Part shown: in pieces, positions 1 through 64,000 of the stretch
Layout: every line of letters begins with the position of its first letter
Position numbering within the stretch: the stretch's first letter is position 1
Assembly: GCA_945873955.1 (NCBI GenBank)
Contig: CAMCFA010000003.1
Coordinates: 1-64,000, forward strand
Source: an uncultured Clostridia bacterium
Lineage (GTDB): Bacteria > Bacillota > Clostridia > Oscillospirales > Ruminococcaceae
Direction of reading: 5' to 3'
DNA length: 64,000 bases
The notes under the pieces: generated by a model
The model's database searches: none
What the model saw: the letters and a program-made list of their open reading frames with translations, nothing else
Told to the model about the DNA's origin: nothing
Translations under genes and position numbers: made by a program

Positions 1-9
1 CAGGCGGCT

Positions 10-36
10 CACATTATAGACTTTGTCTATAATGTG
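10..36. repeat. Perfect inverted repeat, 12-bp arms with 3-nt loop (CACATTATAGAC ttt GTCTATAATGTG)
   Basis: Read directly; lies just 3' of the minus-strand DUF5711-like gene. No clear U-tract. Confidence 0.8.
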
Positions 37-50
37 ATTAAGAATTAGTA

Positions 51-1178
51 TTATACCGCCGTCCGCTGGACAATATTATATCCCAGCAGGTAGGCATTTT
101 CACCTATTATTATCATGTCCGAATAATCGTCGTCCAGCTCGGTGCTTTTCACCTCGTTAAGCGAGCTGTCATATTCCGTGAGCGTTCTGTCCGCCAGAAC
201 ATACAGATTCCTGCCAACGCAGCGCACCCTTGTCACATTCCCCAGCGAAAGCGCCGCGGCAGCTTCCAGCGAATCGTCGTACACCGTCAGCACATAACCG
301 CCGCTGCTGTCCTCCAGCAGCACTGAGCGGATATCGCCGCGGGGTATCTGCGAAACGCTCTTTACAAAGGAGGTCTCGGCGGTTATCTCGCCGCTGTCCT
401 TGTCAAGCAGCTTCGCGCCGCCGGCTGTCACCGCGAACACGCCCTTTGAGGAGTGTTCCAGCGAAAATACCATGTGAGAGCCGACGTAGGTCTGCCAGAT
501 ACTTCCCTCGGCGTTGTCAAGGTCGAACCGCATGATGTAGTATTCCAGCTCGCCGTTCTGCGCGCCGCATACCGAAACGTAAACGCTGTTGTCGTCGTCG
601 GAAAATTCCACCCGGTCGATAAGATACAGCGGTGAAGCCCATCGGAATATCTGCTTGCCCTCGCCGTTGAAAACGTACAGGCAGTTAGTGTACTTCTCAG
701 ACTTTGTGACCACCGCGCAGCGCTCGCCGTTGCTTATTTCGGCGAAGTCGATAGTGTCCTCGGTGGAATTGCTGTACACCTCGCCGGAGCGCGAATAGAA
801 CTTCATATCCCTGCCGTTGCGGTCGTAAATTAGCGCCCGGCGGCTGTTGCTCGCCATCGCGGGATTCTGCAGCCCGTGCTGCACGTTGGCGATCATCGCC
901 CCGTCGGAATTATAGGTGTAGAAGTATGTATCCGTCAGCAGGCAGAAGTTGTCCCCAAGCTCGTCCAGAACGTAGTCGGTGCTGCCCGGCAGATCCACCG
1001 GGAAACCGCCCTTCCCCACGTCCAGAGCCGCGTCCTTGAGCGGCGCGATTATGCTGCCCCAGTTCGCCGCGATTATTACCACGACAAGAATTATCACTGC
1101 AAAGATCGCAAGATTTATCCCGAATTTCCTAGCCGCCCGCTTTTTGCGGAATCTGTTGATATCGTCGCGTTTATCCAT
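51..1178 (-). CDS. DUF5711-like membrane-anchored beta-propeller-type protein
   Basis: 375-aa ORF; basic N-terminus, one TM segment, repetitive beta-rich extracytoplasmic region. Confidence 0.75.
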   Translation of the reverse strand: MDKRDDINRFRKKRAARKFGINLAIFAVIILVVVIIAANWGSIIAPLKDAALDVGKGGFPVDLPGSTDYVLDELGDNFCLLTDTYFYTYNSDGAMIANVQHGLQNPAMASNSRRALIYDRNGRDMKFYSRSGEVYSNSTEDTIDFAEISNGERCAVVTKSEKYTNCLYVFNGEGKQIFRWASPLYLIDRVEFSDDDNSVYVSVCGAQNGELEYYIMRFDLDNAEGSIWQTYVGSHMVFSLEHSSKGVFAVTAGGAKLLDKDSGEITAETSFVKSVSQIPRGDIRSVLLEDSSGGYVLTVYDDSLEAAAALSLGNVTRVRCVGRNLYVLADRTLTEYDSSLNEVKSTELDDDYSDMIIIGENAYLLGYNIVQRTAV

Positions 1179-1202
1179 TCTAACACCGCCCTGTGTTCAA
1201 GT

Positions 1203-1946
1203 TCAGTAGCTTACTTCGTTAAGGTACAGCCCCTCCGGCGGGAGGGTTATCCCGGCAAGCTCCCTGCTGCCGGTCTCCAGCGCCTGCCGGACGTCGTCCA
1301 GTGTCCGCCTGCCCTCGCTGACATAGATCAGCGTTCCGGCGCATATTCTCACCATATTATACAGAAATCCGCTGCCGCTTATGCGTATTTCGCATATCTG
1401 ACCGCGCATTTCAGCGTGAAAGTCATATATCGTTCTTACCGTGGACTTCATTCTGGCCTTGCCCTCGGCACGGCAGAAAGCCCCGAAATCATGCTCGCCG
1501 ATCAGAAGCTGCGCAGCGTTGTTCATCTTGTCCAAATCAAGCTCATAAGGGTAATGATACGCCAGCTTCTGCATGAACACGTCCCGCTGCGGGGTGTTCG
1601 CTATCAGGTAGACGTACTCCTTGCCCTTGGTGCAGTACCGCGCGTGGAAGTTCTCCGGCGCGTCCTCGCAGGAAAGCACCGCGATATCCGGCGGCAGCAG
1701 CGTGTTCATGCCCTTGATAAAGCCCTCGCAGGGTATCCTGCTGTCAACATGCACATTGAAGCAGAACCTCCTCGCATGAACCCCGGTGTCCGTCCTTGAA
1801 CAGCCGTATATCACCGGCGCGGGGATCTTCAGCAGCTTTCCTATGCAGTTTTCCACGACCTCCTGCACGGTGAGCGCGTTGCCCTGCCGCTGAAAGCCGT
1901 GATATTCCGCGCCGTTATAGGCGATAAAAACCTTTAGGTTGCGCAT
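1203..1946 (-). CDS. truA: tRNA pseudouridine synthase A
   Basis: AYNGAEYHGFQRQ and CSRTDTGVHA motifs; located after ecfT as is common in Firmicutes. Confidence 0.95.
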   Translation of the reverse strand: MRNLKVFIAYNGAEYHGFQRQGNALTVQEVVENCIGKLLKIPAPVIYGCSRTDTGVHARRFCFNVHVDSRIPCEGFIKGMNTLLPPDIAVLSCEDAPENFHARYCTKGKEYVYLIANTPQRDVFMQKLAYHYPYELDLDKMNNAAQLLIGEHDFGAFCRAEGKARMKSTVRTIYDFHAEMRGQICEIRISGSGFLYNMVRICAGTLIYVSEGRRTLDDVRQALETGSRELAGITLPPEGLYLNEVSY

Positions 1947-1965
1947 AGTTCACCTCGTCACCTCT

Positions 1966-2778
1966 TTACGGCAGCACCGGGAAGCAGTTTATCACAATTA
2001 CCGCCGCCATAAGCGCCAGCATTACTCCGACAGCAACATAGTCCCTCGGCGCGGTGTGCATTACTTTCAGCCGGGTGCGCCCCTCGCCGCCGTGATAGCA
2101 GCGGCACTCCATTGCGGTGGCAAGCTCGTTCGCCCGCTTGAATGCCGACACGAACAGAGGTATCAGCACCGGGATAAGCGCCTTCGCCTTCTTGAACAGC
2201 CCGCCGGTATCCAGCTCCGCGCCCCTCGCTTTCTGGGCGGACATTATCTTGTCCGTTTCCTCCACCAGCGTGGGAATAAACCGCAGCGCAATAGTCATCA
2301 TCATGGACAGCTCATGCACCGGAACGTGTATCTTCTTCAGCGGCGAAAGCAGCCGTTCTATCGCGTCGGTGAGCATTATCGGCGAGGTGGTGTAGGTCAG
2401 CAGCGACATTCCCACGATCAGCGTGATAACTCTTATCAGCATGAACAGCGCCGTGTGAACTCCCTCCGGGTATATCTCAATGAACTCCCACTTGAACAGC
2501 GGCGTTTCTCCCTTTACGAAAAACAGGTTCAGTATGCCGGTGAATATCATCAGCGGAAGTATCGGCTTAATGCTCTTTAATATCATTATCAGCTTGATGT
2601 CCGCCAGAATATAGCATACCACCATGAACAGCATACCGAGGATAAGCCCGGTGTAGCTCTGCGCCGTAAAAAGAATAACAAGGTAAAGTATATCCAGCAC
2701 GAGCTTTACGCGGCTGTCAAGCCTGTGTATGACCGATTTGCCGGGAAAATACTGCCCTATCGTAATGTCCTTTATCAT
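1966..2778 (-). CDS. ecfT: Energy-coupling factor transporter transmembrane protein EcfT
   Basis: Multi-TM, C-terminal EcfT-like motifs (ARGAELDTGG...; AMECRCYHGGEGRTRLK). Confidence 0.93.
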   Translation of the reverse strand: MIKDITIGQYFPGKSVIHRLDSRVKLVLDILYLVILFTAQSYTGLILGMLFMVVCYILADIKLIMILKSIKPILPLMIFTGILNLFFVKGETPLFKWEFIEIYPEGVHTALFMLIRVITLIVGMSLLTYTTSPIMLTDAIERLLSPLKKIHVPVHELSMMMTIALRFIPTLVEETDKIMSAQKARGAELDTGGLFKKAKALIPVLIPLFVSAFKRANELATAMECRCYHGGEGRTRLKVMHTAPRDYVAVGVMLALMAAVIVINCFPVLP

Positions 2779-2795
2779 TTTGTTCTACCTTTAAC

Positions 2796-4565
2796 TCAAT
2801 GCTTTATCAGCGGAAGCAGACGTTCTGCCGCCCTTTCGGTCGTGTAGATGTCGTTTCCGATATCAGTGCCCAATTCTTTAAGGATATGGCTCATACGGGT
2901 TATCTGCGGTACGTCAAGACCTATCTTCGCGAGCTGATCTGTCATGCCGAACACCCTGTCCACCGTATCATAGCAGAACAGCCGGCTCTTGTTCATGACA
3001 AGCACCTTGCCCGCGTACTTCACGATGTCCTCCATTGAGTGGGACACCAGCAGTATCGTCTTGCCGTACTGCTCGTGATACCGCTTTATCATGCCAAGTA
3101 TCTTGTCCCTGCCCTTAGGGTCAAGACCCGCCGCCGGCTCGTCAAGGATAAGCACCTCCGGGTCCATGGCAAGCACCCCGGCAAGGGCGACGCGCCGCTG
3201 CTGTCCCCCGGAAAGCTCAAACGGCGACCTGTCCAGCAGATGCGTGATACCCATGCTTTCCGCCGCCTGCTTTACGCGCTTGTCGATGTCCTCGTCGGAA
3301 AGCCCCATGTTCTTCGGACCGTAGGCAATGTCCTTTGCCACAGTTTCCTCAAAGAGCTGGTGCTCTGAGTACTGGAACACTATCCCGACCTTAAAGCGGA
3401 TATCGCGGATATTCACGTCCTTTGCCCATATATCCGCCCCGTCCACCAGCACAGTGCCGGAGGTAGGCTTCACCAGACCGTTGAAGTGCTGTATCAGCGT
3501 GGATTTGCCGCTGCCGGTGTGTCCGATAATTCCCACGAACTCGCCCTGTTCGATAGCAATGTCCACGTTGTCCACGGCGGTTTTCTCGAAGGGCGTTCCA
3601 ATGCTGTATTTATAGGTCAGTTTCTCGCCCTGCAATACTATCGGGCGCTTGTCCGCGGTGATCTCCCGCTCCGGCTCTGCCTGCGGAATGACCGTGCTCC
3701 TGCCCTCTGTCAGCCGGTGCAGAGCCTCGGCGCACTCCTGCTCGCCGATTATTTCCGTGGAAATATCCACGCCCTGCTCCCGAAGCTCCTCACAAAGCTC
3801 CGTCACCTGCGGGACGTCCAGACCAACGGATTTGAGCCGCTTCACCTGAGAAAAGATCTTCTTCGGCACGTCGTCCATTATTATCTTTCCGCCGTCCATG
3901 ACTACCACCCGGTCAGCCTGCGCAGCTTCGTCCATGTAGTGGGTAATCAGAACCACAGTTATGCCCTTTTCCCGGTTCAGCGTGTGGATCGTCTTCATGA
4001 CCTCCCGCCTACCCTTCGGGTCAAGCATTGCTGTCGGCTCGTCCATGACGATACACCGAGGCTGCATTGCGATAACTCCCGCAATGGCGACCCTCTGCTT
4101 CTGCCCGCCGGAAAGCTGGTGCGGCGCGTGCTCCCGGAACTCGTACATGTCCACCTGCTTCAAGGCGTCGTCCACCCTCTGCCGTATCTCCGGCTGGGGA
4201 ACTCCCATGTTCTCCGGCGCGAACGCCACGTCCTCCTCGACAATGGTAGCAACAAGCTGATTGTCCGGGTTCTGGAAAACCATGCCCACCGTCTGGCGTA
4301 TATCGTATATCTTTTCCTCGTCTGAGGTGTCCATTCCCGCGACAGTCACCTTGCCCTCGGTGGGGTAAAGAATCGCGTTAAGGTGCTTCGCCAGCGTGGA
4401 TTTGCCGCAGCCGTTGTGTCCCAGCACCGCAAGGAACTGGCCCTCCGGCACGGAAAGGCTGACGTTTTTCAGCACCTGATTCCGCCCGGTCTCGTTGCCG
4501 TCCTCGTCCCGACTGACATAGTCAAAGCTGACGTTCTCGACCTCGATGATGTTTGTATCTGACAA
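2796..4565 (-). CDS. ecfA: Fused EcfA1-EcfA2 energy-coupling factor ATPase (two ABC domains in one ORF)
   Basis: Two Walker A ([18 protein letters not shown]), two LSGGQ signatures and two Walker B motifs in one 589-aa frame. Confidence 0.93.
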
Positions 4566-4571
4566 ATTATC

Positions 4572-5444
4572 TTACCTCTGTTTAAAACTTACTATCGCCG
4601 TACTTCCCGCCGGAAGCGGCATTCCGGTCTGTTTTACCGGAAGCCCTATCTCCTGCGAATCCACTGAGATATCAAACCGCTGACCCACCGTCATTTGCAG
4701 CAGGTAGCTCATAACGCTTGCCGAAAGTCCAGTGGTGTAGCTGTTCAGCAGAATGAACAGCGGTCTGTCCGAAAGGAGCTGCGTGCAGGAGGTCATGAGA
4801 TCGTAAATGCAGTCCTCCAGCTTCCACATCTCGCCGTTTGTTCCCCTGCCGTAGCTCGGCGGGTCAAGTATTATGCCGTCGTAGCGCGTCCCCCGGCGTA
4901 TCTCGCGGTTGATGAACTTCTGCGCGTCGTCCACTATCCAGCGTATCGGTCTTTCCGACAGACCGGAGAGCTTCGCGTTAGTGCGCGCCCAGTCCACCAT
5001 ACCCTTTACCGCGTCCACATGGCAGACGGAGGCTCCCGCCGCCGCGCAGGCAAGGGTCGCTCCCCCGGTGTAGGCGAAAAGGTTCAGCACGTTTATCGGG
5101 CGGTCTGCCCCGCGAATCGCGTTCATGCAGTAGTCCCAGTTCACCGCCTGCTCCGGAAAAAGCCCGGTGTGCTTGAACCCGGTGGGCTTCACCATAAAGG
5201 TGAGGCCGCCGTACTTTATCTGCCACGACTCGCTGAGCTTCCTGCGGTAGTCCCACGAACCGCCGCCGGAGGAGGAACGGTTGTACTTCGCGTGCGCCGT
5301 CTGCCACTCCGGGGCGGTATTGCCGCTTTTCCAGATTATCTGCGGGTCGGGGCGGATAAGGATAACGTCCCCCCAGCGCTCAAGGCGCTCCCCGTCAGAG
5401 GTGTCGATAAGGCAGTAGTCCTGCCACTTGTCTGATACTCTCAT
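4572..5444 (-). CDS. Class I SAM-dependent rRNA methyltransferase (RlmI/RlmK-like)
   Basis: VLNLFAYTGGATLACAAAGA, VDAVKGMVDWARTNA and LDPPSYGRG motifs. Confidence 0.85.
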   Translation of the reverse strand: MRVSDKWQDYCLIDTSDGERLERWGDVILIRPDPQIIWKSGNTAPEWQTAHAKYNRSSSGGGSWDYRRKLSESWQIKYGGLTFMVKPTGFKHTGLFPEQAVNWDYCMNAIRGADRPINVLNLFAYTGGATLACAAAGASVCHVDAVKGMVDWARTNAKLSGLSERPIRWIVDDAQKFINREIRRGTRYDGIILDPPSYGRGTNGEMWKLEDCIYDLMTSCTQLLSDRPLFILLNSYTTGLSASVMSYLLQMTVGQRFDISVDSQEIGLPVKQTGMPLPAGSTAIVSFKQR

Positions 5445-5462
5445 TTCTTCTGTCCTTTAAAT

Positions 5463-5822
5463 TTAAAGTTTCTGCCACTCAATGCACTCCGGCAGCTTCA
5501 TTTCTTTCATGAATTCGGCGGCGCATTCCAGCACCTTGCTCTCCGGGACTATCTGCCCGCGCTCGATAGTATACGCCTCGCCGTCGATATTGACGTCAAC
5601 TGTGCCGTGCAGCTTCCTGTCGCCGACGGAAACGTAAGCCGTTCCGCCCTCGGCGGTAAAGTAGTTCAGCGAAGCGCCGTCCTCGCAGCAGAGTATCGCT
5701 ATGCAGGGGTAGGTGTCAGTCCCCTCACCCAGCCATATCTCTCCGCAGGCGGCGTTCAGCGCGTCCTTAAGCTGCTCTTTATCGTTCACCGGGAAGTTCC
5801 CGTTATTTGCACAAACTAACAT
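5463..5822 (-). CDS. Hypothetical protein, 119 aa
   Basis: ORF fits tightly between glmM and the methyltransferase on the same strand. Confidence 0.65.
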   Translation of the reverse strand: MLVCANNGNFPVNDKEQLKDALNAACGEIWLGEGTDTYPCIAILCCEDGASLNYFTAEGGTAYVSVGDRKLHGTVDVNIDGEAYTIERGQIVPESKVLECAAEFMKEMKLPECIEWQKL

Positions 5823-5834
5823 TATTTTCTCCTG

Positions 5835-7196
5835 TTATGTGAGATTTGCCCGTACAGTATCAGCGATAAAATTCGCAAGGCGCTCTACCATTGCCATGTC
5901 CTTGCCCTCTACCATTACACGGACTAACGGCTCGGTGCCGCTCTCCCGCACAAGGACTCTGCCGCCGCCGGAAAGCTCCTTTTCCGCCGCAGAAATGCTC
6001 TCCGCGATCGCGGGAATGCTGCTCCATTTGCCCTTTCCCTCGGCTGAGATACGCACGTTCACCAGAAGCTGCGGGTAGTCCTCGATATCCCGGCACAGCT
6101 CCGACAAGGGCTTTCCGGTCTCCTGCATTACCTTGATGAGCATTGCCGCGGTAAGCTGCCCGTCGCCGGTGGTGGCGTGGTCGAGCAGGATTATATGCCC
6201 GGACTGCTCCCCGCCTATATTATAACCGTTTTTGCGCATTTCTTCCAGAACATATCTGTCCCCGACCTTTGCGCAGACGGTTTTCATGCCGTTGTTCTTC
6301 ATGAAGTCGTGGAAGCCGAGGTTGCTCATGACCGTTACGACCGCCGCGTCGCCTTTGAGGATACGCTTCTCCTTCATGCGTTTCGCCAGCACTGCAATTA
6401 TCCTGTCGCCGTCAATAACTCTGCCGTTTTCGTCCACCGCAAGGCACCTGTCGGCGTCGCCGTCGAACGCGAAGCCCGCGTCGAACCCGCCGTTCTTCAC
6501 CTGCTCACAGAGCTGCTCAATATGGGTAGAGCCGCAGCCGTCGTTGATGTTCGTGCCGTCCGGCTCGTCGGCGAGAAACTCGCAGGAGTCGCCAAGATAC
6601 GCGAACAGCTTCGGCGCAGTCGCCGCGGAACTTCCGTTAGCGCAGTCAAAGCAGAAACGCAGGTTCGTCCCGGCGTAATTCCCCGCGCCCACGCAGTCGC
6701 GGATATGCTGTATGTAATCCTTGCAGGCGCTGCTCAGACGGGTTATCCTGCCCACGGAAGTACCCTCGCACAGCGGAATATCGCACTTCTTATCAAGGAT
6801 AAGCTCCTCTATCTCCTCCTCAACGCTGTCCGGCAGCTTGAATCCGTCCGAGGAGAACAGCTTTATGCCGTTGTACTCCACCGTGTTGTGTGACGCAGAT
6901 ATCATCACGCCGGCGTCAGCGCCGTAAGCCTTGACAAGATATGCCACCGCCGGGGTAGGAACTACACCCAGCAGAAGCGCGTTCGCTCCCACCGAGGCAA
7001 GCCCCGCGGACAGCGCCGCTTCAAGTATCTTTGACGAAATTCTCGTGTCCATGCCGACGATTATGTTCGGGTGGACTTTTCCGCTCTCCTTTGTCAGGAC
7101 GTAAGCCGCCGCCCTGCCTATCTCCATTGCTCGCTCGCAGGTAAGCTCTGTCACCGCGACTCCCCTTGCACCGTCAGTGCCGAATATTCTTCCCAT
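5835..7196 (-). CDS. glmM: Phosphoglucosamine mutase
   Basis: MGRIFGTDGARGVA; active-site ISASHNTVEYNGIK; DGDADR. Confidence 0.96.
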   Translation of the reverse strand: MGRIFGTDGARGVAVTELTCERAMEIGRAAAYVLTKESGKVHPNIIVGMDTRISSKILEAALSAGLASVGANALLLGVVPTPAVAYLVKAYGADAGVMISASHNTVEYNGIKLFSSDGFKLPDSVEEEIEELILDKKCDIPLCEGTSVGRITRLSSACKDYIQHIRDCVGAGNYAGTNLRFCFDCANGSSAATAPKLFAYLGDSCEFLADEPDGTNINDGCGSTHIEQLCEQVKNGGFDAGFAFDGDADRCLAVDENGRVIDGDRIIAVLAKRMKEKRILKGDAAVVTVMSNLGFHDFMKNNGMKTVCAKVGDRYVLEEMRKNGYNIGGEQSGHIILLDHATTGDGQLTAAMLIKVMQETGKPLSELCRDIEDYPQLLVNVRISAEGKGKWSSIPAIAESISAAEKELSGGGRVLVRESGTEPLVRVMVEGKDMAMVERLANFIADTVRANLT

Positions 7197-7223
7197 CTTG
7201 ATTCCCCCAAATTATGTATTATC

Positions 7224-8279
7224 TCAGAAGTCGTCCAGCGTCTGCTGTCCGTCCTGCAATATACCCAGATGTTTGTACGCCAGCGCGGTCGCCGTGCGCC
7301 CTCTCGGAGTTCTTGCAATAAAGCCTAACTGCATAAGGAACGGCTCGCAAACCTCCTCCAGCGTGACCGACTCCTCGCCCAGCGCGGACGCCAGAGTTTC
7401 CAGTCCCACCGGACCGCCGTTGTAGCCCTTGATTATCATTTCAAGGAAGCGTCTGTCCAGCCGGTCAAGTCCCAGCCTGTCTATGTCCTCGCGCCCAAGT
7501 GCGATATCCGCGATCTCGCGGTTTATCTTTCCGTCGCCCAGTACCTCCGCGTAGTCGCGGACGCGCTTCAGCAGGCGGTTCGCGATTCTCGGCGTCCCGC
7601 GTGAGCGCTTCGCGATCTCCATTGCGCCGTCCTTTGTGCAGGGTATCGCTAAGATCACCGCCGAACGCTGCACGATACTGCACAGCTCCTCCGGGGTGTA
7701 AAGCTCCAGCCGCTGAATCACGCCGAATCTGTCGCGAAGCGGCGCGGAAAGCTGCCCGGAGCGGGTAGTCGCGCCTATCAGCGTGAACCTTGGCAGGTCT
7801 ATTCTGATAGACCGCGCGGACGGACCGTTGCCCATGATTATATCCAGCACGAAGTCCTCCATAGCGGGGTACAAAACCTCCTCCACCTGCCGTGAGAGCC
7901 GGTGTATCTCGTCGATAAACAGCACGTCGTTCGGCTGGAGGTTGGTAAGCAGCGCCGCCAAATCCCCGGCTTTCTCAATAGCGGGACCAGAGGTCACCCG
8001 GATATTTACGCCCATTTCGTTCGCGATTATGCAGGAAAGAGTGGTCTTTCCAAGTCCCGGAGGGCCATAGAGAAGAACGTGATCAAGACATTCGCCGCGC
8101 TTTCTCGCCGCCTCGATATAGACCTGCATGTTCTCCTTGACCTTCTCCTGCCCTATGTACTCGGAAAGCAGCTTCGGGCGCAGGGAATACTCGATATCGG
8201 TATCTGCCTCATTATATTCCGGTTCGACGATTCGGTTACTTCTTTCCGGGTTTCCGCTAAATTCAGACATTTCCAGCAT
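7224..8279 (-). CDS. ruvB: Holliday junction branch migration helicase RuvB
   Basis: [37 protein letters not shown] motifs. Confidence 0.97.
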
Positions 8280-9210
8280 CTGTATCTTCCTCTTCTAATG
8301 TACAGCGTTTATAGTATTCACGGGGCAGGTCCTCTCCCGTCGCGTCCGGCGCGTGGTTAAAGGTGTGAAGCGCGGTCATGCGCCTTGAAAGCTCCTCCGG
8401 GTCTTTATACCCGCAGAGCAGTGCCTTTTCGTAGTTCTCCCTGCACTTTTCCTCGTCATCGTGCATTGCGTACCATGTTGCAAGCTCTGCGTAGACCAGC
8501 GGGTGATTTTCCTGTATCGTCACCAGCTTTTGCAGAGTTTCCAGCGCCTTGTCGTCCTCGCAGCGCACCATGTATATCTTCGCAAGGCTGAAATAGGAAT
8601 AGCCGTGGTTCGGGTCGTATTCCAGCGCCTGCTGGAAGCAGTACTCCGCGCTGGACAGCTTCCCCTCCACGTAGTATGCATGTCCCAGCCGGGACTGCAC
8701 CTCCGGGTCGTCCGGGGCGAACTCCGCCGCCTTGCGGAAGCACCACAGCAGCCGCGGGTCGTTCTCGGTAGCCTCGTACAGCTTGATGAGCCACTCTATG
8801 CAGAACATCTGGTTCTGCCGCACGCTGGACAGACTCAGTGCCCGCTGGAGCAGGTCGTCCGCGTCGGGGTATTTCCCCTGAAACAGCTTCACTATGCCCT
8901 TGTATGCGTACTTCGCCGCCTCGTCGCTGCGTATCTTGCGTATTCCCTGCTTGCCAAGGGCTTTCAATGCCGCCCGGCGCAGTTCCACCTTGTTCCTTAT
9001 AATTAAGAACATATTTACAACAAAAGCCGACAGCGCCACTGCCAGAGCCAGCCCCAGCGCCATGATACAGCAGTATCTGTCGCTCTCGTCGCCCACCGAC
9101 ATAAAGTAGGACAGGAAGAATACCGCCTCAACCACCGCGATACCTAACGCTACCTGCATTCCCTTATTGCCGGACAGATGAATTTTCTTTTTTTCAGACA
9201 ATATTATCAC
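8263..9210 (-). CDS. TPR-repeat membrane protein
   Basis: Two N-terminal TM segments then TPR-like repeats ([22 protein letters not shown]); overlaps ruvB start by 17 nt. Confidence 0.75.
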
Positions 9211-9234
9211 CTCTGTAAGGGGGATATCATTTCA

Positions 9235-9840
9235 TCAGCCAAGCCGCTTCAGCGCGTACTTTATAAGCTCCTCCACCGTGCTGTCCGGGGAGGCTCCCGC
9301 CAGCGCCGCCTGTGCCTGCGGCAGGGCGAATCCCAGAACGCACAGCGCCGTTATCGCCTCTGCGGCGGCATTTCCTGCTTCTGCAGCTACCGGCTCGCTC
9401 GCAAAGTCCGCTGCGGAAATGTGCTGCTCCTTTGCAACCTTGTCTTTAAGCTCCATAACGATACGCTGGGCGATCTTCGCGCCTATGCCCGGCGACCGGG
9501 TGAGCGTCTTGCTGTCGCCGGTGGTTATGCACAGCGCCAGCTTTGAGGGCGTCAAGTCCGACAGAATGGACAGCGCCGCCTTAGGGCCAACACCGGACAC
9601 CGATGTGAGCTGCCGGAACGCCGCCAGCTCCGCAGTGTCCGCGAAGCCGAACAGGTCTACCGCGTCCTCCCGGACGTTAAGCTGGGTGAACAGCCGTACC
9701 TCCTTAGGCTCGCCGTTTGCGCCGCCGATCTTTTTCAGCGTATTCATGCTTGTTCGGCAGGCGTAGCCAACTCCGCCGCATTCCACCACCGCAAGGTTGG
9801 GTTCGGTATGTATCAATTCGCCGTGTAAGCTGTAAATCAT
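9235..9840 (-). CDS. ruvA: Holliday junction DNA helicase RuvA
   Basis: MIYSLHGELIHTEPN; two HhH motifs (SVSGVGPKAALSIL, RSPGIGAKIAQRIV). Confidence 0.96.
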   Translation of the reverse strand: MIYSLHGELIHTEPNLAVVECGGVGYACRTSMNTLKKIGGANGEPKEVRLFTQLNVREDAVDLFGFADTAELAAFRQLTSVSGVGPKAALSILSDLTPSKLALCITTGDSKTLTRSPGIGAKIAQRIVMELKDKVAKEQHISAADFASEPVAAEAGNAAAEAITALCVLGFALPQAQAALAGASPDSTVEELIKYALKRLG

Positions 9841-9858
9841 CTGTATTACCTCATGATA

Positions 9859-10401
9859 TTATTTTTTGTGCAGTATCTTCCCCATGCCGCCGTTTTTTTC
9901 CTCCGCCCTCGCGATAAGCCGTGAGAGCTGTGAGCCGCTGGAATGTCCGTGGCATATCGCCAGAGCCACCGCGTCGGCGGTGTCGTCCGGCTTGGGAATC
10001 TCTTTCAGATTCAGAATATTCTTGACCATTTCCTGCACCTGGTGTTTTTCTGCCCTGCCGTAGCCCACCACCGCCTGCTTCACTTGAAGCGGCGTGTACT
10101 CGTAGATCTCTATCCCCCGCTGGACAGCCGCCAGCAGGATAACTCCCCGCGCCTGCGCCACGTCTATGCCGGTGGTCTTGTTGTTGGTGAAATACAGCTT
10201 TTCTATCGACATACAGTCCGGCTTGAACATATCCAGCACAGTGCACATGTCGTTGTATATCTCCATAAGCCGCTGGTCGAAGCTCGTCCCGGCTTGGGTA
10301 GTCACTGCGCCGTAATTCACCACCGTGAACCGCGCTTTGTCGTAGTCCAGCACGCCGTAGCCCACGATAGCATAGCCGGGGTCAATGCCGATTATCCTCA
10401 T
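9859..10401 (-). CDS. ruvC: Crossover junction endodeoxyribonuclease RuvC
   Basis: MRIIGIDPGYAIVGYGV; IEKLYF; DDTADAVALAICH. Confidence 0.96.
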   Translation of the reverse strand: MRIIGIDPGYAIVGYGVLDYDKARFTVVNYGAVTTQAGTSFDQRLMEIYNDMCTVLDMFKPDCMSIEKLYFTNNKTTGIDVAQARGVILLAAVQRGIEIYEYTPLQVKQAVVGYGRAEKHQVQEMVKNILNLKEIPKPDDTADAVALAICHGHSSGSQLSRLIARAEEKNGGMGKILHKK

Positions 10402-11015
10402 GTGTAGCTTTCGTTGTCGGTGATATAAGCGCGCACCCGAAGCGGTATCCCCATATCGTCCGCCAGCTTCTGACAGCGCTGTATCTCCTCCGGGGTGATG
10501 ATGTCCACCACCGTGAATCCGGTCTTTACGCCCATGTTCTTCATTTCCGCCGCGAAGTCAAGCATGGTCTGGAACGCTTTCTCGCCCCATTTCGGGCGTG
10601 TGACCTCGTTGTAGCGCTTAGCGTCCGGGGCGTTAAGGCTTATGGAGGTGCTGTCGATAAGCCCCTTGAAGCGGCTGAGGTCGAAGTCCGGGTGTATCAG
10701 CTTCACCAGCCCGTTTGAGTTCAGCCGTATCTTCATGCCGGAGTTCTGCTTGATATATTCCGCCGTGCGCACCAGCATGTCTGCCCGGACGGTAGGTTCA
10801 CCGTAGCCGCAGAACACCGCGTCGGTGATACCGGTCTTGTCGAAACTGTCAAACGCCGCCGTTATTTCCTCAAAGGACGGCTCATGCTCCAGCCACAGGC
10901 TGTCGTTGTCCTTTATGGAGTCCGCGTTGTTGCGCAGGCAGAACACGCAGTCGCAGGGACAGCCGTTGGTTATATTGATATACATTTTGCCTTCAAATCT
11001 GTAAAAAATAGTCAT
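10398..11015 (-). CDS. TatD-linked-type radical SAM protein
   Basis: CPCDCVFC (CxxxCxxC), GYGEPTVR; start chosen by the SD GGGAGTGA upstream of ATG at 11015; overlaps ruvC start by 4 nt. Confidence 0.82.
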   Translation of the reverse strand: MTIFYRFEGKMYINITNGCPCDCVFCLRNNADSIKDNDSLWLEHEPSFEEITAAFDSFDKTGITDAVFCGYGEPTVRADMLVRTAEYIKQNSGMKIRLNSNGLVKLIHPDFDLSRFKGLIDSTSISLNAPDAKRYNEVTRPKWGEKAFQTMLDFAAEMKNMGVKTGFTVVDIITPEEIQRCQKLADDMGIPLRVRAYITDNESYT

Positions 11016-11281
11016 AAAAATCACTCCCGTGTATACAAATATTCATTTTATTATACCACTATATTGCGCTTTTGTCAAATCGTATTTCACAAAATATTGC
11101 GTGAATTAACGGACATTTTTCGGCATTTTTGAGTATGATTCCTGCCGCCGCAGGCGGGCAGTTTCTTCCTTGTATACAAGAGGAGCAAAAAGAGATAATA
11201 TGAACATGTTTCAACACCCGGCGCGCCGAAAATTTTAAACATTTCAACAACAAAAATAATTCTCTTTTTTTCAAATTCCGC

Positions 11282-11310
11282 TTGACAGCCTTAGTAATAT
11301 GTGTTACAAT
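11282..11310 (+). promoter_or_regulatory. SigA-type promoter TTGACA-17-TACAAT
   Basis: TTGACA 11282-11287, 17-nt spacer, TACAAT 11305-11310. Confidence 0.75.
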
Positions 11311-11383
11311 TAACAATGATAATTCTGTCGAAAGGCAGGGACAAAGCACCGCCCCCGACAGCATACATAAGGAGGACAAAATA

Positions 11384-11653
11384 ATGGACGACATTCATGT
11401 TGGAGATAAGGTAGTAGTAAAGCTCAAGGAATATTTCAGCGGCGAAGGCAACGCGAAGCCCCGGGTACAGGGCGAGGTAAAGTTTGTGAACACAAAGGCA
11501 AATTTCGCGGTGGTTGACGTTGGAAAATACAACGTTACCTACTGGAACAACGAGATCATGCCCTTTGACCCCGAAAAGTTCAGACTCACCACAAACAACC
11601 GCGTTGAGCTTATCAGCCCGGCTTCCTCCGAGGAAGAATCAGACGAACAGTGA
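11384..11653 (+). CDS. Small hypothetical protein (about 89 aa)
   Basis: ATG at 11384 preceded by AAGGAGG; promoter upstream and strong terminator downstream; the ORF-track start at 11282 lies inside the promoter. Confidence 0.75.
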   Translation: MDDIHVGDKVVVKLKEYFSGEGNAKPRVQGEVKFVNTKANFAVVDVGKYNVTYWNNEIMPFDPEKFRLTTNNRVELISPASSEEESDEQ

Positions 11654-11700
11654 TCCGCGGAAAATCCGGCATTGCGCTGAATTCACTTAAATACAAAAAT

Positions 11701-11737
11701 CCTGCGGGAGAGTTGATCTCCCGCAGGTTCTTTTTAT
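11701..11737. terminator. Intrinsic (bidirectional) terminator
   Basis: CCTGCGGGAGA gttga TCTCCCGCAGG perfect 11-bp stem then ttcttttta. Confidence 0.9.
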
Positions 11738-11744
11738 GTGAGGT

Positions 11745-12044
11745 TTACGCCCCGAAAAGCTCCTTGCTGAGCCATACATAAGCGGTGTCCAGCGCCTCAT
11801 AAAGGCTGTTCATCTCGCCCTTTTTCATCTTGGCGAAATCACTGGGGTCTGTTCCGGTGGGGACCATCTGAACCATTACCTTTGTGGGGATCTCGCTGTC
11901 CTTGAAGGTCTCGCTGTCCCGGATCGTGAGCTTTGTCACGAACCTGTCGCCCATGCTTCCATAGTAGATCTCGTTCCCGCTTCTTACCATGGGGAATCCG
12001 CGGTAATAGAAAAAGTTACTCTCAGCCATTGTAATTACCTCCAT
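11745..12044 (-). CDS. Hypothetical protein, 99 aa
   Basis: ORF between terminator and the DUF4340 gene; SD-like ggaggtaattac upstream. Confidence 0.65.
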   Translation of the reverse strand: MEVITMAESNFFYYRGFPMVRSGNEIYYGSMGDRFVTKLTIRDSETFKDSEIPTKVMVQMVPTGTDPSDFAKMKKGEMNSLYEALDTAYVWLSKELFGA

Positions 12045-12059
12045 ATATTAAAATAAAAT

Positions 12060-13676
12060 TTACCAGTTAAGCTCGATCTCCCCGCCGTTAAGCAGTGCGT
12101 CGAGATTGGAGAGAAGCCGCTCGGTATACACCTGACGAACCTTGTACAGCACGTCGCCGTTTACTCTCACGATATTCTTCCTGTCGTCGGACTTGTAGAA
12201 CTCAATGATATCCTCGCTTCTGCCGTAGGTGCTCTCGTACTCACTGCGGTAGGTGAAATGCACCTTGATATACGGCTCGTAGTCCGCCTCCTCAAAGAAC
12301 AGCTCCTCGCCCATTGATGTGATAAGGTGCTGGTAGAAGCCCTTGAACTTGCTGTCGTCAAGCGTCTGATCGCCGCAGTAGAACGCATGGTTGTCAGCGT
12401 CGCCCTCTACCCGGAATACATACTCGCCGTCCGGGGTAGTGACCGTCAGAGTGTCCACCGTGTAGATGTAGGGTGAGATCGGTCTGCGGGACATGATGTC
12501 CTGTACCTTGAACGTGTACCACGGAGCGTTGCTGGTGCTGATCGCGTAGATCAGATTTCCGCCCTCGAACATAGCGTAATATCCGGTGACGGTGGACAGC
12601 CCGCCGCTCTCCTCGCTGTCGTCAGCGGAGCGTATCTCGTTGCCAAGCAGAAGAACTCTCGCCTTATTGCCGTACTTGAAGCTGATACGGCAGTAGGGGT
12701 CGTCAAGACCCACCGCCGCGATATCCTCCTCTGTCGGGTCGATATATTCGCAGGAAGCCGCGCTCAGCGCATACAGACCGTAGCATATAGTCTGTCCGCT
12801 GGTGGTGTCCAGCTCGGCGGTTATCGGCGAGGTGATACGGTGTGAGTTGAACGTGGTGATGACCGAATCCTCGTCCTCCGCCTGTTCAGCAATGTCATAC
12901 ATATACTCGATCTCAACCGGCTCGGACAGATCCTTGCGCTCAATAATAAGGTAGTCCAGCTCCTGCGGGTTGTTGGCGTTGTAGCTCTCCGTCATAACAA
13001 GGCTCACAAAATCCTTGATGTCGTAGAACACACTGCCGGTGCTGTAATAGCTCACCTGCATAACGTCGCGGCTGCCCTTTTTGCAGAAATAAACGTAGTT
13101 TGAAGCCGCCGGGTTGCGGATACCGAAGCACATGTCGTTCACCGTTCCGTCGTCAAAGGTGATCTTCACCGAAGCCACGGGGTTTTCCAGACCGTATTTG
13201 TCCAGATCCGCAGCATTTTCCTCCACGATATCCTTTGCGGAAAGCCCCGCAAGGCTGCGCACCATTGCGCCTATCGTGGAGTCGTTGTGGGTCACGCCGG
13301 AAAGCTCCGGGCTTACCCAGTAGTACTCAGTCGAGGTGCTGACATTTCCCTCGTCGTCGGTGGAGGACACCTGCCGTGAGTTTCGGTCGAAGGAGAAGCT
13401 GCCGGTTTCGTTGGATATCTCCAGCTTCAGCACGTTCTCCTGTTCCTTATTGTTTATCACCAGCCTATCGTCCTGAGAAGCTTCCTCAGTGCCGATAAGG
13501 TCGTTTATCGCGTCCTCCGCCGCAGACGACGAAGTCGAAGCGCCGGAATCCCCGGAGGAGGCGCTTTCCTCCTCCGCAGGGTTTGTCAGCAGCAGCACCA
13601 GAAGCACCGCTCCCAGTACCAGCAGCACACCCGCCGCAATAATGACCGTTCTGGTTGTTTTTGATAGCTTTGCCAT
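12060..13676 (-). CDS. DUF4340-like protein
   Basis: N-terminal TM, long extracytoplasmic domain; clustered with GldG-like and ABC genes. Confidence 0.8.
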   Translation of the reverse strand: MAKLSKTTRTVIIAAGVLLVLGAVLLVLLLTNPAEEESASSGDSGASTSSSAAEDAINDLIGTEEASQDDRLVINNKEQENVLKLEISNETGSFSFDRNSRQVSSTDDEGNVSTSTEYYWVSPELSGVTHNDSTIGAMVRSLAGLSAKDIVEENAADLDKYGLENPVASVKITFDDGTVNDMCFGIRNPAASNYVYFCKKGSRDVMQVSYYSTGSVFYDIKDFVSLVMTESYNANNPQELDYLIIERKDLSEPVEIEYMYDIAEQAEDEDSVITTFNSHRITSPITAELDTTSGQTICYGLYALSAASCEYIDPTEEDIAAVGLDDPYCRISFKYGNKARVLLLGNEIRSADDSEESGGLSTVTGYYAMFEGGNLIYAISTSNAPWYTFKVQDIMSRRPISPYIYTVDTLTVTTPDGEYVFRVEGDADNHAFYCGDQTLDDSKFKGFYQHLITSMGEELFFEEADYEPYIKVHFTYRSEYESTYGRSEDIIEFYKSDDRKNIVRVNGDVLYKVRQVYTERLLSNLDALLNGGEIELNW

Positions 13677-13679
13677 TTA

Positions 13680-15425
13680 TTATCTGTGCCTCCTGAGCAC
13701 CCAGATGACCACGCCCGCCGCGATAACAAGTATCGGGATAACGATACACAATACCACAGCCAGAGCGTCAGCGTTCCCTTGATTTACCTCAAAGCCGACA
13801 GCGGAGAAGGACTTCGCCGTGATCGTCGTACCGGAGGTCTTTCCGGAGATATAGTTGAACATATTGATCATGAAGTCCTGGTTGTTGGAGTTCGCGTAGC
13901 TCATGAACATGCTGCTGCATATCATATCCGAACCGAACGCCACAACTCTGGTGACCTCTTGTGTATTGCTGTGAACCTTGTAAGCGCAAACCGCGTCAAT
14001 AAAGCTGCCGGATTCCGCGGAGGACTTGTCGAAGTCGCTCTCGGAAAGCGTGCTAATCGGACGCAGGTACGCGCCGTCGTAGCTCTTTATCAGAATTTCC
14101 TGCTCAACGCTGCCCTTGCCGCCGTCCTCCCAGAGCTGCTTTATCGGACGAATGTAAGCGTCGTAGGTGATAAGGCTGCTGTTGTAAGCGTTTCCGGCGT
14201 ACTGGGTGTCCTGAATCTGCTGGAGATGAACATACTCCATGCCGCCGAAGGTGTAAGAGGAATTGCTTTGCAGCACAAGGCTGTCGCCGATAGAAATACC
14301 CCACTCTGCAAGGAACGAAGCAAGGTTCGCCATGGAGTTGCCGCCGTCCTCGGAGGGCTGATAGCTCGGCTGGTCGTAGGACGCGAAGTAAATTAGATTC
14401 TTGCCGAACGCGCCGCCGTTGTCAAGGAACTGGGACAGCTTTGTAAGGCTGTCGTTGTCGTAGTCCATTGTCGGGGCGTACATTACGATATAGTCTATCT
14501 CGCTGTCAACCGAAGCCACGTTCATAAGATTGATAGTTTCAACGTCGTAGCCGTTCTTGTCCAGCAGAGATGACAGGGAGCTGCTGTCCCCTTCGCCGAA
14601 GCCCTCGGTGAACGCAACGCGTACCGGGTCGGTGTTGGTGACGTACATCAGCGCAGAGATAGTCGCCTGCTCCACGTTGCTGCCCTCAATTATCTGGGAA
14701 GCGTAGGAGCTGTTGACGTACTGCTCGACATACTGGTCGATATAGCTTTCGGGATAGCCGTACTGCGCCAGATTATCTCTGAACGTCGGCGCGGAGAAGT
14801 AATTGCCCGGTGTGATTATGCGGTGTCTGCCGGTGGTCTTTGACTCCACCACGATGTAGTTAGTGGTGAGAGTTTCCCCGTTGAAACGAGAAGTGAAATC
14901 CGGGTTCTGGTCGATAAGGAGATATTGCAGCTTGAAATGCTCGTTCTCCATAGCCATTTTCTTCAGCAGCTCGTTTACGCTCTTGTAGTAGGTACCGCCG
15001 CTCTCGAAGTTCACCTCCGAATTCATGACAGAAACGGTGACGTCCATGTCCAGACCGGAGAGGTAGTTCACGGTAGCCTCGTCAAGGGTGTAGATACCGG
15101 TGTCGGTGAGGTCCGCGGTGGTGTCCACACGGTCAGAGATAATGCCCACGATAACGTTCAGCACCACAACTCCCGCAATGAACAGAATAGTTAGCACCAC
15201 CGAAAGCGTGCCGTGCTTGAAGCTGCGCTTGTTAAGCTTCAGCTTTCTAGCCGCGGGGTTGCCGTTTTGTATCTCCGCCTGCTTCTTTGCGGGGCGCTGC
15301 TTCTCTTTCTTGGGCTTTGCGGTGCCTGCGGACTGCTTCGCGCTGTCCTCCGCCGGGGAAGCCGCTTCTGCGCTGGTTTCTGCGTCCGGCTTCTTCTCTT
15401 CGTTTTCGTTATTGATTTCGCTCAT
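13680..15425 (-). CDS. GldG-family auxiliary ABC transport protein
   Basis: TM at both ends, ABC_transp_aux-like extracytoplasmic domain; cluster context. Confidence 0.8.
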   Translation of the reverse strand: MSEINNENEEKKPDAETSAEAASPAEDSAKQSAGTAKPKKEKQRPAKKQAEIQNGNPAARKLKLNKRSFKHGTLSVVLTILFIAGVVVLNVIVGIISDRVDTTADLTDTGIYTLDEATVNYLSGLDMDVTVSVMNSEVNFESGGTYYKSVNELLKKMAMENEHFKLQYLLIDQNPDFTSRFNGETLTTNYIVVESKTTGRHRIITPGNYFSAPTFRDNLAQYGYPESYIDQYVEQYVNSSYASQIIEGSNVEQATISALMYVTNTDPVRVAFTEGFGEGDSSSLSSLLDKNGYDVETINLMNVASVDSEIDYIVMYAPTMDYDNDSLTKLSQFLDNGGAFGKNLIYFASYDQPSYQPSEDGGNSMANLASFLAEWGISIGDSLVLQSNSSYTFGGMEYVHLQQIQDTQYAGNAYNSSLITYDAYIRPIKQLWEDGGKGSVEQEILIKSYDGAYLRPISTLSESDFDKSSAESGSFIDAVCAYKVHSNTQEVTRVVAFGSDMICSSMFMSYANSNNQDFMINMFNYISGKTSGTTITAKSFSAVGFEVNQGNADALAVVLCIVIPILVIAAGVVIWVLRRHR

Positions 15426-15442
15426 ATCTGCTCCCCCCTTTC

Positions 15443-16168
15443 TCAGCTCCAGCGGCGGCGTTCAATGTTCCGCATCGTCAGGAAGTTGAAGACTACTATC
15501 AGACTCAGGAAGAACAGGATATTCTTCAGACTGAAAATGCCGTAGGTGAATTCTTGATACTTATACAGCACCGAAAGCGCGTTTATTATGTTCTTTAGGA
15601 AATCCACCGTCACGAAGCTTGATATCATATCAAACATGCACAGCAGGATATTCACGCCGATACTGCCGATAGCGGCGATCATCTGGTTCTCTGTAAGGCT
15701 GGAAATGAATATTCCCGCGGAAATAAACACCGCGCCCATAAGCACTATCCCGACAAAGTTGCCGAAAAAGCTCGCCCAGCCGAAGGAAAGCCCGGTATCC
15801 GACCCGGCGACCGCGGCGGAAAGCCCCAGCGCGTATATCAGCATTATCGCCGCGCCAATTAGGAAAATGAAGAACGCCGCGAGGAACTTCCCCGCCACCA
15901 GCCCGAACAGGCTCACCGGCGAGGTGAGAGTAAGCTGGTCGGTTTTCTGGCGCTTGTCGTCCGCCATAGTCCTCATGGTGAGGATAGGGATAAGGATCAT
16001 CATGATGAAGAACATCCACAGGAACACATAGGACATGTTCGCGGAGCCGCTGGAAAGGCAGGTCATCCACAGAAACAGCCCGGAGAACCCATAGAATACC
16101 GCGAGATAAACGTACCCCAGCGGCGATGTAAAGTAAGAAACGAATTCACGCTTCATTATCGCTGTCAT
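15443..16168 (-). CDS. ABC-2 type permease (GldF-like)
   Basis: Six-TM permease starting MKREFVSYFTSPLGYVYLAVF, typical of GldF/NosY-like permeases. Confidence 0.85.
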   Translation of the reverse strand: MTAIMKREFVSYFTSPLGYVYLAVFYGFSGLFLWMTCLSSGSANMSYVFLWMFFIMMILIPILTMRTMADDKRQKTDQLTLTSPVSLFGLVAGKFLAAFFIFLIGAAIMLIYALGLSAAVAGSDTGLSFGWASFFGNFVGIVLMGAVFISAGIFISSLTENQMIAAIGSIGVNILLCMFDMISSFVTVDFLKNIINALSVLYKYQEFTYGIFSLKNILFFLSLIVVFNFLTMRNIERRRWS

Positions 16169-17133
16169 TTACCCGCACCTCCGTTTTCTATATTGCCGTA
16201 GAAATCGCCGGTGGTGAGCTTTAAGAATATCTCCTCAAGGGTAAGCTCGCTGCTTCTCATCAGCAGTATCGGGTAATTTCTCGCCGCCATGCGCTTGAAT
16301 ACCTCCCGGCGGATATCGCAGCCCTCCTCGGCATTCAGCTCGTACTCGCCGATAGTCTTGTCGATAGTGCGGTTGAGGTGTACCTCCACCATCTGCGGGA
16401 TCTGCTCCAGAAGCTGCTTTACTTCCTTTGTGGGACCCTCTATCTGCACCGTCAGCTTGTGGTCTGCGGAGAGGTTATGCGACAGGTTCTCGGTGGTGTC
16501 GTTCGCCACCAGCCTGCCCTTGTCTATAACGACGATCTTATCGCAAACCGCCTGTACCTCAGACAGGATATGTGAGGACAGAATTACCGTATGATTTTTG
16601 CCCAGCTTCTTTATAAGAGTTCTGATCTCGATTATCTGCTTAGGGTCAAGACCCACCGTCGGCTCGTCAAGGATAAGCACCTTAGGATTCCCCACCAGCG
16701 CCTGCGCCAGCCCGACGCGCTGCTTGTAGCCCTTTGAGAGGTTGCGGATAACACGCTTCTGCACGTCGGTTATCTTCACCAGGCGGCATATCTCCTCAAG
16801 GTGAGAGCGCTTCGGCAGTTTACACTTTTTCAGACTGTACACGAAGTTCAGATACTCCATAACCGTCATGTCCAGATAAAGCGGCGGCTGCTCCGGCAGA
16901 TAGCCGATGTCCTTTTTCGCCCGCACCGGGTCTTCCAGAATGTCCACGCCGTTTATCAGCGCCTGTCCGCCGGAGGAGGACAGATAGCCGGTCAGCATGT
17001 TCATCGTGGTGGATTTCCCCGCGCCGTTAGGCCCGAGGAAACCGAGGATCTCGCTCTCCCCTGCGGAAAAGCTGATCCCGTCAACAGCGAGCTTGCTGCC
17101 GTAGCTTTTGCTCAGATTTTTTACTTCAATCAT
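16165..17133 (-). CDS. ABC transporter ATP-binding protein (GldA-like)
   Basis: GPNGAGKSTT, LSKGYKQRVGLAQAL, LILDEPTVGLDP. Confidence 0.93.
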   Translation of the reverse strand: MIEVKNLSKSYGSKLAVDGISFSAGESEILGFLGPNGAGKSTTMNMLTGYLSSSGGQALINGVDILEDPVRAKKDIGYLPEQPPLYLDMTVMEYLNFVYSLKKCKLPKRSHLEEICRLVKITDVQKRVIRNLSKGYKQRVGLAQALVGNPKVLILDEPTVGLDPKQIIEIRTLIKKLGKNHTVILSSHILSEVQAVCDKIVVIDKGRLVANDTTENLSHNLSADHKLTVQIEGPTKEVKQLLEQIPQMVEVHLNRTIDKTIGEYELNAEEGCDIRREVFKRMAARNYPILLMRSSELTLEEIFLKLTTGDFYGNIENGGAGK

Positions 17134-17247
17134 TACAATTGTCCTTTGTCAATTCGTGATGAATATTCTGCCGGGATAGACCCGACCATTATAATACTAA
17201 CACACTAAAGTGATGAATTTGTGAATTAATTCTGAATAATGATGAAA

Positions 17248-18699
17248 TTATTCGCCGATCTCAGCGGTCAGCTTATCGATAGCCTTCTTCATGCGGCTAA
17301 GGGTGTCCTCCTTGCCGAGTATCTTCGCAAGCTCCACGCCGCCGCCGGGGGTCACTGCCTTGCCGGAAAGCGCCACCCGCAGCGGGTAGAGGTACAGACC
17401 GTTCTTCACACCGTCCGCTTCTATCTGCTTGAACAGCGCGTCGTGAATGTTCTCCTGCGTGAAATCCTGTACTCCCTCAATGACCGGTAGCAGCTTCTTG
17501 AGCGCCTCCAGAGATGTCTGGGGAGTGGTCTTCATCTTCTTGCTGACGTACATGTCGATCGAGTACTCCGGCATTTCGTCGATGAAATCCACCCGCTCCG
17601 GGATATCGCTGAGCACCTCTGTTCTCGGCTGGATTCCCGCGCAGAGCAGCGGCAGGTCGATATCGGTACGCTTGCAGGTCTTTCTTATCCACGGCTCGGC
17701 AAGCTCCACGAACTTCTCCAGCGGAAGTGCGCGGATATATTCCGCGTTTATTGCGGTGAGCTTCAGCGGGTCGAATATCGCCGGAGACTTGGAAATACCG
17801 CTGAGGTCGAACGCTTCCACCATTTCGTCCAGCGTGAATATCTCCTTCTCGCCCTTGGGCGCCCAGCCCAGCAGCAGAATGTAGTTCAGTATAGCCTCGG
17901 TGAGATATCCCTTCGCGCGGAAGTCCTCAAAGGAAGCGTCGCCGTCCCGCTTGGACAGCTTGTGGGTCGCGTCCCGCATGATATGCTCAACGTGGATATA
18001 GATAGGCGGCTGCCAGCCGAATGCCTCGTAAAGCAGGTTGTACTTCGGCGCAGAGGACAGGTACTCGTTTCCTCTTACAACGTGGGTGATACCCATGGTG
18101 TGGTCGTCTACGACATTCGCGAAGTTGTAGGTGGGCATTCCGTCGGACTTCAGCAGCACCTGATCGTCAAGGTCGATATTCTCAACTGTGATGTCGCCGT
18201 AGATCTCGTCGTGGAACGTGGTCGTACCCTCGTTCGGTATCTTCTGGCGGATAACGCAGGACTCACCCGCGGCGCGGCGTTTCTCTGCCTCCTCGCGGGA
18301 AAGCTCACGGCATGCGCAGCGGTTCGCGGAAGCAAGACCGTTCGCCGTATCCTCGCCGGCTGCTTCGTTCTTCCCGCAGAAGCAGTAGTAAGCGTGACCG
18401 CTCTCCACCAGCTTTTCCGCGTACTCCTTGAACATGCCCATTCGCTCGCTCTGGACATACGGACCGCAGGGACCGCCGATATCCGGACCCTCGTCCCAGT
18501 TCAGCCCGCAGGTCCTGAGCGTTCTGTATATTACGTCGGTAGCGCCCTCAACGTAGCGCCCCTGATCGGTGTCCTCGATCCTAAGTATGAACTTGCCGTT
18601 GTTCTTTCTTGCGATAAGATAGGTATACAGCGCGGTGCGCAGATTACCTATATGCATATACCCAGTAGGACTGGGGGCAAATCTCGTTCTAACTTCCAT
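17248..18699 (-). CDS. gltX: Glutamate--tRNA ligase
   Basis: RFAPSPTGYMHIGNLRTAL and KLSKRDGD motifs. Confidence 0.96.
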   Translation of the reverse strand: MEVRTRFAPSPTGYMHIGNLRTALYTYLIARKNNGKFILRIEDTDQGRYVEGATDVIYRTLRTCGLNWDEGPDIGGPCGPYVQSERMGMFKEYAEKLVESGHAYYCFCGKNEAAGEDTANGLASANRCACRELSREEAEKRRAAGESCVIRQKIPNEGTTTFHDEIYGDITVENIDLDDQVLLKSDGMPTYNFANVVDDHTMGITHVVRGNEYLSSAPKYNLLYEAFGWQPPIYIHVEHIMRDATHKLSKRDGDASFEDFRAKGYLTEAILNYILLLGWAPKGEKEIFTLDEMVEAFDLSGISKSPAIFDPLKLTAINAEYIRALPLEKFVELAEPWIRKTCKRTDIDLPLLCAGIQPRTEVLSDIPERVDFIDEMPEYSIDMYVSKKMKTTPQTSLEALKKLLPVIEGVQDFTQENIHDALFKQIEADGVKNGLYLYPLRVALSGKAVTPGGGVELAKILGKEDTLSRMKKAIDKLTAEIGE

Positions 18700-18735
18700 T
18701 TCGATATTCCTTTCAATGTATTGGCGGCAGTCCTG

Positions 18736-19638
18736 TCATTTCAGCGCGTTTTCCTTGTCAAGCGCGATCTGGTGCTTTAGTTCCTCCAGCCCGGCGAATT
18801 TCCGCTCCGGGCGAATGAACCTAACCAGCGCCACCGCGATATTCTGCCCGTACAGGTCGCCGTCAAAGCCGATGATGTGGGTCTCCATGACTGCGCCGGT
18901 GCCGTCGCTGCGGTGCTCCACAGTAGGCTTGACGCCGATGTTGGTAACGCCGTGATACTGCCTGCCGTCTATCTCGACGTAGCTCTTGTACACGCCGTAT
19001 CGGGGTATGATGTTGGTGTCCGGGATTATCTGGTTTATAGTCGGGAAGGATATCGTCCGCCCGATCTCGTTGCCCTTCACCACCGGAAGCCTGTACCACA
19101 GCTCATATCCCAGCAGACGGTTCGCCTGCTCGATCTCGCCCCGGCGGATATGCTCCCGTATTCTGGTCGAGCTGATTATCTGCCCGTCAAGGCAGACGTC
19201 CTGCACCACCTCGACGCGCATTCCGTACCTCGCGCCGATCTCACCCAGCCGTTCCGGAGTGCCGCAGCCCCCCTTGCCGAACCGGAAGCTCCTGCCGCAG
19301 CAGGCAAAGCCCGCGTTCAGCTTGTCAATGAGTATCTTCTTCACGAAGTCCTCGTCCGACAGTGTGCAGACCTCCGCGAAATCCGGCGCGTAGAGGTACT
19401 TCACCCCCATTTTTGCCATAAGCTCCTCCTTGTTCTCAAAGGAGATTATGTCCTCCGGACCGCGGAATTTCGGCAGCGTAGTGTCACAGTTGAACGTGAA
19501 CACCGCCGGTTTCAGTCCGGGCTGAATCAGTGCCGCGCTGATAACACCGACATGTCCTAAATGCAGCCCGTCAAAGTAGCCGAGGGCTACCGCAGTCTTT
19601 TCCGCCGCCCTCTGGCTGCTGTTTGTTATGTCTATCAA
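18736..19638 (-). CDS. ribF: Bifunctional riboflavin kinase/FAD synthetase
   Basis: ALGYFDGLHLGHVGVI; SSTRIREHIRRGEIEQANRLLG; GVTNIGVKPTV. Confidence 0.95.
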   Translation of the reverse strand: MIDITNSSQRAAEKTAVALGYFDGLHLGHVGVISAALIQPGLKPAVFTFNCDTTLPKFRGPEDIISFENKEELMAKMGVKYLYAPDFAEVCTLSDEDFVKKILIDKLNAGFACCGRSFRFGKGGCGTPERLGEIGARYGMRVEVVQDVCLDGQIISSTRIREHIRRGEIEQANRLLGYELWYRLPVVKGNEIGRTISFPTINQIIPDTNIIPRYGVYKSYVEIDGRQYHGVTNIGVKPTVEHRSDGTGAVMETHIIGFDGDLYGQNIAVALVRFIRPERKFAGLEELKHQIALDKENALK

Positions 19639-19692
19639 AGTTATTCCACCATATCAGAGCCGCCTTGCTCCGTATTACAGCCGCCGCGCGGT

Positions 19693-20577
19693 CTATTCAC
19701 CGCGGAACTGCTTCACCGGAACAAGCTCGCCCTGTTCGTTTATTTTTCCCACGCCGAGGAACTCTCCCCCGGCAGTTATCCGGCACAGAATGTCCTGCTC
19801 CGGACGCCGCGCCAGCCTGTCCGCGTCCAGCCGGACGCCGTTCAGATACATTCGCCGCTGCACCTCGTCAAGAGGTATCTCCGGCTGCTTTACGAACAAC
19901 TGCTCCACCGGCATGAGCCACTGCTGCAACTGCTCCGGGTCTGCCCCGCGGACTTCCTCCAGCTCATGGCAGCTTTCCAGCGTGAAGCCGCAGCTTTTCG
20001 TCCGGCAGAGGCTTGTCATCACAGCGCCGGTGCCGAGTTCCTCGCCGATATCGTTTATCAGCGTGCGGATATACGTCCCGCCGGAGCAGTCCACCTCCAG
20101 CACGCCGTCGGTGCCGTCAAAGCTGAGCAGCTCCAGCCGGGATATCACCGCGGGGCGGGGCTTGCGCTCCACCTCTATGCCGCGCCGTGCAAGGTCGCAG
20201 AGCTTCTGCCCGTTGACCTTGAGCGCCGAGTACATAGGCGGTATCTGCATGATATCCCCCCGGAAGTCCTCCAGCACGAACTGCACCTCCGCGTCGGAAA
20301 CGCCGTTCTCACAGCGGGAGCGCAGCTTTCCCCAGATGTCCTGAGTATCAGATACCACGCCCAGCCGGAAGCCGGCGCGGTAGCTCTTGCTGTCGTCCGG
20401 GACAAGATCCACCGCCTTTGTCGCTCCTCCGACGAACACCGGAAGAACTCCTGTCGCCATGGGGTCGAGTGTTCCCCCGTGCCCGATCTTTTTTGTGCCG
20501 AAACACCGCCGCATTGAAGCCACCACGTCGAACGAAGTGAACTCCTGCGGCTTGTTGATACAGATGATACCGGTCAT
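19693..20577 (-). CDS. truB: tRNA pseudouridine(55) synthase
   Basis: MTGIICINKPQEFTSFDVV...KIGHGGTLDPMATGVLPV; start set at the internal Met. Confidence 0.95.
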   Translation of the reverse strand: MTGIICINKPQEFTSFDVVASMRRCFGTKKIGHGGTLDPMATGVLPVFVGGATKAVDLVPDDSKSYRAGFRLGVVSDTQDIWGKLRSRCENGVSDAEVQFVLEDFRGDIMQIPPMYSALKVNGQKLCDLARRGIEVERKPRPAVISRLELLSFDGTDGVLEVDCSGGTYIRTLINDIGEELGTGAVMTSLCRTKSCGFTLESCHELEEVRGADPEQLQQWLMPVEQLFVKQPEIPLDEVQRRMYLNGVRLDADRLARRPEQDILCRITAGGEFLGVGKINEQGELVPVKQFRGE

Positions 20578-20578
20578 G

Positions 20579-21538
20579 TCAGCTCCGCTCCAGCGCCTTT
20601 GCGCACGCCCAGACGAGCTGCCGCTCCGCTTCTTCAAGGGAGCACTCAAACGCGCAGCCAGCGGCTCTCGCGTGACCTCCGCCGCCGAACTGCTGAGCTA
20701 TCGCCGCAACGTCCGCATTCTCGCTGGAACGCAGCGACGCCTTGAACAGCCCCGGCTTCTTTTCCTTGATACAAATGCCGATATCCACGCCCTCGATCTG
20801 CCGGGGTATCGCCGCAAGCGCGCCGACGTCCTCGCTGTCAATGCCCTCGATAGAGTCGATAAGCTCCTGCGTAACGTCGATCACGGCTATCTTCCCCGCG
20901 TCGTAGTAGCGTATCTTGCTAAGCACCGTCTGCTCCAGCTTCAGCCTGCCTTGGCTTTTCATGTCGAACATTGCGTAATTTATCGGCACGATATCCGCTC
21001 CCAGCTTCATCAGCTCCGCCGCGTAAACATGCGTCTGCGGAGAGGTGTTGCTGTACTTGAAGCACCCGCTGTCCGTCGCGATGCCGGTGTATAAGCAGTC
21101 CGCGATACAGGAGGTGATCTTCACCTCCGGCATGGAACTCAGCAGCTCGAACATCAGCTCGCACGCCGCCGCGTACTCCGGCGCAAGCAGCAGCCGCTCG
21201 GCGTACTCGGTGTTGCTGACGTGATGATCAATGCACAGCGCCGCCTTTTCGCCCAGCTCTCTCATGCCGTAGAGCAGCTTTGCGTCCGCAACGTCCACGG
21301 TGACTATCGTCTGCGGCTCGAACTCCTGCTGCTCTATCTCCCGGTACACATAATCGAATTTCTTCGGTATCGGGTCGGGGCAGACTGCCTTTGCTTTCTT
21401 GCCGATCTGCTGCAAAGCGCCGCACAGCGCGTACCCGCAGCCCAGCGTATCTCCGTCCGGGCTGCCGTGCATGAGGATAAGAAAGCAGTCGTTTTCCCTG
21501 AGGAATCTTCCCGCCTCGTTTAGATCAATTCTCCTCAT
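20579..21538 (-). CDS. nrnA: DHH/DHHA1 phosphoesterase (NrnA-like)
   Basis: LMHGSPDGDTLGCGYAL, CIDHHVSN, GGGGHARAAG; start set at MRRIDLNEAG. Confidence 0.9.
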   Translation of the reverse strand: MRRIDLNEAGRFLRENDCFLILMHGSPDGDTLGCGYALCGALQQIGKKAKAVCPDPIPKKFDYVYREIEQQEFEPQTIVTVDVADAKLLYGMRELGEKAALCIDHHVSNTEYAERLLLAPEYAAACELMFELLSSMPEVKITSCIADCLYTGIATDSGCFKYSNTSPQTHVYAAELMKLGADIVPINYAMFDMKSQGRLKLEQTVLSKIRYYDAGKIAVIDVTQELIDSIEGIDSEDVGALAAIPRQIEGVDIGICIKEKKPGLFKASLRSSENADVAAIAQQFGGGGHARAAGCAFECSLEEAERQLVWACAKALERS

Positions 21539-21935
21539 CAGCGACCTCCGTATCTTCCGCGTCGTTTTCGCCGTTCTCGTCGGACTGCGCCGGCTTCGGC
21601 AGATGTGCAATTATGTCGTCAATGTGTGCGCTGTATTCCAGCGAATTGTCCGGCAGGAAGATGAACTCCGGCATTTTGCGCATGCGGACTCTGCCCGCTA
21701 TCGCTTTCTTGAAGTAGCCGGAAGCGGCGGTCATGCCCTCCACAGCCTTTGCCGTTCTCCCCTCGCCGCCGAGGCACGCGATATGCACCCGGCAGTAGGA
21801 CAGGTCGCTGGTAAGCTCACAGTGGGTCACGGTGACGAAATTCTTCGCGACCCGCGGGTCTTTCACACCGCTGACCGCGGCGGAAAGCTCCCTTTTAATA
21901 TCCTCGGAAAGTCTTTTTAAGTTAAAATTAGCCAT
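21525..21935 (-). CDS. rbfA: 30S ribosome-binding factor A
   Basis: RLSEDIKRELSAAVSGVKDPRV; position after infB. Confidence 0.95.
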   Translation of the reverse strand: MANFNLKRLSEDIKRELSAAVSGVKDPRVAKNFVTVTHCELTSDLSYCRVHIACLGGEGRTAKAVEGMTAASGYFKKAIAGRVRMRKMPEFIFLPDNSLEYSAHIDDIIAHLPKPAQSDENGENDAEDTEVADEEN

Positions 21936-21960
21936 AAAACCCTCCTTGTTCAGACAGAGT

Positions 21961-24873
21961 TTAATCTCTGTATTCTTCCATCATATAAGCCTCGAAGATG
22001 TCGCCTACCTTGAAGTCGGTGAACTTTTCAAGACTGATACCGCACTCGTAGCCCGCAGCGACCTCCTTGACGGAATCCTTGAAGCGCTGGAGTCCGGCGA
22101 TCTTGTCGTCGCCGACAATGATACCGTCGCGGACGATACGAACCTGACCGTTTCTCGCCACCTTGCCGTCAAGGACATACGAACCAGCGACCATGCCGAC
22201 GTTGGTGATCTTGTAGACCTGACGCACCTCAACTCTGCCCAGCTCGACTTCTCTGAACTTAGGCGCAAGCATGCCCTTCATAGCGGCGGTGATGTCCTCG
22301 ATAGCGTCGTAGATAACGCGGTACAGACGGATCTCGATACCGTCGCGCTTTGCGTTGTCCTGTGCCGACGGGTGAGGTCTTACATTGAAGCCGACGATGA
22401 TAGCGCCGGAAGCCGCCGCCAGCATAACGTCGCTTTCGCTTACCGCGCCTACCGCGCCGTGGATAACTCTTACCCGAACCTCCTCGTTGGAGAGCTTTTC
22501 AAGCGACTGCTTTACCGCCTCGACAGAGCCTTGAACGTCCGCCTTGACGATGATCGGCAGTTCCTTTACAGTACCCTCCTCGATAGAGGAGAACAGATTG
22601 TCGAGAGTTACCTGGTGATAAGCCTTGAACTGCTCCTCTTTTGCCTCTGCGCGGCGCTTCTCTACCAGCTCGCGGGCGAGCTTCTCGTCCTCTACCGCAG
22701 CGAAGGTATCGCCCGCGGAGGGAACGTCCGCAAGACCCATGATCTCTACCGGAACAGACGGACCTGCTTCCTTGACGGTCCTGCCCTTATCGTCGCGCAT
22801 TACACGCACTCTGCCCACTGCCATACCCGCAATGAGCACATCTCCGGTGTGCAGCGTACCGTTCTGTACAAGCACGGTAGCAATAGGACCTCTGCCCTTG
22901 TCCAGCTTCGCTTCAATAACGGCGCCGGTGGCAAGTCTGTCGGGGTTTGCCTTAAGTTCCAGCACGTCCGCGGTGAGGCATACCATTTCAAGCAGGTTCT
23001 CGATACCCTCGCCGGTCTTTGCGGAAACCGGAACGCAGATAATGTCGCCGCCCCATTCCTCGCATACGAGGTCGTACTTGGTAAGTTCTTCCTTGATCTT
23101 GTCGGGATTTGCGCCCTCTTTATCCATTTTGTTGATCGCAACGATAATGGAAACTCCCGCCGCCTTAGCGTGGTTGATAGCCTCAATGGTCTGCGGCATG
23201 ATACCGTCGTCCGCAGCGACTACAAGGATAGCGATATCCGTAACGCTCGCGCCGCGTGCTCTCATAGATGTGAACGCCTCGTGACCCGGCGTATCAAGGA
23301 ACGTGATGTCCCTGCCGTTGATCTGCACTCTGTACGCGCCGATGTGCTGGGTGATACCGCCCGCCTCGGTGGAGGTAACGCTTGCATGTCTGATATAGTC
23401 CAGCAGAGAGGTCTTGCCGTGGTCAACGTGACCCATAACAACAACCACAGGGCTGCGGGGCTGGAGGCTCGCGGGATCGTCGGGAGTGTCCTCAAACAAA
23501 CGCTCCTCGATAGTCACAACGACTTCCTTCTCTACCTTAGCGCCCAGATCCTCGGCAACAAGTGACGCAGTATCGAAGTCGATAGTTTCGTTGAGGTTAG
23601 CCATAACTCCGAGATTGAACAGCTTCTTTATGACCTCGGTAGCGGTGACTTTAAGTCTTGAAGCCAGCTCGGACACCACGATCTCGTCCGGGATCTGTAC
23701 CTTGAGCTGCTGCTTTCTCGCGCGCTCCAGCTCCAGCCTTTTCAGCTTCTGAGCCTCGGTCTCGCGCTTTGAGCTGAACTGCTTGCCCTTGTTCTGGGAC
23801 TTCTGCTGGATCTTCTGCTTGCGCTGGAAGCTGTCGTTACCCATTCTGTTCGCGGGGGCGATAGTTTCGTAGCGCTCGTTGTACTTGTCAAGCTCAACGT
23901 AGCTGCCGCGGGTATCGACCATCTTGGTGACCTGCTCGCCGCGCTGAACAGCCTCGCCCTTCTGCTTCTGCATGGGGGGAGTGTTCACCTTGATCTTTGA
24001 AGAGTCGATAGCCGGCTTCTGCATAGACGGCTTTGAGCTTGCCAGCGGATTTACCTGCTCCCTGCGCGGCTCGCGATTGTCGCGGTTATCGCGGCTGAAG
24101 CCGTTTCTGTCGCCGGGTCTGCCGTTATTGAACTGCGGACGGTCGCCGTTCCTGTTATTGTTGAACTGCGGTCTGTCGCCGTTTCTGTTATTGTTGAACT
24201 GCGGACGATCGCCGTTCCTGTTGTTATTGAACTGTGGTCTGTCGCCGTTTCTGTTGTTAGACTGCGGTCTGTCGCCGGGTCTGCCGTCACGGTTGAACTG
24301 CGGCTTGTCGCCGGGTTTGCCGTCACGGGTGTTCTGGAGTCTGTCGCCCTCGGTTTTCGGCTTGGGAGCTGCGGGCTTCTGCTCTGCCTTAGGAGCAGGC
24401 TTGGCTTCTGTCTTAGGCTCTGCCTTTTCCTCCGCCTTAGGCTCTGCCTTGACTTCCGGCTTGGCTTCAGCCTTTACCTCCGGCTTAGGCTCTGCCTTTG
24501 CCGCAGGATCTGCCTCCTTGCTTTCCTCCTTAGCTGCGGGAGCAGCGGGAGCGGCAGGTGTAGCAGCCTCAGCGGGAGCAGCGGGAGCTTCTTCCTTTTT
24601 AGCCGCAGCCTTTTTCTTTGCTGCGGGCTTCTTTTCTTCTTCCTTGGGCTTTTCGGTCTTTACCCCCGCGGTAACCTTGTAATACTCGTCGAAGCTCTTT
24701 ACCTCGTGCTTTCTGGAATAAACCTCCAGCACATAGCTTACCTCCTGATCGGTAAGCGAGGTCTGAGCCTTCTTAGCGCCCTCAAACGCTCCTTCAAGGA
24801 GCTTTATGACTTCACTGCGGTCAACGCCGATATCAGCCGCAATATCCTGTACACGATATTTTTTGTTTGGCAA
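21961..24873 (-). CDS. infB: Translation initiation factor IF-2
   Basis: [31 protein letters not shown]; long repetitive N-terminal region. Confidence 0.97.
24106..24320 (-). repeat. In-frame tandem repeat (about 33-bp unit, [11 protein letters not shown]) in the IF-2 N-terminus
   Basis: Successive degenerate copies of aactgcggacggtcgccgttcctgttattgttg. Confidence 0.85.
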
Positions 24874-24890
24874 TGTAACTTTCCTCCATA

Positions 24891-25202
24891 TTAGTTCTTG
24901 TCTGTTATATGTTTCGTAATTGAGCCGTATAAACCTGCGTCAAGCACCAGAAAAATGCCTGTTCGCTTTCCGACGGCGTCCTTTGCGTCGTCCATGATGA
25001 AATCACCGGTAACGACCGGAGTGCCGCTCTTCTCCGCTTGAAAACGGATCTCCTTTTCTGTCTTGGGCGACAGATCCGCCGCCAGTATCAGTCCCGCTGC
25101 CTTTGACTTTGGTGCGGACATCTCCTGCACTGCTGCGTCGAAGCCTATGACCAGCTTCCCCGCACGGCGGCAAAGGCATATCGTCGAAAGTTCCTTATTG
25201 AT
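24891..25202 (-). CDS. ylxQ: L7Ae/YlxQ-family RNA-binding protein; likely start is a non-canonical ATC codon
   Basis: In-frame extension upstream of the tracked start reads (ATC)[27 protein letters not shown]..., the conserved YlxQ N-terminus; SD AAAAGGAG 10 nt upstream; ATC overlaps the ylxR stop. Confidence 0.8.
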
Positions 25203-25464
25203 CCGAGGTCAGCTCCTTTTCAAGAATTTCGTATATTTCATCGGGTATGGCGCATTTCAGTCCGCGCTCCAGCTTTCTGCCCTTTCTCGCAAGCTCCAGA
25301 CAAGCTAGGTTACGGCAGAGATACGCGCCGCGTCCGGCTTTTTTCCCCGTGAGGTCAACGGAGATCTCTCCGTCCTTGCTGCGTACTACCCTCACAGCTC
25401 CTTTTTTTCCTATCATTTCACCGCAGCCTATGCATTTGCGCAGCGGAATGTGCTTTTCCTGCAT
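25195..25464 (-). CDS. ylxR: YlxR (DUF448) family protein
   Basis: IPLRKCIGCGEMIGKKGAVRVV...GRGAYLCRN; between nusA and ylxQ. Confidence 0.93.
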   Translation of the reverse strand: MQEKHIPLRKCIGCGEMIGKKGAVRVVRSKDGEISVDLTGKKAGRGAYLCRNLACLELARKGRKLERGLKCAIPDEIYEILEKELTSDQ

Positions 25465-25474
25465 AAAACGCTCC

Positions 25475-26698
25475 TTAACCCTCCGGCTGTGCTTCGGCAG
25501 CCTCTTGAGCCTCGCTCACTGCCTCGGTCTGCTCCTCGGCAGCCTCCTCCGGTTCTTCCTCCGGCGGGTACTCAATGACCTCTAAGTCCTCCGGAGTCAC
25601 CTTGCTCTCCGCCTTGATGTCGATCTTGAAGCCGGTGAGCTTCGCCGCCAGAAGCGCGTTCTGACCCTTGTTGCCGATAGCAAGCGAAAGCTGGTTGTCG
25701 GGAACTATCGCCTTGCAGGCTCTGACATGCGGATCGTTGATGACCACCCGGAGCACCTCGGCGGGCTTGAGCGCCTGCTTGATGAACTCCTCGGGATCCT
25801 CGCTGTAAAGAACAACGTCCACCTTTTCGCCCTTTAGTTCCTTAGTCACTGCATTAATTCTGTTCTTCTGAGTACCGATACATGCGCCTACCGCGTCAAC
25901 ATTCGGGTCGTTGCTGATCACCGCGATCTTGGAGCGGGATCCGGGAGCGCGGCTGACTGCCTTGATCTCCACAGTTCCGTCGTAGATCTCCGGGCACTCC
26001 AGCTCGAACAGGCGCTTGATAAGACCCTTGTCCGTTCTTGTGATACGCAGGGACTGCTTCTTCGCGCCCTCCTTGTACTCCTTGGAAACGCCGGTGATGA
26101 ACACCTTGATGATGTCGCCGACATGCAGCGTTTCGCCGGGGATCTGGTCTGCTCTCATCAGAAGCACCTCGTTGTGGTTTACTTCGATAGTCGCGTGACC
26201 GGTCTTGGGCTCTATTCTTGTAACAACAGCGGAGACCGCCTCGTTCTCGTACTCGCCCCACATCTCGCTGAGCTGCTGGCGCTCGACGTCCCGGAAGCCC
26301 TGCTTGATAAGATCCTTCGCGTTCTTTGCGGCGATACGCTTGAATTCGTGGGTGTCTATCGGCACTCTGATCTTGTCGCCGACCTCTGCCGCGGGATTGA
26401 TCTTGCGCGCTTCCTCCAGCACGATCTCTATCTCCGGCTCGTACAGAGTGTCAACTACCTCGATTACCTCTTTAAGTACGCTCACGTCGAAAATTTCCTT
26501 TTCAAGGTCGATATTGACGAAAACCACCTCGCTGTCCTTGTCCTCAAGGTGCATGTTGGTTTTCAGGCTCTTTTCGATCGCGTTCTTGATCTTTGATACA
26601 AAAACGTCCTCGCTTATGCCCTTTTCCTTCGCGTAGTCAGCCAGCGCAATGAAAAAATCCTTGATGTCGTCCTTGGGCTGTGCCTTTTTCTTAGCCAT
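25475..26698 (-). CDS. nusA: Transcription termination/antitermination factor NusA
   Basis: S1/KH architecture; APGSRSKIAVISNDPNVDAVGACIGTQKNRI. Confidence 0.96.
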   Translation of the reverse strand: MAKKKAQPKDDIKDFFIALADYAKEKGISEDVFVSKIKNAIEKSLKTNMHLEDKDSEVVFVNIDLEKEIFDVSVLKEVIEVVDTLYEPEIEIVLEEARKINPAAEVGDKIRVPIDTHEFKRIAAKNAKDLIKQGFRDVERQQLSEMWGEYENEAVSAVVTRIEPKTGHATIEVNHNEVLLMRADQIPGETLHVGDIIKVFITGVSKEYKEGAKKQSLRITRTDKGLIKRLFELECPEIYDGTVEIKAVSRAPGSRSKIAVISNDPNVDAVGACIGTQKNRINAVTKELKGEKVDVVLYSEDPEEFIKQALKPAEVLRVVINDPHVRACKAIVPDNQLSLAIGNKGQNALLAAKLTGFKIDIKAESKVTPEDLEVIEYPPEEEPEEAAEEQTEAVSEAQEAAEAQPEG

Positions 26699-26739
26699 TT
26701 TCCGTTATTCCTCCATTAAATAAAAATAGTAAGCCGCGG

Positions 26740-27246
26740 TCACTTCCCGCTGTCAAGCAGGTCGTAATCGTCAAAATCGTCATAATTTATTGCAGAAACC
26801 TCGGCAATAGGCAGCGCCAGCTCGCCGAAATCTCCTGTAACCGTAATTTTCTCCCCGTCGAAGCCCCCAAGCACGCAGCTGAACGCCTTTGACGGCGCGG
26901 CCTCGCACAGCTTGTAGGTCTTGACCTTTATCTTCTTTCCGACAGCCAGCGGAAGCTGCGCCAGCCGCCTTACGGAGCGCTCCAGCCCGGCGGAGCCTAC
27001 CTCCAGATAATCTATCCTGTCGATGAAGTCCTGCTTGTCTATCTCGGCGTTTATCAGCCCGTCGATCGACTCGCAGTCGTCGATAGAAATGCCCTCCGGC
27101 TTGTCGATGAAAATGCGCAAATACCACTTCGCGCCCTCTTTGACGAACCAAACGTCCCACAGCGTATAGCCATGGCTCTCGACTATCGGTCTAACCGCAG
27201 CCTCAGCCGCAGCCTCTATCGTGCTGAAGCCCTTTGCAAGTGCCAT
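26740..27246 (-). CDS. rimP: Ribosome maturation factor RimP
   Basis: LWDVWFVKEGAKWYLRIFIDKPEGISIDDC; start at MALAKGF with SD AAAGGAG. Confidence 0.94.
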   Translation of the reverse strand: MALAKGFSTIEAAAEAAVRPIVESHGYTLWDVWFVKEGAKWYLRIFIDKPEGISIDDCESIDGLINAEIDKQDFIDRIDYLEVGSAGLERSVRRLAQLPLAVGKKIKVKTYKLCEAAPSKAFSCVLGGFDGEKITVTGDFGELALPIAEVSAINYDDFDDYDLLDSGK

Positions 27247-27356
27247 TAAGACAGCTCCTTTCTGTTCAGCGGGGATCTCGTTATCAGCGGAAAATCCCCC
27301 AATCAAAACTTAAAGACTGGAGCGAAACCCCAGTCTTTAGTCTAATCTATCTTACT
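27247..27356 (-). promoter_or_regulatory. Structured 5' leader of the rimP-nusA operon
   Basis: Minus-strand stems AAAGACTGG/CCAGTCTTT (about 27312-27338) and GGGGAT/ATCCCC (27271-27299) between promoter and rimP SD. Confidence 0.6.
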
Positions 27357-27362
27357 TTACTT

Positions 27363-27391
27363 ATTATATCACGTTTTTTCAAGAAAATCAA
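27363..27391 (-). promoter_or_regulatory. SigA-type promoter TTGATT-17-TATAAT for the rimP-nusA-infB operon
   Basis: On the minus strand TTGATT (27386-27391), 17-nt spacer, TATAAT (27363-27368). Confidence 0.75.
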
Positions 27392-27493
27392 TAGGTTTTT
27401 AAAAAAACTACATAAAAAAACAATTATTATGATTAAGATGTACCCTCTTTCATCTTTTGTCATTGTCTTTCTAAGATTTTCACAAAGAATCCC

Positions 27494-27522
27494 TTGACAT
27501 ACATGATTTTTCGTGATATAAT
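27494..27522 (+). promoter_or_regulatory. Perfect-consensus SigA promoter TTGACA-17-TATAAT
   Basis: TTGACA 27494-27499; TATAAT 27517-27522. Confidence 0.88.
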
Positions 27523-27545
27523 GCGTATGAAAAGAGGTGACTGAA

Positions 27546-28070
27546 ATAGATCAGACAAACATGCTACTAGAACTATACAACCGTATCATTACCCTTGAAA
27601 GGAGAGTTGACGAATTAGAGAAACAACACAATAGCGGAAATCCCTCGATCGCGTCGCCGGCACAATATCCGCCACGTCAAGCGTCAAGCACCACGACCAG
27701 CCAATACACCCCAAAATACGAAAAAGACAACACACAATATTTATTCAATGGAATACCCTACGGAAAAGGGCGGCTTGTGTTGGCGGTGGTAAAAAAATAC
27801 TTTTCCGACAATCCGGGAATGAATGCAATTGAGCTTACCTCCTCTTTCAACCCAAAACTGCAAGGTTCTCTCGGTGTAGTCAGGGTACTAGATGAAGCAA
27901 TGAATGAATGCTCGGATTACAAAAGGCGTTTCTTCACAAGAAGTGATGAAATAATCCATACATCAACCGGCGACTGTGTGGTTTGCAGCCAATGGGGAAA
28001 ATTCAATATCGGCAAATTTATATCTCGAGCCACAGAATTGGGATATACCATCACTACAATTCAATTTTAG
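27546..28070 (+). CDS. Hypothetical accessory protein: N-terminal coiled coil, linker, about 95-aa C-terminal globular domain
   Basis: ORF-track frame 27537-28070; start uncertain (GTG 27537, or ATA 27546 placed 5 nt after SD AGAGGTGA); AT-rich. Confidence 0.75.
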   Translation: MDQTNMLLELYNRIITLERRVDELEKQHNSGNPSIASPAQYPPRQASSTTTSQYTPKYEKDNTQYLFNGIPYGKGRLVLAVVKKYFSDNPGMNAIELTSSFNPKLQGSLGVVRVLDEAMNECSDYKRRFFTRSDEIIHTSTGDCVVCSQWGKFNIGKFISRATELGYTITTIQF

Positions 28071-28085
28071 AAAGGAATAACAACT

Positions 28086-28352
28086 ATGTACGATACATTT
28101 TACAACTACCTTGTTTCAGCAGGATACAAAGAATATACCCCTTCAGGAAGAAAAGGAACAGTTTACAGCTACTGCTACGCCATTGAAAAAGTTCTTGATA
28201 ATGAGGGCATTTCTTGGCAAACACTTTTCGAAAAAATCAAACAGATTATTGTAAAATATGATCAGGGCGGTATCTACGAGGATTTCGGGAACAGATCTAA
28301 CCGCACCGTAATCAATGCATTAAGAGCTTTTGAAAAATTCTGCGAAAGATGA
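28086..28352 (+). CDS. Small hypothetical accessory protein, 88 aa
   Basis: SD-like agaaaggaataac upstream of ATG 28086; co-directional with the previous ORF. Confidence 0.75.
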   Translation: MYDTFYNYLVSAGYKEYTPSGRKGTVYSYCYAIEKVLDNEGISWQTLFEKIKQIIVKYDQGGIYEDFGNRSNRTVINALRAFEKFCER

Positions 28353-28373
28353 CTAGCATTTTTTATCCATGTC

Positions 28374-28402
28374 TTGACAACAAACCGAAATAGTGCTATA
28401 AT
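28374..28402 (+). promoter_or_regulatory. Perfect-consensus SigA promoter TTGACA-17-TATAAT for the T-box/proS transcript
   Basis: TTGACA 28374-28379; TATAAT 28397-28402. Confidence 0.88.
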
Positions 28403-28407
28403 AAAAC

Positions 28408-28664
28408 ACAGTGAATACGAAAAGCTGTGACAAGAAACAGTAGGCAGTGCTGATATCCCAGAGAAACGGCGGCTGGTGCGAGCCGTTATTGAGGTTCTGC
28501 CGAACCCGTCTTTTAGCTGCGCCCGGAACCCGGATCATACCCGGCAGTAAGCGGCGCCGGCGCTCCCGTTATCGAGCCGGAGTGCGGACATGCGTCCGAA
28601 TTCAGGTGGTACCACGGACTGTGTACAAGTTCGCCCTGAGCCATACGGCTTGGGGCTTTTTGTA
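28408..28664 (+). promoter_or_regulatory. T-box riboswitch leader of proS
   Basis: AG(G)TGGTACCACGG T-box sequence at 28603-28617; AGTA element in CAGTAGGCAG; GAACCCG with proline codons; downstream terminator. Confidence 0.9.
28634..28662 (+). terminator. T-box regulated terminator
   Basis: GCCCTGAGCC atac GGCTTGGGGC TTTTT. Confidence 0.8.
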
Positions 28665-28700
28665 TTCTTACGAACCATAAAAAGGAAAGGACTACACGAA

Positions 28701-30425
28701 ATGAAACTTGAAAAGCTAGTGGGCGACCGCTTCAAGCAGCGCCCCTCCGACTGCCAGATCGACAGTCACGCTCTTATGATCCGCGGCGGCTACATGAAGT
28801 ACGTCGCGAACGGCATCTTCTCCAGCTACATGCCGCTGAAGCGAATTACCCGCAAGATCGAGCAGATAATCCGCGAGGAAATGGACGCTATCGACGGACA
28901 GGAGGTAATGTTCCCGGTAGTTATGCCCGCTTCGCTGTGGGAAGAATCCGGCAGATACAGCAGTATCGGCAGCGAGCTGCTGCGCTTCACCGACCGCAAC
29001 AAGGCGCCGATGGTCCTCGGCATGACCCACGAGGAAGCCGCAGTGCAGCTCGTGCGCGAGTACGCTAACAGCTACACCAAGTACCCGTTCATGATCTACC
29101 AGATCCAGACGAAGTTCCGTGACGAGGCGCGTCCCCGCGGCGGTCTTATCCGCGTTCGCGAGTTCACCATGAAGGACGCGTATTCCTTCCACACCTCGCA
29201 GGAGGATCTGGAGGAATACTACATGCGCTGCCACAAGGCATACGAGCGTATCTACGCCCGCGCAGGTATCCCGGAGGTCATCTCCGTCGCTTCCGACTCC
29301 GGCATGATGGGCGGCAGCATTTCCCATGAGTTCATGCTGCTCACCCCTATCGGCGAGGACTCTATCGCGATCTGCAAGGAATGCGGCTTCCGCGCTAACA
29401 TGGAGGCTGCCGAGAGTATCATTGAAAACGTCCGCGACCCGGAGAGCCAGCCACTCACCGAGGTCTACACCCCGGACGTACACACTATCGAGGACATCTG
29501 CAATTTCTTAAAGACACCGACCGAAAAGAGCTGCAAGGCGGTGGTTTACCAGAGGAATCAGGACGACAGCTACGTTGTGGTATTTATCCGCGGTGACCTC
29601 GACATCAACGAAACAAAGCTCACCAACTACCTCGGCTGCGACATTCACCCGGCGGTGATCACACCGGAATGTGGGCTTAACGCCGGCTACATCGGACCGG
29701 TTGGACTTCCCGCGGGCATGACCGTGCTGTTCGACAAGTCGCTGGAGAACACCAACAACCTCTCCTGCGGCGCAAACAAGGAGGAATACCACTACACCGG
29801 GCTTGACCTCAGCCGTGACGTTCCCGGCGCTGAATACCACGATTTCGCAAAGATAATCGAGGGCGGTATCTGCCCCAAGTGCGGCAAGAAGCACATCACC
29901 ATTTCCCGCGGTATCGAGGTTGGAAACATCTTCCAGCTCGGCACAAAGTACACCAAGAGCATGGGCATGACCTACCTCGACAAGGACGGCAACGCCCAGA
30001 CCCCGATCATGGGCTGCTACGGTATCGGCGTGGGCAGACTTGCGGCTTCCGTCTGCGAGGTACACCACGACGACTACGGTCCTATCTGGCCTATGGCTAT
30101 CGCTCCGTGGCAGGTGCATATCTGCGCTGTCCGCGCCGACGACGCGGAGGTAAAGGAAAAGGCTGACGCGCTCTACGACGAACTCCAGAAGCGCGGCGTT
30201 GAGGTCATCTACGACGACCGTGCGGTGAGCGCAGGCGTTATGTTCTCCGACGCAGACCTGCTGGGCGTTCCGCTGAGAGTTATCGTAAGCCCCCGCAACC
30301 TCAAGGACGGCGTTATCGAGATCTCCGCAAGAGATAAGAGCTTCAGCGAAAAGCTCGCTCCGGCGGAGGTGGCTGACAGAGTTCAGCAGCATATCGCCGA
30401 GATGATGAAGTTCGACGAAGTATAA
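28701..30425 (+). CDS. proS: Proline--tRNA ligase
   Basis: MKLEKLVGDRFKQRPSD...; class II motifs RDEARPRGGLIRVREFTMKDAYSFH; start at ATG 28701, not the tracked 28590. Confidence 0.97.
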   Translation: MKLEKLVGDRFKQRPSDCQIDSHALMIRGGYMKYVANGIFSSYMPLKRITRKIEQIIREEMDAIDGQEVMFPVVMPASLWEESGRYSSIGSELLRFTDRNKAPMVLGMTHEEAAVQLVREYANSYTKYPFMIYQIQTKFRDEARPRGGLIRVREFTMKDAYSFHTSQEDLEEYYMRCHKAYERIYARAGIPEVISVASDSGMMGGSISHEFMLLTPIGEDSIAICKECGFRANMEAAESIIENVRDPESQPLTEVYTPDVHTIEDICNFLKTPTEKSCKAVVYQRNQDDSYVVVFIRGDLDINETKLTNYLGCDIHPAVITPECGLNAGYIGPVGLPAGMTVLFDKSLENTNNLSCGANKEEYHYTGLDLSRDVPGAEYHDFAKIIEGGICPKCGKKHITISRGIEVGNIFQLGTKYTKSMGMTYLDKDGNAQTPIMGCYGIGVGRLAASVCEVHHDDYGPIWPMAIAPWQVHICAVRADDAEVKEKADALYDELQKRGVEVIYDDRAVSAGVMFSDADLLGVPLRVIVSPRNLKDGVIEISARDKSFSEKLAPAEVADRVQQHIAEMMKFDEV

Positions 30426-30435
30426 TTAACAGCGA

Positions 30436-30463
30436 TTCCCCCGGAGTTCACGCTTCGGGGGAA
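30436..30463 (+). terminator. Terminator-like hairpin after proS
   Basis: TCCCCCG gagttcacgctt CGGGGGA then atttat. Confidence 0.7.
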
Positions 30464-30477
30464 TTTATACACAAACT

Positions 30478-30503
30478 ATCCCCGGACACGTCCTGTCCGG
30501 GGA
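30478..30503 (-). terminator. Terminator-like hairpin after the sulP gene
   Basis: TCCCCGGACA cgtcc TGTCCGGGGA. Confidence 0.65.
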
Positions 30504-30512
30504 TAAAAATAT

Positions 30513-32177
30513 TTACGCTTCTTGGAATTCCTTGCTCTCCAGCGCCTTTATCGCCGCGATAACGTCCCAGTAGAAATGCTCCTCGCCGATACGCTTGCGG
30601 AAGCCTGCCCTGTCCATCATCTCGCTGACCGCCGACTGCACGCCGGTGAAGGATATCTGCACGCCCTTTTCCCTCAGGGAGTTATACAACCCCTCCAGCT
30701 CGGAAAGCGAAACGTCGTCCGCCGTGGGAACTCCGCGCATAGAAAGCACAACCTGCGTGGTCACATCTGCGTTGTTGCCAAGCTCCGTCAGTGCGGAGAT
30801 GAGCTTCTCCTGCGTGCCGAAGAACAGCGGCCCGGAAACGTACACCACCTTGAATTCCTCGTGGTGACCGGACTTCACCTTGCCCTCCAGCTTGCTTTCG
30901 TCAATATCGCTGGAAACCACCCGCAGCTCGCAGCTCTTAACGATAAACACCAGCATAGCCGCCACAACGCCGATAACTATCGCGATAGTCAGGTCGAACA
31001 CCACCGTTGCTATCATGGTGATGACATACTGCATGATAGAGGACTTGAACTTCTTCTTGAAAATGCTCTTTATCGCCGCCCAGTCGTTCATTCTGAACGC
31101 AGTCACCATAAGCACGCCCGCCAGCGCCGCCATAGGGATACGGCTCATAACGCCGCCCAGCAGGAACATCGACAGGATAAGCACCGCCGAATGGAACACG
31201 CTGACAAGCCTTGTCTGCCCGCCGGACTTTATCGCAACGGAGGTTCTCGCGATAGCCGCCGTTGCGGGAACTCCGCCCAGCAGCGGTATCACCATGTTGC
31301 CGATACCCTGCGCCACCAGCTCCCGGGACGCGTCCAGCCGCTCGCCCTTCATCTTGCCTGCGCTTGCGCCGCACAACAGGCTCTCTATCATGCCCAGCGC
31401 CGCGATCGACACCGCCGGCATGATAAGGCTTGTGATGTTCTCGAAATCAAAGCCCTTTCTGATGATACTGTCGTCGGTGACAAGGCTGCTTGGGATAGCG
31501 CCGACCTCCGCCACAGTACCCTGCTCAAAGAACAGCATGTTCACGATAAGCGCGACAATGATACCCACCAGCGAGGACGGCACAACAGCGTTCCATTTCT
31601 TCGGGTAGATGACCATGATAAGCACCACCAGACCGCCGAACATCACCGCCCACCAGTTGGGGCTGAAGCTGCCCACGCCGCTGAAATAAGAGCCTATCTT
31701 CTCTATCTGGTTCTCCCCCACGGATCTGGTGCCGAAGAAGTTGTCTATCTGCCCCAGCGCAATGATTATCGCAATACCTGAGGTGAATCCGGTTATGACC
31801 GGGGCGGGGAGATAGCTTACCAGCTTGCCCACCTTGCAGACCGCCGCCACAATGAGTATCGCTCCGGACAGGAATCCTGCGGTGAGTACGCCGGTTATGC
31901 CGAACTTTGCAGAAACCGACAGCAGTATCGCCGCCATAGCCCCGGTAGGTCCCGATATCTGGTAAGAAGCGCCGGACAGCACGCCTATCACGATACCCGC
32001 GATTATAGCTGTGACAAGTCCCGAAGCCGCGTCCGCGCCGGAGCTTACGCCGAACGCCAGAGCCAGCGGCAGCGCCACCGCCGCAACGGTAAGTCCCGCC
32101 ATGAGATCCTGCGTCAGCTTCTTTCCGTTGTAGCCGCGGAATTCTGTTTTAAGGTCGCCGATATATTTTTTTATCAT
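30513..32177 (-). CDS. SulP family anion transporter with STAS domain
   Basis: DLMAGLTVAAVALPLALAFGVSSG; C-terminal STAS domain; start at MIKKYIGDL with SD aaggaaggcag. Confidence 0.92.
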   Translation of the reverse strand: MIKKYIGDLKTEFRGYNGKKLTQDLMAGLTVAAVALPLALAFGVSSGADAASGLVTAIIAGIVIGVLSGASYQISGPTGAMAAILLSVSAKFGITGVLTAGFLSGAILIVAAVCKVGKLVSYLPAPVITGFTSGIAIIIALGQIDNFFGTRSVGENQIEKIGSYFSGVGSFSPNWWAVMFGGLVVLIMVIYPKKWNAVVPSSLVGIIVALIVNMLFFEQGTVAEVGAIPSSLVTDDSIIRKGFDFENITSLIMPAVSIAALGMIESLLCGASAGKMKGERLDASRELVAQGIGNMVIPLLGGVPATAAIARTSVAIKSGGQTRLVSVFHSAVLILSMFLLGGVMSRIPMAALAGVLMVTAFRMNDWAAIKSIFKKKFKSSIMQYVITMIATVVFDLTIAIVIGVVAAMLVFIVKSCELRVVSSDIDESKLEGKVKSGHHEEFKVVYVSGPLFFGTQEKLISALTELGNNADVTTQVVLSMRGVPTADDVSLSELEGLYNSLREKGVQISFTGVQSAVSEMMDRAGFRKRIGEEHFYWDVIAAIKALESKEFQEA

Positions 32178-32438
32178 CTTCTGCCTTCCTTTTGTTCTGT
32201 TTTTTCTCACACAGTTATTAATTATACTCTCAAAACTACCCTCTGTCAATCTGCAAGAATAACATAGATTTCTGCACATTTTATTCCGTTTTTGTGGAAA
32301 TCGTTGCCGGAGCGCCTTGCCGGAGCGGAATATTTTACACACATGCGGTGAAAAAACCTCTTGCAAATTCTCCGTATATATGTTAGAATAAGTATATACT
32401 GCTATTCGGCAGAATCCCTCCGGAAAGAAGGCAGTTCT

Positions 32439-32945
32439 TTGGAGCTGAACATAGTACTTGTAGAACCACAGATCCCCCAGAACACCGGGAATATCGCCCG
32501 CACCTGCGCCGTCACCGGGGCTAGGCTGCACCTGATAAAGCCCATGGGCTTCACCCCGGACGACAAACAGCTAAAGCGCGCCGGGCTGGACTACTGGCAT
32601 TATCTGGACATCACCTACTACGACGAGCTGGCGGACTTCTTCGCGAAAAACAGCGGCGCGGAGTGCTTCTACTTTTCCACGAAGGCTGTTAATACTTACA
32701 GCGACGTCAGCTATCCGGACAAGTGCTTTCTGTTCTTCGGCAGGGAGGACGCCGGGCTTCCGGAATCGCTGCTGTACCGGAACAAAGCCCGCTGCGTGCG
32801 TATCCCCATGCGGGAAACGCTGCGCAGCCTGAACCTGTCCAACAGCGTGGCGATAGGGACTTACGAGGTACTGAGGCAGTGGGGCTTCCCGGAGCTGCAA
32901 AATCAAGGCAGGCTGCGGGAGTTCGACTGGAACACCGCGGAATAA
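32439..32945 (+). CDS. trmL: tRNA (cytidine(34)-2'-O)-methyltransferase, TrmL-like SPOUT family
   Basis: LNIVLVEPQIPQNTGNIARTCAVTGARLHLI; FGREDAGLPE; IPMRETLRSLNLSNSVAI; TTG start. Confidence 0.9.
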   Translation: MELNIVLVEPQIPQNTGNIARTCAVTGARLHLIKPMGFTPDDKQLKRAGLDYWHYLDITYYDELADFFAKNSGAECFYFSTKAVNTYSDVSYPDKCFLFFGREDAGLPESLLYRNKARCVRIPMRETLRSLNLSNSVAIGTYEVLRQWGFPELQNQGRLREFDWNTAE

Positions 32946-32981
32946 AACGTAATAAATCGGTAACACCGAAAGGAGAATATT

Positions 32982-33854
32982 ATGGACAACACGATAAGGA
33001 TCATCACAGACAGCGGCTGCGACATCTCCAAAGAGAACGAGGAGCGCTACAAGGGTCTGCTGGAAGTAATGCCGTTCATGATAACGATCAACGGCAAAAG
33101 CTACACCGACCGCAAGGATATCGAACCGGAGGAGTTCTACAAGATACTCAAAGAGCAGCAGGAGATCCCGAAGCACTCGCAGATCACCGCGATACAGTTC
33201 GAGGACAAGTTCCGCGAGCTGTACGAGCAGGGCGTGCGCACGGTCATTGTAGACCTCATAAACGGCGCCGGCTCCCAGACCTGCTCCAACGCAGCGCTTG
33301 CCCGGGACAACGTGGCAGACGAGCTTAAAGACATGAAGATCTACGTTATCGACAGCCAGAACTACACGCTTTCCTACGGCTACTCGGTGATTGAAGCCTG
33401 CAAGAAGCTGGAAGCGGGTCAGAGCGTCGAGAGCGTCGTTGCATACCTTGAGGACTGGGCAATACATTCCGAATCGTACATCATCGGCTTTGAGCTGCGC
33501 CACATGAAGAAGTCCGGCAGAATAACCGCCGCGGCAAGCTTTTTGGGCGAGCTTATGGGTCTGAAGCCGCTTATCTACCTCGCCGCTGAAAAGACAGAGG
33601 TACTCCGCAAGGCAAGGGGCGAAAAGGCTGTCATTGACGCCGCGGTGGAAACTATTTCCTCCCGCATGATCCCCGAAACCCCGTGGTGCGTAGTCACCAC
33701 TACCCGCCCCGACTGCGAAAAGGAATTCATCGACAAGATGACAAAGAAGCTGGGCTACGGACCGGCTATGGTGGAGAAGTGCGGCGTGGTCGTTTCCTGC
33801 AACGCAGGTCCTGAGTTCATCGGCGTTCTCACCAGAGGTCAGGAGCGTACTTGA
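32982..33854 (+). CDS. DegV family fatty-acid-binding-type protein
   Basis: IRIITDSGCDISKE...; KKSGRITAAASFLGELMGLKPLI. Confidence 0.93.
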   Translation: MDNTIRIITDSGCDISKENEERYKGLLEVMPFMITINGKSYTDRKDIEPEEFYKILKEQQEIPKHSQITAIQFEDKFRELYEQGVRTVIVDLINGAGSQTCSNAALARDNVADELKDMKIYVIDSQNYTLSYGYSVIEACKKLEAGQSVESVVAYLEDWAIHSESYIIGFELRHMKKSGRITAAASFLGELMGLKPLIYLAAEKTEVLRKARGEKAVIDAAVETISSRMIPETPWCVVTTTRPDCEKEFIDKMTKKLGYGPAMVEKCGVVVSCNAGPEFIGVLTRGQERT

Positions 33855-33877
33855 TCCTAATTTTTATTTGACAGGTA

Positions 33878-33906
33878 TTGCATATTTTTAAATAATGTGC
33901 TATAAT
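33878..33906 (+). promoter_or_regulatory. SigA-type promoter TTGCAT-17-TATAAT
   Basis: TTGCAT 33878-33883; TATAAT 33901-33906. Confidence 0.6.
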
Positions 33907-33980
33907 TATTCTGCAATGGAAAAATTCTATTTGCATGGATATTTCTCCGCATAACGCGGATCAAGTGAAAGGAGTTTCCC

Positions 33981-34412
33981 ATGAGCTTTTTAGATGACAT
34001 TATCAACACTACCAAATCAGCGGCTGCCACCGCCGGCAAAAAGACCGACGAAGCGGTGAAGTTCACCAAGCTGAAGATCAAGGAGTCCCAGACCACCGGC
34101 GACATCAAGAGCCACTTTGAAAAGCTGGGCGAAATGGCTTACGAAATGAAGAAGAACGAGAATCCCGACGCCGCTGCGTTTGACGCCGAGGTGGAGGAGA
34201 TCGACAAGCTCTATGCAAGACTTGCCGAAATAAACCATGCTCTGGACGATCTCCGTCAGGAGGTCACCTGCCCGGTATGCGGCGCAAAGACCAAGAGCGA
34301 AAACGCGTTCTGCCCCAAGTGCGGCGCAAAGCTCCCGGAGAAGCCCGCTCCCGAAGCGGCTGAACAGCCCGCAGAAGTCCTTGACGAGAAAAAGGACGAC
34401 GAGAACAAGTGA
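33981..34412 (+). CDS. Zinc-ribbon protein with N-terminal helical region
   Basis: VTCPVCGAKTKSENAFCPKCGAKL; SD aaaggag. Confidence 0.8.
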   Translation: MSFLDDIINTTKSAAATAGKKTDEAVKFTKLKIKESQTTGDIKSHFEKLGEMAYEMKKNENPDAAAFDAEVEEIDKLYARLAEINHALDDLRQEVTCPVCGAKTKSENAFCPKCGAKLPEKPAPEAAEQPAEVLDEKKDDENK

Positions 34413-34420
34413 TTTACAAA

Positions 34421-34450
34421 AAGCCCACAGCCTTCCGCTGTGGGTTTGTA
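34421..34450 (+). terminator. Intrinsic terminator
   Basis: CCCACAGC cttcc GCTGTGGG TTTG. Confidence 0.75.
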
Positions 34451-34496
34451 AATTTGTAAAACAACGAATAATTTACCGAAAGGAACAATTTTTACC

Positions 34497-35465
34497 ATGG
34501 CTGAGCTTAGATGGAACCCGCTGATAAACGACTGGGTAATGATCGCCTCCCACCGCCAGAACAGACCGCAGATGCCCAAGGACTGGTGTCCGTTCTGCCC
34601 CTCCGGAGGAAAAGTCCCGGACTACGACGTACTTGAGTACGACAACGACTTCCCCGCGCTCTCTCAGAACCCGCCGGAAATGGACGACGTGGCAAACGAC
34701 TTCTTCAAGACCGCTCCCTCCTACGGAAAGTGCGAGGTCATTCTCTATTCCCCGGAGCACACCAAGACCCTCAAGGAGCTTTCCCACGATCACGTCTGCA
34801 AGCTGGTGAACCTCTGGTGCGAGCGCTTTGAAGCGCTCCGGCAGGACGAGAAGATAAAGTTCATCTTCATCTTTGAGAACCGCGGCGACGTGGTAGGCGT
34901 TACCATGCCCCACCCCCACGGACAGATCTACGGTTACAGTTTCATTCCGAAAAAGCTCCAGCTTGAGGACGAGGCTTACCGCACAAATATGCAGGAAAAG
35001 GGCAAGTGCCTCTGCTGCGACATGCTTGAACATGAGGTTGCCGACGGCAGAAGGATCATCTTTGAGAACGACAGCTTCACTGTGTTCCTGCCGTTCTTCT
35101 GCGAATACCCCTATGGTATCTACATCATGGCGAAGCGCCATGTGCAGTACATATCCGAGCTTAGCGACAAGGAGCGCTCCGACCTCGCGGACATCGTGAA
35201 GAAGTGCGCCGGAACTCTCGACAGCCTGTTTGGGTACAACTTCCCCTACATGATGTGCATGTACAACGCCCCGGTAAACAGCGGCGACGTTTCCCACCAC
35301 CACTTCCACATCGCGTTCTATCCGCCGATGAGAAGCGCCGAAAAGCAGAAGTTCAACGCTTCCAGCGAGACCGGCGCATGGGCGCACTGCAACCCCACCG
35401 CCCCGGAGGCTACCTCAGTTGAGCTGAGAGAGGCTTACAAGCGGTTCATGGAAACACAGAAATGA
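34497..35465 (+). CDS. galT: Galactose-1-phosphate uridylyltransferase
   Basis: RWNPLINDWVMIASHRQNRP; CPFCPSG; active-site HPHGQIY. Confidence 0.93.
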   Translation: MAELRWNPLINDWVMIASHRQNRPQMPKDWCPFCPSGGKVPDYDVLEYDNDFPALSQNPPEMDDVANDFFKTAPSYGKCEVILYSPEHTKTLKELSHDHVCKLVNLWCERFEALRQDEKIKFIFIFENRGDVVGVTMPHPHGQIYGYSFIPKKLQLEDEAYRTNMQEKGKCLCCDMLEHEVADGRRIIFENDSFTVFLPFFCEYPYGIYIMAKRHVQYISELSDKERSDLADIVKKCAGTLDSLFGYNFPYMMCMYNAPVNSGDVSHHHFHIAFYPPMRSAEKQKFNASSETGAWAHCNPTAPEATSVELREAYKRFMETQK

Positions 35466-35484
35466 TACCCTGCTGAATATGAAC

Positions 35485-35530
35485 AGTCCCGCTTTCAAGA
35501 CGGATAACTCCGTTTTGCAAAGCGGGACTT
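35485..35530. terminator. Terminator-like hairpin between galT and spoIIIAH
   Basis: AGTCCCGCTTT ... AAAGCGGGACT then ttgtt. Confidence 0.75.
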
Positions 35531-35535
35531 TGTTA

Positions 35536-36105
35536 TTAATTCACCTCAACGATAGTGATCTTGTCGTTCGCTATCTCCACCTCGGACAGCAGGGTGCTCT
35601 TGATCTTTGCCGCGCCCGCCGCGTCCAGACCGTCGGTCTTTACGATGATGTTCGCGCTGCTGTCGCTGAGATAGCACAGCGCGTCCTCAAAGCCCTGCGC
35701 CTTCAGCAGGCTCTCCACCTTGTTTTCGCTCTCTATGTAGCCGCCCATTTTCATTGCGTCCACCGCGACAGCGGAAAGTTCGTCCTGCGTGAGGTCGCCG
35801 CCCTGATACATGCTTTGCAGCACCTCCGCAGCCTCCTCGCGGCTGGTCTGCTTGTCAAGCCGCGCCTGCGCGAAGTAAGCGTCCGAGTCCGCGCTGCTGC
35901 TTACAAGATCCGCCTCGCCGTAGGTAGCCCCGGTCTGCCCGGACTCCACCAGCGCGCTGCCGCTCACCTCGGCGGAGGGCTCGGTAAGGTTCTGCTTCTT
36001 GCTGCCGGCGTATATGAAATTCACCGCCACCGCAGCTCCCAGAAGTACAGTCAGCCCCGCAGCCACCAGCTGCTTCTTGCCTAAGATAACATTCAGTCGT
36101 TTCAT
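35536..36105 (-). CDS. spoIIIAH: Stage III sporulation protein AH-like
   Basis: MKRLNVILGKKQLVAAGLTVLLGAAVAVNFIYA; last gene of the spoIIIA operon. Confidence 0.88.
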   Translation of the reverse strand: MKRLNVILGKKQLVAAGLTVLLGAAVAVNFIYAGSKKQNLTEPSAEVSGSALVESGQTGATYGEADLVSSSADSDAYFAQARLDKQTSREEAAEVLQSMYQGGDLTQDELSAVAVDAMKMGGYIESENKVESLLKAQGFEDALCYLSDSSANIIVKTDGLDAAGAAKIKSTLLSEVEIANDKITIVEVN

Positions 36106-36124
36106 AGCGTTATTTCCTTTCAAA

Positions 36125-36670
36125 TCAGCTTGTTACATAAACCTTGGACACCCCGATATCCAGTACCCTTGCCGCAGTGTTCACCACCTTTTCCCGTATC
36201 AGCACATTGTCCGCGCCGCCGCACACCACCGCCACCCCGCGGACTCTCGGCAGGATAACGCTGGTCTCCAGCGCGTCCTTACCGCTGCCGGACAGCACAA
36301 TGCTGTTCTCGGTGCTGGTTTCGTCCGCAGAGCTGCTGGACTTGGTTTCCTCGGCGAAAACACGCTCGCTGGTACAGTCAAGCGTTACCATGACCTGCGG
36401 CGACGTTACGCCGTCGATCTGTGAGATTATCTCAGTCAGCCGGCGCTCCAGCTCCTGCTCCAGAGCCGCCGCGTCCTTGGCGGAATAGGTTTCCGTCTGC
36501 GCCGCGTCCGACTGCTTCGGAGTGAGCGTGCTCAAAAACAACAGCACAATCGCCGCTATCCCTGCAATGATCACGAACCTGCGCCAGCCGCCCTCGGAGA
36601 GCTTCGTCACAAAGCCGGATATCCTGCCCGAAAACAGTCCGCGCCCGGTCTGCCGTTCCATCAGCGTCAC
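36125..36670 (-). CDS. spoIIIAG: Stage III sporulation protein AG
   Basis: Single TM; EQELERRLTEIISQIDGVTSPQVMVTLDCTSERVFAEE; PRVRGVAVVCGGADN. Confidence 0.92.
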   Translation of the reverse strand: MTLMERQTGRGLFSGRISGFVTKLSEGGWRRFVIIAGIAAIVLLFLSTLTPKQSDAAQTETYSAKDAAALEQELERRLTEIISQIDGVTSPQVMVTLDCTSERVFAEETKSSSSADETSTENSIVLSGSGKDALETSVILPRVRGVAVVCGGADNVLIREKVVNTAARVLDIGVSKVYVTS

Positions 36671-37134
36671 TCCTTTACGATAACCTTTGTTTTGATCTCC
36701 GGCGGAAGCTCCGTGGAAAGCAGCTCCTCAGCGGCGGCTGCCTCCGAGCGCCGGCTTTCCTCAAAAACAAGCTCCACCTGTGTAATAGATATGCTGTACA
36801 ATCCCGAAATATTAACGGCAATGTGGATTTCCTTCGGATATATTTCGTGGGAATTCAGCAGCGCATACAGCTTGTCCGACATCTCAGAGCAGACCTTTTT
36901 CTGGAGGTCGCGGTTGATGTCGCCGGAAAAGCCGATGTAGTCCGCGCTGTCCTCGTAGCTGTACTGCGTCTTGTCAAAGCTGAAGTCCGCGCCCTTGACC
37001 GCGTTTATCCCCGCAAGAATGAATATCCCCGCGATAAGCAGCGAAATCTGCTTCGCAAAGCGGTTTTCCGGGACTATCAGCCGAAACAGCGCCGAAGCTA
37101 TCGCCGCCATGCAAACCGTAGAAAGAAACTGCAT
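36667..37134 (-). CDS. spoIIIAF: Stage III sporulation protein AF
   Basis: Two N-terminal TM segments; operon position. Confidence 0.83.
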   Translation of the reverse strand: MQFLSTVCMAAIASALFRLIVPENRFAKQISLLIAGIFILAGINAVKGADFSFDKTQYSYEDSADYIGFSGDINRDLQKKVCSEMSDKLYALLNSHEIYPKEIHIAVNISGLYSISITQVELVFEESRRSEAAAAEELLSTELPPEIKTKVIVKE

Positions 37135-37146
37135 GAACTCACCCCC

Positions 37147-38271
37147 TCACGCCGTGCCGCTGCCTATCGCCAGCATAATTACCGCCGAAATGGTGTTCAG
37201 CAGCAGAAAGCAGACTATCACCGCCATGATTATCGCCATGACAGAGCCGCTCGCCCGGAACAGCGCGGAAAGCTCGCTCACCCCGAACACGTCGCTGAGC
37301 GCCTCCGCCACGGAAAGCGCCATGCGGTAGCACACCACCGTGATAAGCGTCGGAAGTATTATCGCCAGCGCCGCGACGATACCGTATGTACCTATCGAGC
37401 AGTGCAGCAGCGACAGACTCGCGTGGACTGTGTTCACCGCGTCGGAGATAGTCCCGCCCACTATCGGCACGCCGTTTGACACCGCGAACTTCGCCGTGCG
37501 TATCAGCACGCTGTCCGCAGAGTTCTTGACGAAGGTCTGCGCCGAAAGTATGCTCATGAACACCGTCATCAGCAGCGACAGCCCCCACACCGCCCATTTT
37601 TTAATCAACTCCCCCAGCTTTGAGATGTTCAGCTCCGGGTGTATCGCCCCGGTCACCGAAAGTCCCATAACAGTGCCGCAGACCGGCACCAGGAAATTCA
37701 CCGCGAGCTGCGAAAAGAGCTGCGCCGCGCCGAGGGTCACGGTGTTCGACGCCGAAGCCGCGGCAGCCTTCCCCATTGCCGCGATTATACCCGCGAATAC
37801 CGGCACGAACACCAGCATGAACTCCGAAGCCGCCTGCAATACTTTCAGCGTGTCCGATAAAGCCCCGGATATCGCCGCCGAGGTCATTCCCGCCCCGGCG
37901 AGGACTCCCACCGCCGAAAACACCCCGGACATTCCCCCGGCTTGTCCGGCGGTATCGGCGTAGCTCCGGGAGAGGGCGCACAGCAGCACTATCCCCGCCA
38001 GAGCCGCCAGCAGCCGCAGCGGACCCAGCGCCCGGTCAAGTATCTGCTCCTTCAGGAAATTCAGCACTCCGTCTATCGAAAGCGCAGCCGCGCCGTTGTT
38101 GTCCGGGGTGATACCGCTGTCCTCCAGTATCTGCGAAGCCTCCGGCGGAAGCGCGTCCGCAAGGGAGTCCCCGTAGCTTTCGTACCCCTCTGCCGAGGCG
38201 CTGCCGCAGAGAATCACCGCCGCCGCAGCTATCAGCAGTATTTTCAGCAATAGAAGCGCAATCCGGCGCAT
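37147..38271 (-). CDS. spoIIIAE: Stage III sporulation protein AE
   Basis: Multi-TM; FVKNSADSVLIRTAKFAVSNGVPIVGGTISDAVNTV. Confidence 0.93.
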   Translation of the reverse strand: MRRIALLLLKILLIAAAAVILCGSASAEGYESYGDSLADALPPEASQILEDSGITPDNNGAAALSIDGVLNFLKEQILDRALGPLRLLAALAGIVLLCALSRSYADTAGQAGGMSGVFSAVGVLAGAGMTSAAISGALSDTLKVLQAASEFMLVFVPVFAGIIAAMGKAAAASASNTVTLGAAQLFSQLAVNFLVPVCGTVMGLSVTGAIHPELNISKLGELIKKWAVWGLSLLMTVFMSILSAQTFVKNSADSVLIRTAKFAVSNGVPIVGGTISDAVNTVHASLSLLHCSIGTYGIVAALAIILPTLITVVCYRMALSVAEALSDVFGVSELSALFRASGSVMAIIMAVIVCFLLLNTISAVIMLAIGSGTA

Positions 38272-38293
38272 TTTATCAGTCCTTTCTATTGAC

Positions 38294-38680
38294 TTACCCC
38301 AGCAGCTCCGTCACTATCTCCGTCAGCGCGGAGAACACCGGCAGCGATATCACCACCACCGCCGCCTTTCCCGCAAGCTCTATCTTTGAGGCGATAGCGC
38401 TTTCCCCGGCGTCCTTGCAGCAGTCAGAGCCAAGCTGAGTTATGTAACACACCGCCAGCGCCTTGAACAGCGTCCTTGCATAGCCGCCGTCCAGTCCCGC
38501 CGCCGTGGTAAGGCTGGATATCATTTCCGCGCAGGGCTTCAGCATTGATATCACCGCCAGCATAATGATAACGCCGCAGGCTATGCTGATACCAAGCGCC
38601 ATCTCCGGCTTGTACTGCCGGACGATAATGCAAAGCACCGCCGACAGCACCGCCAGCCCCACGAGTGACGTTATGTCCAC
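38294..38680 (-). CDS. spoIIIAD: Stage III sporulation protein AD
   Basis: Multi-TM; operon position; GTG start with SD GGGGGTGA preferred over tracked ATG 38716. Confidence 0.9.
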   Translation of the reverse strand: MDITSLVGLAVLSAVLCIIVRQYKPEMALGISIACGVIIMLAVISMLKPCAEMISSLTTAAGLDGGYARTLFKALAVCYITQLGSDCCKDAGESAIASKIELAGKAAVVVISLPVFSALTEIVTELLG

Positions 38681-38726
38681 AGTATCACCCCCGGTAATCC
38701 CGCTGCGTACAGACATCTGTTCCTCT

Positions 38727-38924
38727 CTACCACAAGCCGAACACGGATTTAATCGTGCCGAAAAGCTCGTCTATCGCCGGTATTATCATCATCAGCACTA
38801 TCACCAGACCCGCCACCGTAAGCATCATTGCCTGCTCGTCATGGTCGGTCTTTTTAAGTATCTGATTCAGCACCGCCACGATTATTCCCACGGCAGCTAT
38901 TTTGAATATAAGGTCAAGCTCCAT
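38727..38924 (-). CDS. spoIIIAC: Stage III sporulation protein AC
   Basis: 65 aa: FKIAAVGIIVAVLNQILKKTDHDEQAMMLTVAGLV. Confidence 0.94.
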   Translation of the reverse strand: MELDLIFKIAAVGIIVAVLNQILKKTDHDEQAMMLTVAGLVIVLMMIIPAIDELFGTIKSVFGLW

Positions 38925-38956
38925 AGTCGCCCCTTAATACGTCGTAATTTTCGCTC

Positions 38957-39445
38957 TCACAGCAGCATGACCGCCGCGCCCAGCCCCGCCAGTACCCCGC
39001 CGGAGCGGTACAGCCTGCCCTTCTGCTCCGATATTTTCTCCGCCTGCTGATACAGCATGTCCAGCCGGGCGGCGTACAGCTTCAGCAGCGAAAGCTGGCT
39101 CTCCGCCGGGCAGGTGCCTAATTCCCGCCCCAGCTCGGACATCAGCTCCGCCTCCTCGCTGCCGCAGTGCGGAAGCTCCGCCAGCCGCGTGACCGCGCAG
39201 CTCCACGCCTGCCGGATATCCGGTTCTTCCTCCACGCAGCAGCGCAGCAGCTCTCCGAACTCCCCCTGCCCCAGCCGCGCCAGCTCGTCCAGCGTGGGCG
39301 CGGTGCAGGCTATCTCAATGGAGTAATGCTCCACCAGCAGCCGCAGCCCGGATATCAGCGCGCAGCGCCGTTTCAGCAGGATACTCCTGCGGCAGCCCCA
39401 GAGGGTGCATACCAGCAGTATCACCAGTCCCGCAGCTACCCTCAT
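38957..39445 (-). CDS. spoIIIAB: Stage III sporulation protein AB
   Basis: N-terminal TM; operon position and size. Confidence 0.87.
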   Translation of the reverse strand: MRVAAGLVILLVCTLWGCRRSILLKRRCALISGLRLLVEHYSIEIACTAPTLDELARLGQGEFGELLRCCVEEEPDIRQAWSCAVTRLAELPHCGSEEAELMSELGRELGTCPAESQLSLLKLYAARLDMLYQQAEKISEQKGRLYRSGGVLAGLGAAVMLL

Positions 39446-40329
39446 AGCGCACGCTCCGACAGCTCAGCTATCTCTGAAAGCCGCCCCAGCTCCCCCAGAA
39501 GCGCCGCCTTATCGAACAGCGGCAACAGCCCCGCAAGCGCCGGACGGCGTTTCAGCTCTCTGATACTGCCCGCGTGGGCGCTTACCGCCAGCTTAACGCC
39601 GCAGTTCATGCACTGCCGGACTGCCTCGGCGTCGTCGCCTATCTCGTCGCATATAATTATCTCCGGGCTGAGGGAACGCAGCGCGCACATTATCCCGTCC
39701 GACTTTGAGTAGCCGTTGAGCACGTCTGTGTTTTCGCCGACGTCCAGCGCGGGAACTCCACCGTGAACGCCCGCCAGCTCGCCGCGGCTGTCCACCACGG
39801 CGACCCGGTGTTCCTGCCCCAGTATCCTAGCCATGTCGCGAAGCACCGTGGTCTTGCCGGAAAGCGGCTTCCCGCAGACTATCAGGGAGCAAAGCCCCTC
39901 CGCGAACGCCCTGCGGCAGAGCAGCTCAGCACAGCCCCTTACCTGCCGCGGGAATCTGATGTTCAGCGAAGAAATATCCCGCAGCGCGGTGAGCCTGCCC
40001 TCCTGTATCACCGCAGTCCCGCAGAATCCCACACGCCCGCCTCCGGGCAGCGTGATGTAGCCCTCTGCTATCTCCCTTGCAAAGCTGTGCACCGAATTTC
40101 TGCAAAGCTCCAGAAAGCACTCGCTGATGTCCTCCTGTGAAAACGGCGGCGAGCATGGGATATTCCGCCCGTCAAGGGTGACTGCATAAGCCGGGCGGTT
40201 TGTCCGCAGGCGTATTTCCGCCACCTGCTCCAGCCCGCCCGCCGGGAGAGTTATCTTCTGTGCCGCCCGTTTCAGCGGCACGCTGTTTGTCCTCAGCTGC
40301 CTTTCACCGGCAGTTTTTGCGGCGATCAT
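39442..40329 (-). CDS. spoIIIAA: Stage III sporulation protein AA (ATPase)
   Basis: CGKPLSGKTTVLRDMARIL; VAVVDSRGEL; start at MIAAKTAG after SD ggagg. Confidence 0.93.
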   Translation of the reverse strand: MIAAKTAGERQLRTNSVPLKRAAQKITLPAGGLEQVAEIRLRTNRPAYAVTLDGRNIPCSPPFSQEDISECFLELCRNSVHSFAREIAEGYITLPGGGRVGFCGTAVIQEGRLTALRDISSLNIRFPRQVRGCAELLCRRAFAEGLCSLIVCGKPLSGKTTVLRDMARILGQEHRVAVVDSRGELAGVHGGVPALDVGENTDVLNGYSKSDGIMCALRSLSPEIIICDEIGDDAEAVRQCMNCGVKLAVSAHAGSIRELKRRPALAGLLPLFDKAALLGELGRLSEIAELSERAL

Positions 40330-40572
40330 AAGCCATTCCTCCTGTTTTGTTCCGTTTGTAAGATGATATGTGGAACTTGTCCGCAATAGAACCGCCGCCG
40401 GTAAAAATTACCGCTTAGCCGGCAATGCTTCTCAAATACCCATGCTGTGGGAAATATGAGAAAGACGATTAATTTATGGGACAAATTCACGAATATGTCC
40501 TTTGCATTCCCGCCGAAATCCGCTATAATATTATTATAGAGTATTCTACTCATTTGTGGGAAAGGGGTCGAT

Positions 40573-41190
40573 TTGATGAATATTATGAGAACATTTATAT
40601 TCTCTGTAATAGGTTATCTGCTGGGCGGACTGCTGTTCGCAAGGTATTTCAGCAATTTATTCTGCGGCAAGGACGTCACTGTACAGGGTGAGGACAAAAA
40701 TCCCGGCACGTTCAACGCGTACACCTACGGGGGCTTCTGGTGCGGCGCGCTTACGCTGATATGCGACCTGCTGAAAGGCTTCCTGCCGGTGTTCCTGTAT
40801 GCCCGCCTTGCCGGAACACGGTCGCTGGGTCTGGTGCTGGTAATGGCTGCGCCGATACTCGGACATATTTTTCCTATCTGGCATAAATTCAACGGAGGAA
40901 AAGGTATCGCTGTGTCCTTCGGCGTGCTGCTGGGGCTTGCCCCGAACATGCTTCCGGTGCTTACCCTCGCGATTACATACCTGTTCCTGTCCTTCGTAAT
41001 AAAGATAAACCCGCACTTCTACCGCATAATCCTCACCTATGCGCTGACGGTGCTTATCGTTATAGTTTCCACCCCGGATCTTGCGGTGATACTCGGCTGC
41101 ATGGCGGTAGCTGCGGGGGTAGTCATCAAGCATATCAGCGTGCGCGACACCGACGAGAAAATGCAGGTCAAGGCGCTGTGGAAACGGTAA
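40573..41190 (+). CDS. plsY: Glycerol-3-phosphate acyltransferase PlsY
   Basis: SVIGYLLGGLLFARYFSN; HIFPIWHKFNGGKGIAVSFGVLLGL. Confidence 0.94.
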   Translation: MMNIMRTFIFSVIGYLLGGLLFARYFSNLFCGKDVTVQGEDKNPGTFNAYTYGGFWCGALTLICDLLKGFLPVFLYARLAGTRSLGLVLVMAAPILGHIFPIWHKFNGGKGIAVSFGVLLGLAPNMLPVLTLAITYLFLSFVIKINPHFYRIILTYALTVLIVIVSTPDLAVILGCMAVAAGVVIKHISVRDTDEKMQVKALWKR

Positions 41191-41260
41191 ATGCGAATAT
41201 ACAAAAAAGCAGCTTTTGATGTACATATCAAAAACTGCTCAGCTTGTAAAAAATTCTGAC

Positions 41261-41296
41261 AGCCTTAGAAAACGCAGAGTTTCTCAGGCTGTTTCT
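41261..41296. terminator. Terminator-like hairpin between convergent plsY and the Ntn hydrolase
   Basis: ACAGCCTTAGAAA ... TTTCTCAGGCTGT then ttcta. Confidence 0.7.
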
Positions 41297-41318
41297 ATAT
41301 TTAAATCAATTATTTAAA

Positions 41319-42293
41319 TCAATTCTGGAACTTTATCTGCTCGCCGGTTATCGGCTTGTACCGCGCCAGCGCCGAACCGTCAAGCTGCTCCCGGTGCATG
41401 TCTACCGCGGAGATCTGGTGGTTCTCATAGGTGTTGTAGTAGTAGATACCCTTGTCGGCATTGCAGCAGGAGGTGTAGATAGTGATCTCGTACTTACCCT
41501 CGCCTAAATGGCAGCAGCCCCGCTGCTGGTCTACCGCCCCCAAGATGTGGAAGAACTGGCTCACGCTCTCCTGATCGGAGCTGCCGGAAAGGGAGTTCAT
41601 CTTGACGAACGCCGCCCGGATAAACCTCGACTGGGAGGAAAGATCCCCCGGAAGCCCCATTGCGCCCATTCCGCGGCTGTAAGCCCTCAGCGGGAGCTTG
41701 TCGGAAAAGTTGTTCTGCGGATTGTCCGGGGACAGGTACATATAGTTGTTAAGGCTGAAAAGCTGCTCGTCAAAGGGCGGATTGTTCGTCAGCACACCGA
41801 CGGGATTGTCGTATATCCGTATCCCCTCCTCCACCGACTCCACAGTAATAGCCTCGGTCTTGTCGGCAACTATCCAGTGAAGCTGCGCACAGGGCAGCTT
41901 GTCGCTGAACGGGATATTTGTGATGTTTATCTTCTCCAGCAGCGCCCTTGCCTCCCGGACAGTACCGCACTGCGCCAGCAGCCACGGTATCAGCTCAAAC
42001 TGCGCAACATTGTCCTTTCCCGGTATGACGTCGCGGTAATGCGCGTTCCCTACGAAATTCAGCCCCGCAACGCACAGCCCGCGCTCGTTCATTGCGTCGT
42101 AATACAGCGGGAAATTATCCGCGACATGCGCCATTCCCACCATTGCGTAATGCTCCTTAATGCCGCCCATTGAGCGGAATTCAAACGGGTAGTTCCGGGG
42201 AGTTACCGTTATCTCGTCGCCGTATGAAAACTCATAGTCCAGCGTCCTGCCGAAGTAAAAATCCTCTGTTTTATATGTCGCAGCGGTACACAT
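41319..42293 (-). CDS. bsh: Choloylglycine hydrolase / bile salt hydrolase family protein
   Basis: Cys2 nucleophile MCTAATY; FGRTLDYE; GLCVAGLNF; VLTNNPPFDEQ; GLPGDLSSQSRFIRAAF. Confidence 0.93.
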   Translation of the reverse strand: MCTAATYKTEDFYFGRTLDYEFSYGDEITVTPRNYPFEFRSMGGIKEHYAMVGMAHVADNFPLYYDAMNERGLCVAGLNFVGNAHYRDVIPGKDNVAQFELIPWLLAQCGTVREARALLEKINITNIPFSDKLPCAQLHWIVADKTEAITVESVEEGIRIYDNPVGVLTNNPPFDEQLFSLNNYMYLSPDNPQNNFSDKLPLRAYSRGMGAMGLPGDLSSQSRFIRAAFVKMNSLSGSSDQESVSQFFHILGAVDQQRGCCHLGEGKYEITIYTSCCNADKGIYYYNTYENHQISAVDMHREQLDGSALARYKPITGEQIKFQN

Positions 42294-42415
42294 TTTTAAC
42301 AGTCCTCCTGTTGAAATACTGGTCGATTATAGTATATCACAAAATCCAGCCGATATCAATGATCCGCAGTTATTTCTCAGAGATATTAGACATTTACGGC
42401 GAAAAATGTATCGTA

Positions 42416-43507
42416 TCAGCAATAAGCCGCCGCCACAAGGTGCAGCTCCTTGTTTTCGTCGCCGCGTTCGGTTTCCAGCCGGAGAGTGCGCAGCCGCTTC
42501 TCCCTCTCCGACATGACAAGGTCTGCGCACGGGTTGTTCCAGCCGAACAGCCCGTACCCGCTGAACCCGCCGACCCGCTTCCCGTCCGACAGCAGCTCTG
42601 CAGCGGCGAAGTCCTTATCCTTGTTCTTGATGTACATCACGACCACCTGTGAGCATTCGCACTGCGCCTCGAACACCAGCCGGTCGTGGTTCTTGAGCTT
42701 GCTGCGGCAGACTCTGAACTGCCTGTCCGGGCATTCCGTGTCCTCGCAGGTGAAGGCGGTCAGCTCCGCCAGATCGAACAGCCGCAGCCCCTCGAACCGG
42801 GCGGCGGTCACTGCGTGGGGCATGGGCAGCTCCGGGGCGTTCTCCTCAATGCTCCGCTCGATAGTCCGCATAATGCACTTTGCAATGAACTCCTGCCCGT
42901 CAACATGCGGGTGTCCCTCGTCCTCGGTGTAGACGTCCATTGGCAGCACGCCGGAGGTTATGAGCGGGTACACCGACCCCAGCAGCCCCGTCATGGGCAG
43001 CCCGTAATGCTTCGCAAAATGCAGCATATATTCCTGACAGGAGTAGCCCTCCCGGTTGAACACCGCCACCGGAAGTATCACCGGCTTCCAGTCGAACGAA
43101 AGCAGCATACGCAGCAGGCTCTCGTACTTCTCCAGCCCGATAGGGTGGCTTTCCTCGTTAATGGAATAATCCAGCACCACAATGTCCGGCTTGAACTCCG
43201 GTATGAGCATTTGCGCGACCAGCATTCCCGTCAGAGAGTTCGTGCCGGAAACCGCCATGTTCCGTATCTCGACCCGCGCACCGGTCTTTTCCTCCAGCAG
43301 TTCCTTCATGAATTCCGGAAACGCCTTTCCAACGCCGTCCGCCACAGCGTGATAGCCTATGGTTATCGAAGCGCCCAGAAATGCCACTTTTATCTCTTTG
43401 CCGGAAAGTATCTCCCTCAGCCGTTCGCCGCACGCGGTGTTTATCACGGATTTTTCGGCAGTTTCGTTGTAAAGCTGCTCCCCCAGAGCCTCTAAAAGCG
43501 TTTTCAT
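42416..43507 (-). CDS. SGNH/GDSL-type hydrolase
   Basis: VAFLGASITIGYHAV; DIVVLDYSINEE; GHPHVDGQEFIA. Confidence 0.82.
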   Translation of the reverse strand: MKTLLEALGEQLYNETAEKSVINTACGERLREILSGKEIKVAFLGASITIGYHAVADGVGKAFPEFMKELLEEKTGARVEIRNMAVSGTNSLTGMLVAQMLIPEFKPDIVVLDYSINEESHPIGLEKYESLLRMLLSFDWKPVILPVAVFNREGYSCQEYMLHFAKHYGLPMTGLLGSVYPLITSGVLPMDVYTEDEGHPHVDGQEFIAKCIMRTIERSIEENAPELPMPHAVTAARFEGLRLFDLAELTAFTCEDTECPDRQFRVCRSKLKNHDRLVFEAQCECSQVVVMYIKNKDKDFAAAELLSDGKRVGGFSGYGLFGWNNPCADLVMSEREKRLRTLRLETERGDENKELHLVAAAYC

Positions 43508-43524
43508 TCAAAGCTCCTCCCCTG

Positions 43525-44493
43525 TCAGGAAGTGCGCCATGTGCCTATGCTTACCAGCTTTTTCAGCAGCAGCCCGTACTCCTGCGCCGCCTTTGACAGA
43601 TAGCCGCTCTTGCGGTAGACAAGAGAGATGTCGGTTTTTGCGACAGCGTCCGGCAGGGGGTAGTAATTCGGGTGCGCGGCATAGTTCCCGAAGCGTATCA
43701 TGGAGTCCGGCACAAAAGCCGCTCCGAAGCCCGCCTTAACGAACGCAAACGCAGTTTCCACCGAATGCACCCTCAGCGCGAAGTTCGGCGTAAGCCCGCC
43801 CTTGACGCACATTTCCTCCACCATATCCGCGGAGAACTCGCCGTACTCGCAGACCACCAGCCGCTCGTTCCCGACCAGCTTCAAGTCTATCGGCGCAGTG
43901 GTGAGGTACTTCATGGAGTTGCCGGAGATGTCCTCGGCGGTCAGCGCAGACCCGGCGAAAACCTCGTTCAGCGGGCTGTCCGCTGGGACTGCCAGCAGCA
44001 GGCGCTCCTCGGCAAGCGGCTCTGCGTCGAACAGCTTGCGGTCGTATGAGCCGGTGCCGACGAACACGTCTATCTCGCCGCTCAGCACCTTTTCCAGCAG
44101 GCTCCGGGAGCTGTCCTCGGTAACGGACACCTTTATCCCCGGATAATTGTGGCAGAACGCCACAATGCTCCTCGGCAGCATACAGGACGCACGGAATATC
44201 GTTGCGCCCACCCGCAGCGTTCCGGTTTTGAGGTCAGCCATGTCCGCCAGCTCGTTGCGGAGGTTTTCTTCTATCGCCTTTATCTGCATTGCAGAGCGGA
44301 GGTAAGCCTCCCCCGCGGCGGTCAGCTTTATCGGTGAGGAGGAACGGTCGAACAGCGTTGCTCCCACTTGGTTTTCCACGTTCATTATATACTGGCTCAG
44401 CGACGGCTGAGATACCGAAATCGACCGCGCCGCCTTTGAGAAGCTCCCCTGCTGAGCAAGGGCAAGCACATATTCTATCTGCTGTGAAGTCAT
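43525..44493 (-). CDS. LysR family transcriptional regulator
   Basis: MTSQQIEYVLALAQQGSFSKAARSISVSQPSLSQYIMNVE HTH. Confidence 0.93.
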   Translation of the reverse strand: MTSQQIEYVLALAQQGSFSKAARSISVSQPSLSQYIMNVENQVGATLFDRSSSPIKLTAAGEAYLRSAMQIKAIEENLRNELADMADLKTGTLRVGATIFRASCMLPRSIVAFCHNYPGIKVSVTEDSSRSLLEKVLSGEIDVFVGTGSYDRKLFDAEPLAEERLLLAVPADSPLNEVFAGSALTAEDISGNSMKYLTTAPIDLKLVGNERLVVCEYGEFSADMVEEMCVKGGLTPNFALRVHSVETAFAFVKAGFGAAFVPDSMIRFGNYAAHPNYYPLPDAVAKTDISLVYRKSGYLSKAAQEYGLLLKKLVSIGTWRTS

Positions 44494-44704
44494 ATTTTTC
44501 TCCTTTATTTTGGGGAACGCGTCCCTAAAAGTGTTTTTCAATAACAATATAATATCACATCTATGGAAATTTTGCAAGCAGAATTACAAAGAAAATATGA
44601 AGTTCTATTAAATTGCACTGAGATCCCACAGAAAGCCGCCGCAAAACAGGTCGAAACATGGGGTATAATTTTAGATTAATCATAAAAAAACTGCAAATAA
44701 TTAT

Positions 44705-44733
44705 TGACATATCCACCGAAATCTGATATAATT
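44705..44733 (+). promoter_or_regulatory. Perfect-consensus SigA promoter TTGACA-17-TATAAT
   Basis: TTGACA 44705-44710; TATAAT 44728-44733. Confidence 0.85.
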
Positions 44734-44799
44734 CTTCACAAAGGCATAGAATTATATCGTTATATTGTTTTGATTATAGCCAACAGGAGGTCAGCATTT

Positions 44800-45309
44800 A
44801 TGGTTGAACTAACCGCTGTAACAGCTCAGGAAAAAGAGATCCTTAACAACCTGCTTGAAAAGTACCAGTACGAATTCTCGCAGTGGGACATGCGCGACGT
44901 TGACGAAAACGGGCTGTTCGGGTATGAGTACCTCGACTGCTACTTCACGGAGCCGAACCGCTTCCCCTACTTCATCAGGGTTGACGGCAGGATCGCCGGG
45001 TTCGCGCTGGTGAGCGACTACCCCGAAGTCCCCGACCGCCCAACGGACTTCTGCCTGTCGGAATTCTTTATCCTCTACAAGTACCGCAAGAGCGGCGTCG
45101 GACGGGAGGCTGTCCGGCAGATACTTGACTGCCACCGCGGGCGCTGGCAGCTCAAACGCCACCCGCACAACATGGCTTCGGTGTACTTCTGGAACAAGGT
45201 GATCGCCGACTACACCCACGGCGACTACACGCTGGTAGGAAACTACCCCGACAGGTCGGTGGATTACGACGACGGAACTCCCGCAGATGTGTTCTTCTTT
45301 GAGAACTGA
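44800..45309 (+). CDS. GNAT family acetyltransferase
   Basis: FALVSDY...LSEFFILYKYRKSGVGREAVRQIL; SD aggagg; start at ATG 44800. Confidence 0.88.
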   Translation: MVELTAVTAQEKEILNNLLEKYQYEFSQWDMRDVDENGLFGYEYLDCYFTEPNRFPYFIRVDGRIAGFALVSDYPEVPDRPTDFCLSEFFILYKYRKSGVGREAVRQILDCHRGRWQLKRHPHNMASVYFWNKVIADYTHGDYTLVGNYPDRSVDYDDGTPADVFFFEN

Positions 45310-45351
45310 TAACGGTTCAATACCGTGTTGTAAAAAAGCAACGCATAAAGG

Positions 45352-45387
45352 AAGCGCTTACCTCACCACACAGGTGAGATAAGCGCT
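45352..45387. terminator. Bidirectional terminator hairpin between the GNAT gene and tRNA-Thr
   Basis: AAGCGCTTACCTCACC ... GGTGAGATAAGCGCTT. Confidence 0.75.
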
Positions 45388-45461
45388 TTTCCAATGGAAT
45401 ACGGAATTATTATCTACAAAAAAGCGCCTCAACGCGCAAAATGCGTGTCGAGGCACTCGAC

Positions 45462-45537
45462 TGGAGCTGGTGAACGGACTCGAACCCCCGACCTGCGCAT
45501 TACGAATGCGCTGCTCTACCGACTGAGCTACACCAGC
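45462..45537 (-). tRNA. tRNA-Thr (anticodon CGU)
   Basis: Minus strand GCTGGTGTAGCTCAGTCGGTAGAGCAGCGCATTCGTAATGCGCAGGTCGGGGGTTCGAGTCCGTTCACCAGCTCCA; anticodon loop TTCGTAA; CCA encoded. Confidence 0.96.
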
Positions 45538-45685
45538 GAAAAACTGAAACGAAATTTGCAAAAAGCCTTGAAATAAACAAATCTATATGCTATAATAAAT
45601 AGAGAATGTTCAGCCACGCAAAATCGTGACTATATTATTATATACTTAAAAAGAGAATTTGTCAAGTGCAAAAGAGGTGTTTTTT

Positions 45686-46990
45686 ATAAATCTCGGCAAA
45701 AAAATTATCCGCTGGGCGGGGATCGTCGTGAGCATTCTGCTGGGAGTGCTCTGCGTACTTATGATCGTCAGCTCTGCCGCGTTCGGCTCTGCACGGACGG
45801 TGAGCGTTTTCGGCTTCAATATGTTTATCTGCGAAAGCGGCGACTACGACAGCGTTCCGGCGGGGAGCGCCGTGATCACCACCTCCTGTGCGCCCTACGA
45901 CCTTGAAGAGGGGAATCTCGTGCTTTACAGCACCGACCCTATGAACAAAAATGCAAAGCTCGCCATGGGCTATTATGTCGATTTCAAAATGAGCGACGGA
46001 GTTTACTACCTGTCGCTTGTCAACGGCGATCAGAGCACCGTTATCAGTGAAAATGCCCTTATCGGCAAGGCAGGCTGGTGCAGCCCGTTCCTCGGCTCTT
46101 TTATCAGCTTCACCAAAACTCCGTGGGGAGTGTTCATCATGGCGGTGATCCCCTGCGCACTGCTAGTTCTGTTTGACCTGCTGCGCAGAAAAGATTCGGA
46201 AAGACCTATCCCGGAGATCATTCCGCAGGTCAAGAATCAAGAGGAAGAACACCCGGAACCGCAGTTCTCCGTCGGTGAGAGCGGCAGCGCTTCATACCGG
46301 CGCGGCGCCGCAGGAAAGCAGCTGAACTCTGCGGACAGCGTGCTGTTCACCTTTGACAGCAGGAAACCAGCGCAGAAGCCTGCCTCTGCGCCCACTATGT
46401 CGGACGCTGCGGTGCTTTCGCTGCTGAACTCCCCCGCCGCGAAGCGGGACGATCCCGCAGCCGTCAATAAGCCGGACGCCAAGACCGCCAAGCCGGAACG
46501 TCCAACTGTAAGCGCTGTTAACGTTGTAAATACCGCTTCAACGCAGACCTCCGCAGCGAAGCCCACGCTTCCCGCGCCGGTCGCTGCGAAGCGCTACATA
46601 GACAACACCGTGAATCCCTCGCCAAAGACCGAAACACAGCCGGAAACCGCCGCAAACCGCGCGGGGACTGTCAAGGATAAGACAGAGGAACTGCCGGAGC
46701 TGCCCAAGAAGCAGAAGAAGCGCTCCGACGCGTTCTTCGCACAGTCGGAAGCGCCGCAGATCGGCAAGGGTCTTGTCGGCAAGCAGAGCCGCTCCATTAT
46801 CGACCTTGAAGACGCTCTCGCAACTGCTCCCTCCCGCGGCGGGAAGCCGGAATCCGGGCGCCGCAGCGCGGATATCCTCGCCGCCAAGAACCGCAGCGAT
46901 CTCATCACCGAGGACGACGACTCACGGGACAAGTCCCGCTATGAGGTGGACGATATCCTCGCCGGGATTGAGCGCAAACACAAGAAATGA
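45686..46990 (+). CDS. SipW-like signal-peptidase-fold membrane protein lacking the catalytic Ser motif, with long disordered basic tail
   Basis: Two TM segments; VFGFNMFICESGDYDSVPAGSAVI and GKAGWCSPFLGSFISFTKTPWGVFIMAVIPCALLVLFDLL resemble SipW family ends; start uncertain (TTG 45659, GTG 45677 or ATA 45686). Confidence 0.75.
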   Translation: MNLGKKIIRWAGIVVSILLGVLCVLMIVSSAAFGSARTVSVFGFNMFICESGDYDSVPAGSAVITTSCAPYDLEEGNLVLYSTDPMNKNAKLAMGYYVDFKMSDGVYYLSLVNGDQSTVISENALIGKAGWCSPFLGSFISFTKTPWGVFIMAVIPCALLVLFDLLRRKDSERPIPEIIPQVKNQEEEHPEPQFSVGESGSASYRRGAAGKQLNSADSVLFTFDSRKPAQKPASAPTMSDAAVLSLLNSPAAKRDDPAAVNKPDAKTAKPERPTVSAVNVVNTASTQTSAAKPTLPAPVAAKRYIDNTVNPSPKTETQPETAANRAGTVKDKTEELPELPKKQKKRSDAFFAQSEAPQIGKGLVGKQSRSIIDLEDALATAPSRGGKPESGRRSADILAAKNRSDLITEDDDSRDKSRYEVDDILAGIERKHKK

Positions 46991-47682
46991 AAAAGATCTT
47001 ATCCGTCCTCGCGGCGGCAGGGGTAGCCGCTGCCGCCGTTTTTGGTGCAATATTTTCAAGCGGGACAGGCTTCTGGTTTGCCAGCGCCGCAGCCGCCCTG
47101 CTGTGCTGCGTGCCGTTCTTTCTGTCATTTGAGAAGCGCGCTCCCTCGGCTGGGGAGCTGGTGCTTATTGCGGTAATGACCGCGTTTTCCGCCGCAGGGA
47201 GATTTATTTTCGCGCCGGTGCCGTTCTTTAAGCCCGTTGCGGCGATAGTCGCGATAGCGGCGCGGCATTTCGGCGGTCAGGCGGGCTTCATGATAGGCGC
47301 GCTTTCGGCGATAATTTCCAACATCTATTTCGGGCAGGGACCGTGGACGCCGTTCCAAATGCTCTGCTGGGGACTTATCGGTCTTGCCGCCGGTTTCGCC
47401 GGGAAACGCGGACTTCTTGACAAACCGCTGCCGCTGTGCGTTTTCGGCGTATTCGCCGGGATATTCTACTCCTTCGTCATGGACGTATGGACGGTCATCT
47501 CCATGAACGGCGGCTTCTCCGGCGGACTTTGGGCTGCGGCGGTGATATCAGCTCTGCCAGTCACCGGGATATACTGCGTTTCAAACGTTATTTTCCTGCT
47601 GATCCTCAACAAGCCGCTCGGCAGAAGGCTGGAACGGCTGAAAACCAAATACGGCGTCTTCACGTCGAATCCCGTCGAATAA
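46987..47682 (+). CDS. ECF transporter S component
   Basis: Six-TM-type protein with ARHFGGQAGFMIGALSAIISNIYFGQGPWTPFQMLCWGLIG; overlaps previous stop by 4 nt (ATGA). Confidence 0.85.
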   Translation: MKKILSVLAAAGVAAAAVFGAIFSSGTGFWFASAAAALLCCVPFFLSFEKRAPSAGELVLIAVMTAFSAAGRFIFAPVPFFKPVAAIVAIAARHFGGQAGFMIGALSAIISNIYFGQGPWTPFQMLCWGLIGLAAGFAGKRGLLDKPLPLCVFGVFAGIFYSFVMDVWTVISMNGGFSGGLWAAAVISALPVTGIYCVSNVIFLLILNKPLGRRLERLKTKYGVFTSNPVE

Positions 47683-47724
47683 TGCCGTATTTTTTCACAC
47701 AACTTTACATTTCAAGGAGCTTCC

Positions 47725-48351
47725 ATGAGCAACAAGCCCTCGCATTTTTCAGACGTGATGTTCAAGATCATTCGCGCCGGTATCATAGTCGGGATCTTAG
47801 CGACGATCACCGGATATTACATTGACGTGAGCCAGCGGGACACTATCGTTATTCAAGGAATACCGGAGCGTTCCGACGCGGCTGATACCTCTGACGCGCT
47901 GTTACCTGTACAGAACCACAGCCCGGAGATTCAGCCGGAATACACTACGGCGGCAGAAAGTACTGTTCAGACTGCGCAGGCAACTCAGTCAACGCTGCCG
48001 ATTACAATTAACGAAAGCGCCCCTGCGAACGTGACTTCCGATATTCCCGCAGCAACAACAGCCGCCGGCACGCAGGAGACCGCTGTGATAAACGTTTCCG
48101 AGCTGAAAAGCGAACTCACCGAGCCAAGAGCCGAAGCTGACAGCGCCGCCGAAAACAGCGGGCTGATAAACATCAACACCGCCCCGGCGTACAAGCTGGA
48201 GGAGCTTGACGGTATCGGCGAGGTCAAGGCTGCGGCGATAGTGCAGTACCGCGAGGAGAACGGTTATTTCAAGTCTGTGGACGAGCTTGTGAATGTCAAG
48301 GGTATCGGCGAGAAAACGCTGGAGAAGAACAGGGATAGGATAACGGTATAA
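47725..48351 (+). CDS. ComEA-like helix-hairpin-helix protein
   Basis: N-terminal TM; GLININTAPAYKLEELDGIGEVKAAAIVQYREENGYFKSVDELVNVKGIGEKTLEKNRDRI. Confidence 0.88.
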   Translation: MSNKPSHFSDVMFKIIRAGIIVGILATITGYYIDVSQRDTIVIQGIPERSDAADTSDALLPVQNHSPEIQPEYTTAAESTVQTAQATQSTLPITINESAPANVTSDIPAATTAAGTQETAVINVSELKSELTEPRAEADSAAENSGLININTAPAYKLEELDGIGEVKAAAIVQYREENGYFKSVDELVNVKGIGEKTLEKNRDRITV

Positions 48352-48356
48352 ATTAT

Positions 48357-48382
48357 GACCCGGAGAAGCTTTTCTCCGGGTC
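48357..48382. terminator. Bidirectional terminator-like hairpin
   Basis: GACCCGGAGAA gctt TTCTCCGGGTC, perfect 11-bp stem between convergent genes. Confidence 0.8.
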
Positions 48383-48386
48383 AGCC

Positions 48387-49346
48387 TTATTGTTCCGACA
48401 GGAAATACCTGATCTCCTCACCTATGCACTGATATTCGTAATCGTGGACGTAATGCGGGCAGTCCAGCTCAATATACCGCCCGTTCTCTACCCCCGAAAG
48501 ATATTCCTTCGGAATGCTGCGCCACATTTCCTCGTCAAATCCCGTGCCGCCGGAGCCGTCTGAAATGAACAGCAGCATTGGAACCTGCGGCGGTGCAATG
48601 CTGGCGACCGTCTTTGCGTTCTCTTTGACGGCTTCGGTTTCGTTTATCATGGTGACCGTTGCGGTGCGGCGGTAGAATATCGCGCGATACAGTTCCTTTT
48701 CCTCGTCGGTGAGCGTGCCGTATTTTATTGCGTCGCTTTCGGAAATTCCGGGTATCACCCGGGTCATACCGATTTCAGCAGCGAACTGGGCAAGCATCAT
48801 CAGCGGCATATTTATGATCATGTTGTCGTAATACTGCGGCACTGCCATGTCCAGACCAATTATCGCCAAAACCTCTTGCGGGTACTGCTGCGCCCAATAC
48901 AGCGCCTCCAGCCCGGACATCGAGTGGGGGCAGAGTATGTACGGCGCATATATCCCGGCGGCGTTCAGGGCGCTGCGGGTATCGGACAGCATTGAAGCTA
49001 TATCCCGCTGCTTATCCACTATATCGCTGAAGCCGTAACCGAACTTCTCCACCACCACGATACGGTAATCATCACTCAGCAGCGAATAGAGGGACTTGAA
49101 ATCCAGTATGGGTGAGCATGTCCCCGCGCCGGACAGGAAAACCAGCGTCTTTTCGCCGCTGCCCTCGGTGTAGATGCTCATTCTGTGACCGTCCACCTCC
49201 ACCAGCTGCCCAAGGGAGTGCTGCGAGATAAGCTCGTCCTCTCTGCCAAGACAAATCCGGTGAAAAATAAAAATGCCAAGCAGTAACACGGCTATTACCA
49301 GCAGAACAATAACTACCACCTTTGCCGCTTTTTTGACGATTTTCAT
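48387..49346 (-). CDS. Alpha/beta hydrolase
   Basis: TLVFLSGAGTCSPILDF; CPHSMSGLEALYWAQQYPQEV nucleophile elbow. Confidence 0.87.
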   Translation of the reverse strand: MKIVKKAAKVVVIVLLVIAVLLLGIFIFHRICLGREDELISQHSLGQLVEVDGHRMSIYTEGSGEKTLVFLSGAGTCSPILDFKSLYSLLSDDYRIVVVEKFGYGFSDIVDKQRDIASMLSDTRSALNAAGIYAPYILCPHSMSGLEALYWAQQYPQEVLAIIGLDMAVPQYYDNMIINMPLMMLAQFAAEIGMTRVIPGISESDAIKYGTLTDEEKELYRAIFYRRTATVTMINETEAVKENAKTVASIAPPQVPMLLFISDGSGGTGFDEEMWRSIPKEYLSGVENGRYIELDCPHYVHDYEYQCIGEEIRYFLSEQ

Positions 49347-49396
49347 GTTATTCTCCCCAAAAAGCGGGGAGAAGCGTACCTCTCCCCTAATATGTA

Positions 49397-49807
49397 CTAT
49401 ATCTTATCCCCGCCGGCGAAAACACAGAAGGTATACACCGCCGGCAGCGCAATAATGATAAGGTCGCCGAAGTTGAACATCTTCCCGGCAATGCTGCAAA
49501 ACAGTGAAATGACCGCCATTATCGTCATGAGCAGTCCCGCCAGCAGCGCCGGGCGCATAGCCTTGACGCCGCCGCCCGCAGCGACCTTGAATCCGCAGAT
49601 ACACATTCCGCCGAAGCCCGCCGCAACGATTATCATACTCAGCAGGTTGCCAAGATATCCCATAACGCCGCCGTTCTTGACCACGGAGAACATCGCGAAC
49701 CGGAAAAACCAACTATTCCCGCCGAAAAGCACCTGAATATTCAGCACCACGGCAAGAACTGCGACAAGCCCGCTTATCACAGAGAGTATCTGTATCGTCC
49801 TTTTCAT
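49397..49807 (-). CDS. Hypothetical four-TM membrane protein
   Basis: Hydrophobic 136-aa ORF. Confidence 0.65.
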   Translation of the reverse strand: MKRTIQILSVISGLVAVLAVVLNIQVLFGGNSWFFRFAMFSVVKNGGVMGYLGNLLSMIIVAAGFGGMCICGFKVAAGGGVKAMRPALLAGLLMTIMAVISLFCSIAGKMFNFGDLIIIALPAVYTFCVFAGGDKI

Positions 49808-49822
49808 AAATTACCTCCGGGT

Positions 49823-51100
49823 TCAGAGCGCTTTCAGCGCCCGCTGACCTATATCCTTACGGTAGTGAGCCTTCTCAAACGTAATGCTCTCCACCGCCTT
49901 GTATGCGCTGTCCAGAGCCGCTCTGAGGTCGTCGCCGGTCGAGGTGACTCCCAGCACTCTGCCGCCGGCGGTGAGGAACTTCCCGCCCTCCAGCTTTGTT
50001 CCAGCATGGTAAACGTACGCAAGCGGGGACTGTCCCTTTTCGTCCAGACCGGAGATGACCTTTCCTGTTTCGTACTTCTCCGGATAACCCCCGCTGGCAA
50101 TGACCACGCAGGCGCAGGACTTGTCGCTCCACTTGATGTCAAGAGAGTCCAGACGTTCCTCCCACACTGCGTCCATGATGTCCACAAGGTCAGTTTCAAG
50201 CAGCGGCAGGACTACCTGAGTTTCCGGGTCGCCGAAGCGGCAGTTGTACTCTACCACCTTTGCGCCGTTCGGAGTGAGCATAAGTCCGAAGTACAGACAG
50301 CCCTTGAACGGACGTCCCTCCGCCTGCATTGCGGCGATAGTCGGCTTGAATATCTTCTCCATGCACTCCGCCTTGAACTCGTCGGTGTAACATGGATTCG
50401 GGGCGATAGTGCCCATTCCGCCGGTGTTAAGACCCTCGTCGTTATCGTTGGCGCGCTTGTGATCCATTGATGAGATCATAGGCTTTACCGTCTTGCCGTC
50501 GGTGAACGCAAGCACAGTTACCTCCGGCCCGGTCATGAACTCCTCAACAACGATCTCGCTGCCGGATTTGCCGAACTTTCCGTCCAGCAGCATGGAGTTC
50601 ACAGCCGCCTTAGCCTCGTCGAAGTCCTTTGCGATTATAACGCCCTTGCCCAGCGCCAGACCGTCGCACTTGATGACCGCAGGGTAGCTGTTCTGCGCCT
50701 TGATGTACTCTATCGCCTTGTCCGCGTCGGTGAAGGTCTCATAGCCTGCGGTGGGTATGCCGTACTTCTTCATCAGCGCCTTAGAGAACACCTTGCTGCC
50801 CTCAAGTATAGCCGCGTTCGCCCGCGGACCGAAGGTCTTGAAGCCGGCCTCGTTCAGCTTGTCCACCATGCCCATTACAAGAGGGTCGTCCGGGGCTACG
50901 AAAACGTAGTCGGGATTCAGCTTCTTCGCAAGGTCGAGAATGCCGTCAAGGTCGGTCGCCTTTACCGGGAAGCACTCTGCCAGCGCGGAAATACCGCCGT
51001 TGCCGGGGGCTGCATAGATCTTGTCAACACGGGGGGACTTTGAAAGCGCGGTGATTATCGCGTGCTCGCGTCCGCCGCCGCCTACTACCAGAATATTCAT
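49823..51100 (-). CDS. purD: Phosphoribosylamine--glycine ligase
   Basis: MNILVVGGGGREHAIITAL; GLALGKGVIIA; YNCRFGDPETQVVLPLL. Confidence 0.97.
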   Translation of the reverse strand: MNILVVGGGGREHAIITALSKSPRVDKIYAAPGNGGISALAECFPVKATDLDGILDLAKKLNPDYVFVAPDDPLVMGMVDKLNEAGFKTFGPRANAAILEGSKVFSKALMKKYGIPTAGYETFTDADKAIEYIKAQNSYPAVIKCDGLALGKGVIIAKDFDEAKAAVNSMLLDGKFGKSGSEIVVEEFMTGPEVTVLAFTDGKTVKPMISSMDHKRANDNDEGLNTGGMGTIAPNPCYTDEFKAECMEKIFKPTIAAMQAEGRPFKGCLYFGLMLTPNGAKVVEYNCRFGDPETQVVLPLLETDLVDIMDAVWEERLDSLDIKWSDKSCACVVIASGGYPEKYETGKVISGLDEKGQSPLAYVYHAGTKLEGGKFLTAGGRVLGVTSTGDDLRAALDSAYKAVESITFEKAHYRKDIGQRALKAL

Positions 51101-51197
51101 AAAAATTACGTCCTTTCAAGTAATTTATTAATACTTCTATATTGTAGCATAAATTCTGCTATTTTTCAAGGTTTTTTGCGAAAATCCGCGCAGGCGT

Positions 51198-51226
51198 TTG
51201 ACATATTGCCGTTCAGATGATATAAT
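51198..51226 (+). promoter_or_regulatory. Perfect-consensus SigA promoter TTGACA-17-TATAAT for aguBA
   Basis: TTGACA 51198-51203; TATAAT 51221-51226. Confidence 0.85.
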
Positions 51227-51260
51227 TAAATAAAAATCCACTTGAATGAGGTATACAATT

Positions 51261-52139
51261 ATGCGTAAAATTACAGTCGCGGCTGTACAGATGTCTGTCC
51301 CCGACAGCCGGGAGAAGTCAATAGAAAAGGCAGAGAAGCTGGTTCGCCAAGCGGCTTCGCAGGGGGCGAATATTATACTCCTGCCGGAGCTTTTTGAAAC
51401 GTGGTATTTTTGTCAGGAGCGCCGCTATGACAGCTACAAGCTCGCTCTGCCCGTGGAGGAAAACCCGGCGGTGAAGCGCTTTCAAGCGGTGGCTAAGGAG
51501 CTTTCTGTGGTGCTGCCGATCAGCTTTTATGAGCAGGACGGGAACGTCCTCTACAACAGCGTTGCTATGATAGACGCGGACGGCTCGCTGCTGGGTGTTT
51601 ACCGCAAGACCCATATCCCGGACGATCACTTCTATCAGGAGAAGTTCTACTTCACCCACGGCGGCACCGGCTTCAAAGTATGGGACACGAAGTTCGGGAA
51701 GATCGGCGTCGGGATATGCTGGGATCAGTGGTTCCCGGAGGCGGCGCGCTGCATGGCGCTCATGGGCGCGGAGCTGCTGCTCTACCCCACCGCGATAGGC
51801 TCAGAGCCGGTGCTGGAATGTGACAGCATGCCCCACTGGCAGCGCTGTATGCAGGGTCACGCGGCGGCGAACCTCGTCCCGGTGATCGCCGCGAACCGCA
51901 CCGGCACCGAAACAGTCACCCCGGACAGCGACAATCAGAACCAGTCCTCCTCGCTGACGTTCTACGGAAGCTCCTTTATTGCGGACAGCACCGGCGGGTT
52001 AGCCGAATGTGCCGACAGAACAAGCGACTGCGTGCTGCTCCACAGCTTTGACCTTGACGAGCTGCGGGACATGCGGCTTAGCTGGGGAGTGTTCCGGGAC
52101 AGACGTCCGGAGATGTACGGAAAGATAACGGAGAGATGA
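51261..52139 (+). CDS. aguB: N-carbamoylputrescine amidase
   Basis: Nitrilase fold: LPELFETWYFCQ; YRKTHIPDD; GVGICWDQWFPEAAR; adjacent to aguA. Confidence 0.94.
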   Translation: MRKITVAAVQMSVPDSREKSIEKAEKLVRQAASQGANIILLPELFETWYFCQERRYDSYKLALPVEENPAVKRFQAVAKELSVVLPISFYEQDGNVLYNSVAMIDADGSLLGVYRKTHIPDDHFYQEKFYFTHGGTGFKVWDTKFGKIGVGICWDQWFPEAARCMALMGAELLLYPTAIGSEPVLECDSMPHWQRCMQGHAAANLVPVIAANRTGTETVTPDSDNQNQSSSLTFYGSSFIADSTGGLAECADRTSDCVLLHSFDLDELRDMRLSWGVFRDRRPEMYGKITER

Positions 52140-52143
52140 TTGA

Positions 52144-53265
52144 ATGAAAGTTCTTGACACATTACCGAAAGACGACGGCTTCTACATGCCAGCGGAGTTC
52201 TCCCCGCACTACGGCTGTATTCTGATATTCCCGGAGCGCCCCGACTCGTGGCAGTACGGCGCTTACGCCGCCCGGAAAGCGTTCGTGCAGGTCTGCACCG
52301 CTATCGCAAAGAGCGAACGGGTGACGGTCTGCGCCAGCGCCCGCCAGTATGAGAACGCCCGCCGCCTGCTCCCGCCGCATATCCGGGTGGTGGAAATGAG
52401 CAGCAACGACAGTTGGGCGCGGGATTACTGCCCCACCTTCGTCACCAACGGCAGGGTTATCCGCGGGATAAACTGGAGCTTCAACGCATGGGGCGGGCTT
52501 CACGACGGGCTGTATTTCCCGTGGGACAAGGACGACCGCATGGCGCGCAAGCTCTGTGACCTCTACGACAAGAGCATGTACGACGCCTCAGGCTTTGTGC
52601 TGGAGGGCGGCTCTATACACACCGACGGAGAGGGTACGGTGCTTACTACCGAAGCGTGCCTGCTAAGCCCCGGGCGTAATCCCGACCTTTCCAAGCAGGA
52701 GATAGAGGACAGGCTGAAAAGCTACCTCGGCGCGGAAAAGGTGATCTGGCTGAAGCGCGGTATCTACAACGACGAAACCAACGAGCATGTGGATAATATC
52801 TGCGCCTTTGTAAAGCCAGGCGAGGTCGTACTCGGCTGGACGGAGGACAGGTCCGACCCGCAGTATGAATTGTCACGCTCCTGTCTGGAGATACTGGAGA
52901 ACTCCACCGACGCAAAGGGGCGCAGGCTCACCGTACACAAGCTGCTTCTGCCGAAACCTGTCACCATTACCGCGGAGGAATGCGAGGGGCTGGACACCAT
53001 GGACTTCCAGCCGACAAGAACTCCCGGCGAGCGGCTGGCGGCGTCCTACGTCAACTTCTACATCTCAAACGGCGCGGTAGTAATGCCGTTCTTCAACGAC
53101 CCCGCGGACGAACCGGCGCGGGCGAAGCTTCAGGAGCTGTTCCCCGACCGGGAGGTTATCCCGGTGTACGCGCGGGATATCCTTATCGGCGGCGGCAATA
53201 TCCACTGTATCACCCAGCAGATACCCGCGTTTTCCGAGGAAGAAAACGAGGGAAACGCTGATTAA
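52144..53265 (+). CDS. aguA: Agmatine deiminase
   Basis: MPAEFSPHYGCILIFPERPDSW; NDSWARDYCPTFV; GGGNIHCITQQIP. Confidence 0.96.
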   Translation: MKVLDTLPKDDGFYMPAEFSPHYGCILIFPERPDSWQYGAYAARKAFVQVCTAIAKSERVTVCASARQYENARRLLPPHIRVVEMSSNDSWARDYCPTFVTNGRVIRGINWSFNAWGGLHDGLYFPWDKDDRMARKLCDLYDKSMYDASGFVLEGGSIHTDGEGTVLTTEACLLSPGRNPDLSKQEIEDRLKSYLGAEKVIWLKRGIYNDETNEHVDNICAFVKPGEVVLGWTEDRSDPQYELSRSCLEILENSTDAKGRRLTVHKLLLPKPVTITAEECEGLDTMDFQPTRTPGERLAASYVNFYISNGAVVMPFFNDPADEPARAKLQELFPDREVIPVYARDILIGGGNIHCITQQIPAFSEEENEGNAD

Positions 53266-53335
53266 ATCAAATTCGACCCGTTCAAACGAGGGAACTCACG
53301 GGTCTGAATTTGATACGCTTCGCTTTAATCAGCGT
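53255..53335. repeat. Long interrupted palindrome overlapping the aguA stop codon
   Basis: Left arm ACGCTGATTAAATCAAATTCGACCCGT (53255-53281); right arm is its reverse complement with about 10 extra nt (53298-53335). Confidence 0.85.
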
Positions 53336-53375
53336 GTCCCGAGGAAAACGCTGATTTGTTCATTATATAAAGAAT

Positions 53376-53408
53376 GCTCCCCTCTCATGCAGAAAGGGGA
53401 GCTTTATT
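53376..53408. terminator. Terminator between aguA and the GHKL gene
   Basis: GCTCCCCT ctcatgcagaa AGGGGAGC TTTATT. Confidence 0.8.
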
Positions 53409-53421
53409 GTATTTGTGTGAA

Positions 53422-56400
53422 TTACTTCTTCTGGTTGTCCTCGTACCACTTCGCCGCCATCATGGGTGAAAGCACGAAATCGAGGATCTCCGGAGCGCCG
53501 TCGTAGACCTCGCTGCCGGAACCTATCTCGTCCTCGCCGACAGCCTCGCATACGTCGTAGGTCACCTGCGGACGGTACTTGATACGGCAGTACAGGAACT
53601 CCGGCGGAATGTAGTCTATCTGGGAGACCTCCTCCAGCCAGAGGAACGGCGACATACCGCCTATGCTCACGTCGTCGATTATCCAGCCGCCTGCCGCGTA
53701 GGAATCGTTCGCGCAGAGGTACAGCGAGAAGTGGAACTTCTGTTCCTTTTCGCCGTTAAGCAGACCTATCGAGAAGTCCTTCAGGATAAAGCTGTTTATC
53801 ATCTTGGACTCGTAGCCGCAGCAGGGGCATACGCCGCCGTAGCCGTACAGCTTGGCGTTGATGTCGCGGGCGAAATAGTTCTTGTACATTCTGGGGTTCT
53901 TTATGCCGGAAATGCGGCGAACCTCGCCCAGCAGGAAGTCGAACTCCTTGCGCTGGATAGTGGGCACAGGCTTGTAATAATACGGTATCTGGTCGGCAAT
54001 AACAAGGTTCGGCTCCTCGGTGCTGGAATACAGCGCGGACAGCGCGTTTCCGATATGCCCGGTGAGAATGAACTCAATGAACCGCGCGAACTGCGGCTTG
54101 GTCAAGCCCTCGTGCAGTACGACATACTTCGCGGTCTTTGCCTTGTTCTCCGGGGAGATACCCTCCGCCGGGTCGATTATCTTGATTATCTTGTCGTTTT
54201 CGTCCAGCAGGGCGATCTTATCCAGTCCGAGATCGCAGGTGTATATCTTCGCGATCTGCTCGGAAACAAACTGTGCATTGCCGAGGGACGGCAGTACGGT
54301 AAGAAGCTCCTCCGGGTCGTAGTCGTAGCGTCCCGGCGCATAGGGGAAGTCGAACACACGTCCGTTGAACATGCCGCTCTCGATAAGCAGGTAAACGTCC
54401 CCGACGATCTCCAGCAGGTCTGTGTTGGTGATGTTCGGCGGGATCATGAACTGCTTGCCGTAAGCGGAGAAACGGTAGCGCTTGTTGATGTCCAGCGCCA
54501 GAGTTACGTCGCCGCCCTGACTCTTGATCTCCCGCAGGAACTCCATTGTGTCCTTGCCGTTGGTGAAAGAGTTGATCAGCAGCGTGATCACCTGGTTGTA
54601 GATCTGGTGGTTCTCGAACCGCATTTCGTGCTTCTGGATAACGTCCATTGCGGTCTTGAGGTTGCCTATCTGGATCTTGGATATCTCAAAATGAATGTCA
54701 GTTCCGCCGGAGGTGATATGGAACTGGAAGTACTTCATGTCAATGCGGTAGCTCTCGCCGAACATCTCGTCGATGATCCGGAAAGCCTCCGCCAGCGCGT
54801 TTTCATCAGCAACGGCGCCGTTCACGATGCAGGTGTTCAGCTTTAAGCTGATTATGCTCATGAAGCCCTCGGACAGACCGTAGTCCTTGATCCTCTTGTC
54901 CTTGTCGGAGGTCATGAGGTAGCTGTGTCCGCCCTGCTGGAACGCGTAAGCGTACTCCACACCCTTTTCGTTGGTTTCCTGCCGGTACCAGTCGTACTTT
55001 GCGGCGAACACATGGTCGTCGTCGGAGCCGTACCACTCCTTCATCTGCTCCAGATCGGAAAGGAGTGCCTCACCCGCCGCACCGCTGTCGTGATCCTCGA
55101 TATCGGTGTCAGAGCGCTCGGTGAAGTAGCCGTGCTCCCGCAGGTCGGTGAAAGCTATCGGTTGCTCAATATCCGGGAACTTAACGGAAATGCTCTCCAG
55201 GAACTTCTCCCGCAGACCCTTTACCAGCGTGCTGGTGCTTATGTAATTATAGAAGAACTCGAACACATACTGCGCCGGGCGGAGCATGTACCTGTCGGGC
55301 GCGTCCGGGCGCTTGGTGAGCTGAAGCACGAACAGCCGCTTGTACTCGTCCACGATGTCAAGGATATCCTCCTCGATCTCGGTGGAAACCTCCTCAATGC
55401 AGTCGTGGCGGATACCGGAACGGTTGTTGGTAACGTACCTGTTCGGAACGCTTACGAAGAACGCCGAAAGCTGCTCCTGTAAGAAATCCTGCCGGCTCGC
55501 CTTTACAAGTCCGGTCAGCTCGAAGGTGGAGAAGTAGTTGTACTTGCTCATCAGCACCCTCGCGGCTTCGCGCTTAGCGCCGGAGATCGCGTACGGGATC
55601 AGATATACAAAGCCGTTCTCCTCCATGTGAATGAAATCGGCGACGGACTTGCCGTTCTCGCTGAAACGGATCTTTGTGATGTCGTTCTCGTCCCGGCGGT
55701 ATTCCTGAATCTTGTATACTACCTCAGGCTTGCCGAAGGAGATGACCGCGATATTGAAGGTGCGGGAGGGAGTTTCGTGCTCGTCGGAGTTTTTGAGGTG
55801 CTTCTTTCTGATGAACGCGAAGCACAGATCCACCATGTTGATGTAGTCGCCCTTTTCGGACGTCATGGTGACAAGGTTGTGGTGGAGCTTCTTCTGATCC
55901 TCCTCGTCAAGCGCGAACACTATCTCGGTGTGCTTGAACTTCGGCGCGGTGAGCTCCAGCTCCCGGACTTTCAGTATGCCGCCGTCGTTCACAACGCGCA
56001 GAGCATAATTGTTCGACCTCATCTTGAACCAGTCAACGTTCGCGAACACGCTCTTCGCGCCAAGACCGAACCGACCCTCGCGCTCCTTGCCGCCGTCGCT
56101 TCTGCCGACGGAAAGATAATAGAACACCTGTTCAAGGCTGAATCCCGTTTCGTTGTAGGTCAGCTTTACCTGCCCCTCGTCAAGGAACTCGATCATTACC
56201 TTGATGTCGTTTTCCTCGTAATCGCAGCCGAAAACGTTCTGCAAAAGCTCGCGGATAATGGACTCACGCGGATAGTCGTTCACCATTCCGGCGACATTTA
56301 TCGCGCTTCTTCCGGTGTACATGCTGTTGAAATAGTCCTTGAACGGCGTGCTGTCGGTTTCCCCGGAGTAGAGCATCATCTGGATCTTCTGAATGACCTC

Positions 56401-56484
56401 AGCCATGCCCTCCTTGTCGCCGGCGGTGTGACGTTCAAAGAAGTCACCAAGGAGCTTTTCAACCTGTTCGTTGTTTTCGCTCAT
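53422..56484 (-). CDS. Large GHKL (HSP90/MutL/MORC-type) ATPase with C-terminal zinc/HNH-like cysteine motif
   Basis: N-box RELLQN; NETGF; G2 motif GRFGLGAKSVF; C-terminal YGYGGVCPCCGYES...LYLCAND; start at MSENNEQ. Confidence 0.85.
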   Translation of the reverse strand: MSENNEQVEKLLGDFFERHTAGDKEGMAEVIQKIQMMLYSGETDSTPFKDYFNSMYTGRSAINVAGMVNDYPRESIIRELLQNVFGCDYEENDIKVMIEFLDEGQVKLTYNETGFSLEQVFYYLSVGRSDGGKEREGRFGLGAKSVFANVDWFKMRSNNYALRVVNDGGILKVRELELTAPKFKHTEIVFALDEEDQKKLHHNLVTMTSEKGDYINMVDLCFAFIRKKHLKNSDEHETPSRTFNIAVISFGKPEVVYKIQEYRRDENDITKIRFSENGKSVADFIHMEENGFVYLIPYAISGAKREAARVLMSKYNYFSTFELTGLVKASRQDFLQEQLSAFFVSVPNRYVTNNRSGIRHDCIEEVSTEIEEDILDIVDEYKRLFVLQLTKRPDAPDRYMLRPAQYVFEFFYNYISTSTLVKGLREKFLESISVKFPDIEQPIAFTDLREHGYFTERSDTDIEDHDSGAAGEALLSDLEQMKEWYGSDDDHVFAAKYDWYRQETNEKGVEYAYAFQQGGHSYLMTSDKDKRIKDYGLSEGFMSIISLKLNTCIVNGAVADENALAEAFRIIDEMFGESYRIDMKYFQFHITSGGTDIHFEISKIQIGNLKTAMDVIQKHEMRFENHQIYNQVITLLINSFTNGKDTMEFLREIKSQGGDVTLALDINKRYRFSAYGKQFMIPPNITNTDLLEIVGDVYLLIESGMFNGRVFDFPYAPGRYDYDPEELLTVLPSLGNAQFVSEQIAKIYTCDLGLDKIALLDENDKIIKIIDPAEGISPENKAKTAKYVVLHEGLTKPQFARFIEFILTGHIGNALSALYSSTEEPNLVIADQIPYYYKPVPTIQRKEFDFLLGEVRRISGIKNPRMYKNYFARDINAKLYGYGGVCPCCGYESKMINSFILKDFSIGLLNGEKEQKFHFSLYLCANDSYAAGGWIIDDVSIGGMSPFLWLEEVSQIDYIPPEFLYCRIKYRPQVTYDVCEAVGEDEIGSGSEVYDGAPEILDFVLSPMMAAKWYEDNQKK

Positions 56485-56567
56485 AAATACGCCCCATTTC
56501 TCCGCACTTCCAATTGTGACTGCACCATGCCCCGTGCGGAGGGACACGGCTCATGCAGAAAAGTTCG

Positions 56568-58523
56568 TCAAATGCCGTCGTTGTATATTCTGATGAAATC
56601 CTTGGACGAACGGACGCTGTCCTGCTCCCGGACTCTGTACCGCCATACGCCGTACAGCACCGGGTACTGGATACAGTCGTTGAGGGACTGGATATCGTTC
56701 TTAATCATGAGGTGATAATTGCTGCCGCTGTGAAGCTCGTCGATATGCTTGTGCGCCGCTTCAACTCCCGCGATCGCCTCCTCGCCGAAGGGCTGACCCG
56801 CCGGGTCTTGGTCAAGGCTGGCGGCTATCTTGGAAAGCATTTCGCTGTTCACCGGAGCAAGCGCGCCGTCGTTCACCGCGCAAAGCCCTGTCAGAGAAGC
56901 AAGCGCCGCGGCGATGTCCTCCTGCGAAGCGTCCTTTGAAACGCCGAAGAACCCGCAGACCTTCGCCAGCAGCTTTCCTGCGAACTCCGCAAGCTGCTTC
57001 GCGTTATTGATCTTCCCCGCGCCAAGCGCCTCGTAATCGCCCTTGAACTTTCTGATGAGGTCGTAGCAGTTGTCTACCTCGCTGGCGTAGCTCTCTGTGT
57101 AGCGCAGGTCGGCGATAAGGTTGCTCAGACACTCCGCCTTGATGTCGATATCAAGCAGGATATTTCTCGCCGGGGTATCGCCGAAGAATGCGTCCGCAAG
57201 CCCGCCGAACAGCACCTTATCCAGCATTCTGCTGTCGAACAGCTTGTTGCTGTCGCGGAATATTATGAAGCTGCGCTGGTTCTCGTTCTTTGCGCCGTGG
57301 CGGGTCATTCTCCGCTCAAGCAGCACCGGAGAAACCGGCAGCTCGTAGTTTATCACATGCGTTACCCGGTCAAGACCGTCGCCTACCGCGCCGATATCGT
57401 CGGTGGCGATAATGAGCTTCGGGTATGTAGTGCGGTCGTCAACGTTCAGCTTTCTGAGGATATCGCGGTTGCTGAACAGCTCGCCCCTCGCCGCCTTGAC
57501 AACGCCGCTGCCGGGATACATGGCGGTGAGCGTCTTTCTCAGATACTCCACCGTGTTCTTGTCACAGCAGTAAACGATCGCGCGGCTGTTCTCCTGCGAC
57601 ATCACCTCGTCGGTGAGCTTTAAGAATTCGTCCAGCTTTTTGTCGGCGGAGCGTAATTCAGCCACGTCGGAGGGCGTATAGGCAGCCTTCTGGTACACCC
57701 ACTTCGTCTCGTCAACGTCGTATTCCTCGAAGATGTTTCCGCCGTACTTGTAGTTCGGCAGACCGGTTCTGATGTCTATCCTGCGGCGAAGTCCGCTGAG
57801 GAAGCCCTCGTCGCAGCCGTAGTTCACAAAGGAAACGCTGCGCTTGATCTCGCCGTTGTAGATACGCTTGTCACCGGCGCTCAGCACGGGTGTGCCGTAG
57901 TCCAGCGGCAATCCGGAAACGCTGAGATCCAGATCGTCCGCGGCGGAAGCCTGTTCCTCGTCGGAGAGGAGCTGCTTTACCATGCCGGACAGCGCCGCCT
58001 TGTCCTCGTCGCTATTTGCCGGGAACTGGGTTATCATAAGCAGACGCTCGGTCTTCCACGGAAGCTGCTCTTTCCAGAAGCCGTAATCCGGGACGCCGGT
58101 ATTCTGCTCGTCGTCAATGATCACCAGATCCCACACGAAATCCTGCGGGACCTTTGCTTTCAGCCCGTTAGCGCTGTTCAGCGCGTCAGAGGGCATAAGA
58201 TACAAGTTAGAACTATCCTGCGAGAAGAAAACGATCTCATTCGCCGCACCGGAAACCACCTTGAAATCAGCGCCGATACCGGTCATGAGGATCCTGTACC
58301 AGCCGTACAGGACACGTCTTGAAGTAATCAGCAGAATGTTGGGGCTTTCCTTTTCGGCAAGAACGTCGTATATGCAAAGTCCTGCCTTGGTCAGCTTTTC
58401 GGAGCCGAACTCACAGCAGACCAGCGAAAACCCGAATTTGCGGAGCTTTTCCGCAGGGGCAAGATTTGCCGCTGATAAATCCATTCCGCCGAGGGGGATC
58501 CATTTTACACTGTTGCCGCTCAC
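56568..58523 (-). CDS. Degenerate SNF2/RapA-like SF2 helicase-fold protein
   Basis: CCEFGSEKLTKAGL (degraded Walker A), VIIDDEQ (motif II-like), ATDDIGAVGDGLDRVTHVINYELPVSPVLLERRMTRHG (motif V/VI-like); GTG start with GGAGGTG SD 6 nt upstream. Confidence 0.8.
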   Translation of the reverse strand: MSGNSVKWIPLGGMDLSAANLAPAEKLRKFGFSLVCCEFGSEKLTKAGLCIYDVLAEKESPNILLITSRRVLYGWYRILMTGIGADFKVVSGAANEIVFFSQDSSNLYLMPSDALNSANGLKAKVPQDFVWDLVIIDDEQNTGVPDYGFWKEQLPWKTERLLMITQFPANSDEDKAALSGMVKQLLSDEEQASAADDLDLSVSGLPLDYGTPVLSAGDKRIYNGEIKRSVSFVNYGCDEGFLSGLRRRIDIRTGLPNYKYGGNIFEEYDVDETKWVYQKAAYTPSDVAELRSADKKLDEFLKLTDEVMSQENSRAIVYCCDKNTVEYLRKTLTAMYPGSGVVKAARGELFSNRDILRKLNVDDRTTYPKLIIATDDIGAVGDGLDRVTHVINYELPVSPVLLERRMTRHGAKNENQRSFIIFRDSNKLFDSRMLDKVLFGGLADAFFGDTPARNILLDIDIKAECLSNLIADLRYTESYASEVDNCYDLIRKFKGDYEALGAGKINNAKQLAEFAGKLLAKVCGFFGVSKDASQEDIAAALASLTGLCAVNDGALAPVNSEMLSKIAASLDQDPAGQPFGEEAIAGVEAAHKHIDELHSGSNYHLMIKNDIQSLNDCIQYPVLYGVWRYRVREQDSVRSSKDFIRIYNDGI

Positions 58524-58608
58524 CTAGCGCACCTCCATAGTTCAGTATTATTGTTATTACCGGAAGGAACTTCCAGAAGCCGTTACGGATATAACAATCT
58601 ATGTGTAC

Positions 58609-58637
58609 ATTATACTACAAAATCGCAAATATTACAA
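58609..58637 (-). promoter_or_regulatory. SigA-type promoter TTGTAA-17-TATAAT for the helicase/GHKL operon
   Basis: Minus strand TTGTAA (58632-58637), 17-nt spacer, TATAAT (58609-58614). Confidence 0.65.
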
Positions 58638-58798
58638 GTCGTTAAAAGCAACTGCCGGTTGAAAATCCCGGAGCGCATTTTTGGTTATTTTGCACAATCA
58701 AATTCACGAAAATACTGCTTTACTTTTTCACGGATAAATGCTAGAATGATATAAAGGCTGTTTTTAAGCCGACATTTACGACAGGAAGGTAAACGAAC

Positions 58799-59476
58799 AT
58801 GACTGAACAGGAAATAAAGGAAGCGATATGCGAGGTCGGACACAAGCTGTGGCAGCTAGGCTTTGTGGCGGCGAATGACGGCAACATCTCCGCAAGGCTG
58901 CCGGACGGCAACTTCATCACCACCCCCACCGGCACCAGCAAGGCAATTCTCCGTCCGGAAATGCTCATCAAGATGAACGCAAACAACGAGGTCGTTGAGC
59001 CTGCGCAGCTCCCCGGCTACAATCCCACCAGCGAATTCAAGGTACATCTGCGCTGCTACGAGGCGCGCCCGGACGTCAACGCGGTAGTTCACGCGCACCC
59101 GCCGACAGCCACCGGCTTCGCGATAGCGCATATCCCGCTGGACGACTACACCATGCCGGAGGCGATAATCTTCCTCGGCAGCGTGCCGATCGCTCCATAC
59201 GACACCCCCGGCTCGCAGGGCGTTGCGGACAGCATTCTGCCGTTCCTCGAAAATCATGACACTATTTTAATGGAGAACCACGGCGCGCTCACCGTCGGTG
59301 TGGACATCACACAGGCTTACTACCGCATGGAAACGCTGGAGCATTTCGCTAAGGTGAGCCTTGTCGCACGTCAGCTCGGTGGCGCGAAGGACCTGCCTAT
59401 GGACAAGATTCAGGAGTGCTGCGAAATAGGCAAGAGCTTCCCGATAAGACACCCCGGCTACAAGAAGTACCACTGA
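58799..59476 (+). CDS. fucA: Class II aldolase (L-fuculose-1-phosphate / related sugar-phosphate aldolase)
   Basis: NDGNISARLPDGNFITTPTGTSK; AVVHAHPPTATGFA; ENHGALTVG. Confidence 0.88.
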   Translation: MTEQEIKEAICEVGHKLWQLGFVAANDGNISARLPDGNFITTPTGTSKAILRPEMLIKMNANNEVVEPAQLPGYNPTSEFKVHLRCYEARPDVNAVVHAHPPTATGFAIAHIPLDDYTMPEAIIFLGSVPIAPYDTPGSQGVADSILPFLENHDTILMENHGALTVGVDITQAYYRMETLEHFAKVSLVARQLGGAKDLPMDKIQECCEIGKSFPIRHPGYKKYH

Positions 59477-59508
59477 TAATTCAAGAACGATTCACAGGAG
59501 TTGACCTC

Positions 59509-60984
59509 ATGCCAAAAACCGTACTAGTATTCGATTTCGGAGCGTCCAGCGCCCGCGCCATGTTCTGCAAATATGAGGACGGCAGTATCTCTCTGGAGGA
59601 GATACACCGCTTCCCCAATGTCCCGGTAACAGAGGACGGGCACCTCCGCTGGGACATTGACGAGCTGTGGGAGCAGATGAAGATCGCTATCAGCTTCGGC
59701 GTGTTCAACGGCGGCTTCGACGCGATAAGTATCGACACATGGGGCGTTGATTTCGGGCTTATCGGGCAGGACGGGAACCTGCTTGAAAAGCCGGTGCATT
59801 ACCGCGACAGCCGCACCGACGGCATGGTTGAGGAGGTCTGCGCCCGTATCCCCGCGGAGTCGCTTTTCGCCCAGAGCGGTATCCAGCCGATGAACATCAA
59901 CACGCTTTTCCAGCTCAACTACCTCGTGAAGCACGAAAGAAACGCCATATTCCGTGCGGAAAAGCTGCTGATGATGCCGGATCTGTTTGCGTATTTCCTC
60001 ACCGGGCAGTGCCGCAGCGAATTCACCGAAGCCACCACCTCCCAGCTTATCGACCAGCAGGCGAAGGGCTGGAATATCCGCCTTATCGAAGCGCTGGGAA
60101 TCCCGAAGCGCATTTTCTCCCCGCTCATACAGCCGGGCGAAGTTTACGGCGAGCTGAAGCAGGAGCTGGCGGAGGAGTTCCGCATAGAGCCTGTGCCGGT
60201 GTTCGCTTGCGCGTCCCACGACACCGCCTCGGCGGTGCTTGCCGTACCCACGCAGGAGGAGCATTTCGCGTTCCTTAGCTGTGGCACATGGACGCTGTTC
60301 GGCACGGAGCTGCGCCGTCCTATTCTGACGCGTCAGGCGTTGGAAATGGGACTCACAAACGAGGGCGGCAGCGGCGGCACTACTACCCTGCTCAAGAACA
60401 TCATGGGGCTGTGGCTCATTCAAGAAACCAAACGCTGGTACAGCGAACAGCGTAACGAGGAATACAGCTTCGCCGACCTTGAAAAAATGGCAAGGGAGTG
60501 CGAGCCGTTCGTCAGCTTTATCGACCCGAACGCGCCGGATTTCGCCGCGCCGGACGACATGCCGCTGAAAATTCAGGAATTCTGCCGGAAGACCGGGCAG
60601 AAAGTCCCGGAAAAGCCCGGCGAGATAATGCGCTGTATCTACCAGAGCCTTGCGTGCGAGTTCGCGCTGACTCTCGGCGAGATATCGGAGCTTACCGGCT
60701 TTGATTACAAAAAGATACACATGATCGGCGGCGGCACTAAGGACAAGCTGCTGTGCCAGCTCACCGCGGACGCTGCCGGGATCCCGGCGGTCGCGGGTCC
60801 GGTGGAGGCTACCGCCCTCGGAAACGGCATTTCAACGCTGATCGCGCTGGGTGAGATACCGGATATCTCCGCCGCGCGGAAGATCATCGTAAGCTCCGGG
60901 CTTACCACGGAGTTCCAGCCGCAGCAGCACGAAAGCTGGCTCCAGCCGCTGGAAAGATACCGCGCACTCACACGAATGAAATAA
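59509..60984 (+). CDS. rhaB: Rhamnulokinase
   Basis: FGASSARAMFCKYEDG; SIDTWGVDFGLIG; ASHDTASAVLAVP; FLSCGTWTLFGTEL; start at ATG 59509. Confidence 0.92.
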   Translation: MPKTVLVFDFGASSARAMFCKYEDGSISLEEIHRFPNVPVTEDGHLRWDIDELWEQMKIAISFGVFNGGFDAISIDTWGVDFGLIGQDGNLLEKPVHYRDSRTDGMVEEVCARIPAESLFAQSGIQPMNINTLFQLNYLVKHERNAIFRAEKLLMMPDLFAYFLTGQCRSEFTEATTSQLIDQQAKGWNIRLIEALGIPKRIFSPLIQPGEVYGELKQELAEEFRIEPVPVFACASHDTASAVLAVPTQEEHFAFLSCGTWTLFGTELRRPILTRQALEMGLTNEGGSGGTTTLLKNIMGLWLIQETKRWYSEQRNEEYSFADLEKMARECEPFVSFIDPNAPDFAAPDDMPLKIQEFCRKTGQKVPEKPGEIMRCIYQSLACEFALTLGEISELTGFDYKKIHMIGGGTKDKLLCQLTADAAGIPAVAGPVEATALGNGISTLIALGEIPDISAARKIIVSSGLTTEFQPQQHESWLQPLERYRALTRMK

Positions 60985-60990
60985 ACCGAC

Positions 60991-61020
60991 CTCCCCGCCG
61001 CCACCGAACGGCGGGGAAAT
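60991..61020 (+). terminator. Terminator after rhaB
   Basis: CCCCGCCG ccaccgaac GGCGGGG aaattt. Confidence 0.7.
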
Positions 61021-61067
61021 TTCTGCTCCGCAGACGACAAAAATACTGCAAAAATCGCATATTTCTC

Positions 61068-61096
61068 TTGACAACAGCGCCATTGTTTGGTATAAT
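61068..61096 (+). promoter_or_regulatory. Perfect-consensus SigA promoter TTGACA-17-TATAAT for ilvBNC
   Basis: TTGACA 61068-61073; TATAAT 61091-61096; the tracked ilvB ORF start at 61068 lies within it. Confidence 0.87.
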
Positions 61097-61175
61097 AAAG
61101 ACGTATGAATTAATCTATATATACCTATGTGAGCCACGCTGTAACGATTCAGCGTGTGAAAGGAATGTTCCAGTA

Positions 61176-62804
61176 TTGAGTAAAGTTCGCATGACAGTAG
61201 CAAAGGCAATGACTGAATGCCTTGCCGCCGAGGGTATCTCCACCGTTTTCGGCTATCCGGGCGCAGCTATCTGCCCTTTCTATGATGAATTATATAAGAC
61301 CGATATCCGGCATGTACTTGTCCGCCATGAGGTGAACGGCGGTCACGCAGCCAGCGGCTACGCGCGTATCACCGGAAAGCCCGCCGTGGCTATCGCTACC
61401 AGCGGTCCCGGCGCGCTGAACCTCATCACCGCTATCGCCACCGCTTATATGGACTCGGTTCCTATGGTGGTCATCACCGGACAGGTAAACTCCGACCAGA
61501 TAGGCAGAGATGTTTTTCAGGAGGCGGACATCACCGGCTCGGCAGAGCCTTTCGTAAAGCACAGCTACCTGTTAAAGCGCCCGGAGGACACCGCAGAGGT
61601 GTTCAAGCGCGCGTTTTACATAGCCGGCACGGGTCGGCGCGGTCCGGTGCTTATAGACGTACCCTTTGACGTACAGAAAGCGGAGATAGACTTTGAATAT
61701 CCCGAAACCGTGGATATCCGCAGCTACCGCCCCAGCAGCACCGGAAACGGCAACCAGATAAAACGTGCGGCGGCGGCTGTCGCTGCGTCCAAGAAGCCGC
61801 TTATCCTAGCCGGCGGCGGACTTTTCACCGGAAACGCCGTTGAGCTTATGCGCAGGTTTGCGCAGCAGACCGATATCCCGGTGGTTTCCACCATGATGGG
61901 ACTGGGCGCAATGCCCACCGACAGCCCGCTTTATTACGGCATGCTCGGTATGCACGGCTGCAAAGCGGCTAACACCGCAGTGAACTCCTGCGACACTTTG
62001 ATACTTCTCGGCGCGAGAGTTGGCGACCGCGCTATCGCCGCAATGAAACAGCGCGACGACCTCACCGTTATTCACGTTGATATCGACCCCGCCGAGATCG
62101 GCAAGAATCTCGACGTGGATATCCCGATAGTCGGCGACCTCACCCTTGTTCTGGGGCAGCTAATTGAAGCTATCCCCGGCGGTACCGACCGCTCCGAATG
62201 GAAGCATACGCTGGACGGCTGCCGTGAGGACAAGCCGATACAGCCCGCTCCTGCGGGATATGTCAACCCCAAGCAGTTCATCAGAACGCTGGACAAGTAC
62301 CTCCCGGACGACGCAGTTGTCGTGGCGGACGTAGGTCAGAACCAGATATGGACGGCGGCGAACATCACGCTCAACGGCGGACGTTTCCTCGCCTCCGGCG
62401 GCATGGGGACTATGGGTTATTCCCTCCCCGCTGCTATCGGCGCAAAGCTCGCTGATCCCTCAAGAGAGGTGGTTGCAATATGCGGCGACGGTTCGTTCCA
62501 GATGCAGATGATGGAGCTTGCCACCGCGGTACAGCATGACGTCCCGGTGAAGGTGATCGTCATGCGCAACAACTACCTCGGCATGGTGCGTGAGCTTCAG
62601 GAGAGAGCCTACGACAACCGTCTGACGGCGGTTTCGCTGGACGGAAGCCCCTGCTTCACCCGGATCGCCGAGGCTTACGGCATAGCAAATGAGCTGGTAG
62701 ACAGCCCCGATAACATGGACGCTGCGATACAGCGGCTGATTTCCTCCGACAAGCCTTATTTCCTTGAGGTCGCTGTCGAGGACTTTGAAAAGACGATTCT
62801 GTGA
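61176..62804 (+). CDS. ilvB: Acetolactate synthase large subunit
   Basis: VFGYPGAAICPFYDEL; VRHEVNGGHAASGYARITGKP; GDGSFQMQMMELATAVQ; start TTG 61176 (or ATG 61191). Confidence 0.95.
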   Translation: MSKVRMTVAKAMTECLAAEGISTVFGYPGAAICPFYDELYKTDIRHVLVRHEVNGGHAASGYARITGKPAVAIATSGPGALNLITAIATAYMDSVPMVVITGQVNSDQIGRDVFQEADITGSAEPFVKHSYLLKRPEDTAEVFKRAFYIAGTGRRGPVLIDVPFDVQKAEIDFEYPETVDIRSYRPSSTGNGNQIKRAAAAVAASKKPLILAGGGLFTGNAVELMRRFAQQTDIPVVSTMMGLGAMPTDSPLYYGMLGMHGCKAANTAVNSCDTLILLGARVGDRAIAAMKQRDDLTVIHVDIDPAEIGKNLDVDIPIVGDLTLVLGQLIEAIPGGTDRSEWKHTLDGCREDKPIQPAPAGYVNPKQFIRTLDKYLPDDAVVVADVGQNQIWTAANITLNGGRFLASGGMGTMGYSLPAAIGAKLADPSREVVAICGDGSFQMQMMELATAVQHDVPVKVIVMRNNYLGMVRELQERAYDNRLTAVSLDGSPCFTRIAEAYGIANELVDSPDNMDAAIQRLISSDKPYFLEVAVEDFEKTIL

Positions 62805-62817
62805 CGGGGGTGCAGGC

Positions 62818-63309
62818 ATGAAACATACGATATCCGTTCTGGTAGAGAACCATGCAGGCGTTCTTGCGAGAGTTGCCGGGCTGTTCGCCCGCAGAGGCTT
62901 CAATATCGACAGCCTTGCGGTGGGCGTCACCGATGACGAAAATGTTTCCAGAATAACCATAGTTGCCGACGGCAGCGCATATACTCTTGAACAGATAGAA
63001 AAGCAGCTCAACAAGCTGATAGACGTCATCAAGGTAAAGACGCTGCACAACGATACGGCAGTCACCAGAGAGTTGGTGCTCATAAAGGTAAGCTGCACGC
63101 CCAAACAGCGCGCCGAGCTTATCACCATTGCAGAAATCGCAAAGGGCAAGATCTCTGACATCTCCACCAACTCCATGACGCTGGAGTTGTCAGACAGCAA
63201 GCAGAATCTCGACAATTTCGAGGAGCTGCTGCGCCCCTACGGCATTAAAGAGGTAGTCCGCACAGGCACTATCGCAATGCAGAAGGGCGAATCCACCGTA
63301 AGGGTGTAA
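62818..63309 (+). CDS. ilvN: Acetolactate synthase small subunit
   Basis: MKHTISVLVENHAGVLARVAGLFARRGFNIDSLAVG (ACT domain); start at ATG 62818. Confidence 0.95.
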   Translation: MKHTISVLVENHAGVLARVAGLFARRGFNIDSLAVGVTDDENVSRITIVADGSAYTLEQIEKQLNKLIDVIKVKTLHNDTAVTRELVLIKVSCTPKQRAELITIAEIAKGKISDISTNSMTLELSDSKQNLDNFEELLRPYGIKEVVRTGTIAMQKGESTVRV

Positions 63310-63387
63310 TTTTTGTATAACCTCGCTCAAAAGGGTGCCCCTTTTGGCAGTTCCGCGGAGCCTTTTCCACTTCTTCGTAAAAGGTAG

Positions 63388-64000
<613 letters not shown>

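Follow-up and report, generated by a model that had tools for sequence, protein, structure and literature searches.

A degenerate SNF2-like helicase and a GHKL ATPase form a clade-core gene pair of related Clostridia, possibly derived from a defence-type module

Is a GHKL ATPase encoded beside a helicase-like protein with damaged motifs part of a defence system, or does the pair do some constant work on the chromosome of its host? The question arises from the window analysed here, a 64,000-nucleotide stretch of DNA from an uncultured Clostridia bacterium, in which a preliminary description had seen a candidate two-gene defence system with an active GHKL subunit and an inactive helicase. Both large open reading frames were found where it had placed them, on the minus strand (Table 1), as were all of the motifs quoted (FGSEKLTKAGL, DDEQ, TQFP and RRMTRHG in the helicase-like protein, ELLQN and GRFGLGAKSVF in the GHKL protein). 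The reading that we favour, with a probability of about one half, is that an SNF2-GHKL module of the restriction/defence type gave rise to this two-gene, clade-core operon, in which a pseudo-helicase would be the adaptor of an ATP-driven GHKL clamp with a chromosome-maintenance role.

Gene models and flanking signals
The longest form of the GHKL reading frame begins at an in-frame GTG at 56547 and would code for 1041 aa, while the relatives share the ATG at 56484. The promoter-like site matches the consensus at 10 of 12 positions (the region has five such sites vs 3.0 expected by chance), which is at most suggestive of a promoter for the helicase-like gene. Terminator-like sites do not exceed chance frequency in the region, thus the candidate terminator rests on its position after the GHKL stop codon.

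Table 1. Features of the gene pair and their positions in the window
Feature	Position	Strand	Remarks
Helicase-like gene	56568..58523	-	651 aa, GTG start, good Shine-Dalgarno match
GHKL ATPase gene	53422..56484	-	1020 aa from conserved ATG at 56484
Promoter-like site TTGTAA-17-TATAAT	58609..58637	-	86 nt 5' of helicase-like start
Terminator-like hairpin, 11-bp stem and T-rich tail	53376..53402	-	~20 nt past GHKL stop
Degenerate motif I, residues 39-49, FGSEKLTKAGL	58377..58409	-	alignments; intact relatives VGTGKTVAGIY
Degenerate motif II, residues 137-140, DDEQ	58104..58115	-	alignments; intact relatives DECH/DEGH/DEAH
Altered motif VI, residues 404-410, RRMTRHG	57294..57314	-	alignments
GHKL ATPase motifs, residues 74-150: N box RELLQN, G1 YNETGF, G2 GRFGLGAKSVF	56035..56265	-	family alignment
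C-terminal Cys module, residues 886-927, CPCC...C.ND, possible zinc site	53704..53829	-	family alignment

The 651-aa protein has an SNF2 fold and degenerate helicase motifs
The AlphaFold model of the 651-aa protein (pLDDT 84.7, pTM 0.87) has the RecA1-RecA2 SNF2 fold; its top Foldseek match is RapA (8spg, E=1.6e-11), and SNF2 remodellers are numerous among the other matches. Motifs I, II, III and V are all degenerate, the TQFP of motif III aligning on TATP of intact relatives, and the RRMTRHG of motif VI aligns on their QRFGRxxR. The degenerate motif I is common to the entire genus, and none of the close orthologues has a fully intact set of helicase motifs. The DDEQ described for motif II holds for the window's protein but is confined to its own subclade, with DEEx in most of the genus. 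Unlike in active SNF2/RapA ATPases, a GxGK[TS] Walker A and a DExx motif II occur together in 0/72 aligned partner proteins; the GK-T of Walker A is kept in 9/72, the DE of motif II in 30/72, and motif V is lost in all 72.

Some residues persist across the family, namely the Walker A lysine in 68/72 partners and the first arginine of motif VI in 72/72, and together with the nine cases of GK-T they would suit an SNF2-like protein that binds ATP without hydrolysing it and gates the GHKL protein by its nucleotide state. We regard such a regulator as very unlikely, however, since the neighbours of the lysine are replaced in most partners (GSEKY, GSEKL), and the sequences of motifs II, III and V change freely from one clade to another.

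Measured against the nearest relative, the GHKL gene has a dN/dS of 0.065, close to the level of nearby metabolic genes (0.03-0.06), and the helicase-like gene one of 0.12. Both genes are under purifying selection. With these low ratios and a motif I that is degenerate genus-wide, neither sequencing error nor pseudogene decay can account for the altered motifs. Judging by its motifs, the SNF2-fold subunit no longer has a usable ATPase set, yet its sequence is maintained by purifying selection.

The GHKL protein keeps its ATPase motifs
Residues E79, N83, Y110, N111, E112, G140, G142, K144 and S145 are invariant in 71/71 family members. The GHKL subunit thus keeps its ATPase motifs and is predicted to be an active ATPase, in agreement with the earlier assignment of activity to this protein and inactivity to the degenerate helicase. 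In the Cys module, C886 and C889 are present in 71/71 members and C924 in 70.

Neither gene reaches the Pfam or NCBIfam cut-offs. The curated domain model nearest to the GHKL protein is the sacsin/Hsp90 N-terminal ATPase (NCBIfam NF047352, E=1.7e-5; its 25.2 bits fall short of the cut-off, which is 50), while a search of solved structures with the GHKL profile gave no match. The AlphaFold check, which upheld the fold of the 651-aa protein, returned a GHKL model that is poor overall (pTM 0.40), and domain claims are therefore limited to the ATPase part, an S5/transducer domain after it being no more than a candidate. Foldseek matched this model to Hsp90, MutL and GyrB, most of the top matches being of the Hsp90 family, with alignments of ~500 columns to Hsp90 and ~250 to MutL N-domains at query TM-scores of only ~0.1-0.2.

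The sacsin and Hsp90 matches, and RapA, an RNA-polymerase-associated SNF2 protein, as the top fold match of the partner, could speak for chaperone-like protein remodelling. The GHKL protein would then act on a client in the manner of Hsp90 or sacsin, with the SNF2-like subunit as a client-binding adaptor (e.g., for RNA polymerase, as RapA) and no DNA clamp. This seems unlikely to us, as MutL and GyrB are matched with E-values similar to those of Hsp90, the TM-scores are low throughout, and the closest precedents for the pairing work on DNA (PMC2292703).

The two genes form an obligate pair with a clade-core distribution
Of the genus's 43 genomes, 40 have both genes, and no genome with a completeness of 84% or more lacks them. 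A scan across GTDB gave 110 relatives of the GHKL gene, from which 79 loci, nearly all labelled gut Clostridia, were kept. The partner adjoins the GHKL gene in the same order and on the same strand in 74 of them, and contig ends or ORF picking account for the missing partner in the rest. The GHKL gene was absent from all 398 other genomes sampled across the phylum, and in this sampling the pair is restricted to related Clostridia. The two-gene module of the preliminary description therefore recurs in other genomes, and we conclude that the two genes are an obligate, inseparable pair.

The divergence of the two proteins is tightly correlated (Mantel r=0.977, 72 pairs), and identity within the family tracks that of IF2, our species marker (Spearman 0.81); GlmM was dropped as a marker because it seems to be displaced in most of the genus. 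The distribution of the pair is clade-core and vertical. The possibility, raised at the outset, that these are universally syntenic core genes with a known function did not come true in that form: the genes are core, but their chromosomal position varies between genomes and they have no known function.

Intact relatives and a possible defence-type ancestry
Three distant SNF2-GHKL relatives have an intact helicase (L033, L092 and L175). The 651-aa protein matches them with E=4.9e-16 over 413 columns, and the GHKL homology (E=3.2e-6, 119 columns) is significant only in the N-terminal ATPase part; near their C-terminus they have CPIC...CxxC. With these relatives as the outgroup, the 72 degenerate partners form one separate group, and a single capture is suggested by this quick tree with long branches. 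Further intact-type relatives were sought in samples of 295, 399 and 370 genomes, which gave only degenerate-family or weak partial matches. L175 lies on plasmid pFN9B of Lysinibacillus capsici, with nuclease, integrase and restriction-modification genes alongside. This context, together with the known restriction-modification modules of GHKL proteins and SF2 helicases (PMC2292703), argues for a defence-type ancestry, which would be drawn from few cases since L175 is the only one of the three in an evident defence context.

Neighbouring genes do not support a present defence system
Loci of the family lie beside core genes, among them rnf, mraZ/mraW/ftsI (mraZ-dcw) and those of glycolysis. No nuclease or DNA methyltransferase was found among the neighbours, the dcw-cluster enzyme MraW being a methylase of rRNA. 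At E<=1e-10, mad3 was the only PADLOC family in 123 flanking ORFs (three ORFs), and DISARM, Hma and Dpd genes were absent there. A downstream cluster, suspected from its gene sizes to be of the Ter/tellurite type, is actually rnfCDGEAB. A scan of IMG/VR viral contigs with both profile types found nothing, and the single 'phage' match, MT835670.1, is in fact a piece of bacterial chromosome, unannotated, where the match has the neighbours seen at L091.

A constitutive anti-phage or anti-plasmid system fixed in the clade, with the pseudo-helicase sensing foreign DNA and the GHKL protein as ATP-driven effector, would be in line with the restriction-modification role of other SNF2-GHKL pairs (PMC2292703) and the plasmid context of L175. 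Likewise, the top profile matches of the helicase-like protein are DrmD, HmaA and DpdE (PADLOC E=2e-10 for DrmD and 5e-10 for HmaA, mostly over the helicase C-domain), and the GHKL protein weakly matches TmtA. It is nevertheless doubtful, given that the pair comes with no nuclease or methylase gene, that it is universal, vertical and set among core genes, that the viral contigs of IMG/VR lack it, and that the helicase motor is dead by its motifs. The defence system first proposed is thus unsupported.

A proposed pseudo-helicase adaptor and GHKL clamp
We favour the domesticated module described at the start because pairing is obligate, divergence correlated and the pseudo-helicase state family-wide; because a RapA/SNF2 fold goes with invariant GHKL residues and a GHKL gene under purifying selection; and because the distribution is core and vertical among core-gene neighbours. 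A restriction/defence-type SNF2-GHKL module may have been captured by the clade, lost its helicase activity and turned clade-core. The two proteins would form a complex, with the GHKL protein as an ATP-driven clamp that dimerises on ATP like MutL, MORC and Hsp90, and the pseudo-helicase as its DNA- or RNA-polymerase-binding adaptor. Such a complex may work constantly in chromosome maintenance, by looping, compacting or clearing DNA, instead of attacking phage. More tentatively, this could be a bacterial housekeeping counterpart of the eukaryotic MORC machinery, domesticated once in gut Clostridia, its helicase becoming a non-catalytic adaptor and its GHKL clamp a core chromosome-organising or gene-silencing ATPase.

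The pair is near-universal in the genus and present in ~110 database genomes of related Clostridia, though below family cut-offs. Through it the turn of a likely defence module to a core function can be traced, with intact relatives at hand for comparison, and it is a bacterial system for asking what a motor-less SNF2 protein contributes to a GHKL clamp.

Comparison with known systems
Within the literature searched, no description of this pseudo-helicase/GHKL family was found. RapA, which the 651-aa protein matches best in structure, is an active bacterial SNF2 ATPase on RNA polymerase and is not known to depend on a GHKL partner. The 651-aa protein scores below the curated level of the DISARM (DrmD), Hma (HmaA) and Dpd (DpdE) helicase families (NCBIfam DrmD 21.3 bits, cut-off 610; DpdE 18.9, cut-off 500), and the partner genes of these systems are absent from the flanking ORFs. 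By analogy only, it resembles Drosophila SUUR, an SNF2-like protein predicted to be defective in ATP binding and hydrolysis, whose fold is kept and functional without a motor (PMC6185109); SUUR, however, is eukaryotic and works at replication forks with Rif1.

The background of the preliminary description agrees with Iyer et al. 2008, who described restriction-modification operons in which MORC/paraMORC GHKL proteins go with SF2 helicases, SNF2 among them (PMC2292703). The family shares with these GHKL-S5 systems intact GHKL motifs, an adjoining SNF2-family gene and a two-gene logic. It differs in its catalytically degenerate helicase, in having no nuclease or methylase, and in being core and vertically inherited where those systems are sporadic and mobile. 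Also close are the three intact pairs, which have the same gene order, a homologous helicase and GHKL ATPase domain and a C-terminal Cys motif, but differ in that their helicase motifs are intact and they are rare accessory genes, one of them in a plasmid-borne defence-like cluster.

The helicase-like and GHKL genes occur as a pair

The initial observation of the two genes is confirmed. An ORF check placed both on the minus strand, at the positions assigned to them in the preliminary description. We take their flanks to be aguA on one side and an aldolase/rhamnulokinase pair on the other. A promoter-like site 86 nt before the helicase-like gene and a terminator-like hairpin some 20 nt past the end of the GHKL gene (both consensus matches only) make the two-gene unit look self-contained. 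Most members of the genus carry a GHKL C-terminal tail reaching 50–140 aa past residue 1020 (e.g., locus L018); the window's subclade has no tail beyond this residue.

Coordinates of the pair, its relatives and other genes mentioned
Feature	Record	Position	Strand	Description
Helicase-like gene (upstream)	window	56568–58523	-	651 aa; GTG start with good ribosome-binding match
GHKL gene (downstream)	window	53422–56484	-	1020 aa from the ATG common to relatives
GlmM	window	5835–7196	-	
Tailed GHKL	L018	1510–4989		
Intact SNF2 + GHKL pair	L033	6063–11863		one genome of the window's genus
Intact SNF2 + GHKL pair	L092	945–6764		another genus of the same family
Intact SNF2 + GHKL pair	L175 (NZ_CP106864.1, 29116–52148)	1192–13081		Lysinibacillus capsici plasmid

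The genus was sampled with 43 genomes, counting the one that holds the window; the GHKL gene is present in 41 of them and the helicase-like gene in 40. Both are missing from two genomes of 69% and 83% completeness, a third, 77% complete, has only GHKL, at a contig end, and every genome at least 84% complete possesses both. A scan of GTDB representatives gave 110 GHKL relatives; 79 loci were kept, of which 74 have the helicase-like gene directly upstream on the same strand, the other five being contig ends or an ORF-picking artefact (L127, judged against L037). Outside the genus the intergenic gap is mostly −4 to +14 nt, and the protein distances of the two partners are correlated (r = 0.977). 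Nearly all loci come from records titled Oscillospiraceae, Ruminococcaceae, 'Ruminiclostridium' or uncultured Clostridia MAGs; single records titled Bacteroides, Roseburia and Eubacterium nest within those clades and may be mislabelled. In 399 phylum-wide genomes the GHKL profile matched only the window's own genome. The DNA in a GenBank 'Bacteriophage sp.' record (MT835670.1, 22331 bp; L174) belongs to a bacterial chromosome and is collinear with locus L091.

Relative to the nearest relative, dN/dS was 0.065 for GHKL and 0.121 for the helicase-like gene, the comparison values being 0.056 (aguA), 0.029 (aguB) and 0.039 (ilvB). GHKL identity tracks that of IF2 (31 genomes; Spearman 0.81, p = 4e-8).

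The window's GlmM is only about 44% identical to that of most genus genomes, which is less than to many other families of the order (50–57%), and genome G030 shows both types; these sequence comparisons suggest that an essential gene has been displaced in part of the genus.

The helicase-like protein is best called a pseudo-helicase

The helicase-like protein falls below every Pfam cut-off (Helicase_C, 23.0 bits against 23.5 needed), and its weak NCBIfam and PADLOC matches (DrmD, HmaA, DpdE) cover mostly the second RecA domain. Its AlphaFold model, built with 27 homologues as input, is confident (pLDDT 84.7, pTM 0.87), and Foldseek retrieves E. coli RapA first, followed by many SNF2 remodellers. 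Profile comparison aligns the family with three distantly related proteins whose motor is intact (L033, L092, L175) at E = 4.9e-16 across 413 columns. Motif I, FGSEKLTKAGL, aligns to their VGTGKTVAGIY, motif II DDEQ to DECH/DEGH/DEAH, TQFP to TATP, motif V DDIGAVGDGL to GKTGGTGLNL, and RRMTRHG to QRFGRxxR. In a quick tree rooted on the intact relatives, in which long branches were flagged, the 72 helicase-like members separate from them.

The Walker A lysine is kept in 68/72 members, GK-T in only nine: L170 and eight reading GEGKT, which form one 'Ruminiclostridium'-type clade of MAGs without motif II (L132, L138, L145, L146, L148, L150, L152, L153) and either kept or regained this motif. The motif II DE remains in 30/72. 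Because no member combines GK-T with DE and motif V is lost in all 72, the family is, judging by its motifs, best called a pseudo-helicase family. Some members may have residual ATP binding, which the GEGKT clade would be useful for probing.

The GHKL protein retains its ATPase motifs

The NCBIfam sacsin ATPase domain matches residues 96–175 (1041-aa reading; E = 1.7e-5, below the curated cut-off). The presumed catalytic E79, N83, the G2 box GRFG.G.KS and, in a C-terminal Cys module, C886 and C889 are conserved in 71/71 members, as is the G1 box YNE.GF with a single exception at F115. Its structure model is weak (pTM 0.40); Foldseek retrieves Hsp90, MutL and GyrB from it, and the pair may have a chaperone-type function. 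Similarity to the intact-type GHKL is significant over the ATPase domain only (119 columns, E = 3.2e-6), and multiple alignment reveals a C-terminal Cys motif in both. An active GHKL protein beside an inactive helicase, as initially proposed, fits this evidence.

The neighbourhood shows no defence-island signature

In the window's genus the pair is often followed by rnfCDGEAB and has an HD-domain-like gene on its upstream side. Members of other genera frequently have it ahead of mraZ-mraW-ftsL-ftsI-murE or after pgk-tpi-gpmI. Pfam identified MraZ, MraW, polysaccharide deacetylase, bactofilin and assorted metabolic genes among 123 flanking ORFs, in which PADLOC (E ≤ 1e-10) detected mad3 in three and no other family. 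The flanks bear no defence-island signature and consist of core genes. Taken over all the evidence, the defence label given initially is unsupported; the conserved chromosomal role, then left open, fits better. The pair may nevertheless have a constitutive immune function.

Intact SNF2-GHKL pairs are rare, with no further convincing one among the 295, 399 and 370 genomes searched. Those of L033 and L092 are rare accessory genes, one of them in a genome, G015, that also has the degenerate core pair. Four genes of L175, for a PD-(D/E)XK nuclease, a UvrD helicase and the intact SNF2 and GHKL proteins, are consecutive and share a strand; an integrase gene and an Eco57I-type restriction-modification gene are close by. 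The four are a candidate for a defence module not yet described.

Comparison with known systems

The most economical reading is capture and then repurposing of an SNF2-GHKL module, presumably of defence origin, in which the GHKL protein would be an ATP-driven clamp and the SNF2 fold a retained binding platform, and the two would form a complex with DNA as its substrate. Motor-less SNF2 proteins can have a real function, as does Drosophila SUUR (PMC6185109), a precedent by analogy only. Iyer and colleagues (PMC2292703) described GHKL-S5 proteins accompanied by SF2 helicases, SNF2 among them, as parts of restriction-modification systems, with DNA looping as their probable activity. The pair studied here keeps this GHKL-helicase partnership but, unlike those systems, it has no nuclease or DNA methylase, its helicase is disabled, and its inheritance is core and vertical.
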